The notes beneath the pieces were generated by a model. The model made no database searches, was not told where the DNA came from, and saw nothing but the letters and a program-made list of their open reading frames with translations. From Leptospirales bacterium (lineage in GTDB: Bacteria; Spirochaetota; Leptospiria; Leptospirales; Leptospiraceae): a DNA stretch of 64,000 nt. A program made the translations under genes and the position numbers. Below, piece by piece: positions 1 to 64,000 of this stretch (the stretch's first letter is position 1; every line of letters begins with the position of its first letter). The stretch covers positions 1 to 64,000 of the forward strand of contig JAAFIR010000025.1 of assembly GCA_013297885.1 (NCBI GenBank), read 5' to 3'.

Positions 1-695
1 AGAACTTTGAGAAACGAATAGTTATTCAGATTTCGGTCAGTTTTTTCGACACAGAAAGATTATTCGAAACAAAACAAGTTTTTCAAAGCAAATAAGTCAA
101 TTATAAGCAGAAAAGTTTCTCAACAAAAGGCAATTTTTCCTAACTCTACAAAATCCCACAATACAAACATGTCTTAGCAATATACGAAAGTTTATAAATT
201 CTACTTTTTTAGGAAAAAGCCATATCATGATTTGTGATTATAAAAAATTTTATCAAATAAATAAGTTCACTTTAAAAATCATAAATACTTTTTTTAGCAA
301 AACAAATAAAATCAAATATTAACTAGATTTTCTGAATAACAAAATGTTGACATAATACTCTAATAATCTTAAAAAAAGAATTCAAATTGTATAATAAAAA
401 ATTAGAAGAATTAGCATTAAACAGTTAATTTTTTTAATAAATATTTTTAGCAAATTATTTACGATTATAATAAATGTTATTGAAGTAAAGAATTTAATTG
501 AGTTAACTATTATTGCTGATTCTATTGAGTAAGGATAAATAACCAGTTTTGAAAAAATAGAAATATTACTATTTTATAAACTTGACAAACTCTTCTAAGT
601 TATGAAATAAACTACTTCGAACATGGAAATAAGTTTTTTACTTGCTTAAATCTATAAATAAAAAATAATGCTTGAGATTTTTAAGGAATGACTCG
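1..695. other. AT-rich leader without a recognisable gene
   Basis: Very AT-rich stretch with frequent stops in all frames and no open frame resembling a protein. I see no tRNA, rRNA or riboswitch signature. Two perfect TTGACA hexamers occur, at 347-352 and 582-587; the second is close enough to serve the small gene starting at 696. The upstream neighbour lies outside the window, so this may be part of a longer intergenic region or the tail of a degraded locus. Confidence 0.5.
582..611 (+). promoter_or_regulatory. Candidate sigma-70 promoter for the gene at 696
   Basis: A perfect -35 hexamer TTGACA at 582-587 is followed after 18 bases by AATAAA at 606-611, a four-of-six match to TATAAT. It lies about 85 bases before the proposed start at 696. 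In DNA this AT-rich a weak -10 is easy to find by chance, so the call rests mainly on the -35. Confidence 0.3.
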
Positions 696-947
696 ATGAT
701 ACAAAAAAAGAATATATTTATGTCACTAATTGAGAGAGTAACAAGAAAAGCTGATGTTTTAGAAGAATTATGTGAAACTATTCCACTTGAAATCGAGACC
801 AATAAAGAAAAAAGAGAAAATTGGTTAAATTGGCATGAAGAATGGAAAAAAGCTTGGATCGAAGTCGACGAGAGCATTCCCAAAAATGAACTCCAACAAA
901 GAAGACTTTTAACCTCAATTACAACTAAGTACCAAGCAATCGACTAA
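696..947 (+). CDS. Small uncharacterised charged protein (83 aa)
   Basis: I do not recognise this family. ATG 696 is chosen because AAGGA at 683-687 sits eight bases upstream; an in-frame TTG at 672 would add eight residues but has no ribosome site. The product is hydrophilic, rich in Glu, Lys and Trp (NWLNWHEEWKKAW in the middle), with no signal peptide or membrane segment, and is probably largely helical and cytoplasmic. About 90 bases separate it from the next gene on the same strand, so co-transcription is possible. A coding role is supported by the ribosome site and the contrast with the non-coding DNA just upstream, not by homology. Confidence 0.55.
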   Translation: MIQKKNIFMSLIERVTRKADVLEELCETIPLEIETNKEKRENWLNWHEEWKKAWIEVDESIPKNELQQRRLLTSITTKYQAID

Positions 948-1035
948 ATTTTAATTAAGTAAGAATATAAACATACCGACTGTATAAACAGTAATCAAGA
1001 GAACTTGATGAACCTGAAAACGGAGGTTTAGGTTT

Positions 1036-1344
1036 ATGACAGTAGAGATTCAAAATAACAAAAATATTATTTCTGAATACCAAATGGTTCAAGATTCAAA
1101 GTTAAATTTGAATATGACCAGTTCCGAGATTTCCAAAACCAAACCTTCGATGGTTGAGGAATTGGAATCTCCCTACAAGATGAAGGAAATCAAGGATGAA
1201 TACATTCCTTCTTCTGAAGTAAGTTTTGAAGAAAGATTAAAACAAGTTATTAGCACTGAAGAAATGAAGCAGCTTTTATCACTTGTGATTCGTCAAGTAA
1301 CTAAAGAAAGTGGCAAGGGTCAAAACATCGACGTTTTAGGATAA
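1036..1344 (+). CDS. Uncharacterised soluble protein (102 aa)
   Basis: No family recognised. The start is well supported: GGAGGT at 1022-1027 precedes ATG 1036 at normal spacing. The first 60 residues are polar and low in complexity (Asn, Ser, Lys, Glu), probably disordered. Residues about 63-93 (SFEERLKQVISTEEMKQLL onwards) look like an amphipathic helical segment. There is no signal peptide. The stop codon is followed after two bases by the GTG start of the next gene, so the pair is almost certainly one transcript and may be functionally linked; the partner has a membrane anchor. Confidence 0.6.
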   Translation: MTVEIQNNKNIISEYQMVQDSKLNLNMTSSEISKTKPSMVEELESPYKMKEIKDEYIPSSEVSFEERLKQVISTEEMKQLLSLVIRQVTKESGKGQNIDVLG

Positions 1345-1346
1345 TT

Positions 1347-2009
1347 GTGTTCGCAATAATTATTCAAAATTCAGCCCTTTATTTATTAGGGTTTATATTT
1401 CTGATTTCAATTGCAGGTATTTTACTTGTGTTGTACAATCAGATATTTAAACCCTACATTGATTTAAAAGTTTCTGAAATAGAAACTCCCCCTAATACTG
1501 GTGATGAATTTGTTTTTGTTATGAGTGAATTAGAAAGATTTGCGACTTATACAGTTGGTGCAAACACAGGTGATATTATAACTAAATGTGCAGCAATTTC
1601 TGAAGGCCATTTAAATTTTCAATTTAAAAAAGATCCTAAACATGAAAACTATCAAATATCAATTAAAAGGGAAGGTGCAGTATTAATTAAACCACCTAGG
1701 ATGAATATTTTTTCTAAAATGCCCGCAACTGAAAAAATAGAAAGTCATGAGTTAATTGGTAAATCAGCTTTTTTTAGAATTTCAGATAAAGTTACAAAAG
1801 ATGGAAGGATGATTGACTACATTGAAATTTCATTAACTGCAAAATTCTTTTTTGATAAGATTGGTTCTGAAAGATTAAAGTTTATTTTTGTAATTAATAA
1901 AATTCATCCAGGTTTTAATTTGAAAAATAAAAATTCAAAAGATTTATTTTCATTTGGAAAAGATCCTAGTATCAAAGAAACTGTAGAATTTGATGCGGTG
2001 GAAGATTAG
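1347..2009 (+). CDS. Single-pass membrane protein of unknown function (220 aa)
   Basis: It starts with GTG two bases after the preceding stop, consistent with translational coupling. Residues about 8-30 form one hydrophobic helix (ALYLLGFIFLISIAGILLVL), followed by about 190 soluble residues rich in beta-prone sequence, so an N-in anchored protein with an external domain is likely. I recognise no domain; PilZ-like RxxxR motifs are not evident. It ends one base before the convergent hydrolase gene on the other strand, leaving no room for a separate terminator. Confidence 0.6.
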   Translation: MFAIIIQNSALYLLGFIFLISIAGILLVLYNQIFKPYIDLKVSEIETPPNTGDEFVFVMSELERFATYTVGANTGDIITKCAAISEGHLNFQFKKDPKHENYQISIKREGAVLIKPPRMNIFSKMPATEKIESHELIGKSAFFRISDKVTKDGRMIDYIEISLTAKFFFDKIGSERLKFIFVINKIHPGFNLKNKNSKDLFSFGKDPSIKETVEFDAVED

Positions 2010-2010
2010 T

Positions 2011-2949
2011 TTACTTTTTTCTTAATAATCTATTTGCAACAAAATTAATTCCCATTGCATTAATCAAAATATCGTCTTTTAAAAATTTTAAAACTTCTAA
2101 GGGAAATTTTTTCTTTTCTATTTTTTTTGTATAATATTCAAGAATAAAATTTTCTGTATATGTTTTTTGTTCTTGGTCTTTTAACTCAAGTTCTATTAAT
2201 TTATCAAGTAGTTTTTGCATTTTAAGAAGACCTTCAATTAGTTCCTCTGCTCCAAGTTTCATCTGTTCAAAAGAATTAAAATGAGTTAAATATGCTATAT
2301 CCGAATTTGTATTTAAAATTTTTTCGATTGAAAGAATTGCTTCTTTAGAATCAAAATCTGTTGGAGTTGTTGTTGGAAAAATCAAAAAATTTTTTTGAGA
2401 TTTCATAATGGGATATGAAACGCCAAAAGAATCTCCAGTAAAAATAGAATTTGTTCCAAAATCATGAATCACAAAATGATGATTTGCATGCCCTTTTGTA
2501 AAATAAAATTTTAATTTTCTATCACCAAATAAAATTTCTTCTTCATCTTTCATACTTATTACTTTTGATTCTGGAATTTCTTTTATTTCTCCATACATTT
2601 TAGAAAAGTTTTCTTTTCCATAAACTGAAGATGCACCTTCAATAATTCTTTTTGGATTTATCAAATGAGGACTTGCTTTTGGGTGAGCCAATATTTTTGC
2701 ATTTGGGAAATGTTCAATTAATCCAGAAGTCGCCCCAGCATGATCTAAATGAATATGTGTGATGACTAAATATTCTACTTGCTCTTTGGAGTAACCATTT
2801 TGTTTGAGAACATCTAATAAAATTGAAATATTGGAATTTGTTCCGTTGTCTATAAATAAAGCTCTGTCTTTTTCTTTAAGTAAATAAGAACATGCAAAAT
2901 TTTCTTGAATATAATGATTGTCAATACAAATGATACTATCGTTTAGCAA
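2011..2949 (-). CDS. Metallo-beta-lactamase-fold hydrolase
   Basis: Probable metal-dependent hydrolase of the MBL superfamily. The signature THIHLDHAG is present with His65, His67, Asp69 and His70; a downstream His in the GHANHHF segment, an Asp in FTGDS and a late His in YLTHF complete the usual two-metal site. Length (312 aa) is normal. Substrate cannot be deduced; glyoxalase II, lactonase and thioesterase activities all occur in this fold. The start is TTG 2949, two bases after the stop of the upstream gene, with GGGAG about nine bases upstream. It is the last gene of the htrA-ruvB-TonB-like transcript. Confidence 0.8.
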   Translation of the reverse strand: MLNDSIICIDNHYIQENFACSYLLKEKDRALFIDNGTNSNISILLDVLKQNGYSKEQVEYLVITHIHLDHAGATSGLIEHFPNAKILAHPKASPHLINPKRIIEGASSVYGKENFSKMYGEIKEIPESKVISMKDEEEILFGDRKLKFYFTKGHANHHFVIHDFGTNSIFTGDSFGVSYPIMKSQKNFLIFPTTTPTDFDSKEAILSIEKILNTNSDIAYLTHFNSFEQMKLGAEELIEGLLKMQKLLDKLIELELKDQEQKTYTENFILEYYTKKIEKKKFPLEVLKFLKDDILINAMGINFVANRLLRKK

Positions 2950-2951
2950 TA

Positions 2952-3899
2952 CTATCGTCTCCCGATATAACCCACAAATACAAAATTAATTCCAATAATC
3001 ATTCCCTGTTTTTTTACTTCTTCAGGAACTTTACCAAAATTTTGTCCACGTATTGCATCCACACATGCCCTATCAACAATAGACTGTCCCTGGGTTGACA
3101 TTTGTTTTACATCAATTACTTGCCCTTCATCGTTTAGTAAAAAACTAACTTTAGTTTCACCCGGATTAATTCCTTGGTGAATCACAGTTCCACCATGATC
3201 TCTATAAGCAATGTTACCACCGCCGGGAGGTGCAAACGACTGTTCAATTTGTTTAATCATTTTTTTAAAATATTCGTAACCTGCGAGTTTTTGTCTTGGA
3301 AGAGAAATTTGAGATGAACCATCCCAACGAAATTGAAAATCTTGTTGAAAACGATAATTAAAAGGGATTTTAGTTTCTTGTCCATTTGTTGGATTACTTA
3401 CAGCTTGTTTTGCAATAGGCATATTTTTTTGGATTGGGTCTTGGTGAACAACCCCTATTTCATAAATTTCATCTTCTGATTTATTTTTCTCTTGAGTTTT
3501 AGAAATTAATTGTGAAGCACTTGATGGCATTCCACCAAAAATAAATTCATAAAAGGGAGAAGCAGAATGAAATCCCATTTTTTCTGTTAAGCCACCTGTT
3601 CCAGCAGAGTCTTCATTAGACAATGCTTTCATTTCATCTTTAATTTGTTTGTTTGAAAATTCTTGTTCTAATAATACTTCATAGATTTTTTTGTTTTTAT
3701 TTACTTGTTCAATTTCAACTAGATTACTTTCGGAGCCTAGTAACTTCCATAATAAATTTTTAGTAAATAAATGACCAATGAGTAAAGACAAAATTAAAAA
3801 TACAAAACTAGCAGACAATATAAGTCTAGTTTCGTCTTTAGTAGTTTTATCTAGACTAAATGAAAAGAGTTCTTTCTTGAGGTTCTCGTTTAAAATCAT
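2952..3899 (-). CDS. TonB-C-like membrane-anchored protein (energy transducer/AgmX-like)
   Basis: 315 aa protein with one transmembrane helix at about residues 27-47, a polar middle region and a C-terminal domain (about 215-315). That domain has the pattern of TonB-type C-terminal domains: a conserved basic/aromatic strand, [15 protein letters not shown], then [18 protein letters not shown] and a final beta strand. Such proteins transmit inner-membrane energy or act as periplasmic scaffolds. No ExbB or ExbD partner is in the window. The ATG at 3899 lies inside ruvB, giving a 44-bp overlap; no better downstream start was seen, because the membrane helix begins soon after. Function beyond the domain is unknown. 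Confidence 0.65.
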
Positions 3900-4881
3900 A
3901 TCCTAAATGTTGGTATGCCAATTCAGTTGCCATTCTACCTGATGGGGTTCTTTTTATTAGACCAATTCTGACTAAATAAGATTCGTATGAATCTTCAATG
4001 GTTCTTTCTTCTTCACCAACCACAACAGCAATGGCTTTTAGGCCAACTGGACCACCTTTATATCTTTCTATCATAACCGATAAAATTTGTCTATCCATAT
4101 TATCTAAACCAAGTGAATCTATACCTAATTTGGAAAATGCTTTTTCAGAAATTTTTTTGTCTATCACACCTTCATTTTCAACTTCTGCATAATCTCTGAT
4201 TCGTTTTATTAAATGATTTGCAATCCTTGGAGTTTTTCTGCTACGTGATCCAATTAACAAACAAGCTTCATCAGATATTTTTACACCAAGCAGTTTTGCT
4301 GATCTAGAAACAATCAAAGACATTTCTTCATCAGAATAATATTCTAAACGAAACTGTATTCCAAAACGATTTTTTAATGGTTCTGAGATCATTCCACTTC
4401 TAGTTGTTGCACCAACAAGAGTAAATTTCTTTAATGGAATTTCAACTGATTGAGCAGTGATTCCCTCCCCTACTACTAAATCAATTTTATAATCTTCCAT
4501 TGCTGGGTATAAAATTTCTTCTAAGTTACGACCAAGAGAATGAATTTCATCAATAAATAAGATATCTGATTCATTTAAAAGTGTCAAAAATCTTGCAAGA
4601 TCGGCACCTTTTGAAATGACTTGAGCTGAAGTAATTGTTACTTCTGAATTCATTTCTTTTGCAATAATTGTGGCAAGGGTTGTTTTTCCAAGTCCTGGTG
4701 GACCAGAAAGTAAAATATGATCTAATACAGAATTTCTTTTTTTTGCAGATTCAATAAAAATTTTTAGATTAGCAATAATTTCTTTTTGTCCAACAAAATC
4801 AGAAAAATTATCTGGTCGTAAAGACAAATCATCTACTGACTTATCTTTACTGACATCTGTTTGGTTTTCTTTTTTTTTCAA
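3856..4881 (-). CDS. ruvB: Holliday junction DNA helicase RuvB
   Basis: ATPase motor that drives branch migration of Holliday junctions with RuvA, before RuvC cleavage. The 341 aa product has the typical N-terminal [14 protein letters not shown], Walker [10 protein letters not shown] (about 60-68), Walker [10 protein letters not shown] (Asp111, Glu112), sensor GATTRSG, and the C-terminal winged helix ending [13 protein letters not shown]. Length is normal. The start is probably TTG 4881, twelve bases after the htrA stop, with only a weak ribosome site, so translation may be coupled to htrA. ruvA and ruvC are not in the window. Confidence 0.97.
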
Positions 4882-4895
4882 TTAAGTTATCAGCT

Positions 4896-6056
4896 TTAGC
4901 GAGGCTTATTTGGATTTTCTGCTGTAATTAAAGTCAAATTAATCTGAGAAGCTTTTCTAATTACTTTTAGTTCAATTTTTTTTCCAATTGGAGTATTTAA
5001 AATATAATCTTTTAAATCTTCTCCAGCTTCAATTTCGTTTTTATCAGCTGCAACAATTACATCGTCAATTTTGAGTCCAGCTTTATCAGCAGGAGAACCA
5101 TCAAATACTTTTGTAATTAAAGCACCTTTTGCTTCATTTAGTTTTAGCTCTTTTGCTTTTTCTTCTGTTAGTGGATTAAATCCAATTCCGATCCAAGGGT
5201 GTTTTACTTTACCTGTGGATTTTAATTCTTCAATAATTTTTCTTGCTTCATTAACAGGAATAGCAAAACCAATTCCAATTGAACCACCACTTGGAGAAAC
5301 AATCATTCGATTAATTCCAATTACTTCCCCGTGAATATTGAGTAATGGTCCACCAGAATTTCCTTGGTTAATTGCAGCATCAGTTTGAATATAACCAAGA
5401 CCAGACTGATCTATTTTGGAGCGTGCAATTGCACTAACAACACCCACAGTAAATGAATGTTCAAATCCATGTGGAGCACCAATTGCAATAGACCAATTTC
5501 CAACTTTAACTTTATTTGAGTCACCAAGCACAACAGGTTTTAAATCTGGACTAGGAGAAATTTTTAACAAAGCCAAATCTAGGGTTTCATCTGTTCCAAT
5601 TAATTTTGCTTCAAAAGTTTTTTTATTTTTTAATCTAACAGTGAGTTTATCCCATTTAGCAACAACATGATCGTTGGTTAAAATATAACCATCTGAATTT
5701 AAAATAACACCAGAGCCAAGACCTCTTTGTTTTTGTTCACCACCTGGATTTTGTCCACGTTGAGAGAAACCATAGTGGTCATAAAACGGATCCATTGGAT
5801 TCATTCGAAGTTTCACAGTTTTTTCGGTAGCGATTGAAACAACAGATGGTGAAACAGAATCAAAGACATCTTGGAAAGCGTTTTCTAATGATACTGCTTG
5901 TGCTTTAGAAGGGGAATCTTTTACAGGTGGGGATTGATTTTCTGCAACAATTGGTGGGTCAATTTTTTTATAACCACTAAAAAATATGGGAGAAAGAAAA
6001 GTTCCCACTAAAAGACAAATTCCTCCAAACACATAAAGGGAAAATTTATTCTTCAT
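4896..6056 (-). CDS. htrA: HtrA/Deg-family periplasmic serine protease
   Basis: Envelope quality-control protease of the trypsin-like S1C family. An N-terminal hydrophobic segment (about 8-28) serves as signal or anchor. The catalytic triad is visible as His130 (LTNDHVVA), Asp160 (ETLDLALLK) and Ser234 (NQGNSGGPL). One PDZ domain follows (about 290-375), so it resembles DegS or the shorter HtrA forms rather than two-PDZ DegP. ATG 6056 has AGGAG seven bases upstream. It heads a transcript with ruvB, a TonB-C-like gene and a hydrolase, an association with no obvious functional logic. Confidence 0.93.
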   Translation of the reverse strand: MKNKFSLYVFGGICLLVGTFLSPIFFSGYKKIDPPIVAENQSPPVKDSPSKAQAVSLENAFQDVFDSVSPSVVSIATEKTVKLRMNPMDPFYDHYGFSQRGQNPGGEQKQRGLGSGVILNSDGYILTNDHVVAKWDKLTVRLKNKKTFEAKLIGTDETLDLALLKISPSPDLKPVVLGDSNKVKVGNWSIAIGAPHGFEHSFTVGVVSAIARSKIDQSGLGYIQTDAAINQGNSGGPLLNIHGEVIGINRMIVSPSGGSIGIGFAIPVNEARKIIEELKSTGKVKHPWIGIGFNPLTEEKAKELKLNEAKGALITKVFDGSPADKAGLKIDDVIVAADKNEIEAGEDLKDYILNTPIGKKIELKVIRKASQINLTLITAENPNKPR

Positions 6057-6202
6057 TTTAGAACTCCTAACAAGTTTAAACTACTTCCAAATTTTCATGG
6101 AATACAACTCAATCAACAAATTAATCTATTTCTTTTTCTTTCTTATAAATCAAATTCATAAATTATTTTTAAAGTTTTTTTTCCAAATCTATTTTATTTC
6201 TT

Positions 6203-6348
6203 GGGCGAATTTTTTTGTTGGTCACTTCGATAAAATTTTCTCTTTAGCGAAAATCGCTTTGTGACCCACAAAAAAAACCTGCTCTCAGCTACTATCCAAA
6301 AATTGCATTCTCAATTTTTGAATACCGCTTCGATCAGTTTCGCTTTAG
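6203..6348 (+). repeat. Structured intergenic repeat, copy A
   Basis: The left end GGGCGAATTTTTTT begins at 6203. Hairpin 1 pairs 6211-6225 with 6261-6275 (15 bp, one mismatch) around a loop holding a smaller stem. The centre reads ACAAAAAAAACCTGCTCTC, a variant of the family centre. Hairpin 2 is CAAAAATTG (6297-6305) with CAATTTTTG (6312-6320), perfect over 9 bp. The right end is CGCTTCGATCAGTTTCGC. It fills most of the 404-bp divergent gap between htrA and the GmrSD-like gene; nothing else was found in that gap except AT-rich flanks that must hold both promoters. Confidence 0.7.
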
Positions 6349-6460
6349 TGTAGAGAAAATATTATTTGAAAGTTTTAGTCACCATTTGAAATACTATTTG
6401 TATTTTGAGATTTGAAATTAAAAATGTAAGATAGGAAATCGAAATAAAAGGTTTATAGAA

Positions 6461-8164
6461 ATGAACACAAATTTGCTTGATACTAAAACTTTAACTTTGA
6501 ATGAAATTCTTGGTAATGGTAAAATTTATCGAGTCCCACAATTCCAAAGAGATTATTCTTGGGAAGAAGAGAATTGGGAAGATTTATGGAATGATATTTT
6601 GAATACATATACTGCAAAGGAAGCTCATTATATGGGTTCAATTGTTTTACAAATTAAAGGAGATGAAAGAGATAAAGAATTTTGGATCATAGATGGACAA
6701 CAAAGATTTACTACACTAAGTATTTTGACTCTCGCATTAATTCACAAAATTAAAGATTTAGCTAAACAAGGAATTGATCCAGAACAAAATAACGAAAGAG
6801 TTGAATTATTATTAAAACAATATATAGGTCAAAAAGATCCCGCATCTTTACTTTATTCAAGTAAATTATTTTTAAATGAAACTGATGATAGTTTTTATCA
6901 ACGGCTTTTAAATTTTAAAGAGCCTTTGAATCCAAATAAATTAAAATCTTCAGAAAAACTTATTTGGTCAGCATTTTTATTTTTTAAAGATAAAATTGAA
7001 ACCCAATTTATAGAAGAAAAAAACGGGGAATTGATTTCTTCATTTTTAACAAAGACAGTAGCTGAACAATTAAAATTTATTCAAATTACTGTTGTGGATG
7101 AATTAAATGCATATACTGTTTTTGAAACATTAAATTCCAGAAGGGTTGAGTTAACTTCAACAGATCTTTTAAAAAATTATTTGTTCTCTCTAGTCGCAAA
7201 AAGTGAAACTGATTTAAAAGTAGTTAAAAATCAATGGAAAAAAATTGTAGAAGCTATCGGGCTAAAAAAATTTCCTACCTTCCTTCTTGCGTTTTTAAAT
7301 GGAAATAGTTCCTTAGTTACAGAAGATAAACTTTTTAAAGCTATAAAAAGCAAAGTTCAATTAGAATCAGATGTTTTGAATATTTTAGACCAGTTAGAAA
7401 GTTATGCTTATATTTATAATGCTTTATCCAATTCAGAAGATGAACTTTGGAATGGTGACAAAGAAATAAAAGAGAATATTCAAACTTTAAATTTGTTTCA
7501 GGTAACTCAGTGTTATTCTTTACTTATGGTATCAATGGATAAACTTGAAAAAGCTGAATTCAAAAAAATTTTAAGGGCAATAGTCACTATTTCATTTAGA
7601 TATAATGTCATAGTAAAAGTACAAACTAAACTTATGGAAAAAGTTTATAATTTTGTAGCGAATAAAATAAGCTCTGGGGAATTCCAAAAAAGTAATGAGA
7701 TTATTTCAAATTTAAAAGGGATTTATATTAGTGATGAAATGTTTAAAACTTATTTTGAATTAAAAAGTTTGAATACAGAAAATAGTCAGCAAAAAAAAAT
7801 AGTCCGTTATATTTTATATAAAATTGAATCTCAAATGGAAAATGGAATTAAAACTTCTTTTGATTTAGATGACGGAACTATAGAACATATTTTACCGGAG
7901 AATATGGATGAACATTGGTCATCACTATTTAGCGAAGAAGATCATAGCAATTGTATTTATTCACTGGGGAATTTGACTCTTTTAGAACCAATTAAAAATT
8001 CTAAAGACGCTGCAAGATTATCTTTTCAAAAAAAATTACCTGTTTACAACACTAGTAGATTTGCAATTACTAAAGAAATTAAAGGAAATGAATGGTCTGT
8101 AAAAATGATTAAACATAGACAAGCAAATTTAGCTAAAATTGCTTCTGGAATTTGGAAAATTTAA
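6461..8164 (+). CDS. DUF262/DUF1524 protein, GmrSD-like putative type IV restriction nuclease
   Basis: A 567 aa single polypeptide combining the two modules of GmrS/GmrD-type, modification-dependent restriction. The N-terminal DUF262 (ParB/sulfiredoxin-like NTPase) shows VPQFQRDYSW (about 25-34) and IDGQQRFTT (about 77-85). A helical middle follows. The C-terminal DUF1524 HNH-like nuclease shows IEHILPENM (His near 475) and SLGNLTLLEP (about 501-510). Known members cut glucosylated or otherwise modified phage DNA, but many solo homologues are uncharacterised, so the defence role here is inferred from family. No other restriction genes flank it. A long hairpin follows the stop codon. Confidence 0.85.
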   Translation: MNTNLLDTKTLTLNEILGNGKIYRVPQFQRDYSWEEENWEDLWNDILNTYTAKEAHYMGSIVLQIKGDERDKEFWIIDGQQRFTTLSILTLALIHKIKDLAKQGIDPEQNNERVELLLKQYIGQKDPASLLYSSKLFLNETDDSFYQRLLNFKEPLNPNKLKSSEKLIWSAFLFFKDKIETQFIEEKNGELISSFLTKTVAEQLKFIQITVVDELNAYTVFETLNSRRVELTSTDLLKNYLFSLVAKSETDLKVVKNQWKKIVEAIGLKKFPTFLLAFLNGNSSLVTEDKLFKAIKSKVQLESDVLNILDQLESYAYIYNALSNSEDELWNGDKEIKENIQTLNLFQVTQCYSLLMVSMDKLEKAEFKKILRAIVTISFRYNVIVKVQTKLMEKVYNFVANKISSGEFQKSNEIISNLKGIYISDEMFKTYFELKSLNTENSQQKKIVRYILYKIESQMENGIKTSFDLDDGTIEHILPENMDEHWSSLFSEEDHSNCIYSLGNLTLLEPIKNSKDAARLSFQKKLPVYNTSRFAITKEIKGNEWSVKMIKHRQANLAKIASGIWKI

Positions 8165-8176
8165 ACTCTTTTATCC

Positions 8177-8236
8177 TGATTCATCTAATTCTTTTTCTGA
8201 ATAATTTTATTGTTAAATAAAAGAATTGATGAATCA
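8177..8236. repeat. Long inverted repeat after the GmrSD-like gene
   Basis: TGATTCATCTAATTCTTTT at 8177-8195 pairs with AAAAGAATTGATGAATCA at 8219-8236, eighteen pairs with one bulged T and a 23-base loop. It starts 12 bases after the stop of the nuclease gene. No T-run follows it on the plus strand, so it is not a textbook intrinsic terminator, though it could stabilise an mRNA 3' end. It lacks the left, central and right blocks of the dispersed repeat family. Confidence 0.6.
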
Positions 8237-8276
8237 AAATTGTCACTAAAATTCTAGAGATTAAGGTTTTAAAAAA

Positions 8277-8825
8277 ATGTTTGATTTAAATAAAGACCCA
8301 ATTTTACATTCTCCTGAAAAGCCATTGCTCATTTTAGATTTGGATGAAACAACAGTTTATTGTACTAAATTCAAATTTGCACATCCATTTGATTTAAAAC
8401 TTTTGGATTATTATGTTTATTCAAGACCATTTTTAAAAGAATTTCTGTTAAAACTTTCTGAATATTATTCTTTTGGAGTTTGGTCTAGTGCTGCTGATTA
8501 TTATATCGATAGAGTTGCTTCTGATATTTTTCCAAATAAAATCCAAATCGATTTTTTGTGGGGAAGAAAAAAATGCACAATTGAAGGGGATAAAAATGCA
8601 AAAAATCCAATTCTTTACAAAGAAATTCAAACACTATCTAAATTTTATCCCACAAATAGAATTTTAATTTTAGAAGACAATCCATTTGTTTGTAAAAAAA
8701 ATAAAAATAATTCGATCATCCTTAAAGCTTTTACAGGAGAAATTGATGATAAAGAATTGCAAAAACTTTTACCGTTTCTAGTCTCTATTTCAAATGAGCC
8801 AAACTTTGAATTAATAAATAAATAA
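8277..8825 (+). CDS. HAD-superfamily phosphatase, FCP1/NIF-like
   Basis: 182 aa protein with the catalytic motif DLDETTVY (Asp21 nucleophile, Asp23 acid/base), a YSRPFLKEFLLKL segment, SFGVWSSAA (motif II Ser/Thr region) and a late acidic LILEDNPF (motif IV). This order is characteristic of the NLI-interacting-factor/FCP1-homology branch of HAD phosphatases, small eukaryote-like protein phosphatases also found scattered in bacteria. The substrate is unknown. It is followed after two or more bases by an unknown gene on the same strand, with which it is probably co-transcribed. Confidence 0.8.
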   Translation: MFDLNKDPILHSPEKPLLILDLDETTVYCTKFKFAHPFDLKLLDYYVYSRPFLKEFLLKLSEYYSFGVWSSAADYYIDRVASDIFPNKIQIDFLWGRKKCTIEGDKNAKNPILYKEIQTLSKFYPTNRILILEDNPFVCKKNKNNSIILKAFTGEIDDKELQKLLPFLVSISNEPNFELINK

Positions 8826-8839
8826 GGGTGGATTTGAAA

Positions 8840-9235
8840 ATGGACAAAAAACATAAACTATTTATTGAAAATTATTTTGGAATGTATCTTGAAGATAGAG
8901 GATATACAAAGTTATATAATAAAAAAAGAAGAAATTATATTTTTGAAAATGAATTCAGAAAAATTGAAATCAATTATGATACACTTCCTTCTGATTATGG
9001 CTTTTCTATTTTTATTTACAATAAATTAAAAAAAGGACAATATGAAATTTTAATTCATGTTCCTAACAATCCATATGACATAGATTTAAAATTAAAAAGA
9101 AATTCTTTTTACGCATTACTTTCAAATAAAAAAGCAATTGAGTCAATTGAAACAAAAAAATGGCACAAAAACATGAGAGTATTTTGGATAAAAGAAAATT
9201 CTTTCAAAGTGAAAAGAATTGTTCGGATTTATTAG
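8840..9235 (+). CDS. Uncharacterised basic protein (131 aa)
   Basis: No recognised family. ATG 8840 has GGTGGA at 8827-8832 with a seven-base gap; an in-frame GTG at 8828 overlaps that site and is less likely. The protein is soluble, very rich in Lys, Tyr, Phe and Asn, with alternating beta-prone and basic segments and no signal peptide. It lies just downstream of the HAD phosphatase gene and ends 40 bases before the convergent LRR gene. It may be an accessory-region gene of narrow distribution. Confidence 0.55.
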   Translation: MDKKHKLFIENYFGMYLEDRGYTKLYNKKRRNYIFENEFRKIEINYDTLPSDYGFSIFIYNKLKKGQYEILIHVPNNPYDIDLKLKRNSFYALLSNKKAIESIETKKWHKNMRVFWIKENSFKVKRIVRIY

Positions 9236-9275
9236 TAATTTTTTTTTCAATTTTGCAGCTATCATTTTTAAAAAT

Positions 9276-10544
9276 TCAAACTGAAATTTCTAATCCTTCT
9301 CTTGTACTAATTTGAGAAACTAAAATTTCTTTTAACTGATTCTTTACTTCATAAAGTGAAATATACTTTAAACTATTTACTGAGTTCAAAGCAGAAATGG
9401 ATTGTAGTTTTTTACATCCATCGCGAAAAATTATTTTTTTTAGATTTTTTAGTTTTGAAATAGATTCAGGAATTTCTTCTAGTTCATCAGAATAAATAAC
9501 CAAACAACTGAGATTTTTATTAGTGAATAAACTCTCATGTAAAATTTTTAAGTTTTTAGTGAATAAAATTAATTCTTTTAGGTTGGTTAAATTTGAAATT
9601 GCACTTAAATCAACTTTTTTATGTGATTCAATTTGTAGGTTCTCTAAAGCACTAAACGTTTTTGCATTTTTTAATGAAGAAACTGACTCGATTGATTTTA
9701 TTTTTTTTAGACCTTTTAGAAGATCAGCATTTGGGGGTAAAGATTTCCAAATAAAAATTTTTTCTAAATTTTTTAAAGTATTTATAGTTTCAGGAAGTTT
9801 TTTGACATACAAAGAACCAAGAGATAGTTCTTTTAATTTGGGTAAATTTTTCAAACTTGAAATATCAGTAATGCCTTTCCTAGTCTCTTTCATGGTAAAT
9901 TTTTCTAATGCTTTTAATTCAGAAACTATGCTTGGAACTTTTGTTAAATTTTCTGAACGAATTTCTATATCTATTAAAGTATTTTTTAAATGTTTTAATA
10001 CATCCAAATTTTTTAAATTTCTAATAAAATACAAACTAAGAGCTTTAAGTTTTTGATTGTATTTTAATTCATTAGGTAAGGTTTTTATTTCATAACCATC
10101 TAAATATAACACTTCTAAATTCTTTAAATATTTTAGATTTGATAAATCTATTTTATTACTAGAATCTTTTAGCATTAATAAATTTAATTTTTTCAATTCA
10201 TTTAATTCAATTGGAATTTCTTTTAAATCTAAATTATCTAAAGTTAAACTATTCAAATTTTTTAAATACTTTAAACTTTCAAAGTTTTCTAAGTTTGCAA
10301 ATTTTGTCATACTTAAAAATTGTAAATCTCTAAAATATTTTAAAGATTCTGGAATTTTTGGTAGAACTAATTTTTTTAAATAATCAATATAACCATTAAA
10401 ACTTAAAGAAACAATTTTATTTTTATAAACTTGGAATTCATTTTCATAAATGGAATAAGTAAAACCAATTTCATTCTTTTTTTTTACTTCAATTCTTGTA
10501 AAAGTTTTATTTAATTCTTTTTCTAATTTTTTTATCTCTTCCAT
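9276..10544 (-). CDS. Leucine-rich-repeat protein
   Basis: 422 aa protein built mostly from irregular leucine-rich repeats with the pattern LKNLxxLxLxxxxLKxIPxxLxxL; clear units include LKNLNSLTLDNLDLKEIP, LKNLEVLYLDGYEIKTLP and LPKLKELSLGSLYVKKLP. The first 60 residues are a non-repeat cap. There is no signal peptide, so it is probably cytoplasmic and acts by protein binding; the partner is unknown. LRR proteins are common in leptospires, but most there are secreted. Its ATG directly abuts the stop codon of the upstream lipoprotein gene, indicating one transcript. Confidence 0.8.
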   Translation of the reverse strand: MEEIKKLEKELNKTFTRIEVKKKNEIGFTYSIYENEFQVYKNKIVSLSFNGYIDYLKKLVLPKIPESLKYFRDLQFLSMTKFANLENFESLKYLKNLNSLTLDNLDLKEIPIELNELKKLNLLMLKDSSNKIDLSNLKYLKNLEVLYLDGYEIKTLPNELKYNQKLKALSLYFIRNLKNLDVLKHLKNTLIDIEIRSENLTKVPSIVSELKALEKFTMKETRKGITDISSLKNLPKLKELSLGSLYVKKLPETINTLKNLEKIFIWKSLPPNADLLKGLKKIKSIESVSSLKNAKTFSALENLQIESHKKVDLSAISNLTNLKELILFTKNLKILHESLFTNKNLSCLVIYSDELEEIPESISKLKNLKKIIFRDGCKKLQSISALNSVNSLKYISLYEVKNQLKEILVSQISTREGLEISV

Positions 10545-11033
10545 TTAGGTATTATTTTCAGATAGTTTTTTTTGAATCAATTCTTTTTCTTCTTTTTTTA
10601 AAACATTTTCAAGTGTATAAAATAAATAAAATGGGAGATTTAAAGTTTCACATTCACAACTCTTTTGGGAACAATTTGCAATTAAATTTTTATCGTGGAT
10701 GTTTTCTAGAATTGTTTGAAATGGATTTTTTATTTTTTTTCTTTGGATTAAAATTTCATAAACAAAGATTTTTAAAACAGAATGATTTAGCTTTGTTAGT
10801 TCAAATAATTCGTCATTTGTTGCTTGTGTAAAAAGTTTTGAATATAATTTTTTTTGAGAATCAGTAAATTTATAATTCGGAATTTCATTTTGAAATGGAA
10901 TATCTTTTTCCAATTGAATAGCTAATTTTAAAATTTTTGTGCTAAGAATTAATTTTTCAAATTTATTTTCTTTAACATGAAAAACTGAACAAGAATTAAA
11001 AATTAAAATTAAATAGAAAAACTTTGATTTCAT
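10545..11033 (-). CDS. Small putative lipoprotein (162 aa)
   Basis: The N-terminus MKSKFFYLILIFNSC is a short signal peptide with a relaxed, spirochaete-style lipobox ending at Cys15. The mature part is helical and charged, with a Cys-rich patch NCSQKSCECET late in the sequence, which is unusual for a cell-envelope protein and might form disulfides. No family recognised. It is the first gene of a two-gene minus-strand transcript with the LRR protein, with no bases between stop and next start. Its upstream region (11034-11307) is shared divergently with tldD. Confidence 0.6.
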   Translation of the reverse strand: MKSKFFYLILIFNSCSVFHVKENKFEKLILSTKILKLAIQLEKDIPFQNEIPNYKFTDSQKKLYSKLFTQATNDELFELTKLNHSVLKIFVYEILIQRKKIKNPFQTILENIHDKNLIANCSQKSCECETLNLPFYLFYTLENVLKKEEKELIQKKLSENNT

Positions 11034-11307
11034 TATTTTGAATTAATATATTAAAGAGTTTGCTTTAGTCAAATTAACTTTTCACTATATTAATGAAACC
11101 TTATGTGATGAAAACTGAAACCCTTTTTTCACTTTAACTCTTATATGAGTTTGTATGGGTATTAGTGCTACAAAGTTAAGGGACTAGAAAATAATATATC
11201 AACTCAAATAAAATTGATTTAGCTAAAAAAAATTTGCCTTAACTAATTACTATAAATTCTAGTTTGCATTTTACTCAAATTCTAAAATCTAGGACTTGAG
11301 GGAATAA

Positions 11308-12690
11308 ATGGATAAATTAAAAGCTGAAAGAGTTTTGCAAGCAGGACTTGATCACAAAGCAGATTTTGTAGAATTATTTATTGAAGAAACTAGAAGTTCA
11401 GGAGTTTCTTTTACCAATAGAAAAGTAGAAACAGCAAATGCTGGAACTGAATTTGGAATTGGAATTAGATTAATTTATGGTACTGAAGTTTTTTATGCAT
11501 CAACATCAAATGATGAAGAAGAACATTTAATTTATCTTATCAAAACATTATCCAAAGCAAAATCAGATATTTCAAAAAAAGTTGAAACTGTATTTCAAAT
11601 TGCTGACAAGTCAGTCAGTTTCCAAAATAAAATTTTAATTGATCCAAGAACTGTGGGAGGTGAAAAAAAATTATCCTACTTAAAAAGAACTGATGAAGTT
11701 GCTCGTTCACTTTCCCCACTTGTAAAACAAGTTAGTGCACGAATTATTGATTCAGTCACTGATATTTTAATTTATAATTCAGAAGGTTTATCTGTAAAAG
11801 ATCATCGTGTGCTTTCTAGATTTTCTTTATCAGTTACTACTGAAAAAAACGGTGAAATTTTTTCTAGTTCAGAAGCACCTGGTGCTGGAATTGGTTTTGA
11901 ATTTTTTGATACACTTAACTTAGATAAACTCACTAAACAAGCAACAGAACGTTCATTAAGAATGCTTGATGCAGGTTATGCTACTGGAAAAAAAATGCCT
12001 GTGGTAATGGGATCTGGTTTTGGTGGAGTGATTTTTCATGAAGCTTGTGGTCATCCACTTGAAACAGAATCAATTCGAAAAAAAGCATCTCCGTTTTGTG
12101 ATAAACTGGGAACTATGATTGGACAATCTTGTTTAACTGCAGTTGATGAAGGATTTATTGAAAACTCTTGGGGCTCAATAGGAATTGATGATGAGGGTCA
12201 TGAAGTAGAAAAAACTGTTCTAATAGAAAATGGTGTATTAAAAAACTATCTTTCTGATAAAATTGGTTCAATGGAAACTGGAAGTAGAAGAACAGGTTCG
12301 GCGAGAAGAGAATCATACAAATATGCACCAGTTTCAAGAATGAGAAATACATATATTGATAAAGGTTCTGACGATTTTGAAAAAATGATTTTGTCTGTAG
12401 AAGATGGTTTGTACGCAAAAAAAATGGGTGGTGGCTCTGTTAATCCTGCAACAGGAGAATTTAATTTTGCTGTAGAAGAAGCATACCTCATTAAAAACGG
12501 AAAAATTACAGTTCCAGTTCGTGGAGCAACTTTAATAGGAAAAGGTGATGAAATTATTTCTAGAATTTCGATGGTAGGTAACGATTTAGAAATTACAGCT
12601 GGAATGTGTGGTGCATCTTCTGGTTCAATACCAGTTACTGTTGGACAACCCTCTTTAAAAGTAGATGAAATTTTAGTTGGTGGAAGATGA
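11308..12690 (+). CDS. tldD: Metalloprotease TldD
   Basis: Catalytic subunit of the TldD/TldE heterodimeric protease, which trims unfolded peptides and matures small peptides such as microcins. The 460 aa product carries the zinc motif HEACGHPLE (about 243-251) and the typical C-terminal core with GGGSVNPATGEFNF and AGMCGASSGSIP. Length matches the family. The start is preceded by GAGGGA. It overlaps the downstream tldE start by four bases, consistent with stoichiometric expression of the heterodimer. No peptide precursor gene is evident nearby, so a general proteolytic role is more likely. Confidence 0.95.
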   Translation: MDKLKAERVLQAGLDHKADFVELFIEETRSSGVSFTNRKVETANAGTEFGIGIRLIYGTEVFYASTSNDEEEHLIYLIKTLSKAKSDISKKVETVFQIADKSVSFQNKILIDPRTVGGEKKLSYLKRTDEVARSLSPLVKQVSARIIDSVTDILIYNSEGLSVKDHRVLSRFSLSVTTEKNGEIFSSSEAPGAGIGFEFFDTLNLDKLTKQATERSLRMLDAGYATGKKMPVVMGSGFGGVIFHEACGHPLETESIRKKASPFCDKLGTMIGQSCLTAVDEGFIENSWGSIGIDDEGHEVEKTVLIENGVLKNYLSDKIGSMETGSRRTGSARRESYKYAPVSRMRNTYIDKGSDDFEKMILSVEDGLYAKKMGGGSVNPATGEFNFAVEEAYLIKNGKITVPVRGATLIGKGDEIISRISMVGNDLEITAGMCGASSGSIPVTVGQPSLKVDEILVGGR

Positions 12691-14021
12691 AATTAACTGA
12701 AGCAATTGAATACATGTTTGAAGAAGCAAAAAAATTAAACCCAACTCAATTTGATATTTTAGGGGGATCATCTGAATCAAATGGAATTGAAGTGTTTGAG
12801 AAAAAAGTTAGCAATACTGAAATTTCAAATTCACGTGGAGTTGGCATCAGAGTTTTTTTAGAAAAAAGACCTGGTATTTCTTATACAGAAAAATTTACTA
12901 AAGAAGCAATAACTCAAACTGTAAAAGATGCATTTGAAAATGCAAAAATTACTGATGAAATGGATTTAGATCTACCTGAATATGAAAAAATTGATTATAA
13001 TGATTTTGGCTCTTATAATAAAGAATTGGAATCTGTTACAAACGAAGAAATGATTCAAATTTGTTTGGAGCTTGAAGCAAAGTCAAAAGAACTTTCGAAC
13101 AAAGTTCAAAATGTTCCCTATCTCGGAATGGGAAAATCAAATTCTGAATCTATGATTTTAAACTCAAAAGGTGTACGATACATTCAATATTCAAATGCAA
13201 TTTCAGCAGGAGTTGGAGTTGTTACAAAAGAAAATGAAAAAACTAAAATGGGATATTATGGAAAGTCTGGTCGCAAAATGAATATTTTTGATACTAGTTT
13301 AATTGCAAAAACTGCTGTTGATAGAGGCTTAGAGCTGTTAGATGCTGATAAAGTGGATTCAGGAAAATACAATGTGCTGTTTTCCAATCGAATCAGCTCT
13401 GGAATAATTGGAATGTTTTTATCTCCTTATTTTGCTGATGCTGTTCAAAAAGATCAGTCTAGATTAAAAGATAAAGTTGGTGAAAAAATTGCAGTTGATT
13501 TTTTAAATTTACATTTAGATCCACATCTAGAGGATTTTCCTGGCTCATCCCTCATTGACTCAGAAGGTGTTCCAACTAAAAAAATTTCTCTTATTGAAAA
13601 TGGTGTCTTGCAAACTTATTTATACAATTTAGAATCTGCAAAAAAAGCTGGTGTCAAACCAACAGGATCAGGAGTAAGATATTATTCTGGAAAAGCTTCT
13701 ACTGGTATCAGTAACTTATTTATTGAAAAAGGTAAATTATCACTTAATGAACAATTAAATTCATTTAAAGAAGTTTTGTATATTACTAAACTTGAAGGTT
13801 CAAGTGGGTGTTCAGCATTATCCGGCGAAATTTCAATTGGAGTTCAGGGATTACTTTATCGAAACGGAGAAAGAGTTCGTGCAGTTGATAATATCACACT
13901 CAGCACAAATTATTTTGACTTAATAAAAAAAATTCATTCTTTTTCAAACGAATACAATGATTCTTTTAGCTCGATGAAAGTTCCAGATATTTTAGTAGAA
14001 GATATTAATGTAGCAGGCTAA
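12687..14021 (+). CDS. tldE: TldE/PmbA protease partner subunit
   Basis: 444 aa homologue of TldD that lacks the HExxxH zinc motif, as expected for the non-catalytic partner. Family features include SRGVGIRVF, GSGVRYYSGKAS and a C-terminal SGEISIGVQGLLYRNGE segment. It begins with an ATGA overlap at the tldD stop. The gene is followed by a rho-independent-like hairpin at 14112-14138, ending this two-gene operon. Confidence 0.93.
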   Translation: MKLTEAIEYMFEEAKKLNPTQFDILGGSSESNGIEVFEKKVSNTEISNSRGVGIRVFLEKRPGISYTEKFTKEAITQTVKDAFENAKITDEMDLDLPEYEKIDYNDFGSYNKELESVTNEEMIQICLELEAKSKELSNKVQNVPYLGMGKSNSESMILNSKGVRYIQYSNAISAGVGVVTKENEKTKMGYYGKSGRKMNIFDTSLIAKTAVDRGLELLDADKVDSGKYNVLFSNRISSGIIGMFLSPYFADAVQKDQSRLKDKVGEKIAVDFLNLHLDPHLEDFPGSSLIDSEGVPTKKISLIENGVLQTYLYNLESAKKAGVKPTGSGVRYYSGKASTGISNLFIEKGKLSLNEQLNSFKEVLYITKLEGSSGCSALSGEISIGVQGLLYRNGERVRAVDNITLSTNYFDLIKKIHSFSNEYNDSFSSMKVPDILVEDINVAG

Positions 14022-14033
14022 AAATAGAAGACT

Positions 14034-14090
14034 TTTTTCAATTTTAACTTAGATTTTATGATAAATTAAATTTTTGTCAAAATTGAAAAA
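14034..14090. repeat. AT inverted repeat downstream of tldE
   Basis: TTTTTCAATTTT at 14034-14045 pairs perfectly with AAAATTGAAAAA at 14079-14090, twelve A/T-rich pairs around a 33-base loop. It lies between the tldE stop and the stronger GC-containing terminator hairpin. It may be an mRNA 3' structure or a chance palindrome in AT-rich DNA. Confidence 0.35.
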
Positions 14091-14111
14091 TTATTCCCTT
14101 TCAACTTTAAT

Positions 14112-14142
14112 CCCTATTCTTTTTTGGTAAGAATAGGGTTTT
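14112..14142 (+). terminator. Intrinsic terminator of tldD-tldE
   Basis: CCCTATTCTT (14112-14121) and AAGAATAGGG (14129-14138) form a perfect ten-base stem with a seven-base loop, followed by TTTT at 14139-14142. The T-run is short but the stem is strong for this genome, and the position after the last gene of the operon fits. The converging VWA-like gene ends at 14205. Confidence 0.7.
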
Positions 14143-14204
14143 GAAACATTTAGAAATAACAAAAAAGAATCTAAAATCTTAAAATCAATTTAAAAAATAT
14201 TTTT

Positions 14205-15740
14205 TTAATTTTTAATTTCTAAAACTCTACCTTTTACAAAACATTGAAATACAGAATTATTATTTACAAAATTTTTAATCTGTTTTGGTTCTAAAATCAA
14301 AAGTTTTGGAACGTCCTCAGTGTACACCTCAGTTTCTTTTCCAATATTATTCACACCTGAAGAAGAGAAATTATCTTTAATAAAACTAGTACGAATTGCA
14401 ATTTCTTGATCTATATATGAATCTGGTAGAGAATTGAAGTTTAACCAAAAAGAAGTCGATCCCATAGAAATAAGAACCTTAACTCCTGACCAGTTGGTAG
14501 TTTTATTAGATAAAGCTTTATCTAATTCCAATTTGATATTTGATTTAATCGAAAATTTTTCAGTGACTGGAGAAACAAGTTTAGAATAAATTTCAGAAAT
14601 ATTTGAAGGGTGAATAGAATCTACAATTGTAAAAACTCTATTCTCTTCAATTTTTTGCATAGAATTGAATTCTAAATCTTCAAAATTATTTTTTTCTCCA
14701 TCTTCAATATAAATGATTCTATCTTTTAAAAACAAAGTTTTATTACCTCTAGAAGTTTTTATCATTTGTGAATGGATTAAATTAGTATAATCTTTTGAAC
14801 TTACAGATCGAGAAGCCTTTTTGTGCAGACTAACAGATTTAAAATCAAAATAAGAACCAGAAATTAAACTAATTTGAAATCCAAGTTCTCTTATACCTTG
14901 AAGAGCAGAAATATATGTCGAGTCAGAATCTTTATTTGATTTTACATCAGTAAAAAAAATAAATTTTCTAGTTTTAATTTTTGAACTTAAAAGTTCAGAT
15001 TTTGCTTTTAAAAGCCCAGAAGTGATTCTGTCTAATCCAACTTCACCTGAAAATTTTAAATATTTAATTGTAGTTAATAATTCTTTGTGATTAAAATTTG
15101 GTTTAATAATTTTAGTTTCTGAATTTGAAATAGCTACAAGGCCAATTGCTACATCTCTAATACTTAAAGTTTCAATATAATCAAAAATATCTTTTAATTC
15201 TCGAGATAGTCCTCCAGATAAATCTAAACAAAAAATAATTTCATCTTTATTAGAAGACTCATATAGAATTTTATCTTTTGTTTTTGGTGTTAAAAATGAA
15301 AAAGCTTTTTTGGTATGTTTTTCTAAATTATTATAAAAATCTTTTTCGATTATACTTTCATGAGAAGAAATAACTTTCCCTCTACAAGAATAAACTTCTG
15401 TAAAAAATGAAATTTTATCATCGAATATTACTTCAGAATGAGCAATAAAATCTGAACTAAATTCTTCACAAATTCTACTTAAAAAAAGTTTGCTTGGTTT
15501 TCTATTTAATTCAATTGTTTGTTCAGAAATGAAAGATTTGACTTTATCAAATTCAGAAATATCTACTAAAAAATTTTCTTTAGCATAATAAGAAACTAAC
15601 TCAGAAAGACCTGTATCTAACTTGTCTTTTTTCTTTAAAGATGCAGGCTCTACTCCACTTACTGAACTTGGTAAAAAAGTAATTTCTCTAGAATGAAGTC
15701 CTACAATAAAAAAAAATAAGATGTATAAACTAAATTTCAT
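14205..15740 (-). CDS. Secreted protein with a VWA-like domain
   Basis: 511 aa protein with a cleavable N-terminal signal (residues about 1-18). The middle (about 165-300) has the pattern of a von Willebrand A fold: hydrophobic strand [12 protein letters not shown], helix, [10 protein letters not shown], a helix, [11 protein letters not shown] and ISLISGSYF. The MIDAS motif reads DLSGG instead of DxSxS, so the metal site may be altered. The C-terminal third is unrecognised. It overlaps the guaB stop by four bases (ATGA), so it is translated from the guaB message; a link in function to GMP synthesis is not apparent. Confidence 0.6.
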
Positions 15741-17263
15741 TCGACTCTCATCGTTGGGCTAGTATAGGAATATAAGCCATGAACAGATCCTTGGGCTTGA
15801 GCTGATTCAGTTCTTCTTTCGAACCTTAAATTTTCTTCTCTTAACCCTTTATGTAAATCAGGAATAGATTTATATCCCATATCTTGGAATGATTGTCTCA
15901 ATCCTTGAACTAAATAAGGAACTAAGTTTTGAACAGAACCTTTATCAACAACAGCTCCAGATACTCCTTGTGCTACTTTGATTTTTTGGCTTTCAGAAAA
16001 ATATCTTTTGTCTCCTCCAGCTTTCATGGCTTCTAGACTTGCCATTCCACGATATTTCTTTAACCTAATTCCATTTTCATAAAAATATTCACCTGGTGCT
16101 TCGTTTGTTCCAGCAAACATCGAACCCATCATACAAGTTGATGCCCCAATTGCTAATGCGTTTGCAATATCACCTATATTTGAAATCCCACCATCAGCAA
16201 TTACTGGTACATCAAACTGAGATGCATAATGTGATGTCATAAAAACTGCTGTTGCTTGTGCTCTTCCAACAGCCATTGTCTCTTGAGTAATACAAATTGA
16301 ACCAGGACCCATTCCAACTCTTAGTCCATCTGCACCTGCTTCAATTAAAGAACGGCTTTGCTCTTTTGTTACAACATTTCCCGCTACTACATCTAAATTT
16401 TTAAAATTCTTTTTGATATATTTAATCATATCAATTTGATAACTTGAATTTCCTTGTGCTGAATCAATAATTATTAAATCAACTCCAGCGTCATATAATT
16501 CTGAAACTCTTTCTCTTGATTCAGGTAAAGTAGAAACAGCAGCCCCAACTAAAAGTCTTTTATTCAAGTCTTTAGATGCATCAGGAAATTCTTTGTTCTT
16601 TTTTAAATCGGAGCGACTCACTAAAGCAACAAGTCTTCCGGAAACATCTACAATGGGAAGTTTACCTACTTTCTTAACACGCAAAATATTATTTGCTTCA
16701 TTTAAACTTATTCCAACCTCAGCAGTGATTAAATTTGAAGTCATTAATTTCCCAAGTTTTTGAGTTCTATCTTTTTCAAAATCAATATCTCTATTTGTGA
16801 CAATTCCAATTAGTTTGGAATTAAAAGTCCCATCTTCTGTAATTGGAATTCCGGAGAAGCCAAACTTTTCTTTAATATCATCTAAATCCTCTATAGAATT
16901 ATTTGGACTTAATATAATAGGGTCAGTGATAAAACCGTTTTCAAATCTTTTTACTTTTCTAACGAATTTTACTTGCTCTTCCAAAGTATTATTATAGTGT
17001 ATAATTCCAAGTCCACCTTGTAGAGCTAAAGCAATTGCCATAGCTGATTCAGTAACTGTGTCCATGGGTGAACTAATTAGGGGTCTTTTGATAGTGATAT
17101 TTTTACTAACTTTTGTTTCTAAATATACTTCTGATGGATTAAAATCTATAAATCCAGGCAGCACAAGAAAATCTCGATATGTGAGACCAATTTGTGCGGA
17201 GAATAACTGCTCGCCTGATAGTCCATCCGCTAAGGTTTTATTTTGTTTAATTATCGTACTCAT
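15737..17263 (-). CDS. guaB: IMP dehydrogenase GuaB
   Basis: Oxidises IMP to XMP with NAD+, the committed step of GMP synthesis. The 508 aa protein has the TIM-barrel core with [10 protein letters not shown], an inserted pair of CBS domains (about 113-225), the catalytic loop [10 protein letters not shown] with Cys324, and the flap region [10 protein letters not shown]. Length is normal. ATG 17263 has AAAGGA upstream. The gene is divergent from the PilZ-type gene, sharing a gap of about 70 bases, and is followed by a translationally coupled VWA-like gene. I saw no guanine riboswitch in the short leader. Confidence 0.97.
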
Positions 17264-17335
17264 GATTCATCCTTTATCACAATTAAAACTTTTTGGTTTG
17301 TATTGCAAGAGAAATTCTATTTGGAGAAACGAAAA

Positions 17336-18487
17336 TTGGATGTTATAGACAGAAAAATTCGAGATATTTTAGAAATAAATGACCCTGAAAAAAGGGTACT
17401 TATTTTTAAAAAGTATTTAGATAATGCAACAATGTTATGTAAAGAAACTAATTCTGAAATGAAAATCAAAGAAGCCAGTCCAGATGGGTTAAAATTAATT
17501 GTTGAGAAAATTGATGTAAATTTAGTTTACCAAAAAGGAAAAAGATATACACTTTCTAAAATTTTAGGAAGGTATATTGAAATTGAATGTGAAGTAGCAG
17601 GTGAAAAACCAGGTGGTTTAATATTATTTCGAGTTAAAAAAGTAAAAGTTTCACACAAAGATAGACATAACGATAGAGTCACACCTTTAGTAGATAAAGT
17701 TTGGGTTACAAATGTTCGTGCTAATGGAGTTACAATTGATACAAATTTTATAACTGTTCCAACTTTTATCAAAATTAATTTTACGGATTATGAAGCTAAA
17801 CTAAGAGATAAATTTGACTTTATTAAAATTGATATTTTTAAACCAGAATTAGAAACAAGATTTGATATTGTAAAACAATCTGGTAAAACTTTGTATATTG
17901 AAAATACACAAAAAAAAGAAAGTTATGAATCAATTGCAGAAGAAGATTTTATAAATGTAAATGAAGAATTTTTTGGAGAAGTTGATAAATTAAAAACTCT
18001 TTATAAACTTAGAGGAATTGTTTCTGAAGTTATCATGCCTGTAATTTATGTTAGCCCTTATAACGAAGCAATCCCATTTGGTTATGTTCATATCCAAAGT
18101 AAAGGAAAATTGATTGACCAAGACCAAGTGATGGATGTTAAAATTCTCACTTTTGAAATGATAGATAGAATCCGTGAATCAAATTTTATTTTGAACACAG
18201 GAAAATACCAAATCCTAGATATGTCTCCAACTGGAATGAGAATTCGAATTACAGATCCAGAATTAAAAAATAATCTCCCACATATTTCAATGTTCAATTG
18301 TGATATATTTTTTAAAATGCAATCTGCAGTAAACGTAAAATGCCAAATACGTTTTCTAGGAAAAGATGGAGAAGATTTAATTCTAGGATTACAGTTTATA
18401 GGTTTTAGAGAGGGTGATAAAGATAAATATATTAGTTCTTATAATCTTCTAAAAAATGGAAATAAATCTAAATTCAGAACTTTATAA
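17336..18487 (+). CDS. PilZ/DUF1577-like protein, possible c-di-GMP effector
   Basis: About 383 aa from TTG 17336, chosen because GGAG at 17323-17326 lies nine bases upstream; an in-frame TTG at 17243 would run into the divergent guaB gene. The C-terminal part (about 285-375) resembles a PilZ domain, with LNTGKYQILDMSPTGMRI and a late hydrophobic GLQFIGF strand. The N-terminal half has the layout I associate with leptospiral DUF1577 proteins. The usual RxxxR c-di-GMP motif is not obvious, so ligand binding is uncertain. No signal peptide. It converges with and overlaps the next gene by six bases. Confidence 0.6.
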   Translation: MDVIDRKIRDILEINDPEKRVLIFKKYLDNATMLCKETNSEMKIKEASPDGLKLIVEKIDVNLVYQKGKRYTLSKILGRYIEIECEVAGEKPGGLILFRVKKVKVSHKDRHNDRVTPLVDKVWVTNVRANGVTIDTNFITVPTFIKINFTDYEAKLRDKFDFIKIDIFKPELETRFDIVKQSGKTLYIENTQKKESYESIAEEDFINVNEEFFGEVDKLKTLYKLRGIVSEVIMPVIYVSPYNEAIPFGYVHIQSKGKLIDQDQVMDVKILTFEMIDRIRESNFILNTGKYQILDMSPTGMRIRITDPELKNNLPHISMFNCDIFFKMQSAVNVKCQIRFLGKDGEDLILGLQFIGFREGDKDKYISSYNLLKNGNKSKFRTL

Positions 18488-19393
18488 ATTATAATCTTTG
18501 ATCTTCCGATATAAAGTCCTCTCCGATATTCCAAGAATTTGTGCAGTTTTTTCTCGATTATGATTAAAAAATCTTAAATTTTCTTTTATGATTTCTTTTT
18601 CATAATCTTCTAATTTAATCCCAGTTTGAATTAGAATTTTTTTTGTTCTAAATTCATTTGAATATTCGATATAATCTTTTGGTAAATGTTTAATATCTAA
18701 AATTTTATCTTTAGAAAGCAAAATTATACCTTCAATAATATTTTCTAATTCAGATATATTATTTGGATAGTCATAATGTTTTAAAAAATGAATCAATTTA
18801 TCAGAAAGAGAATTAATTTTTTTTTTATATTTTAAGGAAAACTCTTTTAAAAAAAAATTTACAAAATACGGAATATCATCTTTTCTTTCTGAAAGTGATG
18901 GAAGATTAATTCTTACTAATTGAATTTTTTGAAATAAATCTTTTCTAAACTTACCGATTTTTAATTTTTCTAAAATTAAATTTGAACTTGAAAAAAAAAA
19001 TCTTCCTTCAAAAATTAACTTTATTTTTGATTCATTAGAATACTCTTTTTTTTCAATTAATTTAAATAAAATTGCTTGGGCTTCTTCTTTTAAATTTTCA
19101 ATTCCATCAAAATAAATAAAATCGGAGACAATTTTTTCATTTTTAGGGAATTCCAATTTTGTTACAGAAAATTTTTTTGATGCAATAATTAATTCATTTT
19201 CAAGATCATCTGAATGAAATTTGATTATTTTTTTTTGATTTAGAGTTGCTATTAAATTTACAAAAAAATCTTTCCCAACTCCATTTTCACCCACAAAAAA
19301 AATCGGTACATCAAGAAATAAAACTGATTCAAGTTTTTCTTTGACTTCTTTAATCGATTTTGAATTCCCTAAAATTACTTCTAATACTTTCAT
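18482..19393 (-). CDS. Degenerate sigma-54-activator-like regulator with Fis-type HTH
   Basis: 303 aa protein with the layout of a bacterial enhancer-binding protein core and no receiver domain. Seen: a Walker A-like GENGVGKDF (about 35-43), the conserved FRKDLFQKI...LPSLSERKDDIPYFV block (about 160-195) and a C-terminal Fis helix-turn-helix (NREKTAQILGISERTLYRK). The GAFTGA loop that contacts sigma-54 is absent, and the Walker B reads IYFDGIENL, lacking the catalytic Glu. It therefore probably cannot remodel sigma-54 holoenzyme and may act as a simple DNA-binding regulator. Divergent from comM; its target is unknown. Confidence 0.75.
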   Translation of the reverse strand: MKVLEVILGNSKSIKEVKEKLESVLFLDVPIFFVGENGVGKDFFVNLIATLNQKKIIKFHSDDLENELIIASKKFSVTKLEFPKNEKIVSDFIYFDGIENLKEEAQAILFKLIEKKEYSNESKIKLIFEGRFFFSSSNLILEKLKIGKFRKDLFQKIQLVRINLPSLSERKDDIPYFVNFFLKEFSLKYKKKINSLSDKLIHFLKHYDYPNNISELENIIEGIILLSKDKILDIKHLPKDYIEYSNEFRTKKILIQTGIKLEDYEKEIIKENLRFFNHNREKTAQILGISERTLYRKIKDYNL

Positions 19394-19552
19394 TTGATAC
19401 TTAACTAAAATTTGAAAATCTTTTTTTGGTCAAATCTGTTTTAAAAATTAAGTTATCGTTTTTAATTTTAAATTTATGAAAAAAACGAACTAAATGAAAA
19501 AAAATATTCATTAGAAATTCACTTCTGCCTATATAAATTTTAGGGGTAAAAA

Positions 19553-21082
19553 ATGAATATGAGTTATGCTTTTAGTGCTGGTTTAGAAGGATTAAGTGCT
19601 AAATTTGTTAGAGTTGAAGTAAATTTAAAAAGAGGAATTCCAAAATTTCAAATTGTTGGACTTGCTCAGGGTAGTACTAGAGAAGCGAGCGAAAGAGTTA
19701 AAATTGCAATCGAAAATGCAGGGTTTGAATTTCCAATGCAATCGATTCTAGTTAATCTTGCCCCAGCAGATGCAAAAAAAACTGAAACTTGGTATGATTT
19801 ACCAATTGCAATTTTGATTTTAATTTTGAGTAATCAGCTTCAAGTTGAAATTGATTTTGAAAAATATCTATTTTTAGGAGAACTAGGTTTAGATGGTTCA
19901 ATAAAACCAATGAAAGGATTAATAAATATTTTGGTCAAAGCTAAAAATGAAGAGTTTGATAAAATTTTAGTTCCTTTTTCGAATCGTTTCGAAGCAAGTC
20001 TTTTAGAAGATTATAATATTTTTCCAATCAAACATCTTTCAGAACTTGTAGAAATTTTATCTGATAAAAAAAAACCAGAACCTAAATTTATATTAGAAAA
20101 TTCTAATATAGAAAATTTGGGAAAAATTAATTTATTTAACGATCAAATATCCTCTCTTAGGGCTTTAAGTATTGCTGTCACAGGAAGACATCATACGCTA
20201 ATGATTGGAAACCCTGGAGCTGGTAAAACCATGCTTGCAAAACTTGCAAAAAATTTTCATATTCCTTTAACTGAAGAAGAAAAAGTTTCTTTGATAAGAA
20301 TTAAATCAAGCCAAAATTATTTAATCACAGAAGACTCGTTCAAATTGGAAAGACCATTCCGTTCCCCACATCACACTGCCTCTGATGTCTCAATCGTTGG
20401 AGGAGGAAGAGATTTGAGAATTGGGGAAATTTCACTATCACATAATGGAATTTTATTTTTAGATGAGCTTGCTGAGTTTAAAACTGCAGTTATTCAATCT
20501 TTAAGAGAACCAATGGAAGAAAAAAAAATAACAATTTCAAGAGTCAATTACCATCTAACTTACCCAGCAGATTTTTTACTTTTATGTGCATCAAACCCAT
20601 GTCCATGTGGTTATTTTGGTTCTGAAATTCAAGCTTGTATTTGTCCTGAAGTTAGGATTCAAAAATATTTAGCAAAATTATCGGGTCCGTTTTTAGATAG
20701 GATTGATATTCAATTGGAACTAAATTCTTTTAATGAAGAGAAAAGAAAACAAATTGAAGTTGATTTAGATAAAATTCAATCTGAAATTTTAATTGCTGTT
20801 GAAATGCAAAGAGAAAGATTTAAAAAATTTAATTTTAAATATAATGGATTAGTCGAAGGAAAATATATAGATGAGATTTTTTTAATTTCTGAAAAAGCAA
20901 AATCAATTTGGAATAAACTCCAATTTGAAAATGAATTTTCAATTAGAAAGCTTCTTAAAATCAAAAAGATTTCAAGAACAATTGCTGATCTTAATCAATC
21001 TGATTTTATTGAGGAAAAACACATTTTCGAAGCTCTAGAATATCAAAAAAGGAAATTTCAATCACTAAGACTTGTTGCATAA
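19553..21082 (+). CDS. comM: ComM/YifB family Mg-chelatase-like AAA+ ATPase
   Basis: 509 aa AAA+ protein of the YifB/ComM family; ComM is a hexameric helicase promoting branch migration during natural transformation. Seen: an N-terminal ChlI-like domain with PKFQIVGLAQGSTREASERV, Walker A GNPGAGKTML, Walker B ILFLDELAEF, the Cys-rich segment SNPCPCGYFG...CICP and a C-terminal Mg-chelatase domain. Length is typical. A GGGG ribosome site precedes ATG 19553. Whether this organism is transformable is not shown by the sequence. It is followed by a FecR-domain lipoprotein on the same strand. Confidence 0.9.
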   Translation: MNMSYAFSAGLEGLSAKFVRVEVNLKRGIPKFQIVGLAQGSTREASERVKIAIENAGFEFPMQSILVNLAPADAKKTETWYDLPIAILILILSNQLQVEIDFEKYLFLGELGLDGSIKPMKGLINILVKAKNEEFDKILVPFSNRFEASLLEDYNIFPIKHLSELVEILSDKKKPEPKFILENSNIENLGKINLFNDQISSLRALSIAVTGRHHTLMIGNPGAGKTMLAKLAKNFHIPLTEEEKVSLIRIKSSQNYLITEDSFKLERPFRSPHHTASDVSIVGGGRDLRIGEISLSHNGILFLDELAEFKTAVIQSLREPMEEKKITISRVNYHLTYPADFLLLCASNPCPCGYFGSEIQACICPEVRIQKYLAKLSGPFLDRIDIQLELNSFNEEKRKQIEVDLDKIQSEILIAVEMQRERFKKFNFKYNGLVEGKYIDEIFLISEKAKSIWNKLQFENEFSIRKLLKIKKISRTIADLNQSDFIEEKHIFEALEYQKRKFQSLRLVA

Positions 21083-21136
21083 ATTTTACTTGAAACTCTA
21101 AAATTAAAATAAAAAGTATGTTTGGGAGTAAATCAA

Positions 21137-22216
21137 ATGAAGATAATAGTTTTTATAATAATACTTTTTTCACAATTTTGTGATAAAAAAAATGAACAAC
21201 CAGGAAATGAAATTAATGCTGTAGTGACTTTTGTGGTAGGAGATGTAAAAATTTCTGACAAAAAAATTACTTTAGGAACTAAACTTAAACTAGACGAAAC
21301 AATTACTGTTGCTGCAAAATCAATTTGTGATATTCAAGTTTTAGGTTTAGAAACACTAATAAGCATTAGATTAAAAGAGAACTCTGAGTTCACTTTGAAA
21401 TTAAACAAAAATAATGATAAAAATTCTTTAAATCCTATCCTAAAATTAGGTGTAGCTTTAGTAAAAGTAAACAAACTAAAACAAAATGAATCATTAGAAC
21501 TTTTCTCACCTGTAAATGTTGCTGGCGTAAGAGGAACATCATTTGAAGTTATGGTTGCTAAAAACTCTTCAACTACTTCAGTGTTAGAAGGTGTGGTTGC
21601 TCAAAAAAGAAGAGTTCTTGAATTAGAATCAATTCCATCTGATATAATCGAAAAAATTCCTGCATTAAAACTTTTAAAAACAAATTTAGATAAAGAATCT
21701 ATCTTAAATTCAGGTGATATTTCAAAAAGTAAAACTGATAATTCTGCACTTTTAAAACAATCAGGTCTTTTGGATTTAGTAAATAGTATTAATGAAGATA
21801 TCGCTCAAAAAAAAGATGTTTTGAATATATTAAAAACTGCTGAATCTAAATCAATTAAAATAGATTTGAAAAAAATTGAAACTCTTAATGATGCAAGCTT
21901 TGAAGTCACAAAATTATCTTCTTCAGACTTAGGATTAAAATTAAAAGAAGCTGAAGAAATTTTATTATTAGAAAAAGATAAACAAAAAGATGAATCAATG
22001 CTAAATAAAGAAATTTCTAATTCAATTGCTCTTAAAAAAGATATAATTTTAAAACGTTTAGAAGTAGTAATGGGAAGAAAATCAGAAGAATTAAAGTTGA
22101 AAAATGGGAATTCAATTCGTGGTATTGTTTTGCAGGAAGATGGAAAATATATTGTATTAACTGCTGATGGAAAATTTGAATATAATGAATCAGAAGTTGA
22201 AGGTGTTTCATTTTGA
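21137..22216 (+). CDS. FecR-domain lipoprotein
   Basis: 359 aa from ATG 21137, which has GGGAG eight bases upstream; an in-frame TTG at 21122 overlaps that site and would spoil the signal peptide. The N-terminus MKIIVFIIILFSQFC is a lipoprotein signal with a spirochaete-like lipobox. Residues about 30-155 match the FecR fold, including KLDETITVAAKSICDIQ and SPVNVAGVRGTSFEV. The C-terminal half is helical and Lys/Glu-rich. No FecI-type sigma factor or TonB receptor is adjacent, so classical iron signalling is unlikely. TTGA overlap with the next gene. Confidence 0.75.
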   Translation: MKIIVFIIILFSQFCDKKNEQPGNEINAVVTFVVGDVKISDKKITLGTKLKLDETITVAAKSICDIQVLGLETLISIRLKENSEFTLKLNKNNDKNSLNPILKLGVALVKVNKLKQNESLELFSPVNVAGVRGTSFEVMVAKNSSTTSVLEGVVAQKRRVLELESIPSDIIEKIPALKLLKTNLDKESILNSGDISKSKTDNSALLKQSGLLDLVNSINEDIAQKKDVLNILKTAESKSIKIDLKKIETLNDASFEVTKLSSSDLGLKLKEAEEILLLEKDKQKDESMLNKEISNSIALKKDIILKRLEVVMGRKSEELKLKNGNSIRGIVLQEDGKYIVLTADGKFEYNESEVEGVSF

Positions 22217-23076
22217 TTGAACCAAAATTTATTGAATCAAATGATAAAACAAAAATTGCTTATTATGAAATTGGGGAAGGTAAACCTATTTTTATCTTTA
22301 ATGGTTTTACTTGTAGTTATTATAACTTAAAACATTTAGTAAGTGATTTATCAAAAAATTATAAAGTTATTTTTTGGGATTATGTTGGACATGGAAATTC
22401 AGAAACACCAAAAGATTTTAAAAATGCTACTGTAAAAGGTAGCATTTCAGATGCAAAAAAAATTCTTGATGAATTAAAAATTGAGAAAACAATTTTTTTA
22501 GGTTACAGTACTGGTGTTCAAATTATGTTTGAGTTCCATTTTTTATATCCTAATTATTCAACTTCTTTAATTTCTATTGCAGGTTTTAGTGGAAAAGTAT
22601 TTGATTCATTTTTAAATACAAATATTTTTTCATATATTGTTGAAGGTTTAAAGCAATTATCTCCATTAATGTCAGGTGCATTTGCAAATACATGGAGAAT
22701 TATTCATAATCTTCCATTTATGTTAAGACTATTTGTTGCTTCAAAAATATTTTTAAATGAAGATAAAACAATACCAGAAGATGTTCAACCATTTTTAGAT
22801 AGTCTTGCTCAACAAGATATGAATTTACTTTTACATTTTATAATGGATGTTCACAATCATAAATTGTCTAAAGATTTATCAGAAATTAAATTATCTACTT
22901 TGATTTTATGTGGTGAAAAAGATTTGTTTGCACCAAAAATTAGATCTGAAGAAATGAATGTTCAAATCAAAAATTCGGTTTTAGAAATTGTTCCAAATGC
23001 ATCACATAATATAGTTTTAGAAGAACCAGAATTTTTAATTAAGTCCATCGAAAAATTTATCAAATCAAATACTTAA
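22213..23076 (+). CDS. Alpha/beta-fold hydrolase
   Basis: 287 aa hydrolase. The fold is shown by the FWDYVGHGNSETP oxyanion-side region, a nucleophile elbow FLGYSTGVQ with Ser where expected (about residue 98), an acid in GEKDLFAPK (about 235) and the catalytic His in NASHNIVLEEP (about 258). The substrate is unknown. It starts at TTG 22213, overlapping the FecR-like gene by four bases, so both come from one message. Its 3' end overlaps the convergent membrane-protein gene by 12 bases. Confidence 0.85.
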   Translation: MIEPKFIESNDKTKIAYYEIGEGKPIFIFNGFTCSYYNLKHLVSDLSKNYKVIFWDYVGHGNSETPKDFKNATVKGSISDAKKILDELKIEKTIFLGYSTGVQIMFEFHFLYPNYSTSLISIAGFSGKVFDSFLNTNIFSYIVEGLKQLSPLMSGAFANTWRIIHNLPFMLRLFVASKIFLNEDKTIPEDVQPFLDSLAQQDMNLLLHFIMDVHNHKLSKDLSEIKLSTLILCGEKDLFAPKIRSEEMNVQIKNSVLEIVPNASHNIVLEEPEFLIKSIEKFIKSNT

Positions 23077-23496
23077 AAACTGTACAAGAAAATTTTGTAA
23101 AAAATGATCTATTTTCAATTGAAAATTTGAATAGATTATACTTGATGAAAAATAAAATATTGTAAAATAAATTAAAATAAGCAAATTTAATCTTGAAACA
23201 GAGTGTGCAGCTGAGAAAAAAATTCTAATTAAAGTTAAAGGCCAAGCTAAAATTAAATAAAAATAACTAACTTTGGAAAATCCGTAGATCCAAGAAACAA
23301 TTTCTTTAGAATAAGATTTCTTAAGTCTTGCAAAACCTAAAATTAATTCATCATGAAACAAATATACAAAAAAGAAAAAAATCAAAATTGAAAATAATTT
23401 AATATATATTTCCAATTCTACTCTAAAAAAAGAATACCCCAAACCTATTACCCAAAATAAAAATAAAGGGAAAATTATACTTTCCATAAAATTCAT
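23065..23496 (-). CDS. Small polytopic membrane protein (143 aa)
   Basis: Three to four hydrophobic segments are visible (about 7-25, 30-50, 80-95, 105-125). No family recognised. ATG 23496 is preferred over an ATG six codons upstream because it overlaps the pdxA stop as ATGA and has AAAGG seven bases before it. It ends the SPFH-unknown-pdxA transcript. The position after pdxA does not suggest a role in pyridoxal phosphate synthesis. Confidence 0.6.
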   Translation of the reverse strand: MNFMESIIFPLFLFWVIGLGYSFFRVELEIYIKLFSILIFFFFVYLFHDELILGFARLKKSYSKEIVSWIYGFSKVSYFYLILAWPLTLIRIFFSAAHSVSRLNLLILIYFTIFYFSSSIIYSNFQLKIDHFLQNFLVQFLSI

Positions 23497-24419
23497 GATA
23501 AAACCTTTAAACATTCTATAAAACTATCTGGATTGCACAAGTTCTTCCCAGCAATATCAAAAGCTGGTCCATGATCAGGTGAAACTCTATAAAAATCTAA
23601 ACCAAGTGTCATATTGATTCCTCTTTTTCCAATAATTGATTTAAAAGGGATAAGCCCTTGATCATGATAACAAGCAAAAATGATACCAAATTTTTTTGAA
23701 ATCTCAGGAATAAAAATTGAATCAGCAGAAATTGGTTCAGAGATTTTGATTCCAGAAGCTTCAATTTTTTTAATCATTGGTAATAATATCTTTTTTTCCT
23801 CAGTGCCGATTTTTCCGTTTTCCCCTGCATGTGGATTTAATCCACAGACTCCAATTGGTTTCAAAATTAGTTCAGGATTTTTTTTTAAAGCTAAAATTAA
23901 TTTTCCTATTTCCAATTTTTTTAAACTTTCTGGAACTTTTTTCAATGGAATATGTGTCGTAAGAGTCAAAACTTTTAAACTTTTTGAATACATTAACATA
24001 AAAGTTTTTTGATTGTACTCTTTTGCTAAAGTTTCAGTATGCCCAGAGAAATTTTTTATACCTGATTGAATTACCCATTCTTTACTTAATGGAAGAGTAA
24101 TTAAATTCCCTCCATTTTTTTTTTGAAGTTCAATTCCAGTTATTAAAGATGAATAAGAAATTTTACCACTTAATGAGTTTGGTTTTGATAAATTTATTTT
24201 TCCAGAGAAAATTTCTTTTTCATAAAAAAAAATTCCTGCAGTTTTTTCAAAATTATATTTTTTAAACTGAATAAATTGTTTGGGATAAATTTGATTTTGA
24301 GAACGAACTAAAATGATTTGATTTTTTTGTGCAATTTTTTGGATTATAGAAAAAGACTTTTCTAATAATTCATAAGAAATTCCAGATGGGTCCCCTTCTG
24401 TAATAATAATGCGATTCAT
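23493..24419 (-). CDS. pdxA: 4-hydroxythreonine-4-phosphate dehydrogenase PdxA
   Basis: NAD-dependent enzyme of the DXP-dependent pyridoxal 5'-phosphate pathway. The 308 aa product shows the family blocks ITEGDPSGIS at the N-terminus, NFSGHTETLAKEY, LTTHIPLKKVPE, CGLNPHAGENGKIG and FACYHDQGLIPFK, covering substrate and metal-binding His and Asp residues. Length is slightly below the usual 330. It begins with an ATGA overlap at the previous gene. No other pdx gene is in the window. Confidence 0.93.
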   Translation of the reverse strand: MNRIIITEGDPSGISYELLEKSFSIIQKIAQKNQIILVRSQNQIYPKQFIQFKKYNFEKTAGIFFYEKEIFSGKINLSKPNSLSGKISYSSLITGIELQKKNGGNLITLPLSKEWVIQSGIKNFSGHTETLAKEYNQKTFMLMYSKSLKVLTLTTHIPLKKVPESLKKLEIGKLILALKKNPELILKPIGVCGLNPHAGENGKIGTEEKKILLPMIKKIEASGIKISEPISADSIFIPEISKKFGIIFACYHDQGLIPFKSIIGKRGINMTLGLDFYRVSPDHGPAFDIAGKNLCNPDSFIECLKVLS

Positions 24420-25210
24420 TTTTTTTTGGTTGGAATATTTAAACTTTTTATAACTGCAACTAAGAATTCATAATATTTTCTCAAAGCAAAATGGACTTCT
24501 TTACCTTCATAAACAGTTGCTTGTTCATACTTAGGATTAAAATGAAGTTTTTCATTTAAATTCATAACAACAATAACTCCTGTATCAATACTATCTATTA
24601 CTTTGAATAAAAAATCTTTAAAAGTTCTAAACATTTCACCTGTTTCAGAGATAAAAATTCTTGATTGCTTATTTTTCATTCTTCCCAATTGTTCTTTAAA
24701 ATCCTGTTTTTCAGATAAAGCGTATTCTTCAATTGTTTCAGTTAGAACTTTAATTGTTCTTCTCAAATTCTCCAAAGTTTTCATTAAAGCATCTCTTTCT
24801 GATGCATGAGAAAAATCAAATTTTGTATGAGAGTCCCCAAGTAATGGAACAAATTCACTTTCCATATAAGTAATTAATGAGCCGATATAATTAATTTCAT
24901 TATCATGGCAATGAGGCGAAATTTTCATTACTGGAATATTTGAAAGATGATTTTGTTCAGAATCAGTTTCGAATTCATTTGCTTTAGCATTTTTAAATTC
25001 AGTTTTTGAATTTACAGTGAAATTTTGAATATTTTGAGGAATACCCTCAGGAGAAATGGACAAAATTTTTGTTTTGTATTTTTGGATATCTTTGACTACC
25101 CTTTTTTTTTGGTCATCATTTTTGGAACCTGAAGAAATTTTATCTAACATCAAAACTAACTTCTGCAATTTTTGCAGTTCTAAAATTTGAGCATTTGAAA
25201 GAGTAGCCAT
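24416..25210 (-). CDS. Uncharacterised helical protein upstream of pdxA (264 aa)
   Basis: No family recognised. The N-terminal 30 residues (ILELQKLQKLVLMLDKI) are helical, the middle is polar and probably disordered (about 55-95), and residues 105-264 look helical with ISPHCHDNEINYIGSLITYME and a repeated Lys/Glu pattern. There is no signal peptide or membrane segment. It lies between the SPFH genes and pdxA in a tight minus-strand operon (20-base gap, then ATGA overlap). It could be a cytoplasmic partner of the SPFH proteins, but that is speculation from position. Confidence 0.6.
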   Translation of the reverse strand: MATLSNAQILELQKLQKLVLMLDKISSGSKNDDQKKRVVKDIQKYKTKILSISPEGIPQNIQNFTVNSKTEFKNAKANEFETDSEQNHLSNIPVMKISPHCHDNEINYIGSLITYMESEFVPLLGDSHTKFDFSHASERDALMKTLENLRRTIKVLTETIEEYALSEKQDFKEQLGRMKNKQSRIFISETGEMFRTFKDFLFKVIDSIDTGVIVVMNLNEKLHFNPKYEQATVYEGKEVHFALRKYYEFLVAVIKSLNIPTKKK

Positions 25211-25230
25211 ATTATATTTTCGGAAATTCC

Positions 25231-26142
25231 TTACTTAGAGTCAATAATTTTTGTAACTGATTTTGTAATTCCATCAATGTTAGACAAATCCATTGGAAGA
25301 ATTACTTCAGTATTTGATTTAGCTAAATGTGTAAATTGAGAAATGAAGTTTTGGATAACTTGAAGTTTTACTGCTTCCTTACCATTATTTCCACTAATTG
25401 CATTTGCTATTGCTTCGATCCCTTTAGAAGTAGCCATTGCAATTGATTCAATTTCTTGAGCTTTACCTTCAGATTCATTGATTCGTTTTTGTTTCTCACC
25501 CTCAGATTTATTAATAGCTTCTTCTTTTAAACCTTGTGAGCGATTTATTTTTGAATCTCTATCACCCTCAGAAAGTGAAATATCTGCTTTTTTGTTTAGC
25601 TCAGCAGTTTTTTGTTTTTCCATCGATTCCAAAACAGATTTAGGAGGTGAGAGATTTTGAATTTCGTAACGATTTACTTGCACTCCCCAAGGTTCTGCTG
25701 CTTGATCAATTACATCCACAATTTTGCGATTGATTGAATCTCTAGCTTCAAAAGTTTTATCTAATTCCATAGTTCCAATAATTGCTCGCATTGTAGTTTG
25801 TGAAAGTTGAATTGCTGCAAATCGGTAATCTTCAATTCCATAACTAGCTGCTTTTGGATCTAGGATTTTTAAATAAAGCACTCCATCAACTTTAACTTGT
25901 ACGTTATCTTTTGTTATACAAATTTGAGGTTGCACTTCAATAGCTTGTTCTTTCAAAATATGATTATATGTCACTTTATGAAAAAATGGAACAAGAAAAT
26001 GAAGTCCTGCATTTAAAGTTTTATCATATTTTCCAAGCCACTCTACAATTAGTACTTCTTGAGCAGGTACAACTCTCACTGAGCGAATAAATTTATAAGC
26101 AATAACAATAGTAAATAAAGTCCAAAAAATTCCACTGATCAT
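25231..26142 (-). CDS. SPFH/stomatin-like membrane protein 2
   Basis: 303 aa member of the SPFH (band 7) superfamily, which forms membrane-anchored oligomeric rings. An N-terminal helix (about 4-20) precedes the core with EVLIVEWLGKYDKTLNAGLHFLVPF, QVKVDGVLYLKILDP and PWGVQVNRYEIQNLSPP. A coiled coil then carries near-repeats of SEG(E/D)xxKxxRxxSEG, typical of stomatins. It overlaps the upstream paralogue by four bases. The pair is probably a hetero-oligomer. Function in bacteria is linked to membrane microdomains and FtsH-type protease control; no NfeD partner is present here. Confidence 0.9.
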   Translation of the reverse strand: MISGIFWTLFTIVIAYKFIRSVRVVPAQEVLIVEWLGKYDKTLNAGLHFLVPFFHKVTYNHILKEQAIEVQPQICITKDNVQVKVDGVLYLKILDPKAASYGIEDYRFAAIQLSQTTMRAIIGTMELDKTFEARDSINRKIVDVIDQAAEPWGVQVNRYEIQNLSPPKSVLESMEKQKTAELNKKADISLSEGDRDSKINRSQGLKEEAINKSEGEKQKRINESEGKAQEIESIAMATSKGIEAIANAISGNNGKEAVKLQVIQNFISQFTHLAKSNTEVILPMDLSNIDGITKSVTKIIDSK

Positions 26143-27074
26143 TTTTTATCTCCAATGTTTGGTAAGCTGGTTGTTACTTTAGATAAACCTTGAAACATTC
26201 CAACAATATTTGCAACTTCAGTAGGAAGAATTGTAGTTTTTGAATTCGCTAAAATTTTTCCAAAAGAATCTAAATAACCAAGTGTGACTTGTAAATTTAC
26301 TGCATCTTCTCCACCGGGTTTTGAAATTGCATCAGCTACAAGTTTTATTCCAGTTGCAGTTGCATTAGCAATTGCTTCAATTTCTTTTGCCTTTCCTTCT
26401 GCTTCATTAATACGTTTTTGTTTTTCACCTTCTGACATATTAATTGCTTCTTGCCTTTCTCCCATAGAACGATTAATTCTAGATGCACGTTCACCTTCAG
26501 AGATTGTAACTTCTGCACGTTTTTCTCTTTCAGCTCTCATTTGTTGTTCCATGGAATGTAGAACTTGTTTTGGAGGAGTGATGTTTTTAATTTCGTACCT
26601 TGTTACTTTTAAACCCCAAGGCTCAGTTGCATGATCCACTTGTTTTACAACTGCTTGGTTAATTTGATCTCTATCAGCAAATGTATCATCTAAATTGAGT
26701 TTACCAATTTCTGCTCTTAAAGTAGTCTTAGCAAGCTGGGTTGTAGCAAGAAGATAGTTGTCAATTCCATATGAAGCTCTTGCTGCATCAAAAATTTTTA
26801 AGTATAAAATTCCATCGACTTCAACAGATACATTATCTTTAGTAATACATTCTTGGGGCGGAACATCATAAGCAACTTCTTTTAAGGTATGTTGGTAATG
26901 TACTTTTTCCACAAAAGGAATTAGAAAATGAAAACCAGGACTTAATGGTGGCTCTACATATTTCCCCCATTTTTCTTTTATGTAATTAAACTCTTCTGGA
27001 ACAATAATAAAAGTTTTATAAATCACAAGAATCGCGATTATAAAAAACACAGTTAGTAAATCAAACACTTCCAA
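26139..27074 (-). CDS. SPFH/stomatin-like membrane protein 1
   Basis: 311 aa paralogue of the following gene. It has an N-terminal transmembrane helix (about 5-22), EEFNYIKEKWGKYVEPPLSPGFHFLIPF, VEVDGILYLKIFDAARASYGIDNY, and a coiled coil with repeated SEGE motifs. TTG 27074 is used as start because a strong AGGAGGAG lies just upstream. It heads a five-gene minus-strand transcript that also contains pdxA. A 92-bp divergent gap separates it from the polytopic membrane gene. Confidence 0.9.
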   Translation of the reverse strand: MEVFDLLTVFFIIAILVIYKTFIIVPEEFNYIKEKWGKYVEPPLSPGFHFLIPFVEKVHYQHTLKEVAYDVPPQECITKDNVSVEVDGILYLKIFDAARASYGIDNYLLATTQLAKTTLRAEIGKLNLDDTFADRDQINQAVVKQVDHATEPWGLKVTRYEIKNITPPKQVLHSMEQQMRAEREKRAEVTISEGERASRINRSMGERQEAINMSEGEKQKRINEAEGKAKEIEAIANATATGIKLVADAISKPGGEDAVNLQVTLGYLDSFGKILANSKTTILPTEVANIVGMFQGLSKVTTSLPNIGDKK

Positions 27075-27166
27075 AGACTCCTCCTAATGAATAAGTTTAT
27101 TTTTCTCATTTTAAAGCTTCATTCGTCAAGAATTAATTTATAGTTTAAAAAAACTTTAGACGAATT

Positions 27167-28387
27167 ATGATGGCAGTTATTATGAGTATAAACAAAATTA
27201 CAAATTTTAAAACAGTTCTATTTCTATATTCCCTATTTTTGATTTTTTTTAGAGCACCTGATTTTTTTTTAGCTCCTAGATTTTGGGCTGAAGAAGCAAC
27301 AATTTTTTTTGTTTATGCATACCAAAAACCTTTTTTGGAAATGTTAGTTAAACCCATCGTAGGTTATTCAACTTTTTTTAATACTTTGATAGCTAATTTA
27401 TGTAATTTAGTTCCTTTGGAATATGCACCAAATATAACAACTTATGCATGTTTTTTTGTTCAATTAATTTCAATTTCCATAATTATATTTAAAGATTTTG
27501 AACTTTGGAACACAAAAGTAAAAAAATTTTTTTTAGTAAGTATTTTAATTTTAATCACACCATATGAAATATGGTTAAACACAACGAATATTCATATCCA
27601 TTTAGGTTTTATTGTATTTTTAATTTCAATTTCATTTTCAGAAAATGACTCAAAATTTACAAAATACTCATTCAGGTCACTGATTTTTTTTGGAACAATT
27701 AGTAGCCCTTCTGCTGCTTTTGCAGGAATGGTATTTTTTTTAAGAGCAATTCAAGAAAAAACTAAAGAATCAATTATTCAGTTTTTTATTATGCTAATTG
27801 CTTGTATTCTTCAAGGTTCAGCAATTTTTTATTCTGCTCTGTTTAATAATAAATATTCAAGATTTATTAATTTCGATTCTTCAAGTTTTATGGAATATTA
27901 TTTAAGAGATGGGTTTGGATTACTTTTACCTTTTTCAGATGAAACTGTAATTTATATCTCTTTATTTATCTTCATTTATTTTGTTTATTTAATAATTCAA
28001 AATTGGAATCAAAAACTTGTTCAATATTTAATTATAAGTTTTTTTATTACCAGCATTTTATCTCTTTTAGGTTCACTAAAAATGCAAGGTAGTCCAAGAT
28101 ATTCTTATATTCCAAGTTTAATTTTGATCATATTTTTTTTAAATCAAACTAGCAAATATAATAAATTCTTTAATTTTAGATTTCAAATTTTACTATTGTA
28201 TTTTATTTTAATAACAATAAATACTACAAAAGATTTGCATAAATTTTATCAAATGAGTTTTCCCTCTTGGAAATCAGAAGTTAAAAAATATAAAGTAGAT
28301 CCGAATTATAGATTAAATGTTTTTCCCTATCACAAACCACATTTAATATGGGACGTTGATTTTAATAAAAAAGAAATTGTACAGTAA
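27167..28387 (+). CDS. Polytopic membrane protein, possible GT-C-like glycosyltransferase
   Basis: 406 aa with about nine to ten predicted helices. The first loop contains RAPDFFLAPRFWAEEATIFF, an acidic motif between helices 1 and 2 that resembles loop-1 motifs of GT-C-type enzymes and of uncharacterised polytopic proteins near polysaccharide genes. No catalytic domain can be assigned with confidence. ATG 27167 is the first of several possible starts (27170 and 27182 are alternatives) and no clear ribosome site separates them. It stands alone between two minus-strand operons. Confidence 0.55.
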   Translation: MMAVIMSINKITNFKTVLFLYSLFLIFFRAPDFFLAPRFWAEEATIFFVYAYQKPFLEMLVKPIVGYSTFFNTLIANLCNLVPLEYAPNITTYACFFVQLISISIIIFKDFELWNTKVKKFFLVSILILITPYEIWLNTTNIHIHLGFIVFLISISFSENDSKFTKYSFRSLIFFGTISSPSAAFAGMVFFLRAIQEKTKESIIQFFIMLIACILQGSAIFYSALFNNKYSRFINFDSSSFMEYYLRDGFGLLLPFSDETVIYISLFIFIYFVYLIIQNWNQKLVQYLIISFFITSILSLLGSLKMQGSPRYSYIPSLILIIFFLNQTSKYNKFFNFRFQILLLYFILITINTTKDLHKFYQMSFPSWKSEVKKYKVDPNYRLNVFPYHKPHLIWDVDFNKKEIVQ

Positions 28388-28436
28388 AGTTTTTTTTTGT
28401 GATTTTTTTGTTTTTTAATACTGAGTTAAATTAATT

Positions 28437-29462
28437 CTACTTAATTTCAAACTCATCCACAAAAAAATTCATATTTTTTCCAAAACAAGCAACTGATTGG
28501 TGAGAAGCATCATAAAATTCATCACAAATTAAATCAGTGTTTAAGTTAAAATATTTTTGGTTGTATTTTTCAGTGATCGTTTTTAAACGAATACCAAATT
28601 TTTCATCTAAGTTAAACCTATCATATTCTTTTTTATAACTTGAATAAACTCTTGGCCAAACGATAAAAGTTGGAATTTGGTTTTCATTTGCAAGTTTTAA
28701 AAATTCTTCTACAAAATAAAAAGAAGTATCATCCACTTTAAAATTTTTTCCAAGATAAATATTTTTGATTCTCAAAGTATCTTTTTCAAGTGCTTTATAA
28801 TCATTTCCCAAAGTCATATAAGCTAGCTGTGCTCCATTAGAAATATCTAATATAGGTAAAAAAGGATTATGTTTTGGTGAAAAATGATTTAGCTTTCCAT
28901 TAAGCAATCTATCAAAAAAGATTTTATAATTAAATTCGATTTTACGAAAATTAATTATTCTATCAAAATTATATTCAGACTGTTCATTTTCTGGCAACTT
29001 AGCTAAATATTTTTCAATAAATTCATCTGTTGCACCAAATCTTAAAAAAGGAGAATTATAAATTCCTTTGCTATCATCAAAACCCTCTGGACTAACTGCT
29101 AAAATCACTAGGCTAGGTTTTATATGATTTGAAATCATTTTTTGAAAAGTCTGAAGCGAATAAGCAACAACAGCTTGTGGAGCTGAAAAATTATAAACTG
29201 TATATTTATCTTTTCGTTTTGCTTCAAATGCTATTTCTGAATAGGAATAAGCTCTTGAATCACCAAAAGCTAAAATTAATTTTTTATCATCAGTTCTATT
29301 TTTTAGTTTTTCAAATAATTTTACTCGATGTCTATAATATTCAGAATTTGCATTTGTTAAAATTTCATTTTTAAAAAATGGAAGAGAAAACAATTTATCT
29401 AATAAAAAAAGGAATCCTATAAAAATGAGTGGAGTGTATAAATAAAATTTAGTATTTTTCAT
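28437..29462 (-). CDS. DUF1574-like envelope protein, partner of MBOAT acyltransferase
   Basis: 341 aa. It has one N-terminal transmembrane helix (about 8-26) and then an SGNH-like extracytoplasmic domain beginning LILAFGDSRAYSYSEI (about 63-78). A late FYDASHQSVACFG (about 315-327) supplies a possible Asp-x-x-His pair. Leptospires have multiple DUF1574 proteins encoded next to AlgI-like genes, where they may be the second component that transfers acyl groups to a surface glycan, as AlgJ/AlgX and DltD do. The start overlaps the upstream MBOAT gene by 14 bases, supporting the partnership. The glycan is unknown. Confidence 0.75.
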   Translation of the reverse strand: MKNTKFYLYTPLIFIGFLFLLDKLFSLPFFKNEILTNANSEYYRHRVKLFEKLKNRTDDKKLILAFGDSRAYSYSEIAFEAKRKDKYTVYNFSAPQAVVAYSLQTFQKMISNHIKPSLVILAVSPEGFDDSKGIYNSPFLRFGATDEFIEKYLAKLPENEQSEYNFDRIINFRKIEFNYKIFFDRLLNGKLNHFSPKHNPFLPILDISNGAQLAYMTLGNDYKALEKDTLRIKNIYLGKNFKVDDTSFYFVEEFLKLANENQIPTFIVWPRVYSSYKKEYDRFNLDEKFGIRLKTITEKYNQKYFNLNTDLICDEFYDASHQSVACFGKNMNFFVDEFEIK

Positions 29463-30852
29463 AAAAGAAATCTTTGTTATTTGAATTGAGTAAAATTAAA
29501 ACTAAGATAAAAGATAAAACTGGAATGATAAATTTTTTGTATTTATCAAATCTTTTAAAAAAGGCTGGAAATTCTTCAGAGAGATGAAAAATAATTCCAA
29601 AAATTAAAACATAAAAACCAGTTTCAATATAATTCATACTGAGTCCTTTTGAAAAAGTCAAAATTTTTGAAATCACCACAAAACCTTGTTTTAAGTTGCT
29701 AGTAAAAAATAAATTCCAAGGAATAATATATAGATGTAATACAAAAATATATTTTAGAATTTTGGAATATTTATTTTTAAAAATTTGTATATTTCTAATT
29801 TCAAAAAATCTTTCGATAGAAATAAAAACTCCAGTAATTACACCCCAAAGTAAATAATTAAAACTAGACCCATGCCAAAGTCCGCCTATTGTAAATGTGA
29901 TAATCAAATTGATATAATTTCTAAACTCTGAAACCCTTGATCCACCAAGAGGAATATAAATATAATCTCTGATCCAAAACGAAAAACTTAAATGCCATCT
30001 TCTCCAAAAATCAGAAAATCCATCCATAAAAAATGGGGCTTTAAAATTTACAGGCAAATCATATCCAAATAAAATTCCAAAACCACGAGCAATATCTGTT
30101 AGTCCTGAAAAATCTAAATACAAATTCATAGCAAAAAAATAAGAATTTAATAAAAGTGAAACACCAGAATAACTTTCTGGCTCAGAAAAAACTGGAACAA
30201 TAATGCTCATTAATGAATCTGATAAAGCCAGTTTTTTAAAATAACCCATTAAAATTAGCCAAATTCCAACGTAAAATTTTTCTTTTGTAATTTCAGGAGC
30301 TTTGAAATTTTCTTTAAATTCTAAAAGCCTAGTGATTGGACCAGCAATCATAATTGGGAAAAATAAAATATAAGAAGTGATGTTGAAAAAATTTAATTCT
30401 GTATTTTTTTTCTTAGAAATATCCACAGATAAAGAAATAAATTGAAATGTATAATATGAAATTGTCGCAGGTAACACAACTTCAAAATTCATTAGTCCAA
30501 GTGTGGAAGAAATAAAACTATTTAAACTTACTTTTTCTTGTAAAAAAGGAATTTGAAAAATTAAACCAAAAGTTTCTAAAACAAAATAAAAATATTTAAA
30601 AAAAATTAAATTGAATACATTAAACAAAATAGAATATTTTAAATTTTTTTCATTTTGTAAAATCAATTTATTTAAATAAAAATTGATTAGAATCACTAAA
30701 CATAAATGAAAATAAAATGGAATGCTAAATAGCATATAAAAAATAGAAGATGAAACAATTAGTAAATATCTTTTATACTTATCAGGAATATTCCAATAAA
30801 TATAAAAGCTTGTTAATACTAAAACAAAAAATTTATAACTTAGAAAACTCAT
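29449..30852 (-). CDS. MBOAT-family O-acyltransferase (AlgI/DltB-like)
   Basis: 467 aa polytopic membrane protein with about ten helices. The conserved segments FWRRWHLSFSFWIRDYIYIPLGG (about 270-292) and GGLWHGSSFNYLLWG (about 318-332, containing the invariant catalytic His) place it in the AlgI/DltB branch, which moves acyl groups across the membrane onto cell-surface polymers. It overlaps the upstream pseudouridine synthase gene by four bases and the downstream DUF1574-like gene by 14. This enzyme-plus-partner layout resembles alginate acetylation, but the target polymer cannot be deduced. Confidence 0.9.
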   Translation of the reverse strand: MSFLSYKFFVLVLTSFYIYWNIPDKYKRYLLIVSSSIFYMLFSIPFYFHLCLVILINFYLNKLILQNEKNLKYSILFNVFNLIFFKYFYFVLETFGLIFQIPFLQEKVSLNSFISSTLGLMNFEVVLPATISYYTFQFISLSVDISKKKNTELNFFNITSYILFFPIMIAGPITRLLEFKENFKAPEITKEKFYVGIWLILMGYFKKLALSDSLMSIIVPVFSEPESYSGVSLLLNSYFFAMNLYLDFSGLTDIARGFGILFGYDLPVNFKAPFFMDGFSDFWRRWHLSFSFWIRDYIYIPLGGSRVSEFRNYINLIITFTIGGLWHGSSFNYLLWGVITGVFISIERFFEIRNIQIFKNKYSKILKYIFVLHLYIIPWNLFFTSNLKQGFVVISKILTFSKGLSMNYIETGFYVLIFGIIFHLSEEFPAFFKRFDKYKKFIIPVLSFILVLILLNSNNKDFFYEKY

Positions 30853-33113
30853 TTCCCAAAAATTTCTTCTTTTGTAATAATTTTAAATTCACCCTCAGCC
30901 AAATTTAAACTTTCTAAATTTAATTCTCCAATTTGAACTCTTTCTAAATCTGTTACTTTTAATGAAATGGATTTGAACATTCTATGAATTTGTCTTTTTC
31001 TTCCTTCTTTTAAAGTGATTTTAACAATTCCAGATTGGTTGTCCAAAATTTCTATATCATCTGCACGAAGATATTCTCCTTCATCATCAATTCCTTTTAA
31101 AAATAATTCTACAAACGAATCATCTAGAATTGGTGTTCCTAGTTTTACGATGTAGATTTTTTTTAAGTGCATGGATGGGTGAGAAATTTGATTTATCAAT
31201 TCTCCATCATTGGAAAATATCATTAGTCCACGAGAACCAAGGTCAAGTCTTCCAGCCATATAAAGTCTTTTGTATTTTTCAGGGAGCAAATTGAATACAG
31301 TTTTATCATGATGAACGTCATGATGAGAACAAAGGTAAGCAGCTGGTTTATTCATAGCCAAAATAATTTCTTCAGTTGAAAAAGTAATTTCTTCCCCTTT
31401 AAATTCAATTTTGTCTTTAGTAATATCTACTTTATAACCAAGATCAGTTACAACTTCACCGTTGATTTTTATATCACCGTTTGTAATAAAAGTTTCTACA
31501 TCTCTTCTAGAGCCAAGCCCTGAGCGGGCTAAAAAACGATTGATTCTAAATTTGGTTTCGTCTGATTTTTCAAAAACTCGATTTTCAATTAATGAATCTT
31601 CTTCTTTTAAATTTTTTAGAAGTCCCAATTTTTCATTTCTAATTTCTTCAAAAATCCAATCAGGTGAAGATTCTTTTAATTTGATTTTTTTCTTAGGTTT
31701 AAATTCATCAGTTGTATCTTCAACTAAAGCATCAAACCCTGAAGATTTTTTCTTAAAGCTAAAATCTGGTTTTTCATCAGAGTCAAATTTTTTTCTAAAT
31801 GGTTTGTCTTCTTTTTCAAATTTATCAATTAAAGATTTACGTGGTCTGTCATCATTTCCAAAAGATTTTCTAAATGGTTTGTCTTCACCATCAGTCTTTT
31901 CTCTAAACGGTCTTCTTGGTCTATCATCGTTACCGAATTTATTTCCAAAAGATTTTCTGAATGGTTTGTCTTCACCCTCAGTCTTTTCTCTAAAAGGTCT
32001 TCTTGGTCTATCATCGTTACCGAATTTATTTCCAAAAGATTTTCTAAATGGTTTGTCTTCACCCTCAGTCTTTTCTCTAAAAGGTCTTCTTGGTCTATCA
32101 TCACCAAATTTATTTCCAAATGTTTTTCTAAATGGTTTGTCTTCACCCTCAGTCTTTTCTCTAAAAGGTCTTCTTGGTCTATCATCGTTACCGAATTTAT
32201 TTCCAAATGATTTTCTAAATGGTTTGTCTTCACCCTCAGTCTTTTCTCTGAATGGTCTTTTTGGTCTATCATCGTTACCAAATTTATTTCCAAAAGTTTT
32301 TCTAAATGGTTTGTCTTCACCTTCTGATTTTTCTCTAAAAGGTCTTCTTGGTCTATCATCGTTACCGAATTTATTTCCAAAAGATTTTCTAAATGGTTTG
32401 TCTTCACCTTCAGTCTTTTCTCTGAATGGTCTCTTTGGTCTATCATCACCGAATTTATTTCCAAAAGTTTTTCTAAATGGTTTGTCTTCACCTTCAGTCT
32501 TTCCTCTAAAAGGTCTTCTTGGTCTATCATCACCAAATTTATTTCCAAATGTTTTTCTAAATGGTTTATCTTCACCCTCAGTCTTTTCTCTAAAAGGTCT
32601 TCTTGGTCTATCATCACCAAATTTATTTCCAAAAGATTTTCTAAATGGTTTGTCTTCACCTTCCGTCTTTTCTCTGAATGGTCTTCTAGGTCTATCATCA
32701 CCAAATTTATTTCCAAAAGATTTTCTAAATGGTTTGTCTTCACCTTCTGATTTTTCTCTAAAAGGTCTTCTTGGTCTATCATCGTTACCGAATTTATTTC
32801 CAAATGTTTTTCTAAATGGTTTGTCTTCACCCTCAGACTTTTCTCTAAAAGGTCTTCTTGGTCTATCATCGTTACCGAATTTATTTCCAAATGTTTTTCT
32901 AAAAGGTTTTGCTTCACCTTCCGATTTTTCTCTAAAAGGTCTCTTTGGTCTGTCGTCGTTTTTAAATTTATCGTTATAAGATTTTCTAAAAGGCTTTTCA
33001 CCTGAATCAGATTTTTCTCCAAAAGGTTTTCTTGGTCTATCTGAACCTGTTCCACCAAATTTTTTCTTTGGTTTATCTGAATTTTTTCTAAAATTTGGTT
33101 TGTTCTCTGGCAT
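30849..33113 (-). CDS. rluB: RluB-like pseudouridine synthase with a large basic repeat domain
   Basis: 754 aa. Residues about 25-430 are a low-complexity domain of tandem 28-29-residue units (DKPFRKSFGNKF-G/N-DDRPRRPFREK); KPFRK occurs 15 times. The C-terminal 240 residues are a complete RsuA/RluB-type enzyme: an S4 RNA-binding domain (NRFLARSGLGSRRDVETFI), catalytic GRLDLGSRGL and GRKRQIHRMF. The enzyme isomerises uridine in rRNA. The Arg/Lys/Phe-rich tail probably adds RNA binding or condensate-forming ability. ATG 33113 with GGA six bases upstream is preferred over TTG 33131. ATGA overlap with the MBOAT gene. Confidence 0.9.
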   Translation of the reverse strand: MPENKPNFRKNSDKPKKKFGGTGSDRPRKPFGEKSDSGEKPFRKSYNDKFKNDDRPKRPFREKSEGEAKPFRKTFGNKFGNDDRPRRPFREKSEGEDKPFRKTFGNKFGNDDRPRRPFREKSEGEDKPFRKSFGNKFGDDRPRRPFREKTEGEDKPFRKSFGNKFGDDRPRRPFREKTEGEDKPFRKTFGNKFGDDRPRRPFRGKTEGEDKPFRKTFGNKFGDDRPKRPFREKTEGEDKPFRKSFGNKFGNDDRPRRPFREKSEGEDKPFRKTFGNKFGNDDRPKRPFREKTEGEDKPFRKSFGNKFGNDDRPRRPFREKTEGEDKPFRKTFGNKFGDDRPRRPFREKTEGEDKPFRKSFGNKFGNDDRPRRPFREKTEGEDKPFRKSFGNKFGNDDRPRRPFREKTDGEDKPFRKSFGNDDRPRKSLIDKFEKEDKPFRKKFDSDEKPDFSFKKKSSGFDALVEDTTDEFKPKKKIKLKESSPDWIFEEIRNEKLGLLKNLKEEDSLIENRVFEKSDETKFRINRFLARSGLGSRRDVETFITNGDIKINGEVVTDLGYKVDITKDKIEFKGEEITFSTEEIILAMNKPAAYLCSHHDVHHDKTVFNLLPEKYKRLYMAGRLDLGSRGLMIFSNDGELINQISHPSMHLKKIYIVKLGTPILDDSFVELFLKGIDDEGEYLRADDIEILDNQSGIVKITLKEGRKRQIHRMFKSISLKVTDLERVQIGELNLESLNLAEGEFKIITKEEIFGK
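31850..32990 (-). repeat. Tandem 84/87-bp coding repeats inside rluB
   Basis: About thirteen full copies of an 84- or 87-bp unit encode the 28- or 29-residue repeat; the size difference is one Asn codon before GDD/NDD. Copies differ mainly at a few codons (Ser/Thr after FRK, Ser/Thr in EK-S/T-EG), so units are highly similar in DNA and prone to copy-number change by recombination. Because the unit length is a multiple of three, expansion or loss keeps the downstream enzyme in frame. Confidence 0.9.
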
Positions 33114-33137
33114 TACATGTCCAAAAATCAATTCTTA

Positions 33138-33167
33138 CTTATATTGTATATTGTTAAATCATTACAA
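33138..33167 (-). promoter_or_regulatory. Candidate promoter of rluB
   Basis: Read on the minus strand, TTGTAA (33162-33167) is followed after 18 bases by TATAAG (33138-33143), about 25 bases before the ATG at 33113. The same stretch contains paired TATTGT and ACAATA half-sites, which could be an operator, though such A/T palindromes arise easily here. No alternative promoter was closer. Confidence 0.3.
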
Positions 33168-33223
33168 TATAAAACCTTATGAGACTTTTATAGCTAGAAT
33201 CAAGAATCTAGTATGAGAAATTT

Positions 33224-33451
33224 GGGGCGAATTTTTCCCACAGCTCTGCTGAGGAATGTTGAATGCAAAATGAAGAATGAGGAATTATGAATAGAATTCT
33301 AAGTCAAAAAATTCTGCATTTAGCATTCAACATTTTTAATTCCGAAGGGAAAAACCGGGCTTTCCTCTTTTGTCAACTTTTTGTTAAATTTTTCATTTCC
33401 AAAATTTTTTAATTTGCAAAAAGTTGACATCGAGTCAATCCCTTTCGCATA
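33224..33451 (+). repeat. Structured intergenic repeat, copy B (longest)
   Basis: The left end GGGGCGAATTTTTCCC pairs its TTTTTCCC (33232-33239) with GGGAAAAA (33347-33354). Nested within is AATGTTGAATGC (33255-33266) with GCATTCAACATT (33323-33334), perfect over 12 bp. The centre is CCGGGCTTTCC (33355-33365). Hairpin 2 is TGTCAACTTTTTG (33371-33383) with CAAAAAGTTGACA (33417-33429), perfect over 13 bp. The right end reads CGAGTCAATCCCTTTCGC. It occupies most of the 405-bp gap between rluB and the NHL genes; I see no open frame in the gap. Confidence 0.75.
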
Positions 33452-33518
33452 CTTTTTAGTATTTCTAAGAATTTAAAATTATCATTTTAATCCTTCAGAT
33501 TTGAGTTAATGAATGAAT

Positions 33519-34547
33519 TTAATAATACAACACTCGATGATTAGTTAGATCAGCTATATAAATTCCACCTTCTGAATCTAATTTTACATCATGAGGATTG
33601 TTTAAAGAATTTGCTGATAGAGAAGGATTGTTAGCAGTGCAAGCATTAAGGTTAGTATTAGTTGGTGGACCAAAAACCAATGTGGCTGTTGGATTATCCT
33701 TTTGAAAATAAATTACTCGATGATTAGAAAAATCAGCGATATACAGTCCTCCAAAATCATCCACTGTGATTCCTGTTGGAAAAAATAAATTTGTGTTGCT
33801 GCAGGTTCCACCACCAGCAGTAGAAAAATCTGTAAAATTTCCTCTACCCCAAACTCTAGTCGCTAAAGTAGTATTTTTTGGGTAAAACAAAACTCTATTA
33901 TTATTTGAATCAGAAACATATAAATTTTCATCTTTGTCTAAAAAAATTCCTAGTGGAGAAGTAAGTTTTGCTGCATCTATTACTCCAGCATTATTGGGAG
34001 TAATTGAACTATAATTGCCTGTTGGTTGTCCATAAACTCTATTTGCATTTGAATCAATATCAGGAAAATAAAGGATACGTTTTGAGCTTTCATCTGAAAC
34101 ATAAATTCCTAAGTTCGAATCTATCGCAATAGAGTTTGCAAGTAAAAATTGATAATTTGAAGTAGCACAAGGATTGGCAGTATTCAAATCAGTTCTACTT
34201 AATCTACCCAAAACTCTGTCTGCAGTTGTTATATTTGAAGGAAATCGAACAACTCTACAATTTTGGTTAGCTTGTGCTCCATCTGCTACATATAAATTAT
34301 TATTTTTGTCTAGAGCTATTCCACGAATTGCTGCAGTAAATCTTGTAGATGAAGCCCCAGTTGTGAGTGCTGTCAAACTTCCATCATTTCCATAGGCTCT
34401 AGTGGCAGTTGTTGAAGTTCCTGAAAAAAATAATACTCGTGAATTTATTACATCAGCAACATAAACACCATCCACTGAAGGTAAAACAGAGTGGGGTTGG
34501 TTTAAAGCATTTGCTCCATTTGCTGCAATTGTTCCAATGTTTGCCAT
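33519..34547 (-). CDS. NHL-repeat lipoprotein, 3' part of a frameshifted gene
   Basis: Open frame encoding about six NHL beta-propeller units of the type GIALDKNNNLYVADGAQNCRVVRFP, followed by NANRVYGQ. It is the continuation of the gene whose 5' part lies at 34502-35128; the two frames overlap and are offset by one base. Comparison with the intact neighbour (35293-36912) shows the join: KIRVFGP in one frame and ASRVYGQNGSF in the other correspond to KIKVLGQNAFRVYAQNGSF. The break lies near 34588-34596. The ATG at 34547 is in mid-domain and has no good ribosome site, so independent expression is doubtful. Confidence 0.75.
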   Translation of the reverse strand: MANIGTIAANGANALNQPHSVLPSVDGVYVADVINSRVLFFSGTSTTATRAYGNDGSLTALTTGASSTRFTAAIRGIALDKNNNLYVADGAQANQNCRVVRFPSNITTADRVLGRLSRTDLNTANPCATSNYQFLLANSIAIDSNLGIYVSDESSKRILYFPDIDSNANRVYGQPTGNYSSITPNNAGVIDAAKLTSPLGIFLDKDENLYVSDSNNNRVLFYPKNTTLATRVWGRGNFTDFSTAGGGTCSNTNLFFPTGITVDDFGGLYIADFSNHRVIYFQKDNPTATLVFGPPTNTNLNACTANNPSLSANSLNNPHDVKLDSEGGIYIADLTNHRVLYY

Positions 34548-35128
34548 ATTTGTTGTAAAACTTCCGTTCTGTCCATAAACTCTTGAAGCTGTGGACCAAA
34601 TACTCTAATTTTCATAGTTACATTAACAGTTTGTCCTGCGTTTGATGATGCAATGATGGAATAATTTGTGGCAGGTGAAGTAGGTGTTGCAGTTCCAGAA
34701 ATTGCTCCAGTGTTCACATTTAAGTTCAATCCAGCAGGTAAACTCGGTGATATAGAAACATTTTGTAAAGTTCCAACTACTGTTGGCAATGGCACTGCTT
34801 GGTTTTGGTTTATTAAAAATGAATATGCATTTTTTTCGTAAGCAAAAGAAAAGGGTGTAAGTGTCCCTGTCCCAGTCCCAGTTGCTGTCCCTGTTGTGGT
34901 ACCTGTTCCTGTAGCTAAGCCAGTTCCTGTTGCAGAAATATTTGCTCGATCTCTGATTCTTAAACTGCAATAAAATTCTTGGTTTGTAGTTGTTCTCCAG
35001 ACTAAAGCTTCACGAATAAATTTTGCAGGATCAGATAAATCACAAATTTTGTCAGTATTTAAACTTGGTGCACAGTTATGAAAACAAAGAACTGAAGATA
35101 GAATACTGATTACAAAACTTTTTTTCAT
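34502..35128 (-). CDS. NHL-repeat lipoprotein, 5' part of a frameshifted gene
   Basis: Encodes the signal peptide (MKKSFVISILSSVLCFHNC, lipobox region), the conserved N-terminal cassette (APSLNTDKICDLSDPAKF to SLRIRDRAN), a Thr/Gly linker with repeated TGTG, and a putative Ig-like (He_PIG) domain with SPSLPAGLNLNVNTGAISG. The frame then runs into nonsense (QLQEFMDRTEV) where the propeller should begin. ATG 35128 is chosen, with AAGG eight bases upstream, over TTG 35134. As it stands the product would be a truncated lipoprotein without its propeller. Either a pseudogene or a sequencing error. Confidence 0.75.
   Translation of the reverse strand: MKKSFVISILSSVLCFHNCAPSLNTDKICDLSDPAKFIREALVWRTTTNQEFYCSLRIRDRANISATGTGLATGTGTTTGTATGTGTGTLTPFSFAYEKNAYSFLINQNQAVPLPTVVGTLQNVSISPSLPAGLNLNVNTGAISGTATPTSPATNYSIIASSNAGQTVNVTMKIRVFGPQLQEFMDRTEVLQQIWQTLEQLQQMEQML
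34934..35077 (-). repeat. 144-bp cassette repeat, copy 1
   Basis: This 144-bp segment, encoding the conserved lipoprotein N-terminal module, matches 36721-36864 with only two differences that I can find (ACTGC/ACTAC and GGTGC/GGAGC). The flanking linker, Ig-like and propeller regions are much more diverged. Both copies have the same orientation, about 1.8 kb apart, so recombination between them could delete or fuse the two genes. Confidence 0.85.
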
Positions 35129-35292
35129 GAGCAAAACCTTGCAAATTGCATATAATTTTTAAAATATAATAATATTTTTTTTGAAAATTTTGTCAATTAA
35201 TTTTTAGATTTAAAAAAAGACTGCAAAACAATTTATCTATTTTTTAAATTAATTAAGCAATACAAAAACTTACTAACAGATTATAACTCAAA

Positions 35293-36912
35293 CTAAAAAA
35301 CTAACACTCTATGGTTACTCTCTTCTGAAGTATAAAAATTTCCAAATGAGTCAAAAGCAGTATTTCCCATTGGCTTATCAATTCGATTGGCTGCTATTCC
35401 GGTAGCACATGTTGTAAAATTTGTCAAACTAGTTTGACCGAGAATATAAGTTGCATTCATGTTCATTGTGAATGGAGGTTTAAATATCATTAACCTAAAA
35501 TAAGTATCAGAGCTAGCAAATAAATTTCCATTTGAGTCAAATGTTAAACCTGTAATACCTCCAACAGTCGAACTAGTACAACTTGCAGGTGGAGTTGCGA
35601 CATTACTAGTCAATCCAGATTGTCCAATAGCAATAGAAGCAACATTAGATCCTTTGGGAAAAATTAAAATTCGATTATTACCAGTATCTCCCACATAAAC
35701 CGATGTAGCATCACTAATGACTCCTTTTGGACCTGATAAACCACTTGAGTTTGTTATACCGGCTCCTGAACATGTATTAGTCACATTATCTGTATTAACA
35801 TTCGCACATGTCCATTGTAGTGTTCCTGCTGCTTTTCCATAAACTGATGTGGCGATTGGACTATTTGTTGAATAGAACATTACTCGATTATTAATATTAT
35901 CTGAGATATAAATTTCATTGTTTGAATCAATTGAAATTCCTTGCGGATAGTTAAATAAATTCTGATTAACACTTGGTCCCGCAGCCCCGGTTAAATTTCC
36001 ATTTTGACCATAAGCTAAGTTTGCGGTAGTGGGCGTTACACTTGGAGGATAACGTAATACTCGAAAATTTACATGGTCAATTATGTATAAATTATTTTGA
36101 GAATCCAAAGTTAGTCCATAAGGAGTATTTAAAGATGTTGCAGTGCCAGCAGAAGGTGTTCCCGTTATGAAACCAGCTTGTCCATAAACTCTTGTGGCTG
36201 TTGTGCTTCCAGCAGTAAAAAATAGAACTCGATTGTTTCCAGAATCTGCAATATAAACATTATCATTTGCATCTACAGTAACACCTCTTGGAGTGTTTAA
36301 ACATTTATCCCCATTTGCTCCTATTGAACCAATATTTAATGTGTTTGTTCCAAAACTTCCATTCTGTGCATAAACTCGAAATGCATTTTGTCCAAGAACT
36401 TTTATTTTTGTGGACGCAGTTGCTTGACCAACTGCATTTGTAGCAGTAATTGTATAACTTGCACCAGCTCCGCCAGTTGTGGCAGTCCCAGTTATTGCAC
36501 AAGTTGTTGCATTGATACTTAGTCCTGTTGGTAAAGCTGGTGAAATAGTACATGAAGTTGGTGGGTCTCCTCCAAGTGTTGGAATAATGTTGTATGCCTC
36601 ACCTTGAAAACCTGAATAAAGTGTTTTTGCAAAAGATATTGTGGGGGCTGTTGGTTGTAGTGTTCCAGTTCCTGTCCCAGTTGAAATTCCTGTTCCAGTT
36701 CCACTTCCTGTGTTTGAACCAGAAATATTTGCTCGATCTCTGATTCTTAAACTACAATAAAATTCTTGGTTTGTAGTTGTTCTCCAGACTAAAGCTTCAC
36801 GAATAAATTTTGCAGGATCAGATAAATCACAAATTTTGTCAGTATTTAAACTTGGAGCACAGTTTTCAAAACAAAAGAAGTACATAAAAAAGAAAAAAAT
36901 TAATTTGTCCAT
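35293..36912 (-). CDS. NHL beta-propeller lipoprotein
   Basis: 539 aa, the intact paralogue of the broken gene downstream. A hydrophobic N-terminus with NC near residue 17 suggests lipidation. Then come the shared cassette (SLNTDKICDLSDPAKFIREA onwards), a Gly/Thr/Ser linker, an Ig-like He_PIG domain (ISPALPTGLSINATTCAITG) and about six NHL repeats (GVTVDANDNVYIADSGNNRVLFF). NHL propellers are binding scaffolds; extracellular ones in leptospires are thought to face the environment. Ligand unknown. It probably has its own transcript, with a 158-bp gap before the paralogue. Confidence 0.85.
   Translation of the reverse strand: MDKLIFFFFMYFFCFENCAPSLNTDKICDLSDPAKFIREALVWRTTTNQEFYCSLRIRDRANISGSNTGSGTGTGISTGTGTGTLQPTAPTISFAKTLYSGFQGEAYNIIPTLGGDPPTSCTISPALPTGLSINATTCAITGTATTGGAGASYTITATNAVGQATASTKIKVLGQNAFRVYAQNGSFGTNTLNIGSIGANGDKCLNTPRGVTVDANDNVYIADSGNNRVLFFTAGSTTATRVYGQAGFITGTPSAGTATSLNTPYGLTLDSQNNLYIIDHVNFRVLRYPPSVTPTTANLAYGQNGNLTGAAGPSVNQNLFNYPQGISIDSNNEIYISDNINNRVMFYSTNSPIATSVYGKAAGTLQWTCANVNTDNVTNTCSGAGITNSSGLSGPKGVISDATSVYVGDTGNNRILIFPKGSNVASIAIGQSGLTSNVATPPASCTSSTVGGITGLTFDSNGNLFASSDTYFRLMIFKPPFTMNMNATYILGQTSLTNFTTCATGIAANRIDKPMGNTAFDSFGNFYTSEESNHRVLVF
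36721..36864 (-). repeat. 144-bp cassette repeat, copy 2
   Basis: Partner of the segment at 34934-35077, with two mismatches seen over 144 bases. Near-identity limited to the N-terminal module, while neighbouring domains differ, points to gene conversion or recent cassette exchange instead of simple whole-gene duplication. Confidence 0.85.
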
Positions 36913-37073
36913 ATTAAAATTACCTACTAAAATACCTTTTTAGTTACTCTAATCTATTTTAAATAAGTTCATTTAGTCAAGAAATATTATTAAATAGAAT
37001 TTTCTAACTTTGACTAGTTAATTTTTTTAAGGATACAAAAAATTATAACTTAAAAAAAATCGTCTATACAATA

Positions 37074-37847
37074 TTACAAAAAACCAGCATATTCATAAAC
37101 CAAAATTCCAATCCATTCTTTAATTGAAATTGTTGTGGTTTCCAAAGCACCAACAGAAGGAATAAAAACTTCCCAATTGAATCCTTGACCACTTGCTCGG
37201 TAATCAACAGGATAAGCGATAAATTCAATTTCTTGTTTTTTAAAAATTTGGCTAGATCTTTGCATATGAAAAGCTGAAGTAATTAGTAAAATTTTTTTAA
37301 ATTTTTTTTCATCCAAAATTTTTTTTGTAAATTTTGCATTTTCAATTGTATTTCTTGATTTATCTTCTAAAATAATATCTTCTTCTTTTACACCAATATC
37401 CAAAAAAAACTTTTTTGCAAAACTTGCTTCAGAAGTTTCAGTTGCAAATAAAATTCCCGAACCACCAGTGAATAAAATTTTTTTAATTTTCTTTTTCTGA
37501 TATAAATTTACAGCTTCAGTGAGTCTCTCTGCTGAAGAAAGTAACTCAACTCTATTTTTATGATATGGTAAAGAATGAATCATTCCTCCGAGAACAATTG
37601 CCACATCGTTTTCTTCTAATTTTTCTATCTCGACTGGTGGAAATTTTTCTTCTAATTTTAAAACTAAAAACTGTGAAAAGAAAAAACTAGAACAAAGCCA
37701 TAACAAAAAAATAATTTGGAATGTATAAATTTTATTTTTAAAACCAGAAATTTTAAATAATGTATAATAAATTCCGATCAAGATGATAAGTGGTATTGGA
37801 AAAATTAAAATTGTAAATATTTTTGAGAATAGAAAAAAAAAATCCAT
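37074..37847 (-). CDS. DUF218 (ElyC/SanA/YdcF-like) envelope protein
   Basis: 257 aa. Two N-terminal transmembrane helices (about 5-27 and 40-60) precede a DUF218 domain: VAIVLGGMIHS, a helical stretch ending ILFTGGSG, EDIILEDKSRNTIENA and LLITSAFHMQRS, all conserved in the family. Members influence envelope integrity and lipid-carrier use (ElyC) or antibiotic exclusion (SanA); the biochemical activity is unclear. It is the last gene of the rnd-Nudix-hydrolase transcript, two bases after the previous stop. Confidence 0.85.
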   Translation of the reverse strand: MDFFFLFSKIFTILIFPIPLIILIGIYYTLFKISGFKNKIYTFQIIFLLWLCSSFFFSQFLVLKLEEKFPPVEIEKLEENDVAIVLGGMIHSLPYHKNRVELLSSAERLTEAVNLYQKKKIKKILFTGGSGILFATETSEASFAKKFFLDIGVKEEDIILEDKSRNTIENAKFTKKILDEKKFKKILLITSAFHMQRSSQIFKKQEIEFIAYPVDYRASGQGFNWEVFIPSVGALETTTISIKEWIGILVYEYAGFL

Positions 37848-37849
37848 AA

Positions 37850-38680
37850 CTATAAAAACTTTTTAAGAATTTCCAATGTAAAATCTTTTTTAATAAAAGG
37901 AAAAAAATGATTTAACTCAGGATTAATTTCTAATGTAGAATTTTTATTTCCTGATATAATAATTCTAGCCCGTTTAGGTGAACAGACTTCATATTTTTTT
38001 GGGATGATGATATGTGATTCAATTTTATTTTTTCCAAAATCTAAAAAATTCCTCAATGATAAGGTTTCAAAATATCTAGATTCGATCTCAGGAGGACAAG
38101 AAAGTTTATAAATCTCACCTTCTTTTTTAAAACAAGAATTTATAAAGTCTTCAAAAATTTCTTTGTCCCAATCAGAAAATATTGGAAAACTTTTAAAACT
38201 TCTTTTAATTAATTCTAAACTTTTAAATTCATTTCTACGTTTTAAAGCATTTCTAGCAATTGGAAATGGAAAAAACATTTTATAAATCATCACATATACA
38301 TATAAAAAAGTTGGGTCTAATAAAATCATTTTTTCAATTTTTTCTGGAATTAATTTTGAAGCTAGTACTGAACTACCTCCACCAAGTGAATGACCAATCA
38401 AAATTACTTTTTCCAATTTTTCATGTTCTATTAAAGAAATAATTTGGTCTCTTGAAAAGAACCAATCATTAAATTTTGTTGTGCCTTCTGAATTTCCTTG
38501 TCCAGCAAAATCAAGTCCCAAAAATCTAAATTCATTTCCTAGTCTTCGAAAAATATAGGAATAAGTTTCAGCAGAAAAACCATTTGCATGAGTTAGAATA
38601 ACTACTTTTTTATTTTTTGTGTTTGTATCTAAATAGGATAATTTTAAATTTCTAAAATTAAAGTATTTTCTTTCTATCAT
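37850..38680 (-). CDS. Alpha/beta-fold hydrolase
   Basis: 276 aa hydrolase with LGLDFAGQGNSEGT, nucleophile elbow LIGHSLGGGSS (Ser near residue 97), a strand with MILLDPTF (second elbow position) and a C-terminal NPELNHFFPF whose His fits the catalytic position. No signal peptide. Substrate unknown; the fold covers esterases, lipases and thioesterases. Gaps of only two bases on each side place it in a tight operon between a Nudix hydrolase and a DUF218 protein. Confidence 0.85.
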   Translation of the reverse strand: MIERKYFNFRNLKLSYLDTNTKNKKVVILTHANGFSAETYSYIFRRLGNEFRFLGLDFAGQGNSEGTTKFNDWFFSRDQIISLIEHEKLEKVILIGHSLGGGSSVLASKLIPEKIEKMILLDPTFLYVYVMIYKMFFPFPIARNALKRRNEFKSLELIKRSFKSFPIFSDWDKEIFEDFINSCFKKEGEIYKLSCPPEIESRYFETLSLRNFLDFGKNKIESHIIIPKKYEVCSPKRARIIISGNKNSTLEINPELNHFFPFIKKDFTLEILKKFL

Positions 38681-38682
38681 AA

Positions 38683-39321
38683 TTAATACTCTACAACCTT
38701 AATTTCTAATCTAGGGTTAAAAAAAGGAGGCTCATTCATATTAGACAAAACTAATATTGGTTTTCTATTAAAATCAGAATTTGAAAGTAAAAACCTATAA
38801 ATAATTTCACAAGTTGCACCCCAAAGCAAATCTGAACCTAAATCAAAATAACGGATTTTATTCCTTTTATCTTTTAGACTACTTGGAACTTTTAATTCAT
38901 AGAAGTTTATTTGGTTTAAAATATCTAATTCTAATAAGAAATAAGATTCAACTTCATCCCGATTTAATTTAAAATGGAATTCACCCTCATATAAAAATAA
39001 ATAAGGTGAAATTAAAAAACCAGTACCAGTATATAAATCATCTAAACCAGCAAGATATTTTAATTTTTTTGAGCTTTCACCCATTTCTTCTTCCCATTCT
39101 CTTAAAGCTGTAGAAAGTAAGTCTTTATCGTTTTTATCTTTTTTTCCACCGGGAAAAGAAATCTGTCCAGGATGAGAACTTAAAAATGGACTTCTTTTAT
39201 TTAAAATAATCGAATAAGAATTTTCTGTTTTGAAAAGTGCAAATACAACTGCAGAAGATTTAATATTTTCTTCTAAAAGGATATTTTTTTTTTGTTTAAA
39301 ATGAACTAAATTTAGTTCCAA
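38683..39321 (-). CDS. Nudix hydrolase, CoA-pyrophosphatase type
   Basis: 212 aa. The UPF0035-like lead SSHPGQISFPGGKKD runs directly into a Nudix box ending TALREWEEEMGES, with the metal-binding REWEEE core. This combination is typical of NudL/NUDT7-type enzymes that cleave coenzyme A to phosphopantetheine and 3',5'-ADP. The start is TTG 39321, one base after the rnd stop, implying coupled translation. CoA turnover is the best guess, untested. Confidence 0.85.
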   Translation of the reverse strand: MELNLVHFKQKKNILLEENIKSSAVVFALFKTENSYSIILNKRSPFLSSHPGQISFPGGKKDKNDKDLLSTALREWEEEMGESSKKLKYLAGLDDLYTGTGFLISPYLFLYEGEFHFKLNRDEVESYFLLELDILNQINFYELKVPSSLKDKRNKIRYFDLGSDLLWGATCEIIYRFLLSNSDFNRKPILVLSNMNEPPFFNPRLEIKVVEY

Positions 39322-39322
39322 A

Positions 39323-40621
39323 TTAACTCTCAGGAACTATTTCTGTATTCTCATCAAAAATAATTTTATCTTTTTCGATCTCAACTTTTTCTTCTATTTT
39401 AGTTTTGGTTTCTAATCTAGGTGGATTATTTTTCTTAGGAGTAAAAGATTTTTTCTTTTTTGAATTTTGCAAAACTTTGAGATTATTTAATTCTTGATCG
39501 TAGTTTTCATTTTTTAAAGCTTTTAAAATACTAGTACCATAATTCTCTATTTTCCATTTAGATAAAATATTTAATTTTGAAATATCTTCAATACTTTCCA
39601 CATTTGACCTGATCATAAGTAAAATTTGTTTATTTGAAGGAAGCATAGAATGATCAATATTTCTTTTTTTCATAACTTTTTCCCTCCATTTACGAAGTTC
39701 TTTAAATTTGGGTTCTTCTTCAGAACTGACTTCAAAATCTGCTTTTGGTATATTAGATTTTTCTAATGGAGGCCCAGAAGGATTTAGTAAAATTTTATCT
39801 AATTCACCAGAATCTTTTTTTCCAAGTAATGCAATTTGTTCTTCTGGCTTTAATTCTTTTTTTACTATTTTAACTATGTTTTGATTGCTTACTACTCGAA
39901 ATGGAGCTTTATTCATTCGTTTAGCTTTTTCTTCTCTAAAAGTTAAAATATCTTGAATAATTCTTCTTTCACTGGAATTAAATGATTCTATCTCTGGAAA
40001 TTTATACCAATGTGCTTCATTAGTAGTTTCTTTTGGATGAGGAGCTTCATCTGAAATTTTTTCAAATTCAGAGATAGCTTCGTCTAAAATTTTTTGTCTT
40101 TCTAATTCAGATTTCATTTTTTCCCAAATTGATTCTAAATAAGCAGTGTCTAGTGCAGCATATTGAAGTTGTTGTTTGTCTAAAGGTCTTTTTTCCCAAT
40201 TTGATTTTTGTTCGGTTTTTGATAAATTTACTTGGTGATAATATTCAACAAGATAATTTAAAGAATTGTGCTCAAGTCCTAACAGTTTTGAAGAGTACAT
40301 TGTATCTGCGATATTTTTAAATTCAAAACCAAAATCTCTTTTAAGGGCTTTAACATCATCTATTGCAGAATGAAATAATTTAATTATATTAGGATTTTTA
40401 AAAACTGATCCAAGAAGCTTTATATCCATTTGTGAAATTGGATCAAATATAAAATTTTTGTTATTCGCAGTAATTTGAATCAAACAAATTTTTGAATGAT
40501 ATGTATAGAATCCAGAAGATTCTGTGTCAACCGAAATAATTTTGGCTGAATTTAAATGAACCAAAGCTAATTCTAAGCTTTTTTTATCTTGAACTAAAAT
40601 GTATTTGGAATTGATTTGCAT
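39323..40621 (-). CDS. rnd: Ribonuclease D
   Basis: About 432 aa 3'-5' exoribonuclease of the DEDDy type that trims tRNA and other stable RNAs. Motif I is ISVDTESSGF (Asp, Glu), motif II KLFHSAIDDVKAL and motif III QYAALDTAYLESIW with the Tyr. An HRDC domain follows (about 215-295) and a second HRDC-like segment near 310-380, then a Lys-rich tail. ATG 40621 is preferred because GTGGAA lies just upstream; GTG 40630 is an alternative. It heads a four-gene transcript and diverges from purF across only about 28 bases. Confidence 0.93.
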   Translation of the reverse strand: MQINSKYILVQDKKSLELALVHLNSAKIISVDTESSGFYTYHSKICLIQITANNKNFIFDPISQMDIKLLGSVFKNPNIIKLFHSAIDDVKALKRDFGFEFKNIADTMYSSKLLGLEHNSLNYLVEYYHQVNLSKTEQKSNWEKRPLDKQQLQYAALDTAYLESIWEKMKSELERQKILDEAISEFEKISDEAPHPKETTNEAHWYKFPEIESFNSSERRIIQDILTFREEKAKRMNKAPFRVVSNQNIVKIVKKELKPEEQIALLGKKDSGELDKILLNPSGPPLEKSNIPKADFEVSSEEEPKFKELRKWREKVMKKRNIDHSMLPSNKQILLMIRSNVESIEDISKLNILSKWKIENYGTSILKALKNENYDQELNNLKVLQNSKKKKSFTPKKNNPPRLETKTKIEEKVEIEKDKIIFDENTEIVPES

Positions 40622-40649
40622 GTTTTCCACTAAATGAAATTATAACCAC

Positions 40650-42146
40650 ATGGAAAAAAATTTCATCCAAGAAAACAAGTCTCTTTCTTCTAAAAAAAAT
40701 ATTTTTTCATCTGAGGACAGACCCAAAGATGAATGTGCTATTTTTGGGATATTTAATAATAAGGAAGCAGCAAATTTTACTTATTTAGGTTTATATTCGA
40801 TGCAACATAGAGGTCAAGAATCTTCAGGAATTGTTACAACAGATTCAGAACATCTTTACAGATATGCAGGAATGGGTCTTGTTGCAAATTTATTTAGCCA
40901 AGAAAAACTTAAAGAACTATCCGGATCTGCAGCAATTGGACACAATCGTTATTCTACTACAGGTGATAGTTTTTTAAGAAATGCACAACCTGTTCGTGTG
41001 GAATCACATCTTGGTGGAATAGCACTTGCACATAATGGTAATTTAGTTAATTCTTATGAACTTCGAAGAAAGCTTGAAGAGGAAGGAAGTATATTCCAAA
41101 CCACTATTGATTCAGAAGTTATAGTGCACTTAATGGCAAAATCAGGTTCTAAAAATTTACTAGATGCGTTAAGTAATGCACTTCGTCAAATTGAAGGCGC
41201 ATATTCACTTCTCATTTTAACAAGCAAAAATTTGATTGCAGTAAGAGATCCAAATGGATTTAGACCACTTGTTATGGGACAAAAAAATGATGGAAGCATT
41301 GTGTTTGCTTCTGAGACTTGTGCATTTGATATAACTGACACTCATTATGTAAGAGATGTTTTGCCTGGTGAGATGGTTGTTGTAGACGGTTTTGGAACAA
41401 AATCTTTTTTTCCTTTTAAAGAAAGAAAATCGAGCCTTTGTATTTTTGAATTTATTTATTTTGCTAGACCAGACTCTTATATATTTGGTGAATCAGTTTA
41501 TAAAGTTAGAAAAAAATTGGGTGAATATTTATCTCGTGAACTTCCCGTTGAAGCAGATGTAATTATTCCTGTTCCAGATTCAGCAAATATTGCAGCTCTC
41601 GGCTATTCAGAAGCCACAGGGATACCATATCGCACAGGTCTCATTCGGTCTCATTATATAGGAAGAACATTTATTGAACCAGATCAAAAGATTCGTGACT
41701 TTGGTGCAAAAATAAAATACAATGTCATTCGTGAAGTTATCAAAGACAAAAGAGTAGTTATTATTGATGATTCTATTATGCGAGGAACAACTTCTAGAAA
41801 AATTGTTAAGATGATTCGTAACGCTGGAGCAAAAGAAATTCATATGAGAATCTCAGCCCCTCCAACAATTTCACCTTGTTATTATGGAATTGATATTCCC
41901 ACTCATTCAGAATTAATTGCTGCAACTCATTCAATAGAAGAAGTTCAAAAATATTTACGAGTAGATTCACTTTCTTATTTAAGCATGGAATCACTTCATA
42001 AATCTGTGGAACAAGATTATAAAAATTCAAATTATTGTGACGCTTGTTTTACTGGAAAATATCCAATTCATTTTGATACAACTAAACACTCTAACCAAAA
42101 AACTTTATTCCAAGATTTTCAATTAGAGAAAACAGCAAATTATTGA
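40650..42146 (+). CDS. purF: Amidophosphoribosyltransferase PurF
   Basis: First enzyme of de novo purine synthesis: PRPP plus glutamine gives phosphoribosylamine. The 498 aa product has a 28-residue propeptide before the N-terminal nucleophile Cys29 (DECAIFGIF), an Ntn glutaminase domain (YSMQHRGQESSGI, GHNRYSTTGDS, IALAHNGNLVN) and a phosphoribosyltransferase domain with the PRPP loop VVIIDDSIMRGTTS. Length is normal. No Shine-Dalgarno is evident at ATG 40650. No PurR box was recognised in the tiny divergent gap with rnd. Confidence 0.97.
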   Translation: MEKNFIQENKSLSSKKNIFSSEDRPKDECAIFGIFNNKEAANFTYLGLYSMQHRGQESSGIVTTDSEHLYRYAGMGLVANLFSQEKLKELSGSAAIGHNRYSTTGDSFLRNAQPVRVESHLGGIALAHNGNLVNSYELRRKLEEEGSIFQTTIDSEVIVHLMAKSGSKNLLDALSNALRQIEGAYSLLILTSKNLIAVRDPNGFRPLVMGQKNDGSIVFASETCAFDITDTHYVRDVLPGEMVVVDGFGTKSFFPFKERKSSLCIFEFIYFARPDSYIFGESVYKVRKKLGEYLSRELPVEADVIIPVPDSANIAALGYSEATGIPYRTGLIRSHYIGRTFIEPDQKIRDFGAKIKYNVIREVIKDKRVVIIDDSIMRGTTSRKIVKMIRNAGAKEIHMRISAPPTISPCYYGIDIPTHSELIAATHSIEEVQKYLRVDSLSYLSMESLHKSVEQDYKNSNYCDACFTGKYPIHFDTTKHSNQKTLFQDFQLEKTANY

Positions 42147-42158
42147 ATTAGTTTCTTT

Positions 42159-42281
42159 AGGCGAATTTTTTTTGTAGATACAGGAAATTTTCCAGTATCT
42201 ACAAAAAAAACCGGGCTTTCAGTTTGGTCAAAAAATTTTATACAAAATTTTTTGACCTCTGCTTCAATCCCCTTTCGCTAG
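42159..42281 (+). repeat. Structured intergenic repeat, copy C (best example)
   Basis: The left end is AGGCGAA. Hairpin 1, TTTTTTTTGTAGATAC (42166-42181) with GTATCTACAAAAAAAA (42195-42210), is perfect over 16 bp. The centre is CCGGGCTTTC (42211-42220). Hairpin 2, GGTCAAAAAATTTT (42226-42239), loop ATAC, AAAATTTTTTGACC (42244-42257), is perfect over 14 bp. The right end is CTGCTTCAATCCCCTTTCGC. It starts 12 bases after the purF stop. The rest of the 323-bp gap to the MORN gene is AT-rich with no other feature seen. Confidence 0.8.
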
Positions 42282-42469
42282 AATATAGAAATTCTATTAT
42301 CAAAAATTTAAATAAAGTATTTAACAAATACTATTTAGATTTTAAAACAAAAGTTTTTTTAATCAGATTCAAAAAAAAATAAAAACCTAATAAGGGTATT
42401 TATATTTTAATTGACTTTATTCCGAAACTAATTATAACTTAGTATGAGGTTTTAATTTTCTAACTCTAT

Positions 42470-43828
42470 ATGAAACAAATTCTAATTTTTATTTTACTCA
42501 TTCAAATAGTTTTTTCCCAATCAAAAAAAAATAATTTTTCTACAGGTGAATGTATTGAAGGTGACTGTGATGAAAAATACGGAGTGATGCTTTATCCTTC
42601 TAAAGATAAATATTTAGGTGAATGGAAAAACGGACAGAAAGAAGGCAAAGGAACTTATATTTATGCTAATGGTGATAAATATGAAGGAGAGTGGAAATCG
42701 GGTTCTTTTTTTGGAATGGGAACTTTTTATTATTCAGATAATTCAAAATACATAGGAGGATTTAAAGGGAGTAGTTTTGAAGGCTTCGGAAGATTTTATC
42801 ATAATGATGGATCTGTTTTTGAAGGCTATTACAAAAATGGAAAACGAAATGGAAAAGGAAATTATAAATACTCTTCAGGTGACGAATACATAGGTGAATT
42901 TAAAGACGAAAAATTTTCAGGACGAGGAAAGTATATTTATTCAAATGGAGAAACTTATATCGGTGACTTTAGTGATGATAAATTTAATGGGAATGGAATT
43001 TTTCAATTTAGAAATGGAGATCGTTACGAAGGAGAATTTAAAAACAATTACCAGGAAGGTCCTGGAATTTATATTTTTGCAAACATGAGTAAATACATCG
43101 GAGATTTTCAAAAAGGAAAATATTTTGGAAAAGGTATATACTATTTTTCTGATGGTGATAAATACGAAGGTGAGTTTAAGGATGATAAATTTCACGGAGA
43201 AGGAGTTTATACTTTTGTAAATGGAACTGTATATCGAGGAAAATTTGAAAACGATTCTTATAATGGCAAAGGTGATATCAAGTTTTCAGATGGAAATAAA
43301 TATACAGGTGAATTTAGAGATGATAAATATTTTGGGAAAGGCACAATTCTTTATGCAAATGGTGACCAATACATGGGTGAGTTTAGAGACGGGGAATATT
43401 ATGGCAAAGGCACTTTAACTTATGCTAACGGTGACAAATATATTGGTGATTTTGAAAATGGAAAACGAAATGGAAAAGGAAATTATTATTATGCAAATGG
43501 AGATAGATACATTGGTGATTTTAAATTAGACAAATACCATGGTAAAGGAAAATATATTTTTACGGATGGTGGATCTTACCAAGGGGATTTTGAAGATGAT
43601 AAATACAATGGTTATGGAATTTATGTTTATTCAAATGGAGATCGTTACCAAGGTCAATTTAAAGATGATATGAGACAAGGCAAAGGTGTGTTCTTTTTTA
43701 ATACTGGCAAAAAATATGATGGAGAATACAAAAATAATAAACGTGACGGTTACGGGGTGTTATACGATAAATCTGGAAAAATTCTTTTCCAAGGAAACTG
43801 GGTTCAAGGTGAGCAAAAAAATCAGTGA
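42470..43828 (+). CDS. Secreted MORN-repeat protein
   Basis: 452 aa: a signal peptide ([17 protein letters not shown]) followed by about 17-18 MORN repeats of 23 residues (pattern YxGEFKDxKxxGKGxYxYANGDK) with almost nothing else. MORN repeats form extended beta-meander rods; in bacteria they are of largely unknown function, in eukaryotes they bind lipids or act as scaffolds. A fragment [12 protein letters not shown] before the repeats contains two Cys. The stop overlaps the GTG start of rluF by four bases, so the two share a message although no functional link is evident. Confidence 0.88.
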
Positions 43829-44544
43829 ACGAAAAAAACTCTACAAGACTAAATAAATTTATTTCTGAATCAGGATTTTGTTCCAGAAGAGAAGCAGATT
43901 ATTTTATTGAAAATGGATCTGTTAGAATCAATGGCAAACCAGCAAAAATTGGAGAACAAGTTTTTCCAAATGATAAAGTTTTTGTAAATGGAGTTTTGAT
44001 TCGTCCCAAAAAAAAAGAAGATTTTGTTTTTATAGCTTATCACAAACCAATTGGAGTTGTTTGCACAACTGAAAAATCTGAAACCTTTAATATTTTAAAT
44101 TATGTAAAGTACCCAAAAAGAATTTTTCCAATTGGGCGACTAGACAAAGATTCATCAGGACTAATTTTTTTAACCTCCCATGGAGATATTGTAAACAAAA
44201 TTTTGAGATCAGAAAATCTTCACGAAAAAGAATACCATGTAACAGTCACAAAACCAATCACAGATGAATTCATCAAAAGCATGTCATCTGGTGTTCCAAT
44301 TCTAGGACAAAGAACAAAAAAATGCAAAGTAGAAAAAATTACTCCAACCAAATTCAAAATTATTTTAATCCAAGGTCTAAACCGCCAAATAAGAAGAATG
44401 TGTGAATACTTTGAATATGAAATAAAAAAACTAGAACGTGTCCGAATTATGAATTTTACTCTCAAAGGAATTTCCTACGGCGACTGGAAAGAACTTAACG
44501 AATTTGAAAAAGAAAAATTGTTAAAAGACATTACTAAAAACTAA
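43825..44544 (+). CDS. rluF: RluF-like rRNA pseudouridine synthase
   Basis: 239 aa RsuA-family enzyme. An S4 domain ([20 protein letters not shown]) precedes the catalytic core with [10 protein letters not shown] (Asp107), the conserved HEKEYHVTV and [11 protein letters not shown]. The closest named group is RluF (23S rRNA) or RsuA-type; the exact uridine cannot be fixed from sequence alone. GTG 43825 overlaps the MORN gene stop. It is the second RsuA-family gene in the window, without the repeat tail of the one at 30849. Confidence 0.88.
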
Positions 44545-44554
44545 TCACTAATTT

Positions 44555-44654
44555 GGGCGTTTCCTTTTAATGAATGAAGAATTCTGAATTTTGAATGAAA
44601 TTTAATCTAATCATTCACAATTTTTCATTCCAAATTTTGCAAAGCAAAATTTGG
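44555..44654 (+). repeat. Structured intergenic repeat, copy D (partial)
   Basis: The left end is GGGCGTTTCC (44555-44564). Hairpin 1, GAATGAAGAATT (44572-44583) with AATTTTTCATTC (44619-44630), has one mismatch. A compact second palindrome is CCAAATTTTGC (44630-44640), loop AAA, GCAAAATTTGG (44644-44654). The CCGGGCTTTC centre and the right end are missing, apparently cut by the adjoining lipoprotein gene, whose stop codon begins at 44655. The compact palindrome may serve as a transcript end for the converging genes. Confidence 0.6.
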
Positions 44655-46106
44655 TCAAGGTCCACTAACACAACGGACAGCCGCAGTACCAGTAGCTTTA
44701 GAATCACTCGAAAAAGCACTGTTATTTAAATTAACGTACCAAGCATTCTGACGAGCTCCATTAAAGTAAGTAGTGGAACTCCAATGCCTGCTAGTGGACA
44801 GAGTATTCGGAAAAAAAGTTAGATTTAAACTTGGTGCAGAAGTTTTAGAATAATCCACAAGAGTCCTAAGTTCATTAATAGTTGGAAGCCGCCACGTTCT
44901 GCTTGCAAGACTGAGTCCTGGGCAATTTCCAATTGCTGTATTCCAAGTCGGATTTGGAGCTGTTCCAGTACAACTTGCATCATTTGCTTGTCCAAAACTA
45001 CATTTCTGCCAAAATAGATTTGTTCTTTTATCTCTAATTGTATTATCTCCATTATCAACAAAGATTTGATTTTGGAAACTTGCTCCTGAAACACAACGAA
45101 CATTTAGTGAGGCACCTTTACCTGTAAATACAATTGGACCGTCTTGAAATGAAACATTTATAGCATCGCCCACAGATAAACCAGCATCAGTAGAAGTCCA
45201 ATATGCAGGCGTTGCTGGAGTATTTGGGAATATTGAATTGATTGGACTTATTTGGTATTCTACTAAGTCAGCTAATTCCATCAACGTTGGCAATCTCCAG
45301 GCTGAACCAAGACCAGAACAAAAATTTACTTGATTTGCCCATGTGTCTGCAGTTGGAGCTGGTGTGCAACCCCCACCTGACTGCCCTCTTGAACACTTCT
45401 GCCAAATTAGCCCAGAATAATTATCTGTTACAGTTCCGTTGAAGTTATCAGTATATCCCCTTGCAACACCTCTTTGAAACTCTCCATCATGGTTTGTTCC
45501 TGTGCAAGAAATTAAACTTGGTGCACTATCCCAACATTGAGTCTGTCCAGTTTTGATTACATTATAAGAATATTCTGCTGTTGCAACTGCGGAATTATTA
45601 CTTCCAGATTTGATTGCAATTGCTCTGATTGTGAGTCCAGCTAAAGGATAAATATGCCCGAGACCTGTTGTGTAAAGAGTTGAGCTTGCTGTTGGTGTGG
45701 TTCCATTTGAAGTGTAGTAAATTGTTGCTCCTTGGGTTGTTGTGGTGATTGTGATGTTTGTTTGTGGTGTGTTGTAAAATCCTGCTGTTGGAGAAAAAAC
45801 AGGTGTTGCAACAGTTTCAATAACTGGTGTGCCTGAACCAGTTCCTGTAGCAATACCTGTTCCAGTTGTAGTACCCGTTCCTGTCGCAATACCTGTTCCT
45901 GTTTGAGTATTTGAAGAAGGATTTCTTATTCTTATATTACAATAAAATTCTTGGTTTGAAGTTAAAGCTGTAATTATAGCTTCTCTAAGAAATTTTGGAG
46001 GATCATTTATGTCACATAATTTACTAAATTTTAAAGAAGGGCTACAATTTAAAAAATAGAAAAAAGAAATTAAAGAATAAAAAATAGCAATATGAATTTT
46101 TTTCAT
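44655..46106 (-). CDS. Lipoprotein with chitobiase-like and two Lcl_C (DUF1566) domains
   Basis: 483 aa. A hydrophobic signal with FLNC near residue 21 suggests lipidation. The diverged version of the shared cassette (SPSLKFSKLCDINDPPKFLREA to CNIRIRN) follows, then a Thr/Gly linker and a CHB_HEX_C_1-like domain (FSPTAGFYNTPQTNITI, ATIYYTSNGTTPT; about 100-180). Two tandem Lcl_C domains end the protein, each with a GLIWQKC or NLFWQKC start, WRLPTxxEL and a final VRCVSG. Lcl_C proteins are surface-exposed in several bacteria. Ligand unknown. Confidence 0.85.
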   Translation of the reverse strand: MKKIHIAIFYSLISFFYFLNCSPSLKFSKLCDINDPPKFLREAIITALTSNQEFYCNIRIRNPSSNTQTGTGIATGTGTTTGTGIATGTGSGTPVIETVATPVFSPTAGFYNTPQTNITITTTTQGATIYYTSNGTTPTASSTLYTTGLGHIYPLAGLTIRAIAIKSGSNNSAVATAEYSYNVIKTGQTQCWDSAPSLISCTGTNHDGEFQRGVARGYTDNFNGTVTDNYSGLIWQKCSRGQSGGGCTPAPTADTWANQVNFCSGLGSAWRLPTLMELADLVEYQISPINSIFPNTPATPAYWTSTDAGLSVGDAINVSFQDGPIVFTGKGASLNVRCVSGASFQNQIFVDNGDNTIRDKRTNLFWQKCSFGQANDASCTGTAPNPTWNTAIGNCPGLSLASRTWRLPTINELRTLVDYSKTSAPSLNLTFFPNTLSTSRHWSSTTYFNGARQNAWYVNLNNSAFSSDSKATGTAAVRCVSGP

Positions 46107-46254
46107 AATTTAAATGACTACACTAACCAAGAATTTAGTTTGTAATAATATATTTCATGAGGAAAGTTTGTCAATTTATTATTAGAATAAATAAAGATAA
46201 TTTTAAAAAAATAGTTTTGCAAAATTTAACTTTCCATAGTCAATTTTTTATTTT

Positions 46255-46350
46255 CTAAAGGAAAGAGATTGTAGCGATTCCACTTTAGCGGAAGTAGTTG
46301 AAAGCCAAGAGGGTAAATCTCTTTTAATAAGAAGAAAAAGTTTCCCCCAA
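46255..46350 (-). repeat. Structured intergenic repeat, copy F (inverted, degenerate)
   Basis: On the minus strand the order is a weak left end (TTGGGGGAAAC), a short hairpin 1 (AAGAG/CTCTT near 46307-46325), the centre GGCTTTCAACTAC, a small TTCC/GGAA stem, then the right end CGCTACAATCTCTTTCC. Centre and right end match the family well; the left end is eroded. It lies within the 341-bp divergent gap between the Lcl_C and TPR genes; the remainder is AT-rich DNA that must hold both promoters. Confidence 0.55.
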
Positions 46351-46447
46351 TTTTATTAAACAAATTAAATAAAGATCAAAACTAAAACAAGCTACAAAAA
46401 GAACTTGTCATAGATTTAAGGTAATCCGATACTGAAAATGAGTTCAA

Positions 46448-48007
46448 ATGAATATTTATATCATCATTGCTGTAATAGTTGCTATCATTATAATGATAGG
46501 TTTGTATTTTAGTTTTTTTGGAACAAAAGCCAATTTAACTGAAAAAGCTTTGGCTCTTGCTGCAATGGGAAATTTAATTGATGCAAAAGGAATTATTCGA
46601 GACCAATTAGATTTGTACCCAGATGATGCAAAACTTTTATTTACATTTTCAAGACTTTATTCAATGGAAAACGATATTGAATCTGAAGCAGCTTATTTAG
46701 AAAGAATCAAATCTAAAAGACTTTATAACAAAGATTATTCAGAAGAAATGATTAATACAAAACTCGGTAATATTTATTATCGTTTGGACAAATCAGATCA
46801 ATCATTTTATTCTTACATAGATGCACTTGCAGTAAATCCCTCCAATTTAGAAGCTTTAATGAGACTTGCTTTTATGGCTGTTGGACAAAAAGATTTTGAA
46901 ATTGCAGATTTTTTTATGAGACAAATCAATGATGAAGAAATTAGACTTTCCTCTTATTTTATTGCAAAAGGTGTTGTTCAAGCAATGCTCAATCGTGATA
47001 ACGATTTTGAATATTTTGAAAAAGCCTACAAACTAGATTCTCGTGCTGTGGTGAACATTTTTTTATATTCACTATCTTTATCCAGAAATAGAAAATACCA
47101 AGAAGCAATCAAAATTGCAGGTCCATTAATTGAATTAGATTCAGAAGATTTAGTAAAATTTACTTTAAACCAATTTATGATGACTTTGCTTGCTTCTACT
47201 TCTGATTATGCAGAAGCTCAAAATTATGCAAAAAAAACAATTGAGATTGCAAGAAAAAATGATTGGGAAATTGAACTCGCTGATTCTTGTTCACATTATG
47301 CAATGTTATGTTTAGTTTTAAATCAACTTGAAGAATCTTCTGAATATTTAATCGAAGCTGAATCCCTACGTATTGATGATTTTGATATCATGAATTTAGC
47401 TCATTATAAATTTGATATTGAAGAAGGATCAGCACAAGCTGGAAAAACATCTTTAAGAGGATACAATTTAAAACATGCCATTAAAGAATTGCCTGATAAA
47501 ATTTTTTCCAAAGATAGATACTTTGAAATTTCTGGGTTAAAATCCAATGAAGTAATTAATATTCGTGGTATGATAAACCAAGAAGGTAAAAAAATAATTT
47601 CAAGTTTTTCTCAACTATCTCAGGACAAAGTTTCCAAGTTTAACTCTCTTAAAGGTAGTCAATTTAAAACGATCTGTATCAAAATGTTAACAGAACTTGG
47701 CTACAAAGTAAAAAGAGAGTTACCAGCCTTAGAAATTGAAGGAGCTAATTTTCTAGCTACTGAAAAAAATGACTCTAGTGCATTAGCAATTTTCAAAATC
47801 AGAAAATGGAAAAAATTAAACATGTCAGATGTTTTTTTAACAGAGTTAATTAGTTCTATAACAGAACATGTAGCTGAAAAAGGTTTTGTGATCGGAGATG
47901 CTGAACTAACACCTGGTGCAAAAAAAGTAATAAAAGCAAATCAAGGTGTTATAAAAGTTATAGCTGGGAAAGATTTAGAATCATTATTAGAAAAAGTAAT
48001 GAAATAA
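46448..48007 (+). CDS. Membrane TPR protein with Mrr-like nuclease-fold C-terminus
   Basis: 519 aa. One N-terminal transmembrane helix (about 3-24) is followed by helical TPR-like repeats (about 30-330) and a C-terminal domain (about 395-515) with the Mrr restriction-endonuclease-like pattern: [22 protein letters not shown], a strand, [12 protein letters not shown] and late SFIxD-like [17 protein letters not shown]. The expected catalytic Asp and the Gln of the QxK motif are replaced (FKIRK), so activity is doubtful. It lies four bases before mlaE, suggesting a role in envelope lipid transport or its quality control. Confidence 0.65.
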
Positions 48008-48011
48008 CTTT

Positions 48012-48773
48012 ATGGAATTGATTAAAAATTCTATTTATGGTGCAGGTTACACTTTAATACTTCTATTCCAAACTATTTTACAATTAAGAGCTGTTTTTTT
48101 TAAACGAAATGAAATTCTTCACCAAATGTATATTTCTGGAATTAGTAGTTTTTTTGTAGTCTCGATTGTTGCTGTTTTTACAGGAATGATAATGGGACTA
48201 AATGCTGGTCTTGGACTAAAAGATTTTGGGGCAGAGGGTCAAATTGGTTTATTACTCACAATTACTTTAACAAGAGAAATGTCTCCTTTTATGACTGCAT
48301 TAATTTTATCTGCTTCAGTGGGTTCAGCTATAGCAGCAGAAATCGGAACAATGAAAGTCTCTGAAGAAATTGATGCACTTGAAGTGATGTCTATTAGTCC
48401 AGTAAGGTATTTGGTTATGCCGAGAGTTTTGGGATTTTCATTTATGGTTCCAATTCTTTGTATTTATGCAAGTATTCTTGGGATAATTGGAGGAGCTATT
48501 GTTGGGCAGTTTCAATTAGGTGTTGATTACCAAGTTTATTTTAATGATGTCGTTAGAAGAATTTCCTCAGTTCCTGGTTTAAAAGATTTATATGTTGGTT
48601 TATTAAAAGGATTTGTTTTTGGAATTACAATTTCAATTGTTTCCTGTTCTCATGGATTAAGAACAACAAATGGTGCAATTGGTGTGGGAAGAGCAACAAG
48701 AGAATCAGTAGTAATTTCTTTTTTGTTGGTCATTTTTATTGGTTATGTTCTAACTGCAATTTTATATAGGTAA
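48012..48773 (+). CDS. mlaE: MlaE-family lipid ABC transporter permease
   Basis: 253 aa polytopic permease of the MlaE/YrbE/TGD1 family. Conserved stretches include the long [29 protein letters not shown] region, [27 protein letters not shown] and the C-terminal [25 protein letters not shown]. In the Mla system it moves glycerophospholipids between membranes with MlaF, MlaD and MlaB. It precedes mlaF by three bases. Neither an MCE-domain MlaD nor MlaB is in the window. Confidence 0.93.
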
Positions 48774-48776
48774 TAA

Positions 48777-49562
48777 ATGAGTGAATATGTAATTCAAATG
48801 AAAAATGTGCATAAAACGTTTGGCACAAGAAAAATTTTAAAAGGCACTGATGTAAATGTAAAAAAAGGTGAGACCATGGTAATACTAGGTCCATCTGGAA
48901 CAGGAAAATCAGTTACTCTAAAACATATAACCGGACTTGTTTCGCCAGATGAAGGGGACTGTTTATTATTTGGACAATCAATTTCATTCTCGGAAGAAAA
49001 AATTAGAAGAAAACTTAGAGCTAGGATGGGAGTATTATTTCAATCAGGTGCATTAATCAATTGGTTATCTGTATATGAAAATGTTGCTCTTCCTTTACGA
49101 GAACATAAAATTTCTTCAGGACAAATTCTTCATGAAAATGTTATGGAAAAACTTCGCTGGTTGGATTTAGTTCACGCAAAAGATAATTTACCATCTGATA
49201 TAAGTGGTGGAATGAAAAAAAGAGCAGGTATTGCTAGAGCATTAACAACTAACCCAGAAGTTTTACTTTATGATGAACCAACTTCAGGACTAGATCCAGT
49301 GATGTCCAATGTATTTAACGAATTAATTATCAGATTAAAAAAAGAATTACAAGTTACTTCAGTTGTTGTAACTCACGACATGGAATCAGCTTATAAGATT
49401 GCAGATAGAATTACATTTTTATATGAAGGCAAAGCCATATTTTGTGGAACTGTTGCTGAACTAAGAAGTTCTCCCAATCAATTAATCCAGCAATTTATAA
49501 ATGGTAGAACTGAAGGTCCAATGATTTTGGATCATTCCAAAGATAATAAAAAAGTACATTAA
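48777..49562 (+). CDS. mlaF: MlaF-family ABC transporter ATPase
   Basis: 261 aa ATPase energising lipid transport through MlaE. Walker A is [10 protein letters not shown] (about 38-47), the signature [17 protein letters not shown] has the SGGM variant typical of MlaF, Walker B is [11 protein letters not shown], and the switch His is in VVTHDME. The C-terminal extension after the ABC core is short. It is the end of the operon; a toxin-antitoxin module begins 63 bases downstream where an MCE gene might have been expected. Confidence 0.93.
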
Positions 49563-49590
49563 TTTTTTATAATTTTTTATAATTTTTGAG

Positions 49591-49625
49591 TTGACAAGTG
49601 GTCACTTTCATATTAAGGTAACCAC
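49591..49625 (+). promoter_or_regulatory. Promoter and 28-bp operator palindrome of the toxin-antitoxin operon
   Basis: A perfect -35 TTGACA (49591-49596) is followed by an imperfect palindrome filling 49598-49625, whose arms GTGGTCACTTTCAT and ATTAAGGTAACCAC match at 22 of 28 positions when reverse-complemented. It ends at the base before the antitoxin ATG and contains the ribosome site AAGGT (49615-49619). No good -10 at normal spacing is visible, but repressor bound here would cover promoter and start alike. This fits Phd-type autoregulation. Confidence 0.65.
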
Positions 49626-49907
49626 ATGACTGCTATTGGAATCAAACTTTTAAAAACAAATTTAAGTAAATATTTTTCTAGTGTCAAAGCTGGAAAAACT
49701 ATTTATGTTAGTGATAGAAATGAGATTATTGCTGAAATCAGAAAAGTTTCAATAAATGAAATCAATAAAATTGAAAAAACTTTAACTGAAGATTTTAATT
49801 CAGGACTACTCACAAAACCTCAAAGAAAATTCTCAGAATTAAAGTTAAAATCAAAACCGATTTCAAAAATTGACTGGAAAAAAAATTACAAAGATTCAAA
49901 ATCATGA
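49626..49907 (+). CDS. Phd/YefM-type antitoxin
   Basis: 93 aa. The first 50 residues follow the Phd/YefM fold (AIGIKLLKTNLSKYFSSVKAGKTIYVSDRNEIIAEI), the DNA-binding part of prevent-host-death antitoxins. The Lys-rich C-terminal tail (about 60-93) would wrap the toxin. It sits directly after a palindromic operator and overlaps the toxin gene by four bases (ATGA). The antitoxin-first order and spacing are typical. Located between mlaF and a DUF4321-like gene, so it is probably a later insertion. Confidence 0.85.
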   Translation: MTAIGIKLLKTNLSKYFSSVKAGKTIYVSDRNEIIAEIRKVSINEINKIEKTLTEDFNSGLLTKPQRKFSELKLKSKPISKIDWKKNYKDSKS

Positions 49908-50350
49908 AATTTGATTCTTTAAATTACATTGATTCATCTGTGATTTTAACTTTTTTATTTGAAGAAGAAAAATCACAAGTTGCAGAAAAAATTTTAAACC
50001 AAACAAATAATTTCACTTCAAAATTAACAGTTGCAGAAACTTTTAATAATTTGAATAAATTAAAAACTTCACTCTCTGAAGAGGTTTTTTATGAAAAGTT
50101 TTTAAATCTTCAGCATATTCTAGAAACTATGTTTTTAAGAAATGTGGATGATTCCATTTTGGAAATGATGAAACTACATTTTGAAATTTCCAAATTAAAA
50201 ACTTTAGATGCAATTCATTTTACCACTTTTTTATATTATAAAATAAACACTAATTCCAAAATCATTTTAATGAGTTTTGATAAAAATCTCAATTTACTTG
50301 CATCCAAGTTAGGTTATGAAACTGAAATTCCAAAACAACACTGGTTTTAA
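49904..50350 (+). CDS. PIN-domain toxin (VapC-like)
   Basis: 148 aa PIN-fold RNase. Acidic residues fit the four-metal-ligand pattern: Asp in NYIDSSVIL (about residue 10), Glu in TVAETFNN (about 46), Asp in KTLDAIHFTTF (about 103) and Asp in MSFDKNLN (about 124). PIN toxins cleave tRNA or rRNA and are held inactive by the cognate antitoxin. The pairing with a Phd-type antitoxin is common. ATGA overlap with the antitoxin. All key residues are present, so the toxin is probably functional. Confidence 0.87.
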   Translation: MKFDSLNYIDSSVILTFLFEEEKSQVAEKILNQTNNFTSKLTVAETFNNLNKLKTSLSEEVFYEKFLNLQHILETMFLRNVDDSILEMMKLHFEISKLKTLDAIHFTTFLYYKINTNSKIILMSFDKNLNLLASKLGYETEIPKQHWF

Positions 50351-50413
50351 TTACTCACTTGACTAGAGATAAAACTCCAATTTTATGGAATTGTTAATTG
50401 AGAATTTAAATTT

Positions 50414-50641
50414 TTGAAAGAAAAAATTTCAACAATTTTTCTATCAGCTTTGCTTGGACTTTTTCTAGGTGCTGTGCTTGGCTCCATTATAGATAATTTA
50501 TTTGGAATAAATATTCTTTCCAAAACTTTTCATTCTTCGTTAGCCTTAGAATTTTATATTATTAAGATTGAAATAGGTTTAACCCCTGCCTCCCTTGTTG
50601 GAATGGTAGTAACTTCCTATTTCATGATAAGAAAGGGGTAG
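50414..50641 (+). CDS. DUF4321-like small membrane protein
   Basis: 75 aa with two transmembrane helices (about 8-28 and 55-72). The glycine-rich first helix ALLGLFLGAVLGSIIDNLFG and the end of the second, TPASLVGMVVTSYFM, match the pattern of DUF4321, short membrane proteins found in Firmicutes and leptospires. Start TTG 50414 gives the full first helix; the ribosome site is weak. It ends three bases before rpsB. Function unknown. Confidence 0.6.
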   Translation: MKEKISTIFLSALLGLFLGAVLGSIIDNLFGINILSKTFHSSLALEFYIIKIEIGLTPASLVGMVVTSYFMIRKG

Positions 50642-50644
50642 CTC

Positions 50645-51454
50645 ATGTCAGTAATTTCAATGAAGAATTTACTAGAAGCTGGTGTTCACTTTGGACATCA
50701 AACAAGAAAATGGAATCCAAAAATGGCTCCGTATGTTTTTACGGCTAGAAATGGTATTCACATCATCGACTTACAAAAAACTGTACAAAAAGCAAAAGAA
50801 GCTTATGATGCTCTTCGCAAAATGACTGCAAGTGGAAAAAAAGTTTTGTTTGTAGGAACAAAAAAACAAGCTCGTGGTGCAATTGAAAGAGAAGCAAAAA
50901 GATCAAATATGTTTTACGTTTCAAATCGTTGGTTAGGTGGACTTTTAACTAACTGGAACACAGTTAAAAAAAGTATTTCTAGATTAAAAAAATTAGAACA
51001 AATGTTTGAAACAAATTCAATGGACCAAGAAGCTAGCACAAAAAAAGAACAACTTGGTTTACAAAGAGAATTAGAAAAATTAAGAAAAACTCTTGGTGGA
51101 ATTAAAGACATGAATTCTATTCCAGATATTTTATTTGTCATAGATCCAAAAAAAGAAGAAATTGCAGTTAAAGAAGCAAAATCTCTTGGATTAAAAGTTT
51201 TTGCAGTTATAGATACTAATTGTGATCCTGAGTTAATTGATTATGCAATTCCTGGTAATGATGATGCCATTAGAGCGATTTCGTTATTTCTTGAAACAAT
51301 GGCAAATGCAGTTCTAGAAGGAACTGGTGGTGTTGTTCCAGATGTTCCACAATTTAATGAAGATGATACAGAATCAATGAGCATGGATTATCGTGGTGAG
51401 TATGATGAAAAAGGTAGATTCATCATGGACGAAGAAAGTAACTACGAAAACTAA
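50645..51454 (+). CDS. rpsB: 30S ribosomal protein uS2
   Basis: 269 aa uS2. Recognised by the N-terminal [33 protein letters not shown], the [18 protein letters not shown] strand and the [14 protein letters not shown] helix. An acidic C-terminal extension follows ([20 protein letters not shown]), longer than in E. coli. Its start is a standard ATG with GGGG upstream. It opens the rpsB-tsf-pyrH-frr cluster, whose order is widely conserved. Confidence 0.98.
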
Positions 51455-51465
51455 GGAGAAAAATT

Positions 51466-52062
51466 TTGGCAGAAGTAACTTCAGATTTAATTAAAGAACT
51501 TAGAGAATCAACTGGTGCTGGTCTTTTAGACTGCAAAAAAGCACTCACAGAAAACGATGGTGATTTTGATAAAGCAGTAACATTCCTTAGAGAAAAAGGA
51601 ATGGCAAAAGCAGCTAAACGTGGTGATAAAGAAACTAAAGAAGGAAGAGTCATTTCTTATATTCATAGCAATGGAAAAATTGGTGTACTGATCGAACTCA
51701 ATTGTGAAACTGATTTTGTTGCTAAGAATGAAGCTTTTGAAGAACTTGGAAAAGAAATTTGTTTACAAATTGCAGCTACTAATCCAGGTTATATCAATAC
51801 AACTGATGTTCCACAGGCTGTGATAGATGAAGAATCTAGAATTTTAAAATCACAACTTTTAGAACAAGGAAAAAAAGAAGACCAAATTTCTAAAATCATT
51901 CCAGGTAAATTAACTTCATTTTATAAAGAAGTATGTTTATTAGAACAAGAATTTATCAAAGATGGTAAAAAAACTGTAAAAGAATTTATCCAAGAATCAA
52001 TTGCTAAATTTGGTGAAAATATCACAGTTAGCAAAATGACTCGTTACCAAATAGGTGGATGA
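51466..52062 (+). CDS. tsf: Elongation factor Ts
   Basis: 198 aa EF-Ts, the nucleotide exchange factor of EF-Tu. An N-terminal UBA-like domain (LIKELRESTGAGLLDCKKAL), CETDFVAKNEAF and a C-terminal domain ending with TVSKMTRYQIGG are present. It is the short form with one core subdomain, as in thermophiles and spirochaetes, rather than the 283 aa E. coli type. Start TTG 51466 with AAGGAG upstream. Overlaps pyrH by four bases. Confidence 0.96.
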   Translation: MAEVTSDLIKELRESTGAGLLDCKKALTENDGDFDKAVTFLREKGMAKAAKRGDKETKEGRVISYIHSNGKIGVLIELNCETDFVAKNEAFEELGKEICLQIAATNPGYINTTDVPQAVIDEESRILKSQLLEQGKKEDQISKIIPGKLTSFYKEVCLLEQEFIKDGKKTVKEFIQESIAKFGENITVSKMTRYQIGG

Positions 52063-52808
52063 TGGAAAGTCGAAAGACTTTTAAGAGAATATTAATCAAA
52101 CTCTCTGGCGAGGCTCTTGTCAGAGAGGGAGAATATGGAATTGATGGTAACACAATTTCAGCTCTTGCAAAAGAAATTTTAGAAATACATAAACAAAATC
52201 TTGAAATAGCAATTGTAATTGGCGGTGGAAATATTTTCAGAGGGATTCGTGGTGTTGAAAAAGGCATCGACAGAGTTACAGCTGATTATATGGGAATGAT
52301 GGCCACAATAATGAACGCTCTTGCCCTGCAAGATTCATGTGAAAAAATTGGACTTTACACAAGAGTTCAATCAGCAATTGAAATGAATTCAATTGCAGAG
52401 CCATATATCAGAAGAAGAGCTGTTAGGCACTTAGAGAAAAAGCGAGTTGTAATTTTTGCTGGTGGTACAGGCAACCCCTATTTTACAACAGACACAACTG
52501 CAAGCCTACGAGCTGTTGAAATTGGTGCAGAAGTAATTTTAAAAGCAACTAAAGTTGATGGTGTCTTCACTTCAGATCCAAAAATAGATAAAGATGCAAA
52601 AAGATATGATAAAATTTCATTTTCAGAATCCATAAAAAAGAGACTCAAAGTGATGGATCAAACTGCTCTCACAGTTTGTATGGAAAATGATATGCCAGTA
52701 ATTGTTTTTGATATATTCAAAAAAGGAAATTTAAAAGAATTGATTTCTGGGAAAAATATTGGAACATTAATTTCTAATAATGATGAGGTTGTATTAGCAA
52801 ATGAGTAA
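52059..52808 (+). CDS. pyrH: UMP kinase PyrH
   Basis: 249 aa amino-acid-kinase-fold enzyme that phosphorylates UMP to UDP. Motifs: ILIKLSGEALV, VIGGGNIFRG, DYMGMMATIMNALALQD, VFAGGTGNPYFTTDT and ILKATKVDGVFTSDP. ATG 52059 overlaps the tsf stop; a second ATG follows directly and would shorten the product by one residue. Overlaps frr by eight bases. Confidence 0.97.
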   Translation: MMESRKTFKRILIKLSGEALVREGEYGIDGNTISALAKEILEIHKQNLEIAIVIGGGNIFRGIRGVEKGIDRVTADYMGMMATIMNALALQDSCEKIGLYTRVQSAIEMNSIAEPYIRRRAVRHLEKKRVVIFAGGTGNPYFTTDTTASLRAVEIGAEVILKATKVDGVFTSDPKIDKDAKRYDKISFSESIKKRLKVMDQTALTVCMENDMPVIVFDIFKKGNLKELISGKNIGTLISNNDEVVLANE

Positions 52809-53349
52809 ATATGAAGAAATTGCAAAAGTAAAAATGGATAAAACCATTGATTCATTAAAAAAAGATTTTAGTCAAATTAGAACAGGTAGAGCAAATCCAG
52901 CTATGGTTGAAGACATCAAAGTTGAATACTATGGAGCGTTGACACCAATTAATCAATTGGGAGCAATAACAATTCCTGAACCTCGCTTAATAGTGATTAA
53001 CCCTTATGACAAAACTTCTTTAAAAGCTATTGAAAAAGCCATAATGACTAGCAGTATGGGATTTTCACCAAACAATGATGGAATTGTAATTCGTATTCCA
53101 CTTCCTGAATTAACAGGTGAGCGTAGAAAAGAATTGGTAAAAGTTTTAAAACAAAAATCAGAAGAAAAAAAAGTTGCTATTAGAAATATAAGAAGAGATG
53201 TAAATGATGAAATTAAAAAAGAAAATTCTGAAAGCTCTTCTGATCAAATTAAATCTATGCAAGATGTAATTCAAAAAATTACAGATGTATATATTGCCAA
53301 AATCGGGGACATTACAACTGAGAAAGAAAAAGAAATAACTACAGTATAA
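52801..53349 (+). CDS. frr: Ribosome recycling factor
   Basis: 182 aa RRF, which with EF-G splits post-termination ribosomes. Family blocks: SLKKDFSQIRTGRANPAM, VEYYGALTPINQLGAI, IPLPELTGERRKELVK and AIRNIRRDVNDEIKK. Length is normal. It begins inside the end of pyrH and its stop directly abuts the uppS ATG. Confidence 0.97.
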   Translation: MSKYEEIAKVKMDKTIDSLKKDFSQIRTGRANPAMVEDIKVEYYGALTPINQLGAITIPEPRLIVINPYDKTSLKAIEKAIMTSSMGFSPNNDGIVIRIPLPELTGERRKELVKVLKQKSEEKKVAIRNIRRDVNDEIKKENSESSSDQIKSMQDVIQKITDVYIAKIGDITTEKEKEITTV

Positions 53350-54054
53350 ATGGAAACTCCAAAACATATAGCCATTATCATGGATGGTAATGGCAGATGG
53401 GCAACTTCAAAAAATCTTTCTAGATCAGAGGGACACAGAGAAGGTTCTATCGCAATAGATCGTTTAATGGATTCTGCAATGGAGTTTGATTTAAAATATA
53501 TTTCTCTTTATGCTTTTTCAACTGAAAATTGGAAAAGACCAATTGCTGAGATCAAAGCAATTTTTAATTTACTAGATGAATTTATTTCAACTAGATTAGA
53601 AAAAATAAAAAAAAATAATATCAAAGTTTTACATTCTGGCTCTGAATCAAAAGTTCCACTTCAATCTATGAAACAAATTAAAAGAGCAATTAAAGAAACA
53701 GAAAAAAACACAGGGATAGTTTTAAATTTTTGTTTAAATTATGGTTCTCAAGATGAAATTTTAAATTCAATATCATTACTTATTCATGACAGAATTTCAA
53801 AAAATAAAGATCTCACAAAAAAAATAAAAAAAGAAGAATTAGAAAATTTTTTTTATACATATCCAATTCCTGATGTTGATTTAATGATTCGAACGGCTGG
53901 AGAACAAAGAATTTCTAATTTTTTGCTTTGGCAATCTGCTTATGCTGAAATTTATTTTACTGATTGTTTATGGCCAGATTTTGACAAAAAAGAATTAAAA
54001 CTTGCCTTAGATTGGTATGCTGGTAGAACTAGAAAATTCGGGGGATTAAAATGA
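53350..54054 (+). CDS. uppS: Undecaprenyl diphosphate synthase
   Basis: 234 aa cis-prenyltransferase making the C55 lipid carrier for cell-wall and surface polysaccharide synthesis. The catalytic segment is HIAIIMDGNGRWA (Asp12), followed by GHREGSIAIDRL, YAFSTENWKRP and the C-terminal DLMIRTAGEQRISNFLLWQ and AYAEIYFTDCLWPDF. No start-site ambiguity. It overlaps cdsA by four bases (ATGA). Confidence 0.97.
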   Translation: METPKHIAIIMDGNGRWATSKNLSRSEGHREGSIAIDRLMDSAMEFDLKYISLYAFSTENWKRPIAEIKAIFNLLDEFISTRLEKIKKNNIKVLHSGSESKVPLQSMKQIKRAIKETEKNTGIVLNFCLNYGSQDEILNSISLLIHDRISKNKDLTKKIKKEELENFFYTYPIPDVDLMIRTAGEQRISNFLLWQSAYAEIYFTDCLWPDFDKKELKLALDWYAGRTRKFGGLK

Positions 54055-54968
54055 AAGAAACTTTAATGAGGATTTTATCTGCAATTATTCTTCTTCCTAT
54101 GTATATTTATTCTTTTCAATATAGTGAAGGATTGTTTTTTCTACCACTTTATCTAATGGGAGTTGTCATAATACATCTTGGTTTAAAAGAAATTTATGCA
54201 TTATCAAATAGAGAAGAAGAAGGAAAACCTTTTCTTGGAACAGGCTTTTTTCTGGCCCAAGTAATTTATATTATTTATTATTTTAACTTTTTATTCAGAC
54301 AAAGTAAATTTGAAGTTCCTTTTTTTATTGGTAATATTGCAAAATATTTTCAAGCAGATTATGAATTAGTAACTATTTGCATTTTTTTAGTAATATTTTT
54401 CTCCTTAATAAATCAAATCTTAAAACGCCCACTTGATGGAGCAATTTTTTCTGTGGCAACTACAGTTCTTGGTGTAATATATGTTTCAATTCCAATTGGT
54501 CATTTTTTTAAAATACTGGCTTTAAAAAATGGAATTTATTATGTTTATATCCTGACTGGTTTAACTATGATGACTGATGTTGGAGCTTATTTTGGTGGAA
54601 GACTATTTGGTCGTCATCCTGCTGGACTTAAAATTTCTCCAAAAAAAACATTGGAAGGTTACGCAACTGGAATTATATCAGCGGTAATTTACTGTTTAGC
54701 GATTAATTTTATCTGGGTAAAAGTTTGGAAAGATACTCCAAGTTTTGGTACAATTGAAACAATTCTATTTGCAATGGTGTTTTCAGTAATTTCTGTTGCA
54801 GGAGATTTATCTGAATCAGCAATGAAACGTGATGCCAAAATTAAAGACTCTGCTGGCACAATTCCTGGGCATGGAGGAGTTTTAGATTTATCCGATGCAT
54901 TATTATTTACAATTCCACTTTGTTATATTTATTTAATCGTTAAAGAGATGTTAGGGTTTTCTATTTGA
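54051..54968 (+). CDS. cdsA: Phosphatidate cytidylyltransferase CdsA
   Basis: 305 aa polytopic enzyme producing CDP-diacylglycerol from phosphatidate and CTP. The C-terminal signature SESAMKRDAKIKDSAG and PGHGGVLDLSDALLFTIP is present. The usual D-R-x-D in that signature reads D-L-S-D, so the Arg is replaced; both Asp residues are kept. Six to eight helices are predicted. A 168-bp gap containing structured repeat copy E follows before dxr. Confidence 0.95.
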   Translation: MKETLMRILSAIILLPMYIYSFQYSEGLFFLPLYLMGVVIIHLGLKEIYALSNREEEGKPFLGTGFFLAQVIYIIYYFNFLFRQSKFEVPFFIGNIAKYFQADYELVTICIFLVIFFSLINQILKRPLDGAIFSVATTVLGVIYVSIPIGHFFKILALKNGIYYVYILTGLTMMTDVGAYFGGRLFGRHPAGLKISPKKTLEGYATGIISAVIYCLAINFIWVKVWKDTPSFGTIETILFAMVFSVISVAGDLSESAMKRDAKIKDSAGTIPGHGGVLDLSDALLFTIPLCYIYLIVKEMLGFSI

Positions 54969-54973
54969 GTTTT

Positions 54974-55115
54974 GGGAGTTCCCTTTTTAATCTCAGTGGG
55001 CAAAAGCCCACTATTGTAATTAATAATCCCACTGCAAAAAAAAAAGGTCGGGCTATTTCGCACTCTGCTACGCTTCGGTCTTTGCTAGCAAAGACTCTAC
55101 GATGCTTCATATCCC
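54974..55115 (+). repeat. Structured intergenic repeat, copy E
   Basis: The left end GGGAGTTCCC (GGGCG with one change) starts six bases after the cdsA stop. Hairpin 1 uses CAGTGGG (54994-55000) with CCCACTG (55028-55034), and an internal GTGGGC/GCCCAC at 54997-55012 offers an alternative fold. The centre is CGGGCTATTTCGC (55049-55061). Hairpin 2 is the perfect palindrome GTCTTTGCTAGCAAAGAC (55078-55095). The right end reads ATGCTTCATATCCC. It interrupts the otherwise tightly packed cdsA-dxr cluster. Confidence 0.7.
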
Positions 55116-55136
55116 TAACTCAGGAACATTACTGAA

Positions 55137-56264
55137 ATGGAAAAAATTTGTTTATTAGGAGCTTCAGGTTCTGTAGGAGAAACAACCCTAAAAGTATTAA
55201 GACAGTTTAAAAATGATTTTTCTCTTTGTTCATTTTCAGTTCATTCTTCAATAGACAAAGCAAAATCTATCATTGAAGAGTTTCATCCAAAATACTGTGT
55301 TGTATCTGGAATTGGTAATTTTGGAGATAAATATTTAAACACAGAAATTCTTTATGGTAACGATGCTCTTTCAGAAATAGTAAAAAATGAAGATGTTGAT
55401 ATTGTAGTGACAGCAGTTGTTGGTTCAATTGGTGTGATGCCAACAATTGAAGCAATTAAATCTGATAAAAAAATTGCAATCGCAAATAAAGAAACTTTAG
55501 TCACTTTTGGTCCAATAATCAAAAAACTTTTACAAACTTCAAAATCCATTTTAGTTCCCGTTGATTCAGAACATAATGCATTATTTCAACTTTTGGAGGG
55601 TTTTAAAAAAGAACAAATTTCCAAAATCATTTTAACTGCTTCAGGTGGATCTTTTCGAGATTATCCAATTGAAAAATTAAAATCAGTAACAGTTGAAGAA
55701 GCACTAAATCATCCAACTTGGAAAATGGGGAAAAAAATTACAATTGATTCAGCTGGACTTGTAAACAAAGGTTTGGAAGTAATAGAAGCTCATTTTTTAT
55801 TTGGCTATTCCTACGATCAAATTGGTATTGTAATTCATCCAGAAAGTATTGTTCACGGATTAATAGAATTAAACGATGGAGCAACAATTTCTTATGCTTC
55901 AAAACCAGATATGTCTTTTCCGGTTGCACATTCATTATTCTATCCAAAAATTGTCCCCGAAAAAATTATCGACTATCCTGCAAAATCTTGGAAAAGTTTA
56001 AATTTTAGAGAAGTTGAAGAAGCTCGTTACCCTGCAATAAAATTAGCCTATCAAGTTGGAAAACAAGGTGGTACTGCACCAGCAATTTTTAATGCAGCTA
56101 ACGAAGAAGCTGTGCAAAAATTTTTAGATGAAAAAATTTCTTTTTTAGAAATAGCTACTTTAATTGAAAAAACTTTAAACAAAATCGAAGTCAAATATAT
56201 AGACGATATTTCGATTTATTTGGATGCAGATTTACAAGCCAGAAAATTTGTACAAGGAATTTAA
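55137..56264 (+). CDS. dxr: 1-deoxy-D-xylulose 5-phosphate reductoisomerase
   Basis: 375 aa second enzyme of the MEP isoprenoid pathway. NADPH-binding LLGASGSVGETTL, the IAIANKETLVTFG segment, the metal and substrate motif VPVDSEHNALFQ, TASGGSFRDYP, HPTWKMGKKITIDSAGLVNKGLEVIEAH and the mobile HPESIVHGLIEL are all present. Length is normal. Supplies isoprenoids used by the neighbouring uppS. It is separated from cdsA by a structured repeat and from rseP by two bases. Confidence 0.97.
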   Translation: MEKICLLGASGSVGETTLKVLRQFKNDFSLCSFSVHSSIDKAKSIIEEFHPKYCVVSGIGNFGDKYLNTEILYGNDALSEIVKNEDVDIVVTAVVGSIGVMPTIEAIKSDKKIAIANKETLVTFGPIIKKLLQTSKSILVPVDSEHNALFQLLEGFKKEQISKIILTASGGSFRDYPIEKLKSVTVEEALNHPTWKMGKKITIDSAGLVNKGLEVIEAHFLFGYSYDQIGIVIHPESIVHGLIELNDGATISYASKPDMSFPVAHSLFYPKIVPEKIIDYPAKSWKSLNFREVEEARYPAIKLAYQVGKQGGTAPAIFNAANEEAVQKFLDEKISFLEIATLIEKTLNKIEVKYIDDISIYLDADLQARKFVQGI

Positions 56265-56266
56265 GA

Positions 56267-57937
56267 ATGTTATTAATCATATTTGCTTCAGTGATGATGC
56301 TTGGAATTTCCATTTTTATCCATGAGCTTGGTCATTTGCTCTGTGGAATTTTTGTGGGAGTAAAAGCTAGAATTTTTTCTATTGGTTATGGAAAAGGAAT
56401 TTGGAGAAAAAGAATTGGTGAAACCATTTACCAAATCACAGCTCTTCCAATTGGGGGATATGTGATGTTCAAAGGTGACCAATATGGAAGAGGACTCAAA
56501 GGCAAACAAGGCGAATTACTCTCAACACCGCCTTTAAAAAGAATGATCCCTGTGCTTGGTGGACCTTTGTTTAATTTGATTTTGGGATTTGCAATTTTCT
56601 TTTTACTAGCAGTTCTTGGCGACAAACCAATCTCATCAAAAATATTTATAGATAAATCCACAAAAGAATATTCAGCAGCTTATCTTGGTGGACTCAGAAC
56701 AGGTGACAAAATACTCTCGATAAACGATAGTAAAGTAGAATCTTTTGAAGACATTTTTGTAAACGTGGGTCTTTCTGGTGGAGAAAAAATTTTAGTTGAA
56801 TTTGAAAGAAATGGAGAAATTCAAAAAACTGAAATTATTCCAGATGTTGACTCTGAAGGTGGTAGACCAAGTATTGGAATACAACCATTTGGACAAAGAA
56901 ATTTAGTAGCAAGTTTTACTTATTCAGAACAATTTAGACATTTCTTAAATTCATTAATTGATACTGAAAACAAATCTGAAGAATATTTTAAAAAAAATTT
57001 TCCTGAAGTAAAACAAAAAACTGAAAATTTCAAAACTAGAGCTATTTCATTTTTAAATGACGGAGATATGATTTTAGAAGTAGAAGGAAAAAAAGTTTCT
57101 ACTGTATTTGAACTTCAAACTTTACTTGGAGAATACCAAAATAAAGAAGTTTCCATTAAAGTTCAAAGAAGAACCATTCCATTGCTCACTCCTCTAGCCT
57201 CTGAAGAAAAAATGATTAAAGCTCCTGTTAAAGCAGCAAGTATCATTCGATTTAAAAATTTAGAAGAAAAAAATTTTAAATCGCTTAGTCTAAAAAATTT
57301 TCAACTTAATTCTCATGATCCTGATATAGAAACTAAAATCAGAAAATTAAAAATTAATGATAAAAATTTCAAATCATACGAAGAAGTTTATTCATATTTA
57401 GAATCGATTGATGAGGAAAAAATTGAATTAGTAATTAAAAAAAATAAGTACAATACTGAATTTAATCTAAAAAAAATTGGTTTACTTGGTTTTATGGCAG
57501 ATATGAAATTTGAACCTGAAAAAATTGAAAAAGATATTTCTGTGAAAGAAGCCATTTTAATAGCCTCCAACAAAGTTTATAAATCAGTTGAAACTTCTGT
57601 AAAAGGTCTTGGTCTCATTTTTAAAGGATTAATTTCCGTTAAAGATAGTTTGTCTGGTCCTGTTGGAATTGTTCACTTAGCTGGAAGTAGCATTGAATAT
57701 GGTTGGTTTACATATTGGAATTTTGTAGCAAATATTTCAATTGCATTAATGTTTATGAATCTACTTCCAATTCCTGTTGCAGATGGTGGACATTTAGTTT
57801 TGTATCTATTTGAAGCAATTGCCGGAAAACCACTTCCCCCAAAAGTAATAGATATGATTTTTAAGATTGGATTTGTATTTTTGCTTTTGCTTGGGGTAAT
57901 GGTTACTTATTACGATTTTACAAGATATTTTCAATGA
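56267..57937 (+). CDS. rseP: Site-2 protease RseP
   Basis: 556 aa intramembrane zinc metalloprotease that cleaves anti-sigma factors and signal-peptide remnants. The zinc motif is FIHELGHLL in the first helix (about 16-24); the second metal motif is NLLPIPVADGGH in a C-terminal helix. Two PDZ domains lie between, with an extra stretch (about 235-260 and 290-420) that makes the protein about 100 residues longer than E. coli RseP. It overlaps proS by four bases. Confidence 0.94.
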   Translation: MLLIIFASVMMLGISIFIHELGHLLCGIFVGVKARIFSIGYGKGIWRKRIGETIYQITALPIGGYVMFKGDQYGRGLKGKQGELLSTPPLKRMIPVLGGPLFNLILGFAIFFLLAVLGDKPISSKIFIDKSTKEYSAAYLGGLRTGDKILSINDSKVESFEDIFVNVGLSGGEKILVEFERNGEIQKTEIIPDVDSEGGRPSIGIQPFGQRNLVASFTYSEQFRHFLNSLIDTENKSEEYFKKNFPEVKQKTENFKTRAISFLNDGDMILEVEGKKVSTVFELQTLLGEYQNKEVSIKVQRRTIPLLTPLASEEKMIKAPVKAASIIRFKNLEEKNFKSLSLKNFQLNSHDPDIETKIRKLKINDKNFKSYEEVYSYLESIDEEKIELVIKKNKYNTEFNLKKIGLLGFMADMKFEPEKIEKDISVKEAILIASNKVYKSVETSVKGLGLIFKGLISVKDSLSGPVGIVHLAGSSIEYGWFTYWNFVANISIALMFMNLLPIPVADGGHLVLYLFEAIAGKPLPPKVIDMIFKIGFVFLLLLGVMVTYYDFTRYFQ

Positions 57938-59685
57938 AAGCAAGCAAATATATTTTACCAACCACAAAAGACGATCCATCTGATGCACAAGTTAATTCCC
58001 ATAAATTAATGATTCGAGCAGGACTTGTTCGCAAAGCTTCAGCTGGACTTTATCATTTTTTACCACTTGGTTTAAAAGTTTTTAAAAAAATTGAATCTAT
58101 TATTCGAGAAGAAATGGATTTATCCGGGGCATTAGAATTTTCATTACCAATTTTAACTTTATCTGAAGTTTGGGAACAATCTGGAAGATGGGAAAAAATG
58201 GGAAAAGAAATGTTTCGCATCAAAGATAGACACGAAGTATTTCATTGCCTTGGACCAACTCATGAAGAATCATTTTCAAGTTTAATGAAACCAATTTTAA
58301 AATCTTATAAAGACTTACCAAAAAATGTGTACCAAATTCATACAAAATTCAGAGATGAAATCAGGCCCAGATTTGGGGTGATTCGTTCACGTGAATTTGT
58401 GATGAAAGATGCATATTCATTTCATTTAGATGATGAAAGTTTGGATGAAACATATCAACTTATGAGAAAAGTGTATAGAAAAATTTTTTCAAGATGTGGG
58501 TTAAAAACAATTCCTGTTCAAGCTGATTCTGGCTCAATGGGTGGTTCTGGCTCAGAAGAATTTATGGTAATCTCACCTATCGGAGAAGAAACTCTTGCAA
58601 TTCAAAAAGAATCTGGTTATGCAGGAAATGTAGAAAAAACTCCAATCAATTGGGAACATGAAAAAGTAGAAAAAATTTTTCCTGAGCTAGAAAAAGTTTC
58701 TACTCCAAACGAGAAATCAATTGAAGAGATTTCTAAATTTTTTTCTGTTGAATCTAAAAACACAATCAAAGCTGTACTTTTTAAAATTGATGAAAAACAT
58801 AATGTTGTTTTGTTTATTCGGGGAGATAGAGAAGCCAATTTAGTTAAACTAAAAAATCAATTTTCTGCAACTGAAATTAGACCTTTATCTGAGCCTGAAA
58901 TTTCAAAACTTGGTTTGGTAACTGGTTTTATTGGACCAATCTTAACTGAAGAAATTTCAAAAGATCTAAAAATTTTATTTGATGCAAGTATCAATTCAAC
59001 TGATTCTTATATTCTTGGAGCAAATGAATTAGATTTTCATTTTAAAAATTTTGTTCCATGTAGAGATTTAAAAAAAGAAATCAATTACAAAGACTATTCT
59101 GTGGCAATGGAAAATGATCCTTGTCCAATTTCAAAAAAACCATTAAGTCTTGAAAAAGGAATTGAAGTTGGTCATATTTTTAAATTAGGCCAAAAATATT
59201 CTAAAGCATTTGATATAAAAGTTTCTGATAAATCAGGAAAAATGATAACTACCACAATGGGTTGTTATGGAATTGGTGTAAACAGAACAATTGCAACAAT
59301 TATTGAACAAGCTAACGATGAAAAAGGAATTATATTTCCAATTTCAGTTGCTCCATTTGAAATTTGTTTAGTGAGTATTTCCAAAACTGAATCTGAATAT
59401 TCTGAAATAGAAAAAATTTATGAAGAACTAAATAAAAATAGTTTAGATATTTTTTGGGATGATAGGGATCTCGGAGCTGGATTTAAATTTAAAGACTCTG
59501 AATTAATTGGTTTTCCAATTAGACTAAGTCTTGGAAAAAGTTTTTTTGAAAAAAAAGAATATTCTATTTTAAATAGAAAAACTGGTGAAGAAAAAACTTA
59601 CCAATTTAGCACAATCTCAGAATTAGAAAAAGAAATTTTATCTTTAAGAGAAAAATTGTTCGGGGAAATAACTACTATTGTATAA
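57934..59685 (+). CDS. proS: Prolyl-tRNA synthetase
   Basis: 583 aa class II synthetase of the long bacterial type. Motif 1 to 3 regions are visible: RKASAGLYHFLPLGLKVF, GPTHEESFSSLMK, FRDEIRPRFGVIRSREFVMKDAYSF and MGCYGIGVNRTIATIIEQ. An editing domain of about 180 residues (230-420) lies between motifs 2 and 3. The C-terminal anticodon-binding domain follows. A short palindrome sits at its stop before trpB. Confidence 0.97.
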   Translation: MKASKYILPTTKDDPSDAQVNSHKLMIRAGLVRKASAGLYHFLPLGLKVFKKIESIIREEMDLSGALEFSLPILTLSEVWEQSGRWEKMGKEMFRIKDRHEVFHCLGPTHEESFSSLMKPILKSYKDLPKNVYQIHTKFRDEIRPRFGVIRSREFVMKDAYSFHLDDESLDETYQLMRKVYRKIFSRCGLKTIPVQADSGSMGGSGSEEFMVISPIGEETLAIQKESGYAGNVEKTPINWEHEKVEKIFPELEKVSTPNEKSIEEISKFFSVESKNTIKAVLFKIDEKHNVVLFIRGDREANLVKLKNQFSATEIRPLSEPEISKLGLVTGFIGPILTEEISKDLKILFDASINSTDSYILGANELDFHFKNFVPCRDLKKEINYKDYSVAMENDPCPISKKPLSLEKGIEVGHIFKLGQKYSKAFDIKVSDKSGKMITTTMGCYGIGVNRTIATIIEQANDEKGIIFPISVAPFEICLVSISKTESEYSEIEKIYEELNKNSLDIFWDDRDLGAGFKFKDSELIGFPIRLSLGKSFFEKKEYSILNRKTGEEKTYQFSTISELEKEILSLREKLFGEITTIV

Positions 59686-59692
59686 CAATAGT
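59674..59692. repeat. Palindrome between proS and trpB
   Basis: ACTATTGTATAACAATAGT, an eight-base perfect stem with a three-base loop, spans the proS stop and lies 16 bases before the trpB ATG. No T-run follows, so it is not a normal terminator. It could be an operator for trpBA, a translational control element or chance; no TrpR-like consensus is recognised. Confidence 0.4.
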
Positions 59693-59708
59693 ATCGTAGG
59701 GTGAGAGC

Positions 59709-60908
59709 ATGAAAGAATTAGATTATGATTTTAGGAATGGATATTTTGGTGAATTTGGTGGAAGATACGCCCCAGAAATTTTAATGAAAGCACTTTTGGA
59801 GCTAGAAGAAACTTATAATAAACTTAAAAAAAATAAAAAATTTTTAGCAGATGTTTCTTATTACAATAAAAATTATATTGGGAGACCTTCTTTATTAACT
59901 TATGCAGATCGACTCACACGTTTTTGGGGTGGAGCAAAAATATGGTTAAAACGTGAAGACTTAAATCACACAGGTGCACATAAAATTAATAATACAATTG
60001 GACAAGTTTTACTAGCTGTAGCAATGGGAAAAAAAAGAATTATTGCTGAAACTGGAGCTGGTCAACACGGACTTGCAACTGCGACAGTAGGTGCCTTATT
60101 CGGACTTGAAACTGTGATTTATATGGGTGCTGAAGATGTTAGAAGACAAAGTTTAAATGTATACAAAATGAAACTTCACGGAGCAAAAGTTGTTCCTGTT
60201 ACTTCTGGCACAGCAACTTTAAAAGACGCAACTTCAGAAGCTATGCGTGAATGGGCTTTGTCAGTTTCAAACACTCATTATATTGTGGGATCTGCAATTG
60301 GTCCACATCCTTTTCCAACAATAGTGAGAGATTTTCAATCAGTTATAGGAATTGAAACAAAAAAAGAATTTAAAAAAATTACTAAAAAACTTCCAGACGC
60401 TGTTATTGCTTGTGTGGGTGGTGGATCAAATGCAATTGGAATGTTTTATGGATTTTTAAAAGATAAAAAAGTAAAACTTTATGGAGTGGAAGCAGGTGGA
60501 CTTGGAACAAAACCCGGTGAACACGCAGCGACTATTTCTTTTGGAAAAATTGGTGTACTACATGGAACAAAAACACTTCTCATTCAAGATGAAGGTGGGC
60601 AAATTGTTCCTGCTCATTCAGTTTCAGCAGGGCTTGATTATCCTGGTATTGGACCTGAACACGCTTATCTTTCCACTGCAAAAAGAGTTGAATATATTTC
60701 TGTAACAGATAAAGAAGCCTTGGAATCGTTTAAAGAAGTTTCAACTTTGGAAGGAATTATTCCCGCACTTGAAACTGCACATGCTTTTTCGGCTGCAAAA
60801 AAAATTGCAAAACAACTTGGTTCAAAAAAAGATATAGTAATTTGTTTATCTGGTCGTGGTGATAAAGATGTGATGGAAGTGGCTAGAATTCTTGGAGAAA
60901 AAATTTGA
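59709..60908 (+). CDS. trpB: Tryptophan synthase beta chain
   Basis: 399 aa PLP enzyme joining indole and serine. [14 protein letters not shown], the Schiff-base Lys92 in [22 protein letters not shown], and the phosphate-binding [10 protein letters not shown] are present; length matches TrpB1. GAGAG precedes the ATG. It overlaps trpA by four bases (TTGA). No other trp gene or leader peptide is evident; the rest of the pathway must lie elsewhere. Confidence 0.97.
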
Positions 60909-61699
60909 ACGAGTTAGAAAAAGTTTTTACCACTAAAACAAAAAAATTTATTCCATTTATCTCTCTTGGTGATCCTGAATATGCTCTTTCAGTTGAATGG
61001 TCTAAAGCTTTAATTCAAGGTGGAGCAGATATTTTAGAATTGGGAATTCCATTTTCGGATCCGGTCGCTGATGGTCCAGTTGTTCAAAAAGCAAATTTTA
61101 GATCTTTAGAAAAAGGTTTTTCAATGAAAAAGGTTTTGGATACAACAAAAGCTATTCATAATTTTAAAAAAGAAATTCCAATTGTTTATTTAACTTCTTA
61201 TAATCCAATATTTGCTTATGGAATTGAAAAGTTTTTTAAAGAAGCAAAAAATTCTGGTCTTTCTGGGGCTGTGATTCCAGACCTACCCTCCGATTCAAAA
61301 GATTTTTTGGAAGTAAATAAGGAAGCAACAAAAAATGAAATTTGTTTAATCCAAATGATAACACCTGCAACCTCCAAAGATAGAATATTAAAAATAAAAA
61401 AAATTGCAAAAGGTTTTATTTATTATGTTACTTCTTATGGTGTAACAGGTGAAAGAAAATCATTTGATAAAGATATGGAAAAAAAAATTAAAGAAATTCA
61501 AAAAACTTTATCTATTCCAGTTTGTGCTGGGTTTGGAATTTCCAATTCTACTCAAGCAAAAGAAATTTCTAAATATTCTGATGGAATTATTATTGGTTCT
61601 GCTATTGTTAGAATAATTGAAGAAAACTTAGAAAATGTTGATTTATGTGCAAAAAAGCTATTTCAATATTCCAAAGAAATTTCAGAATCTATTAAGTAA
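60905..61699 (+). CDS. trpA: Tryptophan synthase alpha chain
   Basis: 264 aa TIM-barrel lyase releasing indole from indole-3-glycerol phosphate, which is channelled to TrpB. The catalytic Glu45 lies in [15 protein letters not shown]; the second catalytic Asp is in [12 protein letters not shown], and [12 protein letters not shown] marks the phosphate site. The start is TTG 60905 overlapping the trpB stop. Length is normal. Confidence 0.97.
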
Positions 61700-61748
61700 A
61701 TTTTGAAAAAATAATTTTCAGTAGAAAATATACTTAAATCTTGATTTT

Positions 61749-62663
61749 ATGAAGTTAAAAATAATATTTTTTATTTTATTTTTTTTTAGTTGTAATCGTG
61801 AAATTAGAATGCAAGTTCAAGGTGCTTCTTATTGTCTCTCTCAAAAATTACATCTTGATAATAAAGTTCCAAGTATCGAAGAAGCAACTAAAATTATGGA
61901 AGATAATGAACTAAATAAGGTTTTTTCAGCTAAGTCAATTCGGCTTGCAATTGCTTATAATATTCATGATGATTTAAAACTATATTTGAGATTAAACTCT
62001 AAAATAAATAACTTAGATTTAATAAGAATTGAAAATCAAATTTACAGAAAAATTACTGCAATGTCCCTTGATGTTGACTCAACTACTTCGGAGTTTAGTT
62101 GTTATGTTGACAGATTTACAGAAATTCTTGCGATGATGAAAGAAAAAGAAGATGATATTGTTTTATCAAATACTTTATATGCAATTTTATTTGGTGCCTT
62201 AGCTGCTTTTGTAGACGTAGCTACCCAAGAAGTGAGCTGGGTCAATAAAACTGCAATTATGACAGGTGGTTTAGGAGTGACTTATTTTTCCTATAAAGCT
62301 TTTACACCAAATGTAACAATTGAGTTTAAACCAAAGTCAACTAATTTAAAAGATATTTGGTTTAACCCTGAATATACAGAGAATTATTCTAAACCAATGT
62401 GGTTTATTATGACCAAACCAGTTTTAAAAAATGAACTACCAATAAGAGATTTACTTGTCAAAAGATGGATAGAAAATAATTTTCTAGGTGAAAATGAAGA
62501 AAGAGTAAAATATGTAGATTTATTTTTTGGTAAAGGTGGAGTAAGTAATATTTCTCAAATCACAAATAGACGAGAAATGAATAATGAAGTTCGCTCTTTA
62601 GTTTTTTTACTAAAACAAGACATTAAAGGTTTTGAAATCGAGTTTTCTAGATTAAGAGATTAG
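61749..62663 (+). CDS. Putative lipoprotein with an internal membrane segment (304 aa)
   Basis: No family recognised. MKLKIIFFILFFFSC is a lipoprotein-like signal with Cys15. A hydrophobic pair of segments at about 138-185 (TLYAILFGALAAFVDVA and MTGGLGVTYFSYKAF) could be membrane-embedded, which is unusual for a lipoprotein. The remainder is charged and helical. It lies 49 bases after trpA and probably is a separate unit. Confidence 0.6.
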   Translation: MKLKIIFFILFFFSCNREIRMQVQGASYCLSQKLHLDNKVPSIEEATKIMEDNELNKVFSAKSIRLAIAYNIHDDLKLYLRLNSKINNLDLIRIENQIYRKITAMSLDVDSTTSEFSCYVDRFTEILAMMKEKEDDIVLSNTLYAILFGALAAFVDVATQEVSWVNKTAIMTGGLGVTYFSYKAFTPNVTIEFKPKSTNLKDIWFNPEYTENYSKPMWFIMTKPVLKNELPIRDLLVKRWIENNFLGENEERVKYVDLFFGKGGVSNISQITNRREMNNEVRSLVFLLKQDIKGFEIEFSRLRD

Positions 62664-62691
62664 TTTTATAATTTCAACTATCTATGAAAAA

Positions 62692-63285
62692 TCAAACATC
62701 ATTGTTTATGATTAAATCGAAGTCAGATAATGATAAAATATGATTATTAAAATAATAATCTTCAGCTTCATGCCATTGTTTTTCCCATTCTCCAATTTTT
62801 CCTTCCCTATGAATTAGTCTTTTTAAACGAAACTCTTTAGAAGTATCAATTAAAATTTTATAATCAATTAAATCCAACAATTCTTTTCTGCTGGAATATA
62901 CACCTTCTAGTATAACAATTTGATTTGCATTGATAGTTGTCATTTCTTGACATAAACTTCCATCAAAAGCTTCCCAATCAAAAGCATACCAAGTTGCTTT
63001 TTTATTTTTTTTAAGACTTTCTAAAACTTTTCTTTGTGTTTTCCAATCAATACAATCATTGATTCTGTTTTGGACAGAATCTTTTCTGATTTTAACTCCA
63101 CCAGAATAAAAATCATCACCTTCAATTATTTGGGCAAATAAATACTTAGTTAAGATTTTTGCGAAAGTTGATTTACCAGATCCACTTTTTCCATCTATAG
63201 CAATGATGAAAACCTTCTCAGATTTAATTTTTAATTTAATAGTATTTAAGATTTTTTCAATCTCAGGTTCAGATGCCAAAAGCAT
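62692..63285 (-). CDS. Uridine-kinase-like P-loop protein
   Basis: 197 aa with Walker A AIDGKSGSGKSTFAK (about 29-43), an acidic IIEGDDFYSGG, DWKTQRKV and a Walker B-like VILEGVYSSRKEL, followed by a lid with RLIHREG. This is the layout of the uridine/cytidine kinase and phosphoribulokinase branch of P-loop kinases. The substrate cannot be fixed; related small proteins annotated as uridine kinases often lack activity data. Three bases separate it from the upstream Uma2-like gene. Confidence 0.75.
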   Translation of the reverse strand: MLLASEPEIEKILNTIKLKIKSEKVFIIAIDGKSGSGKSTFAKILTKYLFAQIIEGDDFYSGGVKIRKDSVQNRINDCIDWKTQRKVLESLKKNKKATWYAFDWEAFDGSLCQEMTTINANQIVILEGVYSSRKELLDLIDYKILIDTSKEFRLKRLIHREGKIGEWEKQWHEAEDYYFNNHILSLSDFDLIINNDV

Positions 63286-63288
63286 AAA

Positions 63289-63771
63289 CTAATCAGTCAA
63301 AAAAAACTTATTTAAATTGATTTTAATTTTTGGAAAAGTTCTGGATTCTAAATTATCACCTAGTTCATAAATGATAATTTTTTCCCATTTAGAAATGGAT
63401 AAAACTTCAATTACTAAATCTGCTGTTGTGGGATTTGTTTTTTTAAATTTTTTTAAATTTTCATTTGATAAAAAAAATAAATCTGGTTCAAGCCATGTGT
63501 TTTTATTATCTCGAATGATCCCTGCTCTAGGTTGAAAAAATTTTCCAATTTTATTATTTGAAAGATACTCAGCTAAGCTAGTTTGTAATTTTTCAACTGC
63601 AAGAGCAGCGTTAGCGTGTCCCCAAACTGGCATTGGACTCATATAAATAACTCCATCAATTAATTCTTTAATTTCACCATTTTGGTTTTTTTCTAATTTG
63701 AAAAATTCTTTCAGAGTAATTTTTTTGCTCAAAGGTGAAAGAGTAAAAAAACTAGGCTCAAGTAGTAACAT
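63289..63771 (-). CDS. Uma2-family (DUF820) protein with a shortened core
   Basis: 160 aa. KELIDGVIYMSPMPVWGHANAALAVEKL, PRAGIIRDNKNTWLEPDLFFLS and TADLVIEVLS match the Uma2 PD-(D/E)XK-like fold. After VIEVLS, where family members have D...K...Y...GVxEYWLVDP, the sequence jumps to an unrelated-looking ISKWEKIIIYELGDNLES and a C-terminal end. About 25-30 residues including the catalytic Lys region appear missing, in frame. The product may be inactive. It precedes the P-loop kinase gene on the same transcript. Confidence 0.7.
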   Translation of the reverse strand: MLLLEPSFFTLSPLSKKITLKEFFKLEKNQNGEIKELIDGVIYMSPMPVWGHANAALAVEKLQTSLAEYLSNNKIGKFFQPRAGIIRDNKNTWLEPDLFFLSNENLKKFKKTNPTTADLVIEVLSISKWEKIIIYELGDNLESRTFPKIKINLNKFFLTD

Positions 63772-63922
63772 ATTTTTTAATATAGGCTTTTTTTATTTTT
63801 AGTAAAGCTATTTTCTATCGAACTCTTTTCTAGAAATTAAGATATTCGAGCAAAAGCGAAGAATGGCTTTAGGGAGGAAAATGAAAAATTGATATTGCTT
63901 AAAAACAAAATTTATCAATACT

Positions 63923-64000
63923 GGCGAAGCTTGCGAAAGAGATTGAAACGATATCAAAAAATTTTGTATAAAATTTTTTTGATAGTAGTTGAAAGCTCGG
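63923..64000 (-). repeat. Structured intergenic repeat, copy G (inverted, cut by window end)
   Basis: Read on the minus strand from 64000: CCGAGCTTTCAACTAC (centre), then TATC plus seven A and TTTT, loop ATAC, and the complementary arm (63952-63965 with 63970-63984, one extra T), then the right end CGTTTCAATCTCTTTCGC (63933-63950). The loop and stem core are the same as in copy C about 21.7 kb away in the opposite orientation. Hairpin 1 and the left end lie outside the window. The 229-bp region before it (63772 on) also holds ATTGATA/TATCAAT (63888-63919). Confidence 0.75.

Follow-up and report, generated by a model that had tools for sequence, protein, structure and literature searches.

Escherichia coli RsuA, RluB and RluF (PDB 1KSK, 4LGT and 3DH3) are the described enzymes closest to the one analyzed here, with which they have in common the S4 and catalytic domains, the predicted fold and the GRLD catalytic motif. 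Basic tails are likewise present in RluB (net charge +10 in the C-terminal 46 residues) and RluF (+15 in the C-terminal 45), and the available text of PMC3919597 reports these tails as disordered, either predicted or seen. They are short and C-terminal, whereas the arm considered here is N-terminal, about 500 residues long including its linker, and consists mostly of a tandem array. According to the accessible part of PMC13269538, Bacteroides thetaiotaomicron Rho is also a conserved RNA enzyme with a charged intrinsically disordered region (IDR); it is, however, an unrelated enzyme, and condensation, which has been shown for Rho, is a mere possibility for the present arm. The amino-acid tandem repeats of Borgs, as outlined in the text available for PMC9879509, have units divisible by three, stay in frame, are mostly disordered and turn over fast under selection, and some of them are K/E polyampholytes like the present arm. 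In contrast, they belong to archaeal extrachromosomal elements and are nearly devoid of Phe, while the present repeat lies in one rRNA-enzyme gene and is Phe-rich. The RGG/RG-type and K/R-rich low-complexity regions covered by the consulted portion of PMC6821194 share an Arg-rich disordered composition of RNA-binding type; unlike the RGG/RG-type regions, the present protein contains no RGG motif and about 20% acidic residues. Charged IDRs, basic low-complexity regions and in-frame repeats are thus known parts of the picture. An rRNA pseudouridine synthase with a long N-terminal array did not turn up among the titles and abstracts listed for open-licence papers, none of which dealt with a repeat-bearing bacterial enzyme of this kind.

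The array lies in the window (the whole 64,000-nucleotide stretch of DNA that was analyzed), within a minus-strand open reading frame (ORF) extending over 30849..33131, with its ATG at 33113. The features are:

30849..33113, minus strand: S4/pseudouridine synthase gene with N-terminal repeat arm, 754 aa (ORF call, Pfam)
33000..33113, minus strand: basic leader, aa 1-38, ahead of the first KPFRK unit
31884..32999, minus strand: 13 near-regular units, each 84/87 bp or 28/29 aa long, with the consensus DKPFRK(S/T)FGNKFG(N)DDRPRRPFREKTEGE
31764..31883, minus strand: units 14-15, degenerate, with the last two KPFRK
31578..31661, minus strand: predicted helix, aa 485-512, immediately N-terminal to S4
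31425..31547, minus strand: S4 RNA-binding domain, aa 523-563 (Pfam)
30972..31364, minus strand: PseudoU_synth_2 catalytic domain, aa 584-714 (Pfam)
31242..31244, minus strand: Asp624 in the GRLD motif, at the position of the family's catalytic Asp (Asp110 in E. coli RluB)

The original prediction of fifteen KPFRK repeats in units of 84/87 bp ahead of the enzyme agrees with the 15 exact KPFRK motifs counted (aa 40-437, with 13 RPFR at aa 58-401) and with the 28 or 29 aa of units 1-13; unit 14 has 25 aa (75 bp) and unit 15 is degenerate. The predicted absence of frame loss was also borne out, since the difference between 84 and 87 bp among the 12 units aligned below is a single AAC (Asn) codon. 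Tandem Repeats Finder detects a period of 87 (13.8 copies, 90% matches, score 1732) and a second period of 258, i.e., three units (score 1752), so that blocks of three units may have been copied. The best other array of the window scores just 168, which argues that this one is not due to chance. The genome is a 72-contig draft, and the exact number of units is provisional. Other frames of the array also hold long ORFs (31462-32979, plus strand; 31829-33058, minus strand); these were discounted as incidental to a repeat that lacks stops, and their composition falls outside the coding-frame pattern given below. Used as a query against 13 genomes (E 0.001), the window arm matched its own place alone, so that the repeat was seen in no other protein of its own genome. 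A promoter/terminator scan gave no signal exceeding shuffles.

The neighborhood of the gene has features of its own. An intergenic imperfect palindrome with 24-nt arms (33255-33278 and 33311-33334) lies just upstream, at 33225-33345; it has 26 matches in its own genome at E 1e-3 or better, two of which are the place itself on either strand, and is, judging from these copies, a dispersed MITE- or REP-like element. The same intergenic region contains a perfect 13-nt inverted repeat, TGTCAACTTTTTG / CAAAAAGTTGACA, at 33371-33383 and 33417-33429. Further along, the minus-strand ORFs 34502-35134 and 35293-36912 both contain CAPSLNTDKICDLSDPAKFIREALVWRTTTNQEFYC and, after it, a stretch rich in Thr and Gly, and likely form a paralogous lipoprotein family.

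The enzyme itself looks ordinary. Pfam recognizes PseudoU_synth_2 (E-value 1.4e-18) and S4 (9.2e-10), the latter N-terminal of the catalytic domain as in RsuA, RluB and RluF, and the catalytic Asp of the GRLD motif is present. Asp624 is invariant in alignments A2 and A3, and a catalytic role of its E. coli RluB counterpart, Asp110, is given in the available text of PMC3919597. The score of 121.2 bits exceeds the TIGR00093 (RsuA/RluB/RluE/RluF) subfamily cut-off of 109.3. The equivalog scores are all below their cut-offs: 108.4 against 290 bits for RluB (23S Psi2605, NF007976), 122.1 against 275 bits for RsuA (16S Psi516, NF008097) and 101 bits for RluF. From the "normal RluB-like enzyme" initially proposed, the ordinary pseudouridine synthase with S4 and PseudoU_synth_2 domains can be retained, whereas the name RluB is too specific. 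An AlphaFold model of the core (30 sequences, mean pLDDT 80) matches the RsuA, RluF and RluB structures.

Three TIGR00093 matches above cut-off, and a weak one, are found in this genome. In a 37-row tree, one of them (L002; 43825-44544 of the window, plus strand) clusters with E. coli RluF (support 100/99) and another (L003) with E. coli RluE (100/98), while the window enzyme belongs to a separate 28-row clade of its class (100/98); L034 and L035, removed by a motif filter, are missing from this tree and were examined afterwards. An assignment of the window enzyme to RluF or RluE was rejected, as it does not group with those E. coli enzymes. Since L002 and L003 take these two positions, the third paralog is, by elimination, a candidate RsuA- or RluB-type enzyme. 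Directly before the RluF ortholog, and overlapping it by 4 bases, lies a 452-aa repeat ORF (42470-43828, plus strand), the repeats of which resemble MORN repeats.

In the full-length AlphaFold model (5 sequences, mean pLDDT 50), no secondary structure is seen before aa 485 and the array has a pLDDT of about 34. In each of the seven arms compared, i.e., that of the window and those of six relatives, the coding frame alone combines 25-35% K/R, 15-22% D/E and at most 5% aliphatic residues, which the other five frames do not, and charge-hydropathy analysis classifies all seven as disordered. Their net charge ranges from +31 to +51; it amounts to +50 in the window arm (aa 1-446) versus -4 in the folded core. 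The anticipated likeness to RNA-binding tails thus holds for composition, all seven arms being net-basic and Lys/Arg-rich. By contrast, the term "charge-patterned", in the sense of blocks, has to be abandoned: none of the seven arms shows charge asymmetry above shuffles, as a blocky (charge-segregated) polyampholyte would, and in all of them the charges are mixed at least as well as in shuffled sequences (delta/shuffle of 0.87, z -0.9, in the window and 0.18-0.76, z -1.4 to -5.8, in the six relatives). In polymer theory, well-mixed charges favor expanded chains over blocky association.

The reading that we consider the most plausible, with some reserve, is that the arm is a disordered, net-basic and non-specific electrostatic tether on an ordinary RsuA/RluB-type rRNA pseudouridine synthase, with its composition under selection. 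The Lys and Arg residues, together with the regularly spaced Phe, would touch rRNA or pre-ribosomal particles at many points, each contact being weak. Such an expanded basic arm would draw rRNA or pre-ribosomes to a core that is about neutral, and through its contacts the S4 and catalytic domains would be likelier to meet their stem-loop. Enrichment of lysine- and arginine-rich low-complexity regions in prokaryotic DNA/RNA-binding proteins is described in the consulted portion of PMC6821194. Contrary to a tether, the disordered C-terminal domain of E. coli RluF is reported, in the available text of PMC3919597, to make no contribution to stem-loop binding.

A second reading, which appears unlikely, would have the arm drive RNA-dependent condensation (complex coacervation), so that the enzyme is concentrated in ribosome-assembly foci and the number of units sets the valency. 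The many repeats and the composition of the window extension (13% aromatic, 13% Arg and 16% Lys residues) would suit such a role, as would the nearest analogue, the Bacteroides Rho IDR, the KE-rich part of which is essential for RNA-dependent condensates according to the accessible part of PMC13269538. However, the good mixing of the charges speaks against it, and the aromatic content goes down to 3-5% in five of the armed relatives.

The distribution of the arm was analyzed among 48 genomes of the class, 38 of them matching at 1e-30, with extension lengths measured from the earliest available start codon, linker included. Three among the closest relatives are Leptospiraceae metagenome-assembled genomes, and the bacterium of the window probably belongs to this family, too. 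Six of the 8 genomes in the window's own family, f1, show an arm in whole or in part, namely G000, G001, G003, G004, G005 and G002 (N-terminal half), the exceptions being G006, which has no arm, and G007, which has no match at 1e-30. In the sister family f2 (22 genomes, 16 matching), the extension is at least 100 aa long in 8 members and shorter than 60 aa in 7, G011 being left out (open frame of 267 aa) and 6 genomes having no match at 1e-30. The arm is thus dispensable in evolution, since 7 of the 15 f2 members examined do without it. An N-terminal extension of at least 60 aa is found in none of the 9 members examined from the other families of the class (18 genomes, 16 matching), one of which (G043) has a C-terminal tail of 160 aa. 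When genome contigs were searched, the window enzyme alone as query gave 0 loci and an alignment-based query gave 19.

Charged extensions of a similar sort occur on Bacteroidota RluB-type enzymes. In the same phylum as the window, 353 of 392 genomes match. Among the matches listed, L077 (G221) is a pseudouridine synthase that has a C-terminal tail of 73 aa and, at its N-terminus, about 100 basic residues which show no visible repeat and might represent the arm in a repeat-free form. Another of these, L076 (G237), is a 426-aa open frame, possibly a fusion, that seems to link a FolK-like (HPPK) domain with an S4 pseudouridine synthase.

The arms of related genomes are built from different units: 38-aa GERKPFNR doubles in G002 (same genus), KEFRDRKSFGDK in G004, RGNREGGDRGSFRPRPEG in G005, GRSFDRKD in G014 and RREFGSDRPQRDRPP in G019. 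At E 1e-3, DNA similarity among the seven arrays is seen in two cases alone, between G002 and G003, at 71% over 754 nt, and in one 22-nt match between the window and G004; at this threshold the window array does not match those of the same-genus genomes G002 and G003. Weak similarity is detected between arms at the protein level (window-G004, E 2e-7; window-G002, E 6e-6; G027-G014, E 1e-6), which may reflect composition or remote ancestry. Since the relatives' arms have a like chemistry made from different repeats, it seems to be this chemistry, rather than the exact sequence, that is kept. The units of G016 and G019, of which only 2 and 5 could be compared, are 95-96% identical within each genome and 84% between genomes (enzymes 78%, DNA), a pattern like concerted evolution. 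Repeat turnover, as originally predicted, is thus supported between species. Arm length varies as well, with 290, 238 and 323 aa in L009, L010 and L011, from one genus of f2. The contigs of all three same-genus relatives (G001, G002 and G003) terminate inside the array, as expected where long similar repeats break short-read assembly, so that unit counts from drafts, including that of the window, are provisional.

Comparison of the units also bears on selection. Units 2-13 of the window (n = 12) were aligned by codon, units 1, 14 and 15 being left out as divergent. Their mean DNA identity is 93%, and the differences fall 63, 42 and 287 times on codon positions 1, 2 and 3 (mean pS 0.249, mean pN 0.027, pN/pS 0.11). 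Synonymous changes make up 15 of the 21 distinct codon variants. Neutral mutation that avoids stops would be expected to give 4.96, and 15 was reached in 0 of 20000 neutral draws, in a test that counts related copies as separate though the units share ancestry. The remaining six change the amino acid: S/T (twice), K/R, D/E, E/G and D/A. As the differences are mostly synonymous, the amino-acid sequence of the units is under purifying selection.

The array could also have arisen incidentally, through repeat slippage in a terminal extension that tolerates it, with selection only purging toxic or aggregating variants, but this looks improbable in view of the strong synonymous excess. Repeats do expand easily, close relatives differ in units or arm length, and the arm is missing from G006 and from the 7 f2 members mentioned above. 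Yet one bulk composition recurs with different units, and the presence of the arm is explained by just 3 changes on a 21-row tree. For an electrostatic tether, unit duplication and homogenization could turn over the sequence and length of the arm while selection holds its composition.

Very little weight can be given to a mainly protein-binding or chaperone-like arm (acting on ribosomal proteins, or in RNA annealing) that would make its specific contact, with a hypothetical partner, through the conserved pre-S4 helix. This helix does sit between arm and S4, and the linker positions K475, E494, K495 and L502 do not vary among 5 family members (alignment A1), but it is predicted with moderate confidence (block pLDDT 45-69) and may have a role separate from that of the repeats.

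The electrostatic tether might be accompanied by a change in the enzyme core. Among the f1 and f2 genomes, the core charge per residue is +0.010 with an extension of at least 100 aa (13 genomes) versus +0.048 in the others (8 genomes; p 0.0009), and the GC content of the locus does not differ between the two groups. The 3 changes of arm state provide 2 independent pairs on well-supported branches and 3 on all branches, with a median p of 1 in the sign test. TruB, as a control (20 of 21 genomes), shows a trend in the same direction (p 0.067). Era was tried as a second control and dropped, having matched in 18 of 21 genomes, mostly below cut-off, with values for 3 of 21; the matched frames are presumably of Der-like length. 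The net charge of E. coli RluF is 0 up to residue 245 and +15 in the tail, and that of its tail-less ortholog in the window genome is +15 overall. Counter-examples are E. coli RsuA, tail-less with a net charge of -8, and L078, which lacks a basic arm when read from its first Met and has a core charge of 0. Given these counter-examples and the few independent pairs, a compensation of positive charge between core and arm is suggestive at most.

On a broader and rather doubtful view, Leptospirales and their relatives would concentrate an rRNA-modifying enzyme on nascent ribosomes, in a nucleolus-like manner, by means of arms that are built from repeats and conserved in composition, with the number of units as an evolvable valency dial and positive charge moved from core to arm. 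The family in any case offers, within one enzyme clade, armed members, armless members and arms made from different repeats. With this natural series one can ask if bulk composition is what selection acts on in disordered regions, and if basic tails make it easier for rRNA-modifying enzymes to find their site.
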